Origin: a virus
Virus record (IMG/VR): IMGVR_UViG_3300046306_000001
Location: 1 to 31,074 of that record
Direction: 5' to 3' (one strand)
DNA: 31,074 nucleotides
A program made the translations under genes and the position numbers. Each line of letters begins with the position of its first letter. Position 1 is the stretch's first letter. The notes beneath the pieces are model-generated. The model was not told where the DNA came from and made no database searches. It saw nothing but the letters and a program-made list of their open reading frames with translations. Below, one piece after another: positions 1 to 31,074 of the stretch.

Positions 1-265
1 GAATCGGCTGTGCCGGTGCTGATTGGCCCGGTTGATCTAAGATTTTAAGCAACTTAAAATTGCCGATAATTGGCATTTTTAAACCTGATTCGCGTTCCTC
101 TTTGCTTGTGTTTTGCTTTACAAAACCATTGTTTTCGTATTGATCAGGTGTGTCGGTCAATACCCCTGTGATGTCCAAATACTTTGCCCCTGTCTTTTGA
201 CTTTCGAAAATGCGTGCTTTGTCAATTTTTGAAAGGTCAATTTTGATGCTAATTAAACGTGCCAT
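1..265 (-). CDS. ssb: Single-stranded DNA-binding protein, N-terminal 88 residues (runs off window start)
   Basis: The start is ATG at 265-263, after an A/T-rich leader, and the frame stays open to position 1. The visible 88 residues begin MARLISIKIDLSKIDKAR and contain the stretch QYENNGFVKQNTSKEER, a pattern I associate with small proteins of Bacteroidota phages next to recombination genes. The C-terminal part becomes Pro/Gln/Ala-rich (QPGQSAPAQP), like the flexible linker of SSB. If the map is circular the protein is 95 residues and ends PFDDLPF, the acidic tip that SSB proteins use to recruit partners. It is the last gene of the recombination operon after ERF, which fits a role in coating ssDNA for annealing. 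The OB fold itself is not evident by eye, so the SSB call rests mainly on the tail and the neighbours. Confidence 0.7.
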   Translation of the reverse strand, partial: MARLISIKIDLSKIDKARIFESQKTGAKYLDITGVLTDTPDQYENNGFVKQNTSKEERESGLKMPIIGNFKLLKILDQPGQSAPAQPI

Positions 266-286
266 TTGATTTTTTATTTAGATTGT

Positions 287-751
287 TTATTTAATAATTT
301 TCTTGATTGTGGTGGTTGATGATTTCGATGGTGGATAATAATCAGCCAATTCACCGGATTCCTCATCCAATGTTGTTGTCTTTGATTTCAATGCCTTACA
401 AAATGCCTCAACCTCTTTTTGTTTGTCTTTTAACCGGTCAATTTCAAACTGCAATTTGCACCATGATTCCGTTTCCGAATAATCATATTTTACACCGCCT
501 TCCATTTCTGAAAAATCTACACCGTATGCCGATAATTTGCCATCTTTATTTTGGCGCAGATCAACAAATAAATGTTCTTTTAGGTGTTTGTCCATTTCGG
601 ATGACAATAACGTGAATTTTGCCAATTGTGCGGCTAATTTCACGGTGTTAATTGAATCTGCGTTGGCCATAAAGTTTTCGGCCATTTGCGCAATCTCTTT
701 TTTGTTTAATTCTAGGATTTGACCATCAACGGCCATTAATTCATTTTTCAT
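287..751 (-). CDS. Hypothetical protein between ERF and SSB
   Basis: A 154-residue soluble, acidic, largely helical protein of unknown family. It has no signal peptide or membrane segment. The first 60 residues are rich in Ala, Leu, Lys and Asn, a later part (about 100-125) is a charged helix likely to form a coiled coil (FEIDRLKDKQKEVEAF), and the tail is Ser/Thr/Lys-rich. It lies 20 nt after the ERF gene and 21 nt before SSB in the same orientation, so it is probably co-transcribed with them and may assist single-strand annealing. The function is inferred only from this position. Confidence 0.8.
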   Translation of the reverse strand: MKNELMAVDGQILELNKKEIAQMAENFMANADSINTVKLAAQLAKFTLLSSEMDKHLKEHLFVDLRQNKDGKLSAYGVDFSEMEGGVKYDYSETESWCKLQFEIDRLKDKQKEVEAFCKALKSKTTTLDEESGELADYYPPSKSSTTTIKKIIK

Positions 752-771
752 AAGATATAAATTTATTTGGT

Positions 772-1452
772 TTAAAATTCTAATTTTCTGTGTTTAAATA
801 ATTGCTGAATCTCTTTATTTGCTTTTGCATCATCGGTCAATATATCCCAAATGGACTTTAATTTTTCTAAATCTTCGGCCATTTTTACGTTATTGATTAA
901 TATTTTAAATTCTTCATCAAATTGCGATGGTGCTGTTGCAGGTGCTTTGACCTGTGGCTTTAATGCTTTGGCTTGTGGCTTCGTTTGAATCTCATTGCTA
1001 TGGATTGCATCAGCATCATCAATGTCACCTGTTGGAACCAAAAAAGAATATAATAATGCATATTTCAATGCATACGTTGTTGCCTTACCTGCTCCTTTGT
1101 CCTGTGGATCAACTCCATGACCGTATCCGCATATTTCTTGACTTTCGCCGCTTTCATGCATTAATAAAAATGTTGAATAAACTTCCGTAAATACGGACTG
1201 CTTTGTTTTCATTTTGCCATTATAGTCTAATTCATCCCAACGTTCTATTTTAATTGTTGGTGTAATTCCTATTGGTAAAATGCATAAACCATTTTTTGCC
1301 ATTGCTTGGCCAATGATTTTTTTAACCTCTTTGTCCGGAACACCTTTGTAGGACATTTGCCCTGTGCCAATTGTCATTGATTTTTCAATGCCCTTTACAT
1401 CATTCATTACAGAAATGATTGCTTTAATTAAATTTGGTTTTTCCTGATTCAT
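772..1452 (-). CDS. erf: ERF-family single-strand annealing protein
   Basis: This 226-residue protein carries the ERF superfamily signature. A domain of about 150 residues ends in the conserved block ATTYALKYALLYSFLVPTGD followed by a D-D-A-D stretch (residues about 125-152), preceded by a Gly-rich GYGHGVDPQDKGAGK segment. ERF proteins are ring-forming recombinases, like P22 Erf, that anneal complementary ssDNA during phage recombination and circularisation. A Lys/Pro/Ala/Gln linker (about 157-175) separates the core from a small C-terminal helical domain, as in other family members. The start at 1452 overlaps the end of the preceding 70-residue gene by 29 nt. With SSB downstream it forms a recombination module. 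Family assignment is confident; biochemical partners are inferred. Confidence 0.92.
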   Translation of the reverse strand: MNQEKPNLIKAIISVMNDVKGIEKSMTIGTGQMSYKGVPDKEVKKIIGQAMAKNGLCILPIGITPTIKIERWDELDYNGKMKTKQSVFTEVYSTFLLMHESGESQEICGYGHGVDPQDKGAGKATTYALKYALLYSFLVPTGDIDDADAIHSNEIQTKPQAKALKPQVKAPATAPSQFDEEFKILINNVKMAEDLEKLKSIWDILTDDAKANKEIQQLFKHRKLEF

Positions 1453-1636
1453 CGTATAATTGTTTAGAAATTCGATTAATTGATTCCCACATTAGGGGAT
1501 AATTTAGTTTTCTTGAAATGGCCATCTGCACATTGTGTGGTTCCCATTTGTCTTTTCGTGGTGGCTGAATCCCTTGATTATTTAGGTCATCAGCCACTAA
1601 TTTTTGCAACTCTGATTGATTAATTTTTATCCGCAT
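1424..1636 (-). CDS. Small hypothetical protein
   Basis: A 70-residue basic protein starting MRIKINQSELQKLVADDLNN. It has two helical stretches around a PPRKDKW turn; the second half (residues about 36-60) could be a small DNA-binding fold, but I do not recognise a family. Its start overlaps the preceding 62-residue gene by 17 nt and its end overlaps ERF by 29 nt, so it belongs to the recombination operon and is probably translationally coupled to both. Confidence 0.75.
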   Translation of the reverse strand: MRIKINQSELQKLVADDLNNQGIQPPRKDKWEPHNVQMAISRKLNYPLMWESINRISKQLYDESGKTKFN

Positions 1637-1808
1637 ATCGTTTATTTAACATTTCTTCAATTGATTCAAATTCCTCTGTGCCTATTTCTTTGCCTCCCCA
1701 TTCATGCATCTCATTTTGGATGTATTTGCCTAATTCATCGGTGTCATTAAAATTCTTTGTCACCGTGTAATATCCTGCATTATCTTTGAATGTGATTTTG
1801 TAGATCAT
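1620..1808 (-). CDS. Small hypothetical protein
   Basis: 62 residues from ATG at 1808 (MIYKITFKDNAGYYTVTKNF...). The frame can be extended to a GTG at 1928, but that extension is low-complexity and lies over the 36-residue gene at 1820-1930, so I chose the internal ATG, which sits 11 nt after that gene's stop. The protein looks like a short beta-rich N-terminal half followed by an acidic helix (EEFESIEEMLNKRY). The function is unknown. It is the second gene after the promoter at 1968-1998. Confidence 0.72.
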   Translation of the reverse strand: MIYKITFKDNAGYYTVTKNFNDTDELGKYIQNEMHEWGGKEIGTEEFESIEEMLNKRYADKN

Positions 1809-1819
1809 GGCCGTAGTGT

Positions 1820-1930
1820 TTAAATGTTTCCGATTATATACATGATTTTCACGCATACTGCCAAAACGGTCAAACAGATTACTAAACCTGCAATGTCGTT
1901 TTTGTCGATTGTTTTTAATAGATTCCACAT
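1820..1930 (-). CDS. 36-residue single-pass membrane microprotein
   Basis: ATG at 1930 opens a 36-codon frame ending in TAA at 1820-1822. Residues 1-13 are polar and charged (MWNLLKTIDKND), then about 20 uninterrupted hydrophobic residues follow (IAGLVICLTVLAVCVKIM), then a short neutral tail. It is the first gene downstream of the best promoter in the window and its stop lies 11 nt before the next start. The hydrophobic pattern is continuous with the frame, whereas the alternative GTG frame over the same DNA is low-complexity. Possible roles are a holin/antiholin-like or superinfection-exclusion peptide; none is demonstrated. Confidence 0.68.
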   Translation of the reverse strand: MWNLLKTIDKNDIAGLVICLTVLAVCVKIMYIIGNI

Positions 1931-1967
1931 AATAATTGATTTTTTTTGTTGTTGCGTTATTGCCTTA

Positions 1968-1998
1968 CAAACATATAACCTTTATTTTGATTTCCAAA
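1968..1998 (-). promoter_or_regulatory. Bacteroidota-type promoter for the recombination operon
   Basis: On the minus strand a TTTG (1998-1995) is followed after exactly 19 bases by TATGTTTG (1975-1968). This matches the known Bacteroidota consensus TTTG-N19-TAnnTTTG. A start about 5-8 bases downstream would give a leader of roughly 30 nt to the ATG at 1930. Phased repeats lie upstream at 2050-2111. Confidence 0.77.
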
Positions 1999-2049
1999 CA
2001 ACTTCAAACAAATTAATGCAAAAAAATATTAATTATTTATTTAACGGTC

Positions 2050-2111
2050 AAAAAATAGGTTAAAAATAGGTAAAAAATAGGTTGCCTATTAAAAACCTAT
2101 TGAAAAAATAG
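2050..2111. repeat. Cluster of 11-bp phased ATAGG / CCTAT repeats
   Basis: Within an AT-rich gap, AAAAAATAGGTT occurs at 2050-2061 and 2072-2083, with a near copy between them (2062-2071). The ATAGG cores start at 2056, 2067 and 2078, exactly 11 bp apart. Inverted CCTATT cores follow at 2085 and 2096, again 11 bp apart, and a partial direct copy ends the cluster at 2103-2111. One core per helical turn suggests a cooperative binding site. It could be an activator site for the promoter at 1968-1998 or an iteron-like origin. Confidence 0.7.
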
Positions 2112-2117
2112 TGTAAC

Positions 2118-2149
2118 AAAAAAGGGAAAACCCAATGGATTTGCCCTTT
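2118..2149 (-). terminator. Intrinsic terminator after the metallophosphoesterase gene
   Basis: On the minus strand AAAGGG (2149-2144) pairs with CCCTTT (2126-2121), with an inner stem AAATCC/GGGTTT around the loop ATT, followed by a run of T ending near 2118. It lies 47 nt after the stop of the metallophosphoesterase and before the repeat cluster. Confidence 0.75.
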
Positions 2150-2195
2150 CTTTACAACAACTTATGAATCACTAAACCTTTAACCTGCTATAAAA

Positions 2196-3179
2196 TTACA
2201 CAATTTTCCCATCTTTTATCATAATGTTTTCAACCTTTGATTTGCCGTTTTCAATGGTTACAATAGCCATCCCGTTGTTGTGCTGTGCAAATGGGTAATA
2301 TTTAGGTGATAATTGCGTCAAACAACCTGTGCTGTACGTGTGTATAAATTTTTTAAATCCGTCTTTTTTGATTGTGTTGGTTGTTCTGTGAACGTGTCCA
2401 ATTAAGGTATTGCAAAACGTTTTGTTGAACGTGCTTTGTGAAGGGTTCATCCCGCCTGCCATCAATTCATGGCCGTGACAAACCAACAAATCACCCATTT
2501 CCATGCCCTGCCAATCAGGAACAAATTTAATATCTAACACATCCATCCGGAAAAACTTATCAAATTGCATTTCGTGCAATTGGGCAAATTCCTCTGCCTG
2601 CTCATTCAAATATCGTTGATACCTGTTTTCGTGGTTCCCTGCTTTGAAATATATTGGGATTGTTGGGAATATGCCACGCAAGGTTTGCAAGAAATTACGG
2701 CACATATCTATTTCTTTTGGGAAATCACGCAGATCCTTTTCCTTTTCGTGTCGGCTGATGCTGTAAAAATCGAATGTGTCACCATTTAGATACAGGCAAT
2801 CAATGTTGCGTGCCTTCAATTCCTTAATTGCGCATACAACAGATTCAACCGAATGGAACGGAATATGAATATCTGATAAAACCCCAATGACCTTTAAATT
2901 ATCCGGTAATCGATCTGATGTGTATTCCTTCCCAATGGATGGTTCAATGCCAAAATTGTCTAATTCAAAAAATGTGGTTGATTCAATCTGTGCCTTTGGT
3001 AAATTTTCTAATTGTGACTTTGTGCGTTCACGCAATAAAATATTGTGATACCTCATTGTCTTACGCATCATATCAGCCGTAATGTATCCGTATGTTTGAT
3101 AATATGTTTCTGAAAAAGTTTTGATATTTAATGGTGATGAATAAAAATGATCTCTGATTTGATCGTGTTTTTTGCCCAT
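2196..3179 (-). CDS. Calcineurin-like metallophosphoesterase
   Basis: 327 residues with all five metallophosphoesterase motifs: D103-x-H105 (LSDIHIPFH), G133-D134-xx-D137 (NGDTFD), G181-N182-H183-E184 (AGNHENR), H235-x-H237 (CHGHE) and G261-H262-x-H264 (IGHVH). These bind a two-metal centre that hydrolyses phosphoester bonds; the substrate cannot be read from sequence. The first 60 residues (DQIRDHFYSSPLNIKTFSET) look like a separate helical, possibly HTH-like, domain. The gene stands alone between two terminators (about 3236-3268 upstream, 2118-2149 downstream), with a 24-bp dyad element 17 bases before its start. This makes it an independent transcription unit at the structural/early boundary. 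A role in nucleic-acid or nucleotide processing during infection is inference. Confidence 0.9.
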   Translation of the reverse strand: MGKKHDQIRDHFYSSPLNIKTFSETYYQTYGYITADMMRKTMRYHNILLRERTKSQLENLPKAQIESTTFFELDNFGIEPSIGKEYTSDRLPDNLKVIGVLSDIHIPFHSVESVVCAIKELKARNIDCLYLNGDTFDFYSISRHEKEKDLRDFPKEIDMCRNFLQTLRGIFPTIPIYFKAGNHENRYQRYLNEQAEEFAQLHEMQFDKFFRMDVLDIKFVPDWQGMEMGDLLVCHGHELMAGGMNPSQSTFNKTFCNTLIGHVHRTTNTIKKDGFKKFIHTYSTGCLTQLSPKYYPFAQHNNGMAIVTIENGKSKVENIMIKDGKIV

Positions 3180-3195
3180 TTGTAGTTTTTTTTAT

Positions 3196-3219
3196 AAAAT
3201 TAGTCAAATTGCTAATTAG
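3196..3219 (-). promoter_or_regulatory. 24-bp dyad element, copy 1
   Basis: AATTAG (3198-3203) and CTAATT (3212-3217) form a perfect 6-bp inverted repeat with an 8-bp spacer. The whole 24-bp block differs by one base from 20434-20457. Here it ends 17 bases upstream of the metallophosphoesterase start at 3179. It is a likely operator or promoter component. Confidence 0.6.
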
Positions 3220-3235
3220 TTACTGCACTAAATAA

Positions 3236-3268
3236 AACAAAAATGGCCGTAGATTATTCCACGACCAT
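3236..3268 (-). terminator. Intrinsic terminator ending the tail operon
   Basis: On the minus strand ATGGTCGT (3268-3261) pairs with ACGGCCAT (3250-3243) over 8 bp including one G-U wobble. The stem is followed by TTTTTGTTTT. It lies about 80-110 nt downstream of the last tail gene. Confidence 0.72.
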
Positions 3269-3288
3269 TCTGCATTCACCCTAATCAA

Positions 3289-3318
3289 CATCCGATGCAC
3301 TTATAAAATGCACGGATG
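3289..3318. other. Strong hairpin upstream of the tail-operon terminator
   Basis: CATCCG (3289-3294) pairs with CGGATG (3313-3318), and TGCA (3296-3299) pairs with TGCA (3309-3312), with one bulged A, giving about 10 bp around a 9-nt loop. There is no T-run directly after it. With the terminator at 3236-3268 it makes a two-hairpin 3' end, possibly stabilising the late mRNA. The rest of the 3180-3346 gap shows no gene. Confidence 0.6.
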
Positions 3319-3346
3319 CGCACTACCAAACCCTATGAAAAACAAA

Positions 3347-5275
3347 TTATTCCTGATACGATACCCTGTACGTATTTGCCACATCCGTGTAATTATTTGG
3401 AATGTGAAATTGGCACGTGTATACATTTGATTTCAACTGCACCCGGATTGAATCCACAATGGCCGAATCTGTTTCGGTTAATGTGTTAAATTTAATCCAT
3501 AATTTATGCGCCATACTCATGATTGAATACTGATCCATATTGTACAAATCACCTTCATATTGCATTGAATATTGCCTAAAATCGTTTAATCTTTGCTGTG
3601 TGACTATCTGCTCTATAAATAATCCATTGGCATCCTGCGCACGTTTGAATGCATTGTTGTCTGTAAATGCCCCCGAAAATACAACTGAATCCAAATCAGC
3701 CTGCACCACATCTTTGTGTTCTAAGACATCAGATGTCACAAATGTACCGGACTGCTCACGAATAAAATATGCCTCTTTATATACGTTTTGATCCTTATCA
3801 ATATTCCGAATTGCGCAGTTATCTAAATAAATTCCTGTATATGAACCCGGTGCATTGATGTAAGGTAATGCAAAACCCAATTCCATTTGCCCTGAATCCG
3901 GTGCATTTGCTGTTGTAAATTTAAACGTTTCAAATCTACCTGCTCCCACAACGGCTGTTTCATTCCAAACAATTGATCCGGATGTTCCCCATGTTTTGTT
4001 TGTATTGCTCCAATACCAATATGTTGATGGTGCATATTCAATCCGCAGATACCACGGCAATCTGTTATCCGATCCGCCAATGTCAATATTAATTGATATT
4101 AAAACTTGATATTGATTGGCTTTAATGGCTGATGCTGCCCCAACCGTAAACAATTTTGTCTGATATACACCTAACGCACTTGTGCCTGTAAATTTGATTG
4201 ACTTACGGCCTGCAAATGGGTTTGCCTCAAATGTTCCAACGGCCCCAAATAATGTATCCCAATTTTCATATCCAAATTCAAACGATGCGTTTAAATTCAA
4301 ATCATCCTGTTGCTGTGAAATATCGACTATTTCCTGATATTTTTTTACCGGCCTGCGTGGTGTCCTAAACAAATTTTGGCCAATTGGTTGCATATTGGTT
4401 GGCACGACCTTCAACATATTTGTTGTCACGGTTGATTGTTCAACACCTAAATAATTATAAATCCAATATTTGATGTCCTCTGATCCTGCATTTAAAAACC
4501 CTTGTTTGGCTGTTAAAATGCCGGCACCGGTGTATGTTCCTGCCTGTATTCCTGCAATTATCCGTTGATCACCATAAGATGAATTATTTACAATATACCA
4601 CCGGCCAAACGATTGGAAAATACGGCAATTGAATCCAAGTAATATTGAACGCAATGTCATTTTTGCATCGTTTATGATGTATTTATTATTGTAAAATCCA
4701 ACCTTTCTGATCGTGATTTGATCAAATATGTTTTTCCATGCTGCATCCGTTGAAATACGTATATCATTACTGATGTAAATGTCATAATCCAACTGCAAAT
4801 TGGCTAAACCATTGTACATGAATTTCCATAATGTTTGATTATCTACACCAACTGCCGGCATCCATGTATCGTACCCATCTAATTGACCTAAATTGTCTGT
4901 GGCTGTAATTGACAATGAATACGGTGTTGAAACCAATGCCTGTGAATATAAATCATTTACAACCCAACCTGCCCAATATGTTGACCAATTTCCGGCTGAT
5001 GATTCCCAATAAATTACCACTTTGTATTCACGTTCATCGTACAAATAAAAATCATCATAGGTGACATCATCTGTCACCATTAAATTTAATGTGCATAATG
5101 ATCCAATCAATGGCTCATATAAATCCTCCTCTGCCTTCCACTCGATTTCAACCGGTTCTGATGTGCCAACCATTGGCAAAACCGATCCGGTGTAACCATT
5201 TTTAAATATTTCAACTTTTCGTTTGTTGCCTTTTATGTCGGCAAATTCCAAACGATATTTCACACCGTATGCCAT
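3347..5275 (-). CDS. Baseplate/tail-tip protein with inserted carbohydrate-binding-like domain
   Basis: 642 residues, directly after the tape measure, the usual place for distal-tail or baseplate hub proteins. The first ~310 residues begin with a compact beta-rich module (YRLEFADIKGNKRKVEIFKNGYTG) of a type I have seen at this position in Bacteroidota phages. Residues about 326-490 look like a jelly-roll carbohydrate-binding domain. They open LNASFEFGYENWD, the start pattern of CBM4/9-like modules, contain AGRKSIKFTG, and close with YLDNCAIRNI. The C-terminal ~150 residues return to the tail-protein style (a QQRLNDFRQYSMQYEGDLY segment). It probably caps the tail tube and contacts cell-surface glycans. 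The tail location is well supported by position; the exact role and the glycan-binding domain are inference. Confidence 0.78.
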   Translation of the reverse strand: MAYGVKYRLEFADIKGNKRKVEIFKNGYTGSVLPMVGTSEPVEIEWKAEEDLYEPLIGSLCTLNLMVTDDVTYDDFYLYDEREYKVVIYWESSAGNWSTYWAGWVVNDLYSQALVSTPYSLSITATDNLGQLDGYDTWMPAVGVDNQTLWKFMYNGLANLQLDYDIYISNDIRISTDAAWKNIFDQITIRKVGFYNNKYIINDAKMTLRSILLGFNCRIFQSFGRWYIVNNSSYGDQRIIAGIQAGTYTGAGILTAKQGFLNAGSEDIKYWIYNYLGVEQSTVTTNMLKVVPTNMQPIGQNLFRTPRRPVKKYQEIVDISQQQDDLNLNASFEFGYENWDTLFGAVGTFEANPFAGRKSIKFTGTSALGVYQTKLFTVGAASAIKANQYQVLISINIDIGGSDNRLPWYLRIEYAPSTYWYWSNTNKTWGTSGSIVWNETAVVGAGRFETFKFTTANAPDSGQMELGFALPYINAPGSYTGIYLDNCAIRNIDKDQNVYKEAYFIREQSGTFVTSDVLEHKDVVQADLDSVVFSGAFTDNNAFKRAQDANGLFIEQIVTQQRLNDFRQYSMQYEGDLYNMDQYSIMSMAHKLWIKFNTLTETDSAIVDSIRVQLKSNVYTCQFHIPNNYTDVANTYRVSYQE

Positions 5276-5279
5276 ATTT

Positions 5280-7823
5280 TTATCCTATTCTGTTGCGTTG
5301 CTTTTCTGCACGTTGTAATGCCACCACTAAATCCTGCCCTCTTAACACAAATTCACCTGTCATTGCACCGCCTCCGCCATTGCCTTGATCCATCATGCCC
5401 TGTAATTTAGACAATGGTGCAATTACTTCCGGATTTGATTTTGCACCCGGATATTCACCCATTAAACCCATTGTTGGCCCCGAAACAATACCACCTGCGG
5501 CAAATTTTGGAATGGCTGCAAATGCTGCTAAAACTCCACCAACTGCCGTTGAAATAAATGCCGGTGTTGTAAAGATAGCGGCCGGCCCTGTTGCGGCTCC
5601 TGATTGTGCTGCTCCTTGCATTACAAATCCCAATGATGATGCAAGGTTCATTACTAATTGCTTTGCAACCATTGCGCCTAATGCAACTAATGTTTGCATC
5701 ATCTGTCCTGCAAATCCCTCCAAACCTGTTGATGCCAATCCCATTGAATCCACAATTGATTGCCCCAATGCACTAAATGCCTGTCCGGCTGTATCTGCAA
5801 CCATTTGACCAATAGCCATAATTCTTTCCATCTGTGCTGCAACATTTGCGGCCGCTGTGGCTGCATCTGTATTTGCAAATGTATTTATGACTTCCGCAAC
5901 TGCACCAAATTTTTCCTCTAATGCTAATAAATCTTCTTGATCGTATTTGGCATTTAATGCGGCTGAATCTGATCTAAATTTTTCATCAATTGCCTTTGTA
6001 CTTTGATGCAGTCTATTGCGTTCATTTATTTGTTGATCATAAACTGATGCCAAATCTCCAACCTCTTTTTGGCGATCTGTCAAATATTTTGTTGCTAATG
6101 CATCCGCTGCGGCTTGATCTTCTTTGCCTACCTTGTCTTTTAAGGCTGAAAGTTTATCAAATTCGCCTGCAAAATATTTGTTGCTTTCTTCAAATGCTTT
6201 CTTTTTTGCTTCTTCAACGGGATCTTTTCCGCCTTTTTTTGCTGCTTTTGGCGCACCTGTTGCCGTTTGTGTTCCTGTGCTTGTTGCTGATTCAACTTTA
6301 TTCAAATCAATATTGCCCATTTTGGCATATGTTTCAATAAGTTTATTAATGCTTGCTATTTCTGTTTTTGTTCTATTTGCACGATCAACGGCCCCTTTGG
6401 CCAATAAATTTCCATTATTTGTTGCTACACCATAAGCCAATGCCAATGCACCCATAACAGATGATCCTGCATCCGCTTCGCCTGTTTGCAATTCTAATTT
6501 TTTTGCTGTTAATGCCTCAATTTTAGCATTTGCCGCCATTGTCATCGCTTTTTGGCGCAACGATCCAATGTATTTATCCATTGATTTTTTGGCACTATCT
6601 GTGCCAATTGTTTCCAATGTAATTCCGTTTAAATATTCAGGGGATATTGCATTGATTGCTGCAATTGCTTTTTTTCTTTCAGATAATGAAACATTCTGAT
6701 TTTCAGCCAATTTCACCAATCTTTGCAATTCATTTTCCTCTTTTATTGTGGCAGCCGCTGATTCCTTTTTTAAATTATTGACCTCTTTTTGTACATCAGT
6801 CAATTGTTTAAAAACACCCATTTGAACCAAATAAACGGCTGTTAATCCGGCAACTAATGCAGTAATTGCAACCAAAGGATTTGCCATCATTGTTGCCCAA
6901 AGGTATTTGACCGCCTTTGATGCGTTTGTAAATCCTGTGATCATATTTGTTGAAAGGAATCCAACTGCAATTAATACAGGGCCAATGGCTGCGGCTAAAC
7001 CTGCCAATACCATTATAATTGTTTTGGTTGTTGTTGATGTTTCTGAAATTGATGTCATCAAACTATTCATTGCTTTGAATGCAGCCGTAACGTATGGCAA
7101 TATTACTTGACCAAATTGCGCCCCGACCTGTTTTAATGATTCGGAAAACATACGCATTTGATTTGCCGCCCCATCGCTTGTTCGTGCAAAATCGCCCTGC
7201 GCATTTGCTGTGTTGGCCATCACATAATTGTATCTCAACAACACTTTTTCAGCCTGTGTCATCGTATCATATTGCTTTGTCATCCCTTGCGATAATGCAA
7301 AGGTTTTCAAATTGGTTTCGGTCATAATAACACCTAACCTTTTTAATGATTCCGTTTCACCGGTGAAAATTCCATTTAAAGCCGTTGTGGCTTCCTTAAT
7401 ATCAATATTTTTAAATGATGATAGATCACCTGCTAATCCAACCAAAGATGTTGATAATTTGGCGGATTCATCTGTACTTAATCCCATTGATGTTGCCATA
7501 TCGCCAAATAATGCGGCCATATCTAATGCCGTACCCTCTGCAATACCGAATGATGTCAATGCGTTTTTGGCAAATGCCTGAACTTCTTGTGATGAACTTT
7601 TAAATGCCACATCAACTTTGTTCATAGATTCGTTAAAATCTGATGCTAATTTGACCGCTGCGCCACCGGCTAATGCCAAAGGTGCTGTGACATACATTGA
7701 CATTGATTTGCCAATATCTGATGCAGTTTGTCCAAAATCTTTTAATTTCTTGTCTGCGCTCGATAATGCATCATTTAATCCTGATGCGTCACCGGTTATT
7801 TTTACGTTTAATTCATTTGCCAT
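5280..7823 (-). CDS. Tape measure protein
   Basis: 847 residues; the largest alpha-helical protein of the tail cluster and immediately downstream of the tail-assembly chaperone pair. It has the typical plan: an N-terminal helical domain with repeated Gly/Ala-rich segments, hydrophobic segments at about 268-291 and 312-336, a coiled-coil middle rich in Lys/Glu/Ala, and a Gly/Ala-rich hydrophobic C-terminal region. That region ends in a conserved FAAGGIVSGPT...GLMGEYPGAKSNPEVI motif common in tape measures. The protein sets tail length and is threaded through the tube. At about 0.15 nm per residue the tail would be near 125 nm, which suits a siphovirus. A terminator-like hairpin lies just before its start, so its expression may be set lower than that of the tube genes. 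Confidence 0.93.
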   Translation of the reverse strand: MANELNVKITGDASGLNDALSSADKKLKDFGQTASDIGKSMSMYVTAPLALAGGAAVKLASDFNESMNKVDVAFKSSSQEVQAFAKNALTSFGIAEGTALDMAALFGDMATSMGLSTDESAKLSTSLVGLAGDLSSFKNIDIKEATTALNGIFTGETESLKRLGVIMTETNLKTFALSQGMTKQYDTMTQAEKVLLRYNYVMANTANAQGDFARTSDGAANQMRMFSESLKQVGAQFGQVILPYVTAAFKAMNSLMTSISETSTTTKTIIMVLAGLAAAIGPVLIAVGFLSTNMITGFTNASKAVKYLWATMMANPLVAITALVAGLTAVYLVQMGVFKQLTDVQKEVNNLKKESAAATIKEENELQRLVKLAENQNVSLSERKKAIAAINAISPEYLNGITLETIGTDSAKKSMDKYIGSLRQKAMTMAANAKIEALTAKKLELQTGEADAGSSVMGALALAYGVATNNGNLLAKGAVDRANRTKTEIASINKLIETYAKMGNIDLNKVESATSTGTQTATGAPKAAKKGGKDPVEEAKKKAFEESNKYFAGEFDKLSALKDKVGKEDQAAADALATKYLTDRQKEVGDLASVYDQQINERNRLHQSTKAIDEKFRSDSAALNAKYDQEDLLALEEKFGAVAEVINTFANTDAATAAANVAAQMERIMAIGQMVADTAGQAFSALGQSIVDSMGLASTGLEGFAGQMMQTLVALGAMVAKQLVMNLASSLGFVMQGAAQSGAATGPAAIFTTPAFISTAVGGVLAAFAAIPKFAAGGIVSGPTMGLMGEYPGAKSNPEVIAPLSKLQGMMDQGNGGGGAMTGEFVLRGQDLVVALQRAEKQRNRIG

Positions 7824-7834
7824 GATGTAAAGTT

Positions 7835-7866
7835 AAAAAAAAAGCCAACCCATTATTTGGATTGAC
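7835..7866 (-). terminator. Terminator-like hairpin between chaperone T and tape measure
   Basis: On the minus strand GTCAATCC (7866-7859) pairs with GGGTTGGC (7851-7844) over 8 bp with two G-U wobbles, and nine T residues follow (7843-7835). The stop codon of the frameshifted chaperone (7855-7853) sits in the loop. Translation reaching that stop would melt the stem, so partial termination here may depend on frameshifting. Confidence 0.65.
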
Positions 7867-8559
7867 TTTTTTCAATTTGATCTAAAAATGCCTTGAATTG
7901 TTCCGGTGTTGATTTCGGTTTTCCTTTCTCTAAATACACATCCTGTGGCAATGGGAATAATTTATCAGGTGTTATCAATTGAGAACGTTTTTTAGCTTGT
8001 GAATTAATGATCATTGTGCTTGTAAACCTGTGCATCTCCCAATGCAGGTTTATTGAAACACTCCATGATTCCCCCAACAACGCATTTTCTTTCCATGTGT
8101 TGCGCCAAAACTGATCCGGTGGAATACCTGCCTGACCGATATAAAAATCAAGCATTCGATCCCATGTTAGGGCTTGATCTGCTTTGGGTTTTTTGTGGAT
8201 TTCTCAACGTTTCTGCGCACACCTGCATTCAGGTCATTGCCTAAAATACGTGATTGCATTAATGTTTCAACAATCAATGTCAATTGATCCTGATTCACAT
8301 CCTCCATCCAATCACCAACCGAATAAATCGTATAATCTACCTGATTGCCATTTTCTTGATCGTATGCTAATAGGCCGGAATAAACCAACGCACGCATTGA
8401 TGATAATGACAAACCGCCTCCAAAAACTTTGTCTATTTCTGAAATACTGAATCCTGATGCCTGTTCAAAGGCTGCCCAAAAATTCATTGAAAAATGCAGG
8501 GTGCGATTTTTACCGCCAATATTCAATTGACAATAGCCCCTCTTTTGATTGACTTCCAT
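7853..8559 (-). CDS. Tail assembly chaperone, frameshifted long form (gpGT-like)
   Basis: The downstream frame (MLDFYIGQAGIPPDQFW..., ATG at 8155) has no good independent start. A -1 shift at 8188-8194 joins it to the upstream frame through the codons for PKADQALTWDR without a stop, giving about 235 residues: 124 shared, 11 linker, 100 from the second frame. Siphoviruses commonly make a short and a long chaperone this way just before the tape measure, as in lambda gpG and gpGT. There the short part coats the tape measure and the T part recruits tube protein. The position between tail-tube and tape-measure genes fits exactly. The second frame ends in a Lys/Glu-rich helix. Frame, signal and gene order all agree; the protein product itself is not observed. 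Confidence 0.85.
8147..8194 (-). promoter_or_regulatory. Programmed -1 ribosomal frameshift signal
   Basis: The heptamer A_AAA_AAC lies at 8194-8188 in the correct phase (codons ACA AAA AAC). After a 9-nt spacer, ATCAAGC (8178-8172) pairs perfectly with GCTTGAT (8153-8147) around an 18-nt loop, giving the downstream stem expected of such sites. The -1 frame is open straight into the second chaperone frame; the zero frame stops at 8169-8167. Confidence 0.87.
8167..8559 (-). CDS. Tail assembly chaperone, short form (gpG-like)
   Basis: 130 residues starting MEVNQKRGYCQLNIGGKNR, with a beta-rich N-terminus and then a helical body (FWAAFEQASGFSISEID, DWMEDVNQDQLTLIVETLMQ). This size and layout is usual for the G-type chaperone of siphophages. 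It ends in a basic tail coded by the slippery region, six codons past the A_AAA_AAC site. Both a major tail protein upstream and the tape measure downstream support the call. It should be the abundant product, with the frameshifted form in minority. Confidence 0.83.
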   Translation of the reverse strand: MEVNQKRGYCQLNIGGKNRTLHFSMNFWAAFEQASGFSISEIDKVFGGGLSLSSMRALVYSGLLAYDQENGNQVDYTIYSVGDWMEDVNQDQLTLIVETLMQSRILGNDLNAGVRRNVEKSTKNPKQIKP

Positions 8560-8590
8560 TTTGTGTTTGATTAGGTGTTTAAACTCTTAA

Positions 8591-8618
8591 CCCCTGCACC
8601 ATATTACCGATGCAGGGG
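8591..8618. terminator. Perfect 8-bp hairpin between tail-tube and chaperone genes
   Basis: CCCCTGCA (8591-8598) and TGCAGGGG (8611-8618) form a perfect stem around a 12-nt loop, 23 nt after the tail-tube stop. On the minus strand it is followed by TTAAGAGTTTAAA, a weak T tract. It may be a partial terminator or a 3' stabiliser that keeps tube mRNA more abundant than chaperone mRNA. Confidence 0.6.
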
Positions 8619-8640
8619 AATGTATTACTGAATCAACAAA

Positions 8641-9051
8641 TTATGCGTTTGTTGATTTTACGATTGCGCCTGTCAATGTGATTGATCCGCTGAATGTCAC
8701 CGCTGCTTCCATTTCTGCCGATTGCTCGATGGATGCAATGTATCCCTCCGCTGTGTAAATCGTGTCACCTGATGCAGATGTACCGAATACACACGTGATG
8801 ATTGTACGATTCAAAACAAAATCAACCAATTCCTCTGCATTTGCCGCAGATGCGTAGTTTACTAAACCATCAAATGAAATTTCACCTGAACGTAAACCGC
8901 TGATTCCCTCAGACCAACCTGATGAATCTTTTGTTGTTGCATCTGCAATGTCCTGTGAAATAGACAATGAACATGATGTTGTGTGTGCAATAGCCGTTCC
9001 ATCAACTTTGATTAATAGGTTCGTGCCGTTAAATACTCCCGATGTTGCCAT
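8641..9051 (-). CDS. Major tail (tube) protein
   Basis: 136 residues, beta-rich, resembling the TP901-1-type major tail protein family: N-terminal FNGTNLLIKVDGTAIAHTTS, then SLSISQDIADATTKDSSGW, a central SGLRSGEISFDGLVNY, and a C-terminal beta segment (VTFSGSITLTGAIV). These subunits stack as hexameric rings to form the tail tube. It has its own -7-like element upstream (9087-9094) and a strong hairpin downstream (8591-8618), consistent with high expression. The preceding gene at 9106 is a clear paralogue. Which of the two is the main tube subunit is not decidable by eye; this one is adjacent to the chaperones and is the better candidate. Confidence 0.85.
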   Translation of the reverse strand: MATSGVFNGTNLLIKVDGTAIAHTTSCSLSISQDIADATTKDSSGWSEGISGLRSGEISFDGLVNYASAANAEELVDFVLNRTIITCVFGTSASGDTIYTAEGYIASIEQSAEMEAAVTFSGSITLTGAIVKSTNA

Positions 9052-9086
9052 ATTTTTGTTTAATTTTTATGCTCTGTTATTTAATG

Positions 9087-9094
9087 CAAATATA
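9087..9094 (-). promoter_or_regulatory. Promoter -7-like element before the major tail gene
   Basis: TATATTTG on the minus strand matches the Bacteroidota -7 consensus TAnnTTTG, 36 bases upstream of the ATG at 9051. No TTG is found 17-23 bases further upstream, so this is only a half match. Confidence 0.42.
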
Positions 9095-9105
9095 TTCAAA
9101 ATGCA

Positions 9106-9555
9106 TTATAGATTTTGCCATTGAATATTTAAGTTTTCCCAATTTGTAAACACCTGATTCCATATCAATCGTGTATCCGTATAAATCCGGCCTGAAATGG
9201 TAAAATCAACGGAATATGTCGAAACGTTTTCCATCTGTGAAACCTGTTCCACGTTGTTGATATACCCTAAACCGTAATAAAACATCCCGGCTGTTTGGAA
9301 CACCCATTGCACCTGTGATCGTGTGATTATTCTGTCCACAAATTGGTTATAATTAACCTGATCAGAATAATCAATCAATCCATCCGCTGAAAATGATGCC
9401 GATCGTTTACCGGCTAAGACTTCTTTCCAACCCTGCGAATTTTTATTGGTAAATTCGGCCATGTCCATTTGTAAAGACATCGTGGCTGATTTGGAATGTC
9501 CTAATGCCACATCGCCTTCATACAAAACAACATTGGTGCCGTTTACTAATGCCAT
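9106..9555 (-). CDS. Major-tail-protein paralogue
   Basis: 149 residues. It aligns with the next gene across its length: NGTNVVLYEGDVALGHSKS against NGTNLLIKVDGTAIAHTTS, then a shared S-x-GW followed by GKR/GLR-S and DGL(I/V)(D/N)Y. The C-terminus is longer and Trp/Asn-rich (WENLNIQWQNL). Both fit the TP901-1 tail-tube fold. It may be a second tube subunit, a tube decoration or an initiator ring at the tip or neck. Its start at 9555 is 1 nt from the stop of the 113-residue gene, so translation is probably coupled. Confidence 0.72.
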   Translation of the reverse strand: MALVNGTNVVLYEGDVALGHSKSATMSLQMDMAEFTNKNSQGWKEVLAGKRSASFSADGLIDYSDQVNYNQFVDRIITRSQVQWVFQTAGMFYYGLGYINNVEQVSQMENVSTYSVDFTISGRIYTDTRLIWNQVFTNWENLNIQWQNL

Positions 9556-9897
9556 TTAAACCGCAGGTGATTCAATTTCCGTCAATAAGGGTTCGATTGT
9601 TGGTGGAACCGGTGGCATCGGTGGAATATATTCTCCTGTGATTACCAAATTTAATTGCTCTGCTATCCAATCCCATGCATATGAATCAATTGTCCATTGT
9701 GCATATGCATCACCTGTCATTATAAGTGTGCCAAATGCCAATTGTTTGATTATTGTCGGATCGTTGTTTGGCTTATACAATGAATATGAAAATGTTGCTG
9801 AATTACCCAAAGAAACATTTGTTGCATACGCATCCAAAATTGTTGCTTCTTGTACTGATCCATTGTCCCAAATGGCAACCGGTTCGATTGTTTTCAT
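9556..9897 (-). CDS. Hypothetical tail-region protein with proline-rich tail
   Basis: 113 residues, beta-rich, no signal peptide, ending in a proline stretch (YIPPMPPVPPTIEP) that looks like a flexible linker or interaction tail. No family recognised. It sits between a 131-residue charged protein and the tail-tube paralogue with almost no spacing, so it belongs to the tail operon. It may be a small tail accessory or fibre-attachment protein; that is position only. Confidence 0.75.
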   Translation of the reverse strand: MKTIEPVAIWDNGSVQEATILDAYATNVSLGNSATFSYSLYKPNNDPTIIKQLAFGTLIMTGDAYAQWTIDSYAWDWIAEQLNLVITGEYIPPMPPVPPTIEPLLTEIESPAV

Positions 9898-9899
9898 AA

Positions 9900-10295
9900 T
9901 TATAATTCTATTTCTTCTTCTATGTTTGTAAATTCAACTCCTTCAATCCATGTTTTAAGAAATCCAAATTCTTCTAAACCCTCCGGATTAATGATTTGGA
10001 TTGGCTCAAAATCAACCTCAGTCAAATTTAATGCCTTTGATTTCTCAGTCAATTTTTTCAATCCATCTTTTGTGTATGAATAGCCTCCATTTTCTTTCAA
10101 AATTAGGTTGCCATCCTTATCAACTGATGCATTATCCAAACGGTATTCCTCTGCCTGTTCCTCGTATTTATCCAAATATGGCTTTAATTTCTCGTTAATT
10201 TTAGCCAATTTCTTTTGTGCCTTTGTCTTTTGATCACCGGCAAAATGGCTCAATACACGTGACAAAACAATGATTTCTGCGTACTTCTTTTTCAT
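9900..10295 (-). CDS. Hypothetical charged helical protein
   Basis: 131 residues from ATG at 10295 (MKKKYAEIIVLSRVLSHFAG). An upstream in-frame ATG at 10325 lies inside the TATATTTG element at 10323-10330, so the shorter form is more likely. The first part has a long Lys/Glu helix (QKKLAKINEKLKPYLDKYEE), probably coiled coil; the C-terminus is very acidic (EGVEFTNIEEEIEL). Unknown function; co-oriented with tail genes and 2 nt before the next start. Confidence 0.75.
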   Translation of the reverse strand: MKKKYAEIIVLSRVLSHFAGDQKTKAQKKLAKINEKLKPYLDKYEEQAEEYRLDNASVDKDGNLILKENGGYSYTKDGLKKLTEKSKALNLTEVDFEPIQIINPEGLEEFGFLKTWIEGVEFTNIEEEIEL

Positions 10296-10322
10296 TTTAT
10301 GTTGATTTGGTTGTTTAATATG

Positions 10323-10330
10323 CAAATATA
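10323..10330 (-). promoter_or_regulatory. Promoter -7-like element
   Basis: TATATTTG on the minus strand, 27 bases upstream of the ATG at 10295. It is identical to the octamers at 9087, 18471 and 30290. No good -33 partner is visible. Confidence 0.4.
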
Positions 10331-10334
10331 CTGA

Positions 10335-10778
10335 TTATGGACAATACGTTGCACCACTTACAATTTGAATTGATCCGTTGTATCCGGATGGAATGTTTGT
10401 TTGTGGCCCTTGCGAAATGCCGTTGTAATAGTAAAACGTTGGACTAAATCCGGGCAAAACATATCGCTGACCATATCCTAATGCCGGTGCAATACGTGTC
10501 CACGCAGCGGCACCGCCTCCACATGCTGTTAATTGATAATATGTGTATTGAATTGCAACTAATTGGCTTTTCACAACCAATTCATTGTTTGGAACACCTG
10601 CCAACGGGGCTGATTGTATTTCAATGTATGATTGTATTAATTCTTTTCGAACGCAACGCAATGCCGATTGACCGGATGGTGGCATTGGTAATAATTGCAG
10701 GAAAAAACCATTATTAACTGCACTAATTAAGCTATCCCACGAAACCGTTTGATTGGCCGCAACTGATGTCCATTGCAT
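10335..10778 (-). CDS. Hypothetical protein following the tail fibre
   Basis: 147 residues starting MQWTSVAANQTVSWDSLISA. It is rich in Tyr, Gln, Pro, Gly and aromatic residues, with a few Cys, and ends in NGSIQIVSGATYCP, a composition typical of surface-exposed fibre or adhesin proteins. No domain recognised. It starts 1 nt after the giant tail fibre gene stops, suggesting coupled expression and a role in fibre attachment or host recognition, which is inference. Confidence 0.75.
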   Translation of the reverse strand: MQWTSVAANQTVSWDSLISAVNNGFFLQLLPMPPSGQSALRCVRKELIQSYIEIQSAPLAGVPNNELVVKSQLVAIQYTYYQLTACGGGAAAWTRIAPALGYGQRYVLPGFSPTFYYYNGISQGPQTNIPSGYNGSIQIVSGATYCP

Positions 10779-10779
10779 A

Positions 10780-13700
10780 TTAATTCAGGTTTAATTGTTT
10801 TTCTAATTCCGCAACCCTTTGTTCCAATCGTGCAATTTTAGCCGTGTGAACTTCACGATATGATAAATTCAAAAATCCATCCATATTTGTAGTCACGGCA
10901 TATGGCATCAATTCCTGTGCATCCTGTGCAAAATATCCAAATTCAATTTTGCCATCCTTTTCGTATAATTTGGCCTCTAAATGTTCAATTCCTGCAATCT
11001 GTGCTGATCCATCAATCAATGTTTTTAAACGCATATCTGATGACTCAAAAAATGATGTTGCCGTTGATGATCCTGCAACCGTTTGATTGCCTGACATATC
11101 CAATTGCCATCTGTTTGCTGCGGCACTCCATCCACCAATTCGCATGACATTGTCCGAATCTAATCCAAAATTAACCGCATAAACCCCTGCTCTATGAAAT
11201 GACATAATTGCACCTGTTCCTGAACCTGATGGTGTATAAGATTGAAATCCTGTTCCTGCTGAACTTGCTGTGTTGCCCGAACTATGTGCATATGTTAATC
11301 TAAAAAATTGTGTAACTCCATTTTTTTGAATATCAATATTAGGATTAGTCCAATCTCCAAAATTCACACCTACTGCCCCATCAATATTAATATATCCTGC
11401 TGATGCACCGCCAACCCAAGAAGTTCCAAATGCGTGAATTGTTGAATTATTTGTACCATCATTATAAAATCTAATTCTACCATAGTATGATGACGAATGG
11501 TAAATGCCGATTCCTTGATTATTTCCTGAAAATGAACCGAAATCCCCAATTGCACTTGCTCTTAAATTTGTTGCTGATAATGTCCCTGAACTTGATTGAA
11601 TAGTAACTGCATTGCAAGAATACATATGTGATGGACTACCTGCTGCCCAAACAACAGGATAATTTGCTGAATCCACCCTGTCTGCTAAATGAGTAACCGT
11701 GCCTGATGAAGCCACCGTTTGAGAACCAATATTTGCGGATGTAATAAAATTAAACCACGAATTAAACAATCCTGTATCTCCATTTCGTGTTCTATATGCA
11801 ATTTGACCTCCACCACCATATCCTGCATTAATTTGCAATGAATAAGTTGATGGGCCAACTCTCATAATTGGGCCTGTGTATGGCGCATTTACCGAATATG
11901 TAAATCCTGATGCATTCGTATCCATTGTATTTGCATCAAGTGTGAAACCTTGATAATAAAAAATTGCATCAGGTTTACTCGTAACATTACCCCATGCAAC
12001 TGATGATGCACTATCTGCAATTCTTGCTGAATCTACACGAACCCCATATGTATTTGAACCATTCCACCCCATCAATGTAGGATATTGAGATGTCCACGCA
12101 ATTTGTGCATTTGTATTATTTACCGCTGTTCCTGATGGGGATGTGGATGATGATGCATCAAAAATTACGTGATTATTACCATAGTTTTTCCATGCTAATA
12201 AACCAACAACATTATCAATTACCAAATTTCCAACCCCCCAATTTGTCCACGATCTATTTACAACCGCATATGTCGAAACATTGCCTGCGTGAATTAATGC
12301 AAATTCCGTGTCTGAACCATCAGCATTAACAACGGTATTATTTGACAATATTACTTTGCCCATTCCGTAAATTCCTAATGAATTTAAACGTAATGTATTC
12401 CATGCACCCATTGAATTAGTATGGCCAAAAATACCTGATCTGCCTGCGTAATTTCCCATAAATGCACCAATATCTGCTGTTGCATTATATGTTCCAATTA
12501 ATCCCCTCCAAATTGCTGATGTTCCATCTGATTGAACCTTCAATGCAGTTCCAACAACCGTACTGCTTATTGTTCCGGTCATTGTTCCACCTGATAATGG
12601 CAATGCGTATGATCCATAATTTGAATCATCTAATAATCTTGTCCAACCAACTGATGCAATCCCTCCGCTATTTGTTCTATAATATGCCCCTGTGCCTGCT
12701 TGAACTGCAAATGCTAATTGAGAAACCCAATTATCTTGCGAAATGCCACTCCATGCCATATTTAATACGTGTGTCCAACCTGAAATTCCTGATGTTGTGG
12801 ACATTGCAATCCAATCACCTGTTGTGGTCATTGGTGTATTAATGTTATAAATGGCATTTACCGCATCAGTAATTCCATATCCTGATAATGATGTGGGTTT
12901 GCCTGTTATATTTGCCCACGCAATTGAACTTGATGATGTTAAATATGTACTTGAATCGATTGATCCATCTGCCTTTAAAAACTGACTTGATGTGCCCCCT
13001 GATTTGATAAACGATGCCGATGTCAATGTTCCGGAATTTATCGCATTGCCTGATGGTGTTATTTGGAACTTTGTCGCACCGGCTGTTTGGTCATAAATAT
13101 AAAAATACCCTGAATCAACAAATAATGTGTAATCCGGATTATTATCTGTATCGGTAAAATATAGTTTTGGTTCGGCACCGCTAATTGTCATGTTTCCTGT
13201 GAATACAGGATTTGCCGCATCTGCTTTCAATGCCAACTTTGCCAATACGGCATTACTGTTTGGATATTCCGTTGATGATGCCAATAAATTTGACACCATT
13301 TTATCCAAACGTTGGTATGTACTTGCAGCCGTTGTTTGTGTCAAATATGTACTTGCTGCACTTGTTGTTGTCAAATATGTATTTGTGTCTAATGACCACG
13401 TATCTGCTGCCGTTTTAATTAAAAATCCGGTTGTTCCTACCAATGCGGCAATGGCTGTTAAATCCGCATCTAATGGCTGTTTTGTACCCAATCCGGTGAC
13501 AACTGCATTCACCGATGGATATTTGGTTGCTGATGCAGTCAAATCCGTTGATAAATTGGCCAATGTTTGGTATGTGGTTGCGGCTGTTGCACTTAATAAG
13601 TAATTTGCCAATGTTGCTGATGTCACGTATGTACTTGAATCAATTGTGCCATCTGCCTTTAAAAACTGCGATGCTGTGCCACCGGTTTTTGCAATTGTAC

Positions 13701-15204
13701 CCACAATTAAATCCCCTGCAATGGTTGTCACACCGGATGAATTGATCACAAAACGTGTCAATCCGGCTGTCTGATCGTAAATTCTAAAAAATCCGGCATC
13801 AACACCAATAAAATAATCAGGGTTTTGATCCGTGTCTGTAAATGTCAATTTAGGTTCTGCACCTGAAATTGTCATATTTCCTGTGAACACAGGGTTTAAT
13901 GCATCTGCTTTTAATGCTAATGCTGCAATGACTGCATTTGAATTTGGATATTCTGTTGCACTTGCAAGCAAATTGGAAACCATTTTATCCAATCTTTGGT
14001 ATGTACTTGCGGCATCTGTTGTTGTCAAATACGTTGAATTGTCATATGAAATCGTTGTGCCTGATGCCTTTACAAATCCTGTGCCACTCAATTGTGCCTG
14101 TGGTGTGTAACCTAATGCAGATACAATACTTTTGTTTTTCCACAAACCTGTGGCCAAATCATAAAACAAACCATGATTATTGGCAGGATCAGCAATGTAA
14201 ACATCATGAATTTCCTTTAATTCAAACCCATTTTGAACGTTTACAAAGATTTCACCATTGTTTGATTGCACACGTGTCACAACACCAATATAAACTAAAT
14301 GTGCCGGTGCATATGGTTTATTTGCTAAACCAAAAATCAATGCACCATTGACACCTAACCAAACCGGATCACCGGCTGTTGCTGTTGATGTATCCAAACC
14401 GGCTAATAATCCGAATGTCACGCATTTGACAAACGCATTTGTTGATCCACCTGTTTCAAGTAAACCAAACGTTTTTGAACTCAATGCCTCTGTTGTATTT
14501 GATGCAGCCGAAACAATCATATTTGTTCCATTGGCTGATGATACATATACGGCTGTGCCTTTGGTTAATGTCTGCCCTAATTTGACCTCATTTTTTGTCT
14601 GTGTGGCGAAATTATCAATCCATTCAGTATTATAGTCCGTTGCGTTAATTTTAGCCAAAATTTGACCTGTTGTTCCGCCTGTTGGTAAACCACCCGGTAA
14701 TGTTGGGAATGTAGCCAATGAACCATCACCACGAATGTATTGTGAAATCGTACCGTTTGGATTATTGAATTTGGCATTTAATGCCGTTTGTAAATCTGTC
14801 TGATTGCTTAATGTGCCGGTAATATTGCCCCACACGGCTGATGTTCCTGCAATAGTCCATGATCTGTTTGCTGATAAATCATATGTTGTTCCATTGATTG
14901 TCAATGTCCGGGCATTTGTGACCGGTGTGAACCCTAATGCAGCAATGATTTGTGAACTATTTATTGATGTTAAATAGGTATTTGCATCCAATGATCCATC
15001 CGCTTTTAAAAATTGCGATGCTAAACCATTAGTGACCTTGTATTTGTTTGCTCTTAAAAACCCATTTGAATCAATAAAAACATTTGATCCCCCACCAAAA
15101 CCATCTGTGATTTGCTTTTCGCTTGCTGTTAGGATGTCATTATCAATGGTTTTTAATAATGCTTTGTAGGTTTCCGCAACCAAATTCCCGGTTAATGATG
15201 CCAT
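10780..15204 (-). CDS. Giant tail fibre with C-terminal S74 intramolecular chaperone
   Basis: 1474 residues. The N-terminus (MASLTGNLVAETYKALLKTI) is followed by repeated fibre modules with ALGFTP/ALGYTP and GNITG motifs, two related ~135-residue blocks (SGAEPKL.FTDTD..PDY...YDQTAG) and Gly/Ser/Asn-rich beta segments. The last 86 residues form a peptidase S74 chaperone domain. It starts SSDMRLK, matching the Ser-x4-Lys dyad (S1389, K1394) that cleaves just before Ser in endosialidase-type fibres, and ends in a coiled coil (IARLEQRVAELEKQL). The chaperone trimerises the fibre and is then removed. The fibre should bind the host surface. The gene is unusually placed, between lysis and tail-tube genes. 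DNA of the C-terminal half (about 11200-12450) looks more AT-rich than the N-terminal half, suggesting a swapped receptor module. Confidence 0.92.
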   Translation of the reverse strand: MASLTGNLVAETYKALLKTIDNDILTASEKQITDGFGGGSNVFIDSNGFLRANKYKVTNGLASQFLKADGSLDANTYLTSINSSQIIAALGFTPVTNARTLTINGTTYDLSANRSWTIAGTSAVWGNITGTLSNQTDLQTALNAKFNNPNGTISQYIRGDGSLATFPTLPGGLPTGGTTGQILAKINATDYNTEWIDNFATQTKNEVKLGQTLTKGTAVYVSSANGTNMIVSAASNTTEALSSKTFGLLETGGSTNAFVKCVTFGLLAGLDTSTATAGDPVWLGVNGALIFGLANKPYAPAHLVYIGVVTRVQSNNGEIFVNVQNGFELKEIHDVYIADPANNHGLFYDLATGLWKNKSIVSALGYTPQAQLSGTGFVKASGTTISYDNSTYLTTTDAASTYQRLDKMVSNLLASATEYPNSNAVIAALALKADALNPVFTGNMTISGAEPKLTFTDTDQNPDYFIGVDAGFFRIYDQTAGLTRFVINSSGVTTIAGDLIVGTIAKTGGTASQFLKADGTIDSSTYVTSATLANYLLSATAATTYQTLANLSTDLTASATKYPSVNAVVTGLGTKQPLDADLTAIAALVGTTGFLIKTAADTWSLDTNTYLTTTSAASTYLTQTTAASTYQRLDKMVSNLLASSTEYPNSNAVLAKLALKADAANPVFTGNMTISGAEPKLYFTDTDNNPDYTLFVDSGYFYIYDQTAGATKFQITPSGNAINSGTLTSASFIKSGGTSSQFLKADGSIDSSTYLTSSSSIAWANITGKPTSLSGYGITDAVNAIYNINTPMTTTGDWIAMSTTSGISGWTHVLNMAWSGISQDNWVSQLAFAVQAGTGAYYRTNSGGIASVGWTRLLDDSNYGSYALPLSGGTMTGTISSTVVGTALKVQSDGTSAIWRGLIGTYNATADIGAFMGNYAGRSGIFGHTNSMGAWNTLRLNSLGIYGMGKVILSNNTVVNADGSDTEFALIHAGNVSTYAVVNRSWTNWGVGNLVIDNVVGLLAWKNYGNNHVIFDASSSTSPSGTAVNNTNAQIAWTSQYPTLMGWNGSNTYGVRVDSARIADSASSVAWGNVTSKPDAIFYYQGFTLDANTMDTNASGFTYSVNAPYTGPIMRVGPSTYSLQINAGYGGGGQIAYRTRNGDTGLFNSWFNFITSANIGSQTVASSGTVTHLADRVDSANYPVVWAAGSPSHMYSCNAVTIQSSSGTLSATNLRASAIGDFGSFSGNNQGIGIYHSSSYYGRIRFYNDGTNNSTIHAFGTSWVGGASAGYINIDGAVGVNFGDWTNPNIDIQKNGVTQFFRLTYAHSSGNTASSAGTGFQSYTPSGSGTGAIMSFHRAGVYAVNFGLDSDNVMRIGGWSAAANRWQLDMSGNQTVAGSSTATSFFESSDMRLKTLIDGSAQIAGIEHLEAKLYEKDGKIEFGYFAQDAQELMPYAVTTNMDGFLNLSYREVHTAKIARLEQRVAELEKQLNLN
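12944..14040 (-). repeat. Two diverged ~410-bp repeats inside the tail fibre gene
   Basis: Copies at about 13630-14040 and 12944-13358 code for the same order of motifs: STYQRLDKMVSNLLAS, TEYPNSNAV, NPVFTGNMTISGAEPKL, a DTD..PDY block, YDQTAG, and GG.(A/S)SQFLKADG.IDSSTY. The nucleotide match is patchy, so the duplication is old or maintained at protein level. A third partial copy of the FLKADGS motif lies near 14984-15017. Confidence 0.8.
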
Positions 15205-15230
15205 TTTTTACCTGCTTAATTTTATGCAAG

Positions 15231-15680
15231 TTAAAAAATAATCAGCCTTGTTTTTATGAACACGTAACCGATAATGATAACCGATTCAAAAAAGATGGTT
15301 ATAATGGCCCACATTGGAATCACATTTTTAATCACCTCTTTGTTCGAAATTTGAACATTGTCCGATTTTGACAATTGGTATTTGGATTTGTACACAGATT
15401 CTATTGAATCAATGTCAATTTTGGCCTCAATTCTGCCACGTGTTGAACGCAATGTGATTGATCCCTGTGGTATTATAAATTTGGAATAAAAGTCCGTTAA
15501 AATGCCCAAAGAATCGCACGGATTTTCGATGATAATTGAATCCCGGATGGCCTTTGTTTTGTAGATCACATCCGATGTGTGGATGGTATCATATTTCACA
15601 ATCGTATTTTCTTTAATAATTGTTTTTGATGGTTTGCAACTTGCAAACAAAATGATGGCGATGATTAGGTATTTTTTCAT
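15231..15680 (-). CDS. Unimolecular spanin candidate (lipoprotein with C-terminal membrane anchor)
   Basis: 149 residues. The N-terminus MKKYLIIAIILFASC is a lipoprotein signal with lipobox-like F-A-S-C15, so the mature protein would be anchored in the outer membrane. The middle is a polar, beta/helical periplasmic region (about 16-115). Residues about 118-142 form a second hydrophobic segment (VIPMWAIITIFFESVIII) followed by a short basic tail. A lipid anchor at one end and a membrane helix at the other is the defining plan of u-spanins (for example T1 gp11), which fuse inner and outer membranes in the last step of lysis. It follows the endolysin with 1 nt spacing, as spanins usually do. F at -3 of the lipobox is slightly unusual. 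Confidence 0.76.
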   Translation of the reverse strand: MKKYLIIAIILFASCKPSKTIIKENTIVKYDTIHTSDVIYKTKAIRDSIIIENPCDSLGILTDFYSKFIIPQGSITLRSTRGRIEAKIDIDSIESVYKSKYQLSKSDNVQISNKEVIKNVIPMWAIITIFFESVIIIGYVFIKTRLIIF

Positions 15681-15681
15681 T

Positions 15682-16170
15682 TTAGATTATTATGTAACCC
15701 TGTGAATCTACTTTTTTGGCATTCCACAATGCAAAATATTGCGATGGTGTTTTTCCAAATGCTTTTTGAAAATGTGGCATATCAGGAAATTTTTTCCAAT
15801 CACCACCCCATTCCCAACCATACTTTTTAAACACGGCCACAACCTCCATCCAATCTGCTTTGCCATCCCCATCAAAATCTTTTTTCATATCCCATGAAAC
15901 AGATTTCGCATTAATTAAAACGATGTCAATTGCCAATCCGTAATTGTGTAAACTCAAACCCGGTTTTGCCTTTGAAACAATAATACCCGGCTTTGTTCTG
16001 CCCTGTGCATATATTGCCTCCTGTTCTTTAAATGTGCGCAATGTATGACTAAATCTGCAAAATGCTTTGCCTCTTAATGCGTCGCATATTTCATCATAAA
16101 TTGCGACAACCTCCGCACGCAATTTTGGGTGCATCAACTGAATCCGATCTAATGTTGTTTGATCTTTCAT
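15682..16170 (-). CDS. M15-family L-alanyl-D-glutamate-type peptidase, endolysin
   Basis: 162 residues. Zn-binding M15 motifs are visible: H75-x6-D82 in SLHNYGLAIDI, and a final PHFQ with H133, preceded by GWEWGGDW. These enzymes cut peptide bonds in the stem peptide of peptidoglycan, at the end of the lytic cycle. Residues 98-106 (DFDGDGKAD) match a DxDxDGxxD calcium-binding loop, so activity may be Ca2+-dependent. No signal peptide is present, so export needs a holin. The start overlaps the holin candidate gene by 4 nt and the stop is 1 nt from the spanin gene. Confidence 0.9.
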   Translation of the reverse strand: MKDQTTLDRIQLMHPKLRAEVVAIYDEICDALRGKAFCRFSHTLRTFKEQEAIYAQGRTKPGIIVSKAKPGLSLHNYGLAIDIVLINAKSVSWDMKKDFDGDGKADWMEVVAVFKKYGWEWGGDWKKFPDMPHFQKAFGKTPSQYFALWNAKKVDSQGYIII

Positions 16171-16457
16171 GATTCCTGTTCAATTTTCTTTTTTACCGGT
16201 TTGCCATGCTTTAATTTGTGATTTTCATCACGTAGATTTTCAATTTCAACGGTCAATTCATCAACCTTTTTGCTTAATTGATCGACTTTGGCCTCCAACT
16301 TCTCATTCATTTGCGTTACCATGTCAATCACACGTTGGGAGTTTTCTAATTGTATTGTACTAATATCTGCGTTTTCTTTTCGCTTACCTAATATCCATGA
16401 AATTACTGCCGTAATTGTCGATGATACAATACCGATGATGGCATCCCTTGTTTCCAT
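16167..16457 (-). CDS. Holin candidate (single membrane helix plus coiled coil)
   Basis: 96 residues. A single hydrophobic helix at about 6-23 (AIIGIVSSTITAVISWILG) is followed by a basic patch and a long coiled coil (about 36-80, MVTQMNEKLEAKVDQLSKKV) and a Lys-rich end. No sequence family is recognised, but a small membrane protein overlapping an endolysin by ATGA is the usual holin position. Such a coiled coil would lie in the cytoplasm or periplasm and could drive oligomerisation. Alternatives are an antiholin or a membrane anchor for assembly. Confidence 0.65.
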   Translation of the reverse strand: METRDAIIGIVSSTITAVISWILGKRKENADISTIQLENSQRVIDMVTQMNEKLEAKVDQLSKKVDELTVEIENLRDENHKLKHGKPVKKKIEQES

Positions 16458-16458
16458 T

Positions 16459-16899
16459 TTAAATTGTCTGTTGGATTTTATTACTGATTTCTACAATGCC
16501 ACGAAAATATGTGTGATCACGTTCATCATCCACCATGTATGTCGATGATTCTTTCACGCAGGTAAATACATTGAATCCATCCGCAGAAAGGTCAAAATAT
16601 CCATTTGATCGTGTTCTAATTAATTCTAAAATTCTATTGATTGCACTATTGGCTGTAATTTCACCGCCTGAATCTGATTGGAAACGTGTTACCACTTCAA
16701 TTCGTGTGATTGTTTCGGTAATAAATGATGACTGATTGAAATCTGTTTCATCAGATGAAATAGAATAAACCAAAATGTACGGAAATGATGCCGCAGATGG
16801 AACCCGGTTATAAACACCAAATGTCACACCGCCAATCACCACATTATTTGTCAAACGTGTAATGATTGCCTTGCGAATGAATTGTATTGGTTCTAACAT
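16459..16899 (-). CDS. Tail terminator / neck protein
   Basis: 146 residues starting MLEPIQFIRKAIITRLTNNV, with an alternating beta/helix pattern (YNRVPSAASFPYILVYSIS, then ETITRIEVVTRFQSDSG). This resembles DUF3168-type or gpU-like tail terminator proteins, which cap the tail tube and join it to the head. It follows the HK97-gp10-like gene with a 1-nt stop/start overlap and ends one base before the lysis cassette starts. The function is by position and fold pattern. Confidence 0.7.
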   Translation of the reverse strand: MLEPIQFIRKAIITRLTNNVVIGGVTFGVYNRVPSAASFPYILVYSISSDETDFNQSSFITETITRIEVVTRFQSDSGGEITANSAINRILELIRTRSNGYFDLSADGFNVFTCVKESSTYMVDDERDHTYFRGIVEISNKIQQTI

Positions 16900-17345
16900 T
16901 ATTTTGTTAATTGTTTAATTTTTGTTTCTAATCTGTCTGTCAAATTCCCTAATTCCTTTCGCAAATTTGTAAAGAAAAATGGCCGTGCCGGCAAATTTAC
17001 TTCCTTAATTCCTTTGCCTTTAAATTGTGCCGCATAACTTGCAGGAAATCCCAACTTTGTTAAATGACTCAAATTAACCTTTCTGCCTGTTCCAAATTCA
17101 ACATATGGTGCATATGGCGCACGTGAAAATATTACAACCGTGTTTTCATTCTGTCTTTCAAATCCGGTTTGATTTATCAAATTACCGGTGTCATGTCGGG
17201 CATCTGTTTTCATTCCGGCAACGGCAAACATTGCAGTTTTTACCAACTCATTTGATAATTCCTGTTTAGATAATTTACCCAATTCAGCAATTTTCTTTTG
17301 TAAATCTGACAATTGTTTTGGATCAACTCCGCTATTTTTTGCCAT
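16899..17345 (-). CDS. HK97 gp10-like tail completion protein
   Basis: 148 residues with an N-terminal helical part and the typical central block of this family: MKTDARHDTGNLINQTGF, then APYAPYVEFGTGRKV and a C-terminal ARPFFFTNLRKEL. Members of the HK97-gp10 group act at the head-tail joint or tail completion. Neighbouring genes overlap by one base on both sides, in the common order connector, closure, gp10, terminator. Confidence 0.85.
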   Translation of the reverse strand: MAKNSGVDPKQLSDLQKKIAELGKLSKQELSNELVKTAMFAVAGMKTDARHDTGNLINQTGFERQNENTVVIFSRAPYAPYVEFGTGRKVNLSHLTKLGFPASYAAQFKGKGIKEVNLPARPFFFTNLRKELGNLTDRLETKIKQLTK

Positions 17346-17689
17346 TATCCTGCAATTTTGGTGGCTGTCATTTTAACCCAAAAATTCTCAAACGTTTGAA
17401 AATTAGAATTAATTCGATATAATGCCGCAAATCCTTCTACACTCAATACATCCTCATTGGCAATCAAATCAGCCGTTTCCTTTCTGATTGTGATTTCGAT
17501 TTCTGTGGATAATAAACGGATGCCCATCTTTTCATCAATGGCACCCTTTGTTTCCTGAACACGGCACCATACGGTGTCAATTGTAACGTAACCGCCCGGT
17601 GTTGTGCCACCAAATCCATCTGATGTGCGTGCCAAACGTTTGATTAAAATACGTTGTTTCAATAAAGATGCCGTGTTCCCTGATGCCAT
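17345..17689 (-). CDS. Head closure protein (SPP1 gp16-like adaptor)
   Basis: 114 residues, small beta-barrel pattern: LLKQRILIKRLARTSDGFGG, then VTIDTVWCRVQETKG and EIEITIRKET. This is the usual look of phage head-tail adaptor / head-closure proteins that seal the connector after packaging. It is linked by one-base stop/start overlaps to the connector gene upstream and the gp10-like gene downstream. Confidence 0.85.
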   Translation of the reverse strand: MASGNTASLLKQRILIKRLARTSDGFGGTTPGGYVTIDTVWCRVQETKGAIDEKMGIRLLSTEIEITIRKETADLIANEDVLSVEGFAALYRINSNFQTFENFWVKMTATKIAG

Positions 17690-18198
17690 TATATAAATAC
17701 CGATTTTAATCCATCCAATAATTTTGCCGATGCACTTGGAACATCATTCACGGTCATACCGGTAACGAAATCCGTTCTATTATCGTAATATGTCGAAACC
17801 ATCATCAATAATGCCTGTTTTAAAATGCCATCATTCATTCCTGATGTGATAAAATCGATTTTGATGTTTGATCCTAATGGCCCAATTTCAACAATCGGAT
17901 CACCTAAACCATACACGGTGAATGTCGCCGCAATATCTTTGACCGTAACTGCATCAACGGATGCCACCGGGCCAAATGGCACATCAATAAACCCATCGTT
18001 TGAATAATCCAAAAAATAGGTGCGATCCTTTGAAATTATATCCCGGCTCATGTAGTTTTCTGCCGCTGTGTGTGCCGCTGAAATCATCAAATCAATTAAT
18101 GTATCATCAGCCGCTGTATCAATCCGGATGTAATTCTTACAATCTGTGCGTGATATAATTGGTGATCCAATTACACTATTAATCTTTATTTGCCGCAT
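17689..18198 (-). CDS. Head-tail connector protein (gp6-like)
   Basis: 169 residues with an N-terminal helical part (DDTLIDLMISAAHTAAENYM), a beta-rich middle (FIDVPFGPVASVDAVTV) and a C-terminal helix (ILKQALLMMVSTYYDNR), the pattern of HK97 gp6 / QLRG-family DNA packaging proteins. These rings bind beneath the portal. Gene order and spacing support the call. The start overlaps the preceding small gene by 20 nt. Confidence 0.88.
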   Translation of the reverse strand: MRQIKINSVIGSPIISRTDCKNYIRIDTAADDTLIDLMISAAHTAAENYMSRDIISKDRTYFLDYSNDGFIDVPFGPVASVDAVTVKDIAATFTVYGLGDPIVEIGPLGSNIKIDFITSGMNDGILKQALLMMVSTYYDNRTDFVTGMTVNDVPSASAKLLDGLKSVFI

Positions 18199-18451
18199 TC
18201 TTTTTTGCTTTTTGTCCTATGTGTCCGTAGATCATTTTTTGTTCCTTTGTTTCAACCTCTACGGCCTCCACTTTGGTTTCAATTTCAATGGCCTCCACAA
18301 TTGTTTCAACAATCTCTGCCTCTGCTTTGACTGCATAATTGTGTGCCAAATAATGTCTTTCAACATCAGCCGAAACCGTAACGATTTCACCGGCTTTGTG
18401 GTATCCTGTTTTGTTATCAAATACCGTTTTTCGCATTAAAACTTTGCCCAT
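18179..18451 (-). CDS. Small head-region hypothetical protein
   Basis: 90 residues from ATG at 18451 (MGKVLMRKTVFDNKTGYHKAG). The frame extends up to 18496, but that would start inside the capsid terminator and promoter, so the internal ATG is preferred. Residues 4-35 look beta-rich; the middle is a low-complexity Val/Glu/Ile/Thr/Lys segment (VETIVEAIEIETKVEAVEVE). It lies between the capsid and connector genes, where small head-decoration or connector accessories occur. No family recognised. Confidence 0.72.
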   Translation of the reverse strand: MGKVLMRKTVFDNKTGYHKAGEIVTVSADVERHYLAHNYAVKAEAEIVETIVEAIEIETKVEAVEVETKEQKMIYGHIGQKAKKNAANKD

Positions 18452-18470
18452 ATTTGTGCTATTTTTTGAA

Positions 18471-18478
18471 CAAATATA
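18471..18478 (-). promoter_or_regulatory. Promoter -7-like element after the capsid gene
   Basis: TATATTTG on the minus strand, directly after the capsid terminator and 19 bases upstream of the ATG at 18451. A TTG lies 15 bases further upstream, closer than the usual 19. It may restart transcription of the connector genes. Confidence 0.45.
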
Positions 18479-18508
18479 AAAAGAAAAGCCACCCAAAATT
18501 TAGGTGGC
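18478..18508 (-). terminator. Intrinsic terminator after the major capsid gene
   Basis: On the minus strand GCCACC (18508-18503) pairs with GGTGGC (18493-18488), followed by TTTTCTTTTT. It lies 28 nt after the capsid stop and probably keeps capsid mRNA separate from, and more abundant than, connector mRNA. Confidence 0.85.
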
Positions 18509-18535
18509 CTCTCTTAATTTGAATCTGTATTAAAA

Positions 18536-19732
18536 CTATACTCCGATAGCTGCAATATCAGTAGAGAATACTCCTTTGACAATTGCTAATGGTGCGTAGT
18601 TAGTTAATGCAATTCTTTCAACCAAACGAACGGTCACGAAACCATCACGTACGTTTGTTCCATCCTCACGGAAAAACTCTAATGAAAGGTTTTCGCGAAC
18701 CCACATTTGTGTTCCTAATGCAAAGTTTCCAACTAGGTATGTTCCTGCTGTAATCGCTGTGTTTAATACAACCGGTATTCCTAAGAATTGTGGTTGTAAA
18801 CCCATGTATGCTTGCTCTTGCAAATACTCATTGGTTGTTGCCTTCAATAATAAAATCTTATTGAAATCTGTTGGATTCAACATGATATGATCAGGACGGT
18901 AGTTTACCAATGCTAATTGGTTGATTGCTACGGTTAAAACATCAAATTGATTTGCTGCTGTGATTGCATCTGCAAATGCACCTGCTGCGAATGCTGTTGA
19001 TCCTGATGTTGAAATACCTGAAATGTTCGGTGCTGTACCATTACCATAAAGTAATTGTGCATCCTCAACGGTTAATAATTTCTCAGGCGCACGTGCCGCT
19101 AAATAAGATGTTAGCTGTGGTGTATCTGCTAACATTTCCTCAGAAATACGGAAATAAGTACCGATTTTCTGAACGTTTGCATCGAATGCTGTTAAATCAA
19201 AATCTGATTCAGTAAACGTTGATCCCTGTGCTGTTGCTGCTGCACCATTGTCGTATGCTGATTCACGTACATAACGAACAACATCAGATTGTGTTGAACC
19301 TTGTGCCAATAATTGGCGAACGTGTACCGGACGCGTTGGATCGTACTTAATACCCGGAACATATTGCGCAGGGATTACCTCACCTGTGAAATTGTTTGCA
19401 ACGGTCATGTCACCTGCTTTGATCTCAAATTTAGCTGAACGGCTGTTGCCATTTACTAAACCATCTAATGCACCCTTTGTGATGCCATCAATTAATGATT
19501 GCTTAAATGAATGTGCGTTTGCTCCTGATGCTGTTTTCTTTGCTGCAACCTCTGCGGCATCAATACGGCTGTGGATTTCTGTGAATTTAGTTTCTAAATT
19601 CTTGATTTCAGACTTTAATAATTCGTCTGCTTTACCTGTTGCTGATGCAACTGCTTGGCCTTCTGCTTTCGCAATACGGCTGTCAATAGCTGAATTTAAT
19701 TCATCTAATTGATTTTTGATTTCTTCTGTCAT
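18536..19732 (-). CDS. Major capsid protein, HK97 fold
   Basis: 398 residues, the usual size for HK97-type capsid proteins. Residues about 1-65 form a charged coiled coil (the delta/scaffold domain), followed by an Ala/Gly/Lys linker where the prohead protease would cut. The rest contains NFTGEVIPAQYVPGI near the start of the mature shell domain and TSYLAARAPEKLLTVEDAQL, and closes with REDGTNVRDGFVTVRLVERI, a common C-terminal pattern in this family. It follows the S78 protease gene directly (1-nt gap), and is bracketed by its own promoter candidate and a strong terminator, as expected for the most abundant phage protein. Confidence 0.93.
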   Translation of the reverse strand: MTEEIKNQLDELNSAIDSRIAKAEGQAVASATGKADELLKSEIKNLETKFTEIHSRIDAAEVAAKKTASGANAHSFKQSLIDGITKGALDGLVNGNSRSAKFEIKAGDMTVANNFTGEVIPAQYVPGIKYDPTRPVHVRQLLAQGSTQSDVVRYVRESAYDNGAAATAQGSTFTESDFDLTAFDANVQKIGTYFRISEEMLADTPQLTSYLAARAPEKLLTVEDAQLLYGNGTAPNISGISTSGSTAFAAGAFADAITAANQFDVLTVAINQLALVNYRPDHIMLNPTDFNKILLLKATTNEYLQEQAYMGLQPQFLGIPVVLNTAITAGTYLVGNFALGTQMWVRENLSLEFFREDGTNVRDGFVTVRLVERIALTNYAPLAIVKGVFSTDIAAIGV

Positions 19733-19733
19733 G

Positions 19734-20417
19734 TTATTTTGACTTAATTTTTTTGTTTAAATATAAAAATATTTCGGAAATTTCAACCTGCTTGATTTCC
19801 GGCACGGTGACAATTTCTGCCGGCCGTGTGGTTATATCCACAAACAATGATTTTAATTTCATCAACTCACCTTCAATTGCGTACCCCAATTCATCGGATA
19901 CGTTTTCTTTTTTAATCATTTTGGCTAAAATGTCGAAACGTTTTGCCAATAAATCCTGATTAATTTCACCCTTTGCATCTGTGATCAATGCCATTGGATT
20001 TGCTGCCAATGTAACGCATGATATTTCGTACAATTTACATTCCTTTAATAAACGGACACCATCTGCCCGGTTTTCCTTAATGATTGGCATAATACCAACG
20101 GAATTTTCCGTGATCACACCATTTTTCATTAGTAATAAAATATCCTCACCCATTCTCGTTTTTGGAACTTGCGCCACAAAATACAATCCGGTGCCATCCT
20201 CACGTAATTCCGTGAATTTGCCCAATGGTTGATCGATTCTGTGTTGATTGCAATATCTAACACGTGAACCGTTTTCCTGCAATGTTTTGGTGTATGCTCC
20301 TGCCAATATGATGTCATTGTCTGAATCTATATTGCCAAAAATTGATCCATAACCCGAAACAATACCGTTTGTTTCATCTATGTCATCAATACCAATCGAT
20401 GTTTGTTTGTAAATCAT
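19734..20417 (-). CDS. Prohead maturation protease, HK97 family (S78)
   Basis: 227 residues with the S78 layout: N-terminal SGYGSIFGNIDSDNDII, catalytic His in YCNQHR (H59), catalytic Ser in ITENSVGI (S106), and the third acid in KLYEISCVT (E131), followed by NPMALI. It processes the capsid delta domain and itself during head maturation. The C-terminal ~60 residues are less conserved and may bind the scaffold. It sits between the gpF-like head gene and the capsid gene. A 24-bp dyad element is just upstream. Confidence 0.92.
   Translation of the reverse strand: MIYKQTSIGIDDIDETNGIVSGYGSIFGNIDSDNDIILAGAYTKTLQENGSRVRYCNQHRIDQPLGKFTELREDGTGLYFVAQVPKTRMGEDILLLMKNGVITENSVGIMPIIKENRADGVRLLKECKLYEISCVTLAANPMALITDAKGEINQDLLAKRFDILAKMIKKENVSDELGYAIEGELMKLKSLFVDITTRPAEIVTVPEIKQVEISEIFLYLNKKIKSK
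19758..19786 (-). promoter_or_regulatory. Promoter candidate for the major capsid gene
   Basis: On the minus strand TTG (19786-19784) is followed after 18 bases by TATATTTA (19765-19758), one mismatch from TAnnTTTG, within the 3' end of the protease gene. It lies 25 bases before the capsid ATG at 19732. Confidence 0.5.
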
Positions 20418-20433
20418 ATTCTATCCTTTGCCC

Positions 20434-20457
20434 AAAATTAGTCAAATAGCTAATTAG
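20434..20457 (-). promoter_or_regulatory. 24-bp dyad element, copy 2
   Basis: It differs by one base from 3196-3219: AATTAG (20436-20441), 8-bp spacer, CTAATT (20450-20455). It sits in the 63-bp gap between the gpF-like gene and the protease, ending 17 bases upstream of the protease ATG at 20417, the same distance as copy 1 from its gene. Confidence 0.62.
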
Positions 20458-20480
20458 AAAACTAAATGCAAAAATTAATT

Positions 20481-21533
20481 TTAACCGCCTAAATTTTCAT
20501 CAGCAATAATTGCACCTGTTGCGCCTGTTATTACATCGGCATTTATGATTGCATCAATTACGGTTGCCTGTGCTATACCAAAACCAATGTTTGTAATTGG
20601 TGCGCCAATTGTATTTGCCCCTTCCATTGGTAATACAATCATTGAACAACGGCAATTGATTACATTGCTTGCTGATCCCTCCGGATCTCCCGGCCTTTGT
20701 AATGATTCGCCACCAACTTTAAATTTGCTATTAAATGGCACCATCTGATTATTTGCTGCCTTATGTGCATCTCGTACCCTTGCATCATATCCTGATTTCC
20801 ATGTTTTAGTCATATCCTGACCGGGAAATAAATTCAATGCTGCCTGCTCTGTTGCATAATTGGCTGCGTTTGTTGCCTCTGTACGGACAATCCTGCGTGC
20901 CTGATAATCGGCCAAACCATTAAATTTTTGACGCAACATCTTTGATTGTACAACCTCACCTGCTGACATGAATATCGGATCAGCCATAAATTGCCTGATT
21001 GTGTTTGTCAATGTTGCCTGTGCTGTGGATGATACTAACGTAACACGTTGCCCTGCCACCTGATTTCCCATAAACGCAAATGCATTTGCCCAAATGGATT
21101 GCATATTGCCCACATCTGCTTTGGGTAAATATTTTTCAATGTTTTTTGAATACCAATTGGCAAATTGTAAACCGATTTTGGAATACATGGCCTCATACAT
21201 ATCAATGTATTTGGCATCCTGAAAAAATCCCTGTGCTGATGCAGGTGTCATTGCCTTAACCTTCAAAAATAGATTAATGGCATCATTATATTCTGCTTTA
21301 TAAAATTCTGTAAAATCACGAACTGATGTGCGTTCGGCTTTTGTCAATTGGTTTTCGAAATCATCCGCCCAATTTTCCTGCGCTTTTGTTTCTTTCTGCG
21401 GATTAAATAAATTGCTACACACCGCCACACGTTGATCAATGGTGCCAAAATCATTGACAATATTAGGATCAACAACACAACGGCCCATGAAATTATTTTG
21501 GCTTTCGCCATAACTAGGATTCGGTAATGGCAT
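20481..21533 (-). CDS. Head morphogenesis protein, Mu gpF-like
   Basis: 350 residues. The C-terminal half carries the gpF / minor-head signature: RRIVRTEATNAANYATEQAA, then KTWKSGYDARVRDAHKAANN, ending in the Cys-rich close NVINCRCSMIVLP. These proteins line the portal region or are injected. The N-terminus has an extra short module: MPLPNPSYGES, then FMGRCVVDP (C19) and DQRVAVCS (C39). I recognise it as a motif found in head-region proteins of other phages, possibly a metal-binding or docking peptide. The start overlaps the portal gene by 20 nt. Confidence 0.88.
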   Translation of the reverse strand: MPLPNPSYGESQNNFMGRCVVDPNIVNDFGTIDQRVAVCSNLFNPQKETKAQENWADDFENQLTKAERTSVRDFTEFYKAEYNDAINLFLKVKAMTPASAQGFFQDAKYIDMYEAMYSKIGLQFANWYSKNIEKYLPKADVGNMQSIWANAFAFMGNQVAGQRVTLVSSTAQATLTNTIRQFMADPIFMSAGEVVQSKMLRQKFNGLADYQARRIVRTEATNAANYATEQAALNLFPGQDMTKTWKSGYDARVRDAHKAANNQMVPFNSKFKVGGESLQRPGDPEGSASNVINCRCSMIVLPMEGANTIGAPITNIGFGIAQATVIDAIINADVITGATGAIIADENLGG

Positions 21534-23244
21534 CTATTTCCTTTATTTTCTTTATTGCCCAATCAACACCCTCACTTCCGCCCCATAAATTCCATGCAAC
21601 ATACCCTGCATCCTTCCACGGTGTGTCCTTATACTCATCAGCAATCGTTGCGTTTTGGCGATGGCGATTGAATTGTGCCATTCTGCTCACAATGTCACGA
21701 CTGATTTCATCACGATTTGCCAATTGTCTTGCACGTGTCCAACCTATTTCGGTGCCTCCACGAATTTCATCCGGGTATTCTTGTTTAAAATCCAACATCT
21801 TTTGTGCATTCAATGATGCTTTCTTTGGATAGTCATCGTACATCTTATTTGATGCCGCCTTTGTTGAATACTTAATGTCCAATGATTTTGGATTCTCCAA
21901 TGATGGCAATGATGGGTTCTGTGCCATTAAATTAGCCGGAATAAAATAATCATCCATAAACGCATTTTCTGTGTCCATTGCGTAATTCATTGCATCACGT
22001 TTTTCGTTTGGTGTAACCCACCACGCAGATGATAATTGTGTGACCAATTTATCAACTTCCTCCTGCATCTCGCTGATGGCCGTAAAATCAAAATCAATGA
22101 AATACTCATCACCATTACCGAATTTAGGTGCTAACCATCTGTTTAATTCATCACGTATTTTAATTAATTCAGGAATCACCGCATTTTGATATAAAGCCTT
22201 TTTGGCCTCCTTCATGTTGTTGTATGTCGATGAATCTGTATTATTTAGCAACTGAACCGGTATATTGTATATATTACACAAATCTTTGACGGTGCCATTG
22301 TATTGTTCAATTAATGATAAATCTGATGCAGATAAACCAAAATTTACCCAACTCAAATCCTTTGGTGTGATAATCACATCACCGGCATTGGATGCACCCT
22401 GATAATTTTTGCGGAATTTGTCTTTTAATGCCTGTGCCTGCACCTCTGTCAAATTACCATCCTTTGAAATCAACATACCACGTGATGTTTGATTCTGTAA
22501 ATATTTTAATCCGGTGGTGACTGCCTCATTGTTGGCGGATAATACCCTCAGACCGGCACGCAAAGGTGATTGTCCATATAGGTTTGATCCTGTGCTGTCA
22601 TAATCCGGATTAAAATCTTTTATGTGGCACACACTTTCGGGTGGAACCTCAATCATTGAATTGTATTGTATTTTGTATCCTGCCACCGGTTGCATTACAC
22701 CACCCGAAACAATCTCAACTAATTGAGACGGCAATGAATATAATTCCGTGAATTTACCCACGTTTGGCCCTGTATCTGGGCCAATTCCGTAAACATATCT
22801 GTTGCCGGTTAATTTACCAAATGCAACTAATTCGCCTAACCAAGCCGAAAACGATTGCGCAGGGTTTGGTCGTTTTAATAATGCTTCTAAATCGCTATCT
22901 GTGACTTCCTCAAATGCTCTTTTGCGTAGTATATTGGCTTTGTACATTGCATTTCCGTCCATTACACCGGATGTCATTGCTTTGTATTGCTTTGCTGATC
23001 CCTCATTTGTAACCCTATAAACAGTCATTGGAATGGTGGTTGCCGCCTTAACAATCAAATTAATGATTGAATAAATGGTTGCATTGCGTTGGTATCCATC
23101 ACGGATATATGTGGAATCTGCATCCTCATTGACAATGATATTTGTGCCTAGCCACGTATAAATCAATTTGTTGTATGCCGGATTCGTACCTGATCCCAAT
23201 GCTTTGGCAATTGTCTGCCGGAATGTATCAATCAATGATGCCAT
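21514..23244 (-). CDS. Portal protein with extra C-terminal domain
   Basis: 576 residues. The main body (about 1-440) is an HK97-family portal: YQRNATIYSIINLIVKAATT near the start, then GNRYVYGIG, SPLRAGLRVLSANNE, and KDLCNIYNIPVQLLNN before the family's final helical region. It forms the dodecameric ring for DNA entry and exit. Residues 468-576 look like a separate domain: MYDDYPKKASLNAQ, GWTRARQLANRDEISRD, MAQFNRHRQN and WNLWGGSEGVDWA. This resembles a small domain that I know as free-standing or fused to head proteins in other phages; its function is unclear. The 31-nt gap to TerL holds no promoter I can recognise. Confidence 0.9.
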   Translation of the reverse strand: MASLIDTFRQTIAKALGSGTNPAYNKLIYTWLGTNIIVNEDADSTYIRDGYQRNATIYSIINLIVKAATTIPMTVYRVTNEGSAKQYKAMTSGVMDGNAMYKANILRKRAFEEVTDSDLEALLKRPNPAQSFSAWLGELVAFGKLTGNRYVYGIGPDTGPNVGKFTELYSLPSQLVEIVSGGVMQPVAGYKIQYNSMIEVPPESVCHIKDFNPDYDSTGSNLYGQSPLRAGLRVLSANNEAVTTGLKYLQNQTSRGMLISKDGNLTEVQAQALKDKFRKNYQGASNAGDVIITPKDLSWVNFGLSASDLSLIEQYNGTVKDLCNIYNIPVQLLNNTDSSTYNNMKEAKKALYQNAVIPELIKIRDELNRWLAPKFGNGDEYFIDFDFTAISEMQEEVDKLVTQLSSAWWVTPNEKRDAMNYAMDTENAFMDDYFIPANLMAQNPSLPSLENPKSLDIKYSTKAASNKMYDDYPKKASLNAQKMLDFKQEYPDEIRGGTEIGWTRARQLANRDEISRDIVSRMAQFNRHRQNATIADEYKDTPWKDAGYVAWNLWGGSEGVDWAIKKIKEIDAITES

Positions 23245-23276
23245 CTGTATCGCTTTTTTTTCTCAAAAATACATAA

Positions 23277-24461
23277 TTAAACCACAAAAAAATCAGAACG
23301 GTTTTTGTATTTGGTATATACCCCATACCGAATTGCATCCATCAGGTGATTGTGTTTGTCAATCGGCTTATTTATAATCGTTCCATCCTTTAATTGTTCC
23401 CAAAAATAAAACTGAAATTCATTGTGCAAATTCTGTGATTCCATTGAACAGATTACCTCATGTTCCTTTAATAAACTAATTCCGGCCTTTATTGATCCTT
23501 CACCTTTGATTGCAGGAACCGCTAAAATATCCATCTGCCTTAATTCCTCAATTGATTTGGGTTCCGCTGATTCACAATAAATTATGTGTTCATTGATTTT
23601 CTTTTCTTTTAGGAAATCGGCAATATCCCGATTTGTCATTCCTTTTTTGTAAACAATTTCGTTGATATATAATTTATCCCCAACCTTTGCCAATTCAACA
23701 ATGGCCGTTGGATCATGACTAAATCCAAAATCCAATCCATAAAATACATCATCAAATTCAGGAAATTCAACCTTTGGAATGAATTGCCAATTAGGAAATA
23801 TTTGCCGATCACTAAACACCGCACGTTTTCCCTCACCGTAAACCCTCCAATAATCCGGATCTTTTGCCTTTAATCTTTCAATTTCTTTAATCAATTCAGG
23901 TGGCAAAAACTTATTATCTAAATACGTTGTGATCCACATATCGCAATCATCACGTGTGATGACCTCATCATAAATCCAATGCACCGGATCGGATGGATTA
24001 AAATCGCAAATCATCTCATCTGTTGTCCGCATTAATAACTGCCTGAAATCCTCATAATCTAACTCATTGACCTCATTGCAATAGCAGATATTCCGTTTCC
24101 GGCCTCTAATCTTTTGCGGCTCATCAACTGATAAAAATTCCACAACGTGACCGCCAAACGTATACGTGTTTTCCGATTTGTTATGTTGGCCCACATAAAG
24201 GATGCCCAAATTATGTAATATTTCTAGGAAATCACGTTGAACTGATCCCTTTAATGCCGGCAATGTTTTGCGGACAATTGAAATCACCAATGGTGTTTTG
24301 GATGATGTCATTTTGTAGATCAGATATTGACACAGGGCATAAGTTTTCCCCGAACGTGTACCGCCCTGATGAACTTTAATCCGCTTATTGCTGTTTAATG
24401 TCTGATAAAACTGAATGTTGCATTTCTGCCCTATTCGTTTTCGATTGTTGCCGGTGTCCAT
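23277..24461 (-). CDS. terL: Terminase large subunit
   Basis: 394 residues. The Walker A box is GGTRSGKT (33-40), and a Walker-B-like stretch NICYCNEVNEL carries the catalytic Glu. The nuclease domain shows GLDFGFSHDPTAI (first acid), YCESAEPKSIEEL (second, with E in place of the common D) and a final HLMDAIRYG (third). This is the PBSX/T4-like terminase plan: an ATPase motor that pumps DNA into the prohead and a nuclease that cuts the concatemer. The start overlaps TerS by 31 nt. The circular map agrees with either headful or cos packaging. Confidence 0.95.
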   Translation of the reverse strand: MDTGNNRKRIGQKCNIQFYQTLNSNKRIKVHQGGTRSGKTYALCQYLIYKMTSSKTPLVISIVRKTLPALKGSVQRDFLEILHNLGILYVGQHNKSENTYTFGGHVVEFLSVDEPQKIRGRKRNICYCNEVNELDYEDFRQLLMRTTDEMICDFNPSDPVHWIYDEVITRDDCDMWITTYLDNKFLPPELIKEIERLKAKDPDYWRVYGEGKRAVFSDRQIFPNWQFIPKVEFPEFDDVFYGLDFGFSHDPTAIVELAKVGDKLYINEIVYKKGMTNRDIADFLKEKKINEHIIYCESAEPKSIEELRQMDILAVPAIKGEGSIKAGISLLKEHEVICSMESQNLHNEFQFYFWEQLKDGTIINKPIDKHNHLMDAIRYGVYTKYKNRSDFFVV

Positions 24462-24796
24462 TCTATTATGGCAGATTCAATGCCGGTTTCATGTACAACC
24501 TCTGTGCGTTCTACGTATCCACGTTTTTTGCCTTTGGTCTTTAAATAAAATATTGTGGCCGTTGTATTGCCATCTTTGATTTGCCTGTGCAACTGCGATT
24601 CCGCAAAATCCAATGTCATATCGGCTAATGCATCAACTGCCTCCCGGTATGCTAAATCCTTTTGCATCCACTCGTAATGCACAGATCGTGGAATCTCTGT
24701 TGCCTTCGATGCTGTTGTCACAATGCCCAATGATTTTTCAAGGGCATCCAGCATCCGTTTTTTATTCAACTTTGTCACACGTGCATTCACCGCCAT
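24431..24796 (-). CDS. terS: Terminase small subunit
   Basis: 121 residues, helical. Residues about 14-50 look like a helix-turn-helix (RMLDALEKSLGIVTTASKAT, then IPRSVHYEWMQKD), followed by oligomerising helices and a loose tail. It should recognise the packaging site and present DNA to TerL, whose gene overlaps its 3' end. The preceding gene is the ParB-methyltransferase fusion, 3 nt away. Confidence 0.88.
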   Translation of the reverse strand: MAVNARVTKLNKKRMLDALEKSLGIVTTASKATEIPRSVHYEWMQKDLAYREAVDALADMTLDFAESQLHRQIKDGNTTATIFYLKTKGKKRGYVERTEVVHETGIESAIIEWTPATIENE

Positions 24797-24799
24797 ATT

Positions 24800-25951
24800 C
24801 TATTTATTTGATTCGTAAATCTCGCCATTTTTCTTAATCACTAAACTCGGATCAAGTTTTTTCATTCGATCAATAATTACCTGACAATAATCAGGGCTCA
24901 TTTCAACACCATAACATGTTTTCTTTATTTGATGTGATGCAACCATTGTTGATCCTGAACCTAAAAATCCATCATATACAATATTTCCCTTTAAATAATC
25001 TTTTATAAAATCTGCACACATTTGAATTGGTTTTTGGGTTGGATGAACTCTTTTGCCACTTTCTCCTTCTTTAATCATTCCACTCCAAATTTGTTTTTTT
25101 ATTCTAACAGGACTCGAAAAAGATGTCCAAGCCATTTCACCATCAGCAAAATTATTGCTATTCATTTCGCCTCTTTTATCCCATATTAACCAACATGGTG
25201 ATGGATTAAGAAAATCAGTAAAATAGTTTCCACCCCAAATAATAAAATTTTCTATTCCCAATGCTATACAGGTATGATAAAATTCTCTTGCTGTATCTGT
25301 TGTATCATCTCCAATTATAGGGGCATAAATTCCATTTTTAGCTAAATTATCGCCTCCAACTTTTCCATTTGAACCAACAACTTTAATTCCATAAGGTGGA
25401 TCTGTAAAAACTAAATCAATTTTATCCCCATTTATTAATTTTTCAACTGATGATAAATCTGTTGAACTTCCACATAATAATCTGTGTGGCCCTATCTCAA
25501 ATAAATCACCAATAACAATATCTGTTTCCAATCCGCCTTCCGGTGCATCATAATCATCCTCATCTGCCGTTCCTGCATCAACAATGTCCATCACAGGCAA
25601 ATCTAAACCCCAATCAATCAATTCATCTTGATCCCATTCATTAGCCAACATATCCCAATCCCATTCACCAAACCCTACATTGTCGGTAATAATAAATCGT
25701 TTCTGTTGTTCCGGTGTCAATGCTGATGCCTTTATGATTGGCACACGTTTCAATCCGGCTTCAATGCAGGCACGTAAACGCATATTTCCACCCAATACAA
25801 TCATATTGTCATCAACAACAATGGGCCGCAATTGCAGCATTTCCGGAAACTCTTTAATGGACTTCACCAACTTTTTAAACTTATCATCCTTGATCAAACG
25901 TGGATTGTTTGGATGCGGAATTACCAATTTAATATTTATTTCCTCTATCAT
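24800..25951 (-). CDS. ParB-like / DNA N-methyltransferase fusion
   Basis: 383 residues in two parts. Residues 1-~100 form a ParB/sulfiredoxin-type domain (IPHPNNPR, then RPIVVDDNMIVLGGNMRLRA). Residues ~145-370 are an N4-cytosine or N6-adenine methyltransferase, with the catalytic DPPYG at 184-188 and the SAM-binding DGFLGSGST motif (about 327-335) after it, the beta-class order. It methylates DNA, probably for protection from host restriction; the ParB part may bind DNA. No restriction partner is nearby. The DNA between about 24900 and 25500 looks more AT-rich than its surroundings, suggesting recent acquisition. The start overlaps the preceding microprotein by 4 nt (ATGA). Confidence 0.93.
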   Translation of the reverse strand: MIEEINIKLVIPHPNNPRLIKDDKFKKLVKSIKEFPEMLQLRPIVVDDNMIVLGGNMRLRACIEAGLKRVPIIKASALTPEQQKRFIITDNVGFGEWDWDMLANEWDQDELIDWGLDLPVMDIVDAGTADEDDYDAPEGGLETDIVIGDLFEIGPHRLLCGSSTDLSSVEKLINGDKIDLVFTDPPYGIKVVGSNGKVGGDNLAKNGIYAPIIGDDTTDTAREFYHTCIALGIENFIIWGGNYFTDFLNPSPCWLIWDKRGEMNSNNFADGEMAWTSFSSPVRIKKQIWSGMIKEGESGKRVHPTQKPIQMCADFIKDYLKGNIVYDGFLGSGSTMVASHQIKKTCYGVEMSPDYCQVIIDRMKKLDPSLVIKKNGEIYESNK

Positions 25952-26058
25952 TTCAACCGATTTTTTTCATCAAAAATTAAACTGATCATTACTAATATAA
26001 ACACGCAACTAATCCCACCAACCCACCAACCCATTGTGACTAAATGATTTGCATCCAT
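25948..26058 (-). CDS. 36-residue single-pass membrane microprotein
   Basis: ATG at 26058 overlaps the stop of the DUF3310 gene (TAATG), and the TGA at 25950-25948 overlaps the methyltransferase start (ATGA). This is tight coupling on both sides. The protein is MDANHLVTMG, then a long hydrophobic segment with two Trp (WWVGGISCVFILVMISLIF), then the charged end DEKNRLK, suggesting the C-terminus in the cytoplasm. It fills a 106-base gap that has no other frame. The function is unknown. Confidence 0.78.
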   Translation of the reverse strand: MDANHLVTMGWWVGGISCVFILVMISLIFDEKNRLK

Positions 26059-26276
26059 TACCCTTTGAATTTAGATAACTCCTGGTTAATATACCACAAT
26101 GATTTTTCCAAATCCTGTTTCTTATTGCCCTTGCTGTCTGCTCTTAAAATATATTTGATTGCGTTTCCTAAATTGAAACCCAAATGGAATGATTCAATTA
26201 CATCAATTGCCTCGATGCCTCCAACAGATTGATAATGTTGCGGATGATCCACCATTTCACGGCTCTCATTTGTCAT
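26058..26276 (-). CDS. DUF3310 family protein
   Basis: 72 residues matching the DUF3310 pattern closely: VDHPQHYQSVGGIEAIDVIE, then FHLGFNLGNAIKYILRA, and DLEKSLWYINQEL. The family is common in phages, often annotated as nucleotide-kinase-like, but has no proven activity. It lies among replication and modification genes, which would suit a role in nucleotide metabolism. It is followed directly by the membrane microprotein. Confidence 0.9.
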   Translation of the reverse strand: MTNESREMVDHPQHYQSVGGIEAIDVIESFHLGFNLGNAIKYILRADSKGNKKQDLEKSLWYINQELSKFKG

Positions 26277-26349
26277 TTTATATTGATTAGGTAAATTTGT
26301 GCTTTTGTTTCCGGCAGTTATTCATCACCCAACTGCGCAACAAATTTAA

Positions 26350-26736
26350 TTAGTTTTTCCATAGGTTTGACATTGGTTTATCCCAACAATCAATTCCATA
26401 AGATTTCAACAAAATATTTATCTGTGTATTCAACAAATCTTTCTTTGTTTGATCCATCTGATCCATTTCCAATCCTAGCATAAAAAATGCCTCCATTGCT
26501 GTACAGGCATTTTGGAACGTGTCCAACGCATCGGGCAATTCCGGATCATCATTTTTATTGTTCGGAAACAGAACATTCATTGTTTTTTCCAACTCCCTAA
26601 TCATTTGCTTTGTCACCATCTTCACGGCCTGTTTGTTTGCCGGATGGCCCTGCCATGATCCATCAATGAAATCCAACATATTTTGCGATAATGCAAAGAA
26701 TGTCAATAGTTTAATTTTGTCTGTTGTCGCTTTCAT
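26350..26736 (-). CDS. Hypothetical helical protein
   Basis: 128 residues, all-helical in appearance, starting MKATTDKIKLLTFFALSQNM and Met/Asp/Asn-rich. No family recognised. It overlaps the preceding gene by 4 nt. The end DKPMSNLWKN is followed by a 73-base gap that holds only a 14-codon frame I do not accept. Confidence 0.75.
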   Translation of the reverse strand: MKATTDKIKLLTFFALSQNMLDFIDGSWQGHPANKQAVKMVTKQMIRELEKTMNVLFPNNKNDDPELPDALDTFQNACTAMEAFFMLGLEMDQMDQTKKDLLNTQINILLKSYGIDCWDKPMSNLWKN

Positions 26737-26924
26737 AGGTTTTTAATATTTAAAACTTCCTTTGGGAATTTATATGGATCAATACATAGGTCAATTTTAA
26801 TTAATTTATAAAATATCATCATGTCCTGTATTTCCTCAATTATTTCCATTGCTTCTTCACTCGATAATTGATCCGAACATTTCACATCGCCATTTACCCA
26901 TATTTGATCATCGTGCATTGTCAT
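26733..26924 (-). CDS. Small hypothetical acidic protein
   Basis: 63 residues, acidic, with a central helix (SSEEAMEIIEEIQDMMIFYK) between beta-like ends. Both ends overlap neighbours by 4 nt. Function unknown; part of the early/middle operon. Confidence 0.7.
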   Translation of the reverse strand: MTMHDDQIWVNGDVKCSDQLSSEEAMEIIEEIQDMMIFYKLIKIDLCIDPYKFPKEVLNIKNL

Positions 26925-27133
26925 GATAATGCAATTTTTAGGTTTCTTACACGATTATAAACCGGCCTTTTTTCGCGTTCTGATCCATGTTCCAACCGGG
27001 AAATACAAGTTTGTAGGAATAATTTTGGATTGTCAATGCGTTCCCATGCCGTGATTTGTACCGGATCCTGATTGAAATTTGGATCGGATATTTTTTCTTT
27101 TGCCCATACAATTGCCTTTTCTCTATTTGTCAT
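26921..27133 (-). CDS. Small hypothetical basic protein
   Basis: 70 residues starting MTNREKAIVWAKEKISDPNF, with basic and aromatic residues and the C-terminus EREKRPVYNRVRNLKIALS. No family recognised. It is coupled by 4-nt overlaps to the VRR-NUC gene before it and the 63-residue gene after it. Confidence 0.7.
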   Translation of the reverse strand: MTNREKAIVWAKEKISDPNFNQDPVQITAWERIDNPKLFLQTCISRLEHGSEREKRPVYNRVRNLKIALS

Positions 27134-27555
27134 CTGATTGTCGTTTGATTTTCTAATTTGCCATCAATATATCCTGACCGGTATGCGGCCATAACTTTGT
27201 CCTGTTCAATAAATTTGTTTGCCTCATAGTATTTTAGCTTTTCAATCAACTCATCCAATGATCGCACAATCAGGTATTCATATCCGCATTCTCTTGCTTT
27301 TGCCTCAAATTCTTTTTGATTAGGTTGCTGATAATTACCAACAATTTTGACCTCAATAAACAGGCCGTGAAACAATTGGTTTGGCAAAAGGATTAACATA
27401 TCTGCCACACCTGCTTTGACTCCCTCTGCCTTTAATTTACCGGCAACTGCTTTGTTGCGCCATCCGCCATTTGGTATCGCAAAAAACGTGTAATTATGCA
27501 AATCCAAATACATTGCTAATACGGTTTGCAATCTGTGTTCATGTTCATTTCTCAT
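27130..27555 (-). CDS. VRR-NUC domain nuclease
   Basis: 141 residues. The PD-(D/E)xK core is visible as KAGVADMLIL (D52) and GLFIEVK (E68, K70), followed by Gln residues (YQQPNQKEF), as in VRR-NUC enzymes. These are structure-specific or Holliday-junction-type endonucleases and are frequent in phage replication modules. Here it could resolve recombination intermediates made by ERF or degrade host DNA. The N-terminus MRNEHEHRLQTVLAMYL and the segment IPNGGWRN fit the family's start. It overlaps the 77-residue gene by 4 nt. Confidence 0.9.
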   Translation of the reverse strand: MRNEHEHRLQTVLAMYLDLHNYTFFAIPNGGWRNKAVAGKLKAEGVKAGVADMLILLPNQLFHGLFIEVKIVGNYQQPNQKEFEAKARECGYEYLIVRSLDELIEKLKYYEANKFIEQDKVMAAYRSGYIDGKLENQTTIR

Positions 27556-27785
27556 TTTGCTGTCGTTTTAATTTCTACCAATCCCCTGTGTTCATCAAAG
27601 TAAATCATTTCAAAATCCTCAATGGGTTCAAAGGTATCCATCATAAATGCCTGACTAAATTCAGAACGTTTGGCAATTACTTGTTTTTTGCCACCATACT
27701 TTGATTTTCTGACCTGATTAATTGCAATACATACAATTGATCCAATCGTGATAAAAACTGCGCTTAAAATTAATTTCTTTTTCAT
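27552..27785 (-). CDS. Small N-terminally anchored membrane protein
   Basis: 77 residues. Residues 4-24 are a hydrophobic helix (KLILSAVFITIGSIVCIAIN), followed by a basic stretch (QVRKSKYGGKKQ) and a polar C-terminal region. Positive charge lies on both sides, so topology is uncertain. No family recognised. It sits between the C5 methyltransferase (7 nt) and the nuclease (4-nt overlap). Confidence 0.75.
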   Translation of the reverse strand: MKKKLILSAVFITIGSIVCIAINQVRKSKYGGKKQVIAKRSEFSQAFMMDTFEPIEDFEMIYFDEHRGLVEIKTTAK

Positions 27786-27792
27786 ATGTCCG

Positions 27793-28803
27793 TTATTGGT
27801 TTAGATTTATATATTTTAAAATATGCACAATCACATCAACTGTCCATCCATCGCCTAATAAACAGGCCGCTTTATTTCTAGGCAAAATTGATGTATATCC
27901 TTCCTTTACCGTTTGCAATCTCTCTAATTCAGTCTGGGTAAAATACCTGATGTCATCATCTTGAAAAACAAAATATTCATTATTGCGCAAAAGACAATTA
28001 GATTTCTCTTTCATTGCTCGGCCTCTACGTGTTTTTGATGTTGGATATGACATATCAACACATTCATTTTCTTTAATATCAACAAAACCAATTTTTGTGG
28101 CCTCCTTAACTCTTAAAAATGTTTCGGAATCTTTAAAAATAAGATTAGCCATTCCAATTTCAAAATATCTTTTTGCCATTTTTGATGGTGTTGCCAATGG
28201 TCTTGAATTACTTTCAAGTAAACACATTGATTTTCTTCTATCTGAAAAACCATCCTCTAAAATGTCTTTTAAATAAATTTTTTTATCAATTGGTTGTGGG
28301 ATTGTACAATATCTCATTCCAAATAAATCCATTTCAGCTGGGCCAATATTTGTCCAATAACTTCGTTGCCTCATTTGTGCAGAAACCAATTTTGAATTTA
28401 TGTCAACAGGGAATGTGCCTAATAAATGGCTAATCGTATTGTATGAATAATCATCCATTCTTACATTTTCCAATAAAAAATATTTTGGTTTGCATTCATG
28501 CAATAAACGCAAATATTCAAAAAATAAACTTGATTTTTGCCCTTCTAAACCTTTTCGCTCTTTATTTGCTTGCGAAAAATCCTGACATGGTGATCCACCT
28601 ATCAATAAATCAATTTTTGGCAAATCCTCTGCTTTTATTTTTGTTACATCACCCAATTGAATTGTATTTGGGTAATTATGTTGTGTGACCTGAATTGCGT
28701 GCTTTTTAATTTCAGCCGCAAAATATTTGTCCACTTTTATTCCTGCTCGCTCCAATGCTTGTTGTCCGCAACTCATTCCATCAAATAATGATAATACATT
28801 CAT
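27793..28803 (-). CDS. DNA (cytosine-5-)-methyltransferase
   Basis: 336 residues with all main C5-MTase motifs in order: SAM-binding LSLFDGMSCGQQAL (I), catalytic GGSPCQDFS with C73 (IV), ENVRM (VI), QMRQRSYW (VIII), a RYFTQTELERLQ block (IX), and LGDGWTVDVI (X). Spacing between VIII and IX is short, so the target-recognition domain is small. The closing GDGWTVDVI style resembles Dnmt3-like phage enzymes. It modifies phage DNA, presumably to evade host restriction; no cognate nuclease is seen. AT content seems higher than in its neighbours. Confidence 0.95.
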   Translation of the reverse strand: MNVLSLFDGMSCGQQALERAGIKVDKYFAAEIKKHAIQVTQHNYPNTIQLGDVTKIKAEDLPKIDLLIGGSPCQDFSQANKERKGLEGQKSSLFFEYLRLLHECKPKYFLLENVRMDDYSYNTISHLLGTFPVDINSKLVSAQMRQRSYWTNIGPAEMDLFGMRYCTIPQPIDKKIYLKDILEDGFSDRRKSMCLLESNSRPLATPSKMAKRYFEIGMANLIFKDSETFLRVKEATKIGFVDIKENECVDMSYPTSKTRRGRAMKEKSNCLLRNNEYFVFQDDDIRYFTQTELERLQTVKEGYTSILPRNKAACLLGDGWTVDVIVHILKYINLNQ

Positions 28804-28807
28804 AAGT

Positions 28808-29554
28808 TTAATTTATTTGTCCGTTTTCATCCAATGTCATATCCATTTCGGCTAATTGATAACAAAACAATTTGTATGCCTCCCCTTTACATTCTGCGAT
28901 GTATAATTTGTCATCAATAAATTTTGGCCTCAATCGTGTTTTAATTTGTTCACGATCTACATCAGGGCATACCCATATTCCAAATTTTACTAAAAAATCA
29001 TACATATGCATAAGTCCACCGGCTCTCCATTCAAATTTTTGCCCATTTTTTTCTGATAATTTTATTCTTTTAACGTATGAATTTACATTTGCGATTGCCA
29101 TAAACTTTAATTCATCATTGGTTGGAACCGGTTTGATTCTTTCGAGTTCAGGCTTTTTTACATTCTTTGTTTCCTGCCTTGCATACTCAATGTATGCGTT
29201 CATAATCCGGCCAAAATATTCACACGAAAAATTCTCATAACATTTGCAATCGGTGTTTAATTTGCCGGCAACTGCGTATTCAAATGCAATGGCTATTTCT
29301 TCGGGTGTTTGATTTCCGTAATTTGATTTGATAAATGCTAACAAAACATATTTTTCCTCATCTGTTGGCATATTTGCACCACGCAGGCCAACCATTAGCA
29401 TTGATAACCTTAATACCTGTTTTAAATCATTTTCAGGCCGTACACGGATGTTCTCTGTGCTTTGTGCCTTTATGATTAAATTGGCTGTACCCTTACCAAT
29501 TTCTAAGGGCTTCCATTCTTGCTGCACTCGTTCCAAGTTTTGTTTCTGATCCAT
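28808..29554 (-). CDS. Replication-associated hypothetical protein
   Basis: 248 residues from ATG at 29554 (MDQKQNLERVQQEWKPL). A longer start at 29617 would lie deeper inside the upstream gene and is less likely; even the chosen start overlaps it by 62 nt. The middle has a block (PTDEEKYVLLAFIKSNYGNQ, then IAIAFEYAVAGKLN and YFGRIMNAYIEYA) that I associate with a protein following the replication organiser in Bacteroidota phages. It may serve as a helicase-loading or primosomal factor, but no Walker motifs are visible. Confidence 0.78.
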   Translation of the reverse strand: MDQKQNLERVQQEWKPLEIGKGTANLIIKAQSTENIRVRPENDLKQVLRLSMLMVGLRGANMPTDEEKYVLLAFIKSNYGNQTPEEIAIAFEYAVAGKLNTDCKCYENFSCEYFGRIMNAYIEYARQETKNVKKPELERIKPVPTNDELKFMAIANVNSYVKRIKLSEKNGQKFEWRAGGLMHMYDFLVKFGIWVCPDVDREQIKTRLRPKFIDDKLYIAECKGEAYKLFCYQLAEMDMTLDENGQIN

Positions 29555-30179
29555 TGTTGTTGCTATTAAATTTATTTTTGTTTGCCATCCATGTGCTGAT
29601 TCGCCTGCTAATATCAAAGAATTTTTCGGATTGCCATCTTTCTTTGCCCTTTGAATTTTTTTCTGTCCAATAAGAATTGAAATTATTAAATTCAGTTCCT
29701 AGTGATTGAATGTGTGGTGACAACAGGTCACTAAACACTATTTCATTTACTTTACTTTCATTTTCTTTTATTTCATTTACTTTACTTTCCTTTCCTTTGT
29801 TGAACGGTCGTTCAACGGTCGTTGAAATTCGTTTCTCTGCGGATGCTTTTCCGGCTAATTTGCGTTGCTGTTTCATTCGGAAATATGGCTCTAAATAAAC
29901 CAACATTTTAGGTGAAAAGAATTTCTGATCTGTATCAACTTCAAACAATTCATAATTGCAAATTGTTGTTCTAATCTTTGCCTCTGAAACCCCAAATTCA
30001 TCTGATAATAAATCCAAATCATCCATTGGATACATCAAATCCTGTTGTTCCCTTAATGTTTCTAATAGCATAAAATAAATGCCATACCCTTCAACTCCTA
30101 ACTCCCTGCGCAATCTCCTGATTTTGCGATCATGCCGTGCATTACAGAAATGCGGAAAATAAAATGCCTCTTTGTCCAT
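29493..30179 (-). CDS. Replication organiser, DUF4373 (Lin1244/Lin1753-like) N-terminal domain
   Basis: 228 residues starting MDKEAFYFPHFCNARHD, then KIRRLRRELGVEGYGIYFML, the hallmark of the DUF4373/Lin1244 N-terminal domain of phage replisome organisers (winged-helix fold, residues 1-~105). These bind the phage origin and recruit host helicase. After it come a Lys/Ser/Glu-rich linker with short repeats (KVNEIKENESKVNEI) and a short C-terminal part ending TSAARMEALRNW. A terminator-like hairpin lies 10 nt upstream of the start, so this gene must be reached by read-through. Confidence 0.9.
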   Translation of the reverse strand: MDKEAFYFPHFCNARHDRKIRRLRRELGVEGYGIYFMLLETLREQQDLMYPMDDLDLLSDEFGVSEAKIRTTICNYELFEVDTDQKFFSPKMLVYLEPYFRMKQQRKLAGKASAEKRISTTVERPFNKGKESKVNEIKENESKVNEIVFSDLLSPHIQSLGTEFNNFNSYWTEKNSKGKERWQSEKFFDISRRISTWMANKNKFNSNNNGSETKLGTSAARMEALRNW

Positions 30180-30188
30180 TTAATTTTT

Positions 30189-30230
30189 AAAAAAATAAAG
30201 CCTGAATGCGTAGGAGTGCAGACAGGCTTT
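30189..30230 (-). terminator. Intrinsic terminator just before the replication gene
   Basis: On the minus strand AAAGCCTG (30230-30223) pairs with CAGGCTTT (30204-30197) over 8 perfect bp, an inner TGC/GCA pairs further, and seven T follow at 30195-30189. Confidence 0.8.
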
Positions 30231-30289
30231 GTGGTTCTTAAACCCAATTAATTACCTGAAAACTCCTACCCTTTCAGCTAATTATAAAA

Positions 30290-30297
30290 CAAATATA
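30290..30297 (-). promoter_or_regulatory. Promoter -7-like element
   Basis: TATATTTG on the minus strand, identical to three other copies, just after the stop of the 91-residue gene. No -33 TTG at a standard distance; one lies 25 bases upstream. Confidence 0.42.
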
Positions 30298-30301
30298 GTG
30301 A

Positions 30302-30577
30302 TTAAATTAACATTGCACCTTTCAATGGCTTAAATTTAAACAGATTGCCATATTGCGGATGCTCCAATACAAATTTCCGGGCATACATAGGTGCAAAATT
30401 GTTGTTTACCTTGTATGGATCATTGTTAGAATTAAACGTATAATCGTAACGCATTGCCTCAAAAATGTATTTTGATCCTATCTGCCTGCGGCCCTCCTGT
30501 GCCATCTTTACTGCGATGGAATTGTACAACTCATAAATGTGCTTGTTGCTCTGATCGTACTGCTGAAAAGTTACCAT
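30302..30577 (-). CDS. Small conserved-type phage protein
   Basis: 91 residues. The C-terminal half (DPYKVNNNFAPMYARKFVLE, then HPQYGNLFKFKPLKG) has the K-x-NNN-x-AP-x-YAR-x-F pattern of a small protein family seen in many phages and mobile elements, whose role I do not know. The first half is helical and polar (YELYNSIAVKMAQEGRRQIG). It is the last gene before the leader with terminator at 30189-30230. Confidence 0.78.
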   Translation of the reverse strand: MVTFQQYDQSNKHIYELYNSIAVKMAQEGRRQIGSKYIFEAMRYDYTFNSNNDPYKVNNNFAPMYARKFVLEHPQYGNLFKFKPLKGAMLI

Positions 30578-30692
30578 AATTATGTTGTTTTGGGTGAATA
30601 ATATGTAATTTTCTTCTACTGCGTTCTAATTCTTTGGATATGTGCGCCCAAACCTGATTGAACGTATATCCTAATTCATTTGTTTTTTTCAT
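30531..30692 (-). CDS. Possible 53-residue small protein
   Basis: ATG at 30692 (after AAAA) opens 53 codons to TGA at 30533-30531. Residues 5-32 look like a real helix (NELGYTFNQVWAHISKELER) with a basic end. It fills the otherwise empty stretch between the microprotein (overlap 17 nt) and the 91-residue gene (overlap 47 nt). The last 15 codons share DNA with the next gene in another frame and look less natural, so the long overlap lowers confidence. Confidence 0.5.
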   Translation of the reverse strand: MKKTNELGYTFNQVWAHISKELERSRRKLHIIHPKQHNYGNFSAVRSEQQAHL

Positions 30693-30786
30693 TTTTAACC
30701 ATATTTAAAATTGCACCTAGAATCGTAAAAAACATTTGTGCAATTGTCCAATAAAATATCAAATTTATTTTGTCCTCTATACTCAT
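30676..30786 (-). CDS. 36-residue single-pass membrane microprotein
   Basis: ATG at 30786 overlaps the stop of the preceding gene by 4 nt (ATGA), and the frame ends in TGA at 30678-30676. Layout: charged start MSIEDKIN, about 20 hydrophobic or aromatic residues (LIFYWTIAQMFFTILGAIL), then the charged tail NMVKNEKNK. Same length and plan as the microproteins at 25948-26058 and 1820-1930, but no sequence similarity. Function unknown. Confidence 0.75.
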   Translation of the reverse strand: MSIEDKINLIFYWTIAQMFFTILGAILNMVKNEKNK

Positions 30787-31052
30787 TTTCTTACGTATCT
30801 AATGATTGACATGATTGGAATCCCTATTAATTTGCGATCAACATCCGGATGTTTAAAAAACAGTGTTCGGTTGCCCTCTGTTGCGTGATCCAATTCTCCT
30901 TTCAGAAACATCACCTGATTACCTAATCGGTATTCAAGTTCATACACACTACCAATTTCGACATCCCTGTGCTTTAAATTGGCCGTTGCAACGGAATAAA
31001 TTGCTTTTAATTCTCCGTGCCGTGTCGTATAACTATCTACGATTTTGCGCAT
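30783..31052 (-). CDS. Hypothetical beta-rich protein after SSB
   Basis: 89 residues starting MRKIVDSYTTRHGELKAIYS, with beta-strand-like alternation and no membrane segment. Its ATG overlaps the SSB stop by one base (TAATG), so it is translated with SSB across the junction of the map. No family recognised. Confidence 0.75.
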   Translation of the reverse strand: MRKIVDSYTTRHGELKAIYSVATANLKHRDVEIGSVYELEYRLGNQVMFLKGELDHATEGNRTLFFKHPDVDRKLIGIPIMSIIRYVRK

Positions 31053-31074
31053 TAAAATGGTAAATCATCAAATG
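31052..31074 (-). CDS. ssb: SSB C-terminal tip (continues the gene at 1-265 on a circular map)
   Basis: The last bases read, on the minus strand, a split codon CA, then F-D-D-L-P-F-stop. DDLPF is the standard SSB acidic tip. The two leftover bases complete the codon left open by C at position 1, giving proline and a total of 95 residues. Confidence 0.82.

Follow-up and report, generated by a model that had tools for sequence, protein, structure and literature searches.

The window analysed here, an IMG/VR virus record of 31,074 bases, carries its main genes on the - strand, and the order along that strand is a metallophosphoesterase (MPE) gene (2196-3179), a hairpin with a U-run, a cluster of short boxes, a promoter, an ORF of 36 amino acid residues, and the early genes. 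The terminator-like hairpin and its U-run (2118-2152, - strand; -15.3 kcal/mol, z -3.1) close the late operon; relatives have hairpins of different sequence at the same place, and a simple terminator scan found none in the gap because its loop limit of 8 missed this one. The promoter, judged by eye to be of the Bacteroidota type, reads TTTG-N19-TATGTTTG on the - strand, with the -33 element TTTG at 1995-1998 (by eye) and the -7 box TATGTTTG at 1968-1975; the -7 box consensus given in PMC9723704 is TAnnTTTG. The boxes do therefore lie in a gap between a terminator and a promoter, as the initial annotation had it. All on the - strand, the early genes encode the hydrophobic 36-residue product of the first ORF (1820-1930); p70, a small conserved protein with three predicted helices that looks HTH-like by eye (1424-1636); an ERF single-strand annealing protein (772-1452); p91, uncharacterised and predicted to be helical (30302-30577); and a replication protein (29493-30179, with a counterpart at L143:8730-9401). 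A unit GACCGTTAAATAAATAATT/GACCGTTARATAAATAATT adjoins the boxes (2031-2049, - strand, by eye), and the GACCGTTARATAAATAATT unit, which is found by eye in this slot in many relatives, is common to distant clades with and without the dyad described below.

The core of the element is a 37-bp dyad, AATAGGT-N4-AATAGGT-N-(G/A)CCTATT-N4-ACCTATT (2065-2101), composed of i) an outer AATAGGT box on the + strand (2065-2071); ii) an inner AATAGGT box on the + strand (2076-2082); iii) an inner inverted box on the - strand (2084-2090), which reads GCCTATT on the + strand and is ACCTATT in nearly all relatives; and iv) an outer inverted ACCTATT box on the - strand (2095-2101). The two inner boxes together form a central 15-bp palindrome (2076-2090), and the window adds to the dyad a fifth, promoter-proximal AATAGGT box (2054-2060, + strand) 11 bp from the next, which is replaced by a degenerate ACATAT box in L036, L045, L048, and L052. 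The repeats reported initially are thus real, and the inverted CCTAT cores stand where they had been placed, at 2085 and 2096, but the direct cores, given at 2056, 2067, and 2078, were off by one, with ATAGG actually at 2055, 2066, and 2077; likewise, the uniform 11-bp stepping holds within each set but not between them, since 2077 and 2085 stand 8 bp apart, and the five boxes accordingly make two opposed ladders around 2083 rather than one. When ladders are scored for any 5-mer with at least 2 G/C at 11-bp steps plus its reverse complement, the 266-bp gap scores 5, while dinucleotide shuffles of the gap reached neither 5 (0/2000) nor 4 (0/2000); shuffling the whole 31-kb window gave a score of 5 in 2/300, since in that version the position of the two ladders is free. 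For an 18-bp two-box pattern, allowing up to 3 mismatches, there are 3 matches where 0.32 would be expected.

Lack of conservation had been named at the outset as evidence that would count against a functional site; the four-box dyad is kept in 25 more IMG/VR contigs, whose flanks are unrelated. A strict pattern scan of IMG/VR gave 22 contigs and a relaxed scan 24; one relaxed match (L113) we judge unrelated, since it is made up of another repeat, and the relaxed scan missed L055 owing to a C in its centre. The total of 25 contigs beyond the window (26 rows) includes L258, L259, and the imperfect L296, and L003/L055 is the window's twin across this stretch. Grouping the rows by flank leaves 11 groups, window included, in which the box columns are identical in 10 or 11 of 11, except that the last two columns of the right-hand outer box reach 8 and 9 of 11; the flanks drift. 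In the search patterns, the inner palindrome and a single outer box were prescribed in one orientation, and the other outer box was left free; the free box is present anyway, with a match on both strands in 14 of the 22 strict and 21 of the 24 relaxed contigs.

The N4 spacers are runs of A or T, and in all 26 rows, single letters aside, both spacers carry their A run on the same strand (13 T-type, 13 A-type). The element occurs in both orientations, the L050 copy being the exact reverse complement of the L038 copy. A perfect 37-bp palindrome, in which the two runs would be opposite, was never seen among the 26 rows, an absence which suggests that long perfect palindromes may be selected against.

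Presence of the element is patchy. A protein search with the MPE returned 33 loci, and the element lies 3′ of the MPE in 9 of these (L003, L013, L022-L024, L028-L030, and L034); two contigs (L006 and L021) end inside the slot, L014 has an insert there, and the remainder are without it. In close relatives lacking the element the absence is clean, the T-run of the hairpin leading directly or nearly so into (T)GACCGTTAAATAA, the sequence that comes after the last box in the window. The palindrome at 0-1 mismatch occurs once per record in 20 carriers and not at all in 14 non-carriers. Wherever gene order is readable the element stands after the late-operon terminator and before the early promoter, and carriers with near-identical elements differ in their first downstream gene. 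Most of the phage family is without it, so the early promoter does not in itself require the element. On an MPE tree of 134 rows (12 with an inserted ORF being left out of the counts), 17 carriers among 122 rows require at least 11 changes, compared with a mean of 16.2 in 300 label shuffles, and the window clade, with 9 carriers among 29 rows, requires 5; the element is thus inherited briefly but often gained or lost, along what is a tree of the neighbourhood rather than of genomes, since the MPE is one gene and phages recombine.

All element-bearing sequences are uncultivated contigs. Searches of cultured phages (BLASTN and tblastn) turned up neither a near relative nor a convincing copy of the element, two three-box patterns went unmatched in a collection of genomes from 84,980 species, nothing in Rfam rose above threshold, and the element was not found in print among open-licence PMC papers. 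A scan of viral contigs for direct ladders yielded 63 stretches; the 62 listed are mostly unrelated tandem repeats.

The distance from dyad centre to -7 box is not fixed: by script it is 74, 75, 83, 83, 84, 85, 86, 97, 97, 99, 106, and 108 bp in 12 rows (taking, where there were several -7 candidates, the one adjoining the first gene), and by eye 84 bp in L037. A helical-phase test at 10.5 bp gave 0.005 for the 13 values and 0.046 for 8 values (one per class), a signal that is suggestive only, because the rows share descent and the slot roughly fixes position.

A site that is strongly conserved in some members of a family and cleanly missing from close relatives looks like an exchangeable docking site. 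We think that the element is probably an optional, exchangeable operator of the early promoter, serving a DNA-binding protein that is dimeric or forms oligomers; both the binding and its effect on transcription are what we infer from the sequence comparisons. The proposal made initially of a helically phased, putative protein site upstream of the early (recombination) promoter gains from the conservation of the boxes, but the binders it named do not fare as well (see below). We envisage that the 7-bp box AATAGGT would be recognised by a protein acting as a dimer or higher oligomer; that two copies would meet at the central 15-bp palindrome and further copies be added outward, one per helical turn; that the outcome would be a nucleoprotein complex of 4 to 5 boxes, immediately past the late terminator and some 75-110 bp ahead of the -7 box; that this complex would tune transcription of the early genes; and that the operator is exchangeable, being acquired, lost, or supplanted by other arrays of boxes within the slot. 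Because the site lies upstream of the promoter without overlapping it, we lean slightly toward activation or architectural bending over repression. On this reading, a phage group of flavobacterial type found only in metagenomes would possess a precise regulatory site, and near-identical phages with and without it offer a natural comparison.

Which protein might bind? The replication protein, with its DUF4373/Lin1244-type N-domain, and the MPE had both been suggested, and since neither tracks presence of the element, both fail as determinants of the site. The Lin1244-type N-domain occurs in 7/20 carriers and 4/14 non-carriers, an alternative N-domain in 8/20 and 6/14, and neither type in 5/20 and 4/14; the two kinds of replication protein have only their C-terminal part in common, the N-terminal domain being swapped between relatives. 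The MPE is present in 14/14 non-carriers but has no match in 5 of the 20 carrier records (G033, G034, G035, G036, and G043, of which G035 is 36 kb, G036 is 32 kb, and the others shorter). A partner search across the 20 carriers and 14 non-carriers is confounded by kinship and was therefore repeated within the window clade (8 carriers against 14 non-carriers), where none of about 200 clusters separates the two classes (best P ~0.04, mostly antisense ORFs). Several individual candidates were set aside: i) the alternative initiator, in 4/8 carriers against 1/14 non-carriers at 60% identity, was removed by the 34-record count; ii) p91 is, with DUF3310, one of the only genes found in 11/11 long carriers, but it is present in non-carriers too (for example L025 and L020); iii) p70 is near-identical in carrier L023 and non-carrier L025; and iv) a Cro/C1-type HTH early protein of L143 belongs to a family that is commoner in non-carriers (3 carriers, 9 non-carriers). 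No PDB match was found for p70 at E <=0.001, and no fold match for p91. For p70 there were 174 ORF hits over the loci searched (which overlap) and weak integrase matches in PHROG (best E 0.0084); by eye it contains what we take to be a resemblance to the LN..GI..P...W stretch of large serine recombinases. As no phage gene family tracks the element, and p70 and p91 are without fold matches, a host binder is as likely as a phage one.

One particular form of the operator reading would have a PhoB/OmpR-like regulator of the host bind the element, tying early transcription to the state of the host. The 7+4 unit is the size of the Pho box unit as given in PMC2648988, and a host binder would be expected to leave no phage gene tracking the site, as is found; but the element is a dyad of opposed tandems rather than a single tandem, and the three-box dyad pattern had gone unmatched in the collection of 84,980 species, so that we regard this specific assignment as unlikely.

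The initial annotation also considered an iteron-type replication origin, at which an initiator would bind the boxes and open the adjoining AT-rich stretch. The setting is suitable: the tandem boxes occupy a non-coding gap in the early region, next to AT-rich sequence, and there is an initiator-like gene among the early genes. The type of initiator N-domain, however, does not track the element (an indirect test), four non-carriers (G004, G009, G014, and G016) have the same Lin1244 N-domain at 92-99%, and close relatives lack the site with no second copy elsewhere in their sequence examined. This clean absence weakens the idea, although origins can move, and we consider it distinctly unlikely. 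GC skew, a check suggested at the outset, is monotonic with no turn at the element, which says little about an origin because all the genes lie on one strand.

Patchy presence in both orientations would also be expected of a neutral passenger, a short recombining module with no regulatory function in a recombination-prone slot, and in several relatives a homing-endonuclease-like ORF is inserted beside that slot. Yet the box columns are invariant between phages whose MPEs are only ~54-66% identical to the window's, implying constraint unless all of the transfers were recent, and no target duplication was seen; we hold this explanation to be improbable. Least credible of all is that phased A/T tracts act by intrinsic curvature as an upstream promoter element with no specific protein, for although every copy repeats its A4/T4 runs at 11-bp intervals, the invariant part is the GC-containing boxes, and with an offset of 8 bp between the arms of the dyad the two pairs of tracts fall out of phase (by eye).

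Returning to the optional operator, the same slot is occupied in relatives by other box arrays, recognised by eye. These include GTACGT boxes at 12-bp steps (L040, L043, and L269); a TAGGGA-N5-TAGGGAGTACTCCCTA dyad in L047, with related palindromes in L049 and L050 (GGGAGTACTCCC), L042 (GGGGTACTCCC), and L057 (GGGAGTACTCCC-like); three ATGTCTAAA boxes in L215 but none in L216, L218, or L222; and TTGCACAGAAACGCAATA in the slots of L018, L025, and L026. L043 holds two arrays and its close relatives L261-L267 none. Across 83 non-redundant slots the 11-bp signal is 34 against 0.83 expected, and is traceable to the 10 dyad-bearing slots; in the 73 non-redundant slots without the dyad it is gone (2 against 0.6 expected), so that the case for phased arrays being general to the slot rests on few examples. 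A 12-bp signal in the 73 dyad-free slots (9 against 0.64 expected) has its source in the GTACGT and ATGTCTAAA arrays, and a 10-bp signal mostly reflects the repeated TTTGAAATTGTTTG promoter stretch.

We wish to raise, tentatively and as a rather doubtful extension, the idea that the slot is a docking place for operator cassettes (the ATAGGT dyad, the GTACGT ladder, the TAGGGA dyad, the ATGTCTAAA triplet, and others), swapped either way round and at times as a tandem pair, which would re-wire the first genes to different host or phage regulators while leaving coding sequence untouched; if so, these phages would change how their first genes are regulated through exchange of short cis-elements, and not of genes alone. 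The homing-endonuclease-like ORF (MEIWK..., NUMOD4-like by eye) lies directly 3′ of the MPE stop at L317:4085-4576 and has a conserved leader, GCAACTGC...GTTGCAG; a similar leader or ORF follows the MPE stop in L014, L219, L220, L238, L239, L252, L283-L285, L292, L310, L314-L316, L320, and L322. An ORF of this kind could drive exchange of the neighbouring slot.

Six unrelated phages (L099, L114, L105, L110, L117, and L076) have three ATAGGT boxes at 11 bp (ATAGGT-N5), some with an inverted partner. By eye an HNH or terminase-like gene lies near each of these arrays, and Pfam places only three HNH matches above the cut-off, with two terminase fragments below it and none for L076; the arrays are possibly packaging sites. 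We have set aside such a reading for the window's own element, because the terminase genes (23277-24796) are far away.

How does the element compare with known arrays? Iteron origins likewise have tandem boxes beside AT-rich DNA, but the element differs from them in being optional, mirror-symmetric, and independent of the initiator. The ParR/parC centromere arrays, too, have tandem boxes near a promoter, spaced by about one turn; no ParM or ParR gene was recognised in the phage by the general searches. An excisionase-like family was absent from the first 25 of 50 Pfam families for 91 early proteins. The operators of the Apl protein of coliphage 186 are 6-bp direct repeats spaced 10-11 bp apart between early promoters, with cooperative binding and bending (PMC7498355). 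Like the arrays of Apl and of the recombination directionality factors Cox/Xis, the element has direct repeats about one helical turn apart, with 11-bp steps in each arm; unlike the Apl sites, which are direct repeats of a single polarity, its two ladders face each other around the 15-bp palindrome. The Pho box has an 11-bp unit made up of a 7-bp box and a less conserved 4-bp segment, again according to PMC2648988, and the element resembles it in repeating AATAGGT + N4 in tandem; its box is different, however, and it is a dyad rather than a single-polarity array, at a phage rather than a host promoter. By analogy of geometry, the element would appear closest to the Apl-type operators and the Pho box, while being a member of neither class.

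Follow-up and report, generated by a model that had tools for sequence, protein, structure and literature searches.

The leader and its location

The sequence analysed, referred to here as the window, is the 31,074-nucleotide stretch of viral DNA at positions 1 to 31,074 of IMG/VR record IMGVR_UViG_3300046306_000001. The larger genes of the window are all on the minus strand, as is the leader described here. The features of the leader and its first gene are as follows.

30290 to 30297, minus strand: predicted promoter -7 element, TATATTTG (Bacteroidota TAnnTTTG), from the sequence and its relatives
30285, minus strand: predicted transcription start, an A, placed by the spacing in F. johnsoniae, with the G of TTTG at -5 (PMC6847099)
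30249 to 30284, minus strand: hairpin P1, with a G/G mismatch and a 10-nt loop, GG-GTAGGAGT, from sequence and covariation
30262 to 30269, minus strand: kissing octamer 1, GTAGGAGT, in the P1 loop, pairing with octamer 2
30233 to 30244, minus strand: small hairpin P2, GGTT-loop-AACC, from sequence and folding
30197 to 30230, minus strand: terminator hairpin P3, with an 8-bp lower stem, a 2x2 internal loop (hinge), a 3-bp upper stem and an 8-nt loop, from sequence, folding and covariation
30210 to 30217, minus strand: kissing octamer 2, ACTCCTAC, the entire apical loop of the terminator, from sequence and covariation
30189 to 30196, minus strand: U-tract of the intrinsic terminator, ATTTTTTT, from sequence
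29493 to 30179, minus strand: first gene after the leader, encoding a 228-aa Lin1244/Lin1753-like protein (PF14297), with a PHROG match to 'replication initiation protein'

On the minus strand, P1 (30284-30249) reads TAATTA-G-CTGAAA-(GG GTAGGAGT)-TTTCAG-G-TAATTA and P3 (30230-30197) reads AAAGCCTG-TC-TGC-(ACTCCTAC)-GCA-TT-CAGGCTTT, followed by ATTTTTTT. The octamer GTAGGAGT (30269-30262) is the perfect reverse complement of ACTCCTAC (30217-30210), an exact match already pointed out in a preliminary description of this DNA, and the two loops are predicted to form an 8-bp loop-loop, or kissing, helix. The interval given in that description contained the octamers but did not reach the promoter motif or the 5' arm of P1. 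It had also been missed that GTAGGAGT is itself a hairpin loop, that TATATTTG is present at 30297-30290, and that there is a middle hairpin (GGTT/AACC, 30244-30233).

The predicted RNA is approximately 96 nt, starting at P1, because the TATATTTG promoter box is directly upstream, and ending at the terminator P3. Between the T-run and the ATG at 30179 there are nine bases. In folding, the leader is 3.8 s.d. better than its shuffles (z -3.84). Its GC-rich P3 stem (30230-30197) is followed directly by the U-tract, which is the form of an intrinsic terminator and is kept in the alignments of both classes of leader described below. A scan of the window for kissing terminators gave exactly one match. 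The leader is not a coding sequence, there being stops in all three sense frames. Searches of the window and seven relatives with the Rfam 15 covariance models gave 0 matches at the gathering score, and a relaxed Rfam search gave chance-level matches only, well below threshold.

The stretch ACTCCTACG (30217-30209) corresponds to part of the universally conserved 16S rRNA 338F primer site, and it contains an anti-SD-like CTCCT. Ribosome binding or anti-SD mimicry by GTAGGAG/CTCCTAC was considered and rejected. Other loop types do not keep these sequences, so the likeness is taken to be a coincidence.

The closest relatives of the terminase include those of phages of Bacteroides, Phocaeicola, and Flavobacterium, in agreement with a Bacteroidota host. 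Nearby isolates were sought with the window region, without a match at the DNA level, and the first gene has only distant initiator matches among isolates (Enterococcus, Lactobacillus, and an unassigned phage). Elsewhere in the window, two genes upstream of the large terminase gene, a 383-aa gene (24800-25951) has a ParB N-terminal domain fused to a DNA methylase domain.

Conservation and covariation of the class I leaders

A protein search provided a starting set of 78 viral loci, and pattern scans added many more. Where the leader is not directly before the Lin1244-like gene, it is often upstream of an extra gene inserted between the two. The class I alignment contains 101 distinct leaders, the window included. 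Pairing is complete at the seven core kissing positions, with 707 of 707 cells paired, and an eighth pair is present in 66 of the 101 leaders. Three of the kissing pairs have compensated changes, at columns 26 (A-U/G-C/C-G), 27 (G-C/A-U), and 28 (G-C/U-A), with wobble intermediates absent. Cells with double changes number 381, against 104.6 when shuffled, and none of 500 shuffles reached as high a count. Judging by a tree from which the octamer columns had been excluded, there have been at least 7 changes of loop type.

The rest of the structure is also conserved. Covariation is seen in 11 of the 12 pairs of P1 and in both the lower and the upper stem of P3, and P2 is kept without covariation in the alignment, being read by eye as GGTA/TACC in two leaders (L035 and L054). 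Conserved unpaired bases are few: the GG/AA beside the octamer, with GG in the P1 loop of 99 of the 101 leaders, and the G/G mismatch in P1. This mid-stem mismatch (30278/30255 in the window) is kept in 74 of the 101 leaders, with A/G in 19 more, and is possibly a protein or metal site.

There are thus two hairpins with complementary loops, the pairing of which is kept through compensated changes, as in kissing loops. Among the collected loci, the combination of a promoter, a hairpin-loop octamer and a complementary terminator loop is found in 116 distinct sequences, compared to 3 in an equal amount of shuffled sequence. The preliminary description had proposed the loop pairing as a functional element, and had named as evidence against it an octamer pair lost where the flanking genes are conserved; this was looked at in the relatives, and it is not the case. 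Since many relatives keep the loop match by changing both loops together, the match is probably not a coincidence but a genuine genetic switch that had not been described before.

An antiterminator had been suggested as well. In an ordinary antiterminator/terminator switch, the two octamers would pair as a conventional helix in place of P1 and P3. For the window itself the cost of such a fold is only 0.7 kcal/mol, because CAGG of P1 (30258-30255) can pair with CCTG of P3 (30226-30223). However, the penalty is 2.6-17.2 kcal/mol for the remaining 100 class I leaders (class median 8.1) and 3.3-11.5 kcal/mol for class II (median 6.9), and the complementarity normally ends at the edges of the loops. 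The kiss is therefore one between hairpins, and an antiterminator helix is very improbable.

Predicted promoter and transcribed strand

The TAnnTTTG sequence is the flavobacterial -7 element (PMC6847099). Of 107 distinct class I upstream regions, 58 have it at -28/-27 relative to the loop octamer and 65 have it anywhere within -45 to -20, where approximately 2 are expected. For class II, it is at -22 to -17 in 16 of 25 upstream regions. The -33 element in the window is poor. Because a promoter motif directly precedes it, and does so at a constant distance in the relatives, the leader looks like the start of a transcription unit. Non-Watson-Crick cells in the stems are G·U in 46 cases and A·C in 7, and this preference indicates that it is the RNA of the leader's strand that has been selected.

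No TAnnTTTG motif was found between the terminator and the first gene, which suggests that polymerase has to read through P3 to reach the downstream operon. The earlier proposal that the gene lacks a promoter and depends on read-through is therefore upheld for the space after the terminator, but it had overlooked the promoter motif of the leader itself.

Hairpins upstream of an initiator-like gene are also what might be expected of plasmid-type antisense (countertranscript) control of the initiator, the other option raised previously, or of a replication-origin element acting at the DNA level. An antisense TAnnTTTG is present downstream of 21 of 107 leaders, which is not an enrichment over the approximately 17 expected from background frequency. 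The 46:7 ratio of G·U to A·C points to a sense-strand RNA and many of the first genes are not initiators. Both forms of this explanation are held to be extremely improbable.

Other architectures and independence from the search

The scanner requires pairing, and much of the leader collection comes from patterns or scans that favour it. The few sets free of this bias are a partly free pattern, patterns based on P1 only, a covariance model without the kissing pairs, and part of the initial loci. With a pattern that left two bases free on each side, 80 of 80 matches (35 distinct) are complementary. Covariance model R1, without kissing pairs, finds two divergent leaders (L031 and L217), both of which keep the kiss.

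The class II leaders (23 sequences) have the roles of the loops swapped, with the pyrimidine-rich octamer in P1 and the purine-rich octamer in P3. Every sequence has the full set of eight kissing pairs, with covariation at five of them. A class II pattern for P1 only gave 40 matches, 38 of which have the full complement; the two misses are unrelated sequence.

A third architecture, the muminphage type, was addressed with a P1-only pattern containing four free bases. All 31 distinct promoter-bearing leaders have an exact 8-nt complement downstream, as do six more without a strict promoter, and there are four loop types. Five other promoter-like matches of this pattern represent one protein-coding sequence of other phages and were discarded. 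Some third-type leaders (e.g. L330 and L334) have interrupted U-tracts (TTTAACTTTTT). Their terminators should be weaker, and they provide a natural series for terminator strength.

The kissing terminator thus recurs in at least three architectures, in many uncultured phages and in cultivated Flavobacterium phages. Six matches to the class I pattern are in bacterial genomes; the only one of these checked (L278) looks protein-coding, and so is a chance match. A covariance model scan of 395 phylum-mates of a Bacteroidia genome, run without a positive control, was empty.

Leaders in isolated phages

Comparison of the class I and class II leaders with deposited phages by blastn gave no match. Leaders in isolates were instead found by scanning the genomes of terminase relatives for the architecture, which identified the third type in the hattifnatt, morran, and mumin groups of Flavobacterium phages. 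Phage hattifnatt9-1 (L293, NC_048832) has two leaders on its plus strand, at approximately 13317 and 14355, with different loop pairs: a GTCGTCG leader is before a NUMOD4 homing endonuclease gene and a GTGAGACG leader is before the primase/helicase block. The loop is GTGAGAAG in morran9-1 and GTGGAACG in mumin6-1 and snusmum6-1, in each case with a compensated P3.

At approximately 5905-6000 of Cellulophaga phage phi10:1 (L298, KC821618), upstream of gp24-gp26, GTACGAC and GTCGTAC were recognised by eye as P1 loop and terminator loop. This candidate was not listed by the scanner and is a lead. A scan for promoter, kiss, and terminator in two Phocaeicola phages, one Parabacteroides phage, and Flavobacterium phage Fpv8 found none, so the kissing terminator is not universal in phages of the Bacteroidota.

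Genomic context and exchange of leaders

Of 21 viral records with a strong class I match, 20 have just one, which amounts to a single copy per genome of approximately 31 kb. The exception is a 59,277-bp record (G028, loci L085/L152) with two class I leaders approximately 31 kb apart, which suggests that the record joins two related phage genomes. The distance from the leader to the first start codon is approximately 4-23 nt. The leader heads a co-directional block of genes, and the gene upstream of it is also co-directional in 147 of the 150 contexts where one was found. The first gene is usually Lin1244-like, the alternatives being a methylase, an HNH endonuclease, and many small unrelated genes. 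Genes inserted next to the leader sit between it and the replication gene. As read from these sequences, there is one class I leader per phage genome, and it heads a co-directional block whichever gene is first.

On a tree of the downstream protein, the architecture switches at least 4 times (starred branches) and the loop type at least 23 times. The leader type therefore changes faster than the gene downstream, indicating that the leader is an exchanged module. One contig with a class I leader (L188) has a predicted second leader of another type on its minus strand at approximately 6587-6690, with a CTACAAC/GTTGTAG pair and the promoter TAGATTTG, directly before an HNH endonuclease gene (ORF 6080-6586).

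A promoter, a structured RNA, and a terminator make a complete minimal gene, and an independent sRNA would look identical. It could be that the leader is a stand-alone phage small RNA of approximately 96 nt, for example a host-factor decoy or a regulator of other RNAs, with the kiss as an internal tertiary fold. P3 would then be merely the end of this RNA, and the downstream genes would be expressed from promoters further upstream. The covariation of loops and stems and the variety of first genes are in keeping with this. However, the leader is co-directional and within approximately 4-23 nt of a start codon in the contexts examined, inserted genes enter between it and the replication gene, and homing-endonuclease genes have their own leader of a different loop type, as for a control element of the gene that follows. 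Both parts of this explanation are unlikely, though less so than the antiterminator or antisense models.

The pace of leader exchange would also be consistent with regulation in trans. The terminated leader RNA could pair with the nascent leaders of like phages, giving copy-number control and exclusion of like-looped phages. The terminated leader would then be a diffusible, loop-addressed RNA, its octamers serving as identity tags that let a phage count its own genomes. A phage would shut down replication operons bearing its tag, or be shut down by them, and co-circulating phages would diverge through compensated loop changes and leader swapping. Phages of LMO6/LMO9 do carry differing, internally compensated loops (GTGAGACG, GTGAGAAG, and GTGGAACG), the two leaders of one genome differ in their loops (L188, hattifnatt), and phage P4 provides a precedent for a sense RNA that terminates its own replication leader (PMC4825925). 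Against this, a few loop types account for most class I leaders. The muminphages, which have LMO6/LMO9 as common hosts, are described as virulent (PMC7077304), so lysogenic immunity is not applicable to them. Furthermore, the partner loop is in the same molecule, and pairing in cis should therefore win. Regulation in trans is doubtful, and the same doubt applies to the diffusible tag and to the divergence of tags it would entail.

Proposed mechanism

The reading preferred here, with moderate confidence, is that the leader is a cis-acting transcription attenuator heading a phage operon, in which kissing of the loops gates the terminator of that operon. As judged from comparative sequence, the elements are two hairpins, a covarying loop-loop pairing, selection on an RNA of the same strand, a promoter motif, and the form of a terminator; termination presumably occurs and is modulated by the kiss.

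RNA polymerase would start at the TAnnTTTG promoter and P1 would fold first. The octamer of the P3 loop would emerge next and kiss the P1 loop while the 3' arm of the lower stem of P3 is still to be transcribed. The kiss can form first because the octamer is made before that arm. The kissing complex would gate closure of the lower stem in time to stop the polymerase at the U-tract. By itself the upper P3 hairpin contributes 0 to -3.9 kcal/mol, compared to approximately -10 to -12 kcal/mol for the octamer duplexes, and the upper and lower stems of P3 are separated by an internal loop or bulge in every type folded. From this order of synthesis, the weak upper hairpin beside a strong duplex, and the hinge between the stems, we infer that terminator closure is gated by the kiss. 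It is slightly favoured that the kiss assists the terminator, since it would hold the weak upper hairpin shut, and in this version read-through would follow when something occupies a loop; the opposite sign, in which the kiss delays closure, is almost as likely. Candidates for the trigger would be a protein, an RNA acting in trans or the state of growth.

Relation to known systems

Loop-loop kissing, intrinsic terminators, and attenuation are all known. To our knowledge, no family has been reported in which a conserved kiss joins the apical loop of a terminator to an earlier hairpin of its own transcript.

In phage P4, immunity is by premature termination before the replication genes, with a leader RNA complementary to its own leader (PMC4825925). 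The leader described here has the P4 CI-type layout, as an analogy of layout only: in both, a phage leader ahead of replication genes has sense RNA complementary to sites in the same leader, and in P4 the outcome is control of termination. P4 uses a processed CI RNA in trans on seqA/seqC, with sites described elsewhere as Rho-dependent, whereas here, as predicted from sequence, two hairpin loops of one RNA pair and one of them is the loop of an intrinsic terminator.

The pT181-type attenuators share the use of kissing loops that control an intrinsic terminator (PMC4878617). However, the pT181 kiss is between the leader and a separate antisense RNA, with exclusive antiterminator and terminator helices. 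Compared to the pT181/pIP501 type, both loops are here in the sense leader, a countertranscript promoter is not indicated, and a mutually exclusive antiterminator helix is not conserved, being near-isoenergetic in the window only.

The L5-L13 contact of the cobalamin riboswitch is a cis kissing-loop expression platform (PMC10907184), and it too docks an upstream element on the loop of a regulatory hairpin. In the riboswitch, docking needs cobalamin and the hairpin concerned hides a ribosome site. In the leader it is the terminator that would be docked, conserved unpaired bases are few, and an aptamer-like core is not apparent. The same work treats as only hypothetical the idea that a ligand could directly stabilise an intrinsic terminator. 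The put RNA of HK022 (PMC9378689) is like the leader in being short, in having two hairpins and in lying close to the beginning of a phage early transcript, and it affects termination in cis, as is proposed for the leader. It differs in that put precedes the terminators and binds polymerase, and a loop-loop kiss with a terminator is not described for put in the section of the source considered.

Searches of the openly available literature on kissing terminators, P4, flavobacterial phages, and structured RNAs gave no description of a kissing-terminator leader. Attenuation itself is known; a conserved kiss in cis that involves the loop of the terminator has, as far as could be found, not been described. 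If the proposal is true, the kissing-terminator phages would have in this leader a regulatory RNA that controls their replication genes. The leader would also offer a clean system for how a tertiary contact steers an intrinsic terminator, and its naturally orthogonal loop pairs may be of use in RNA engineering.
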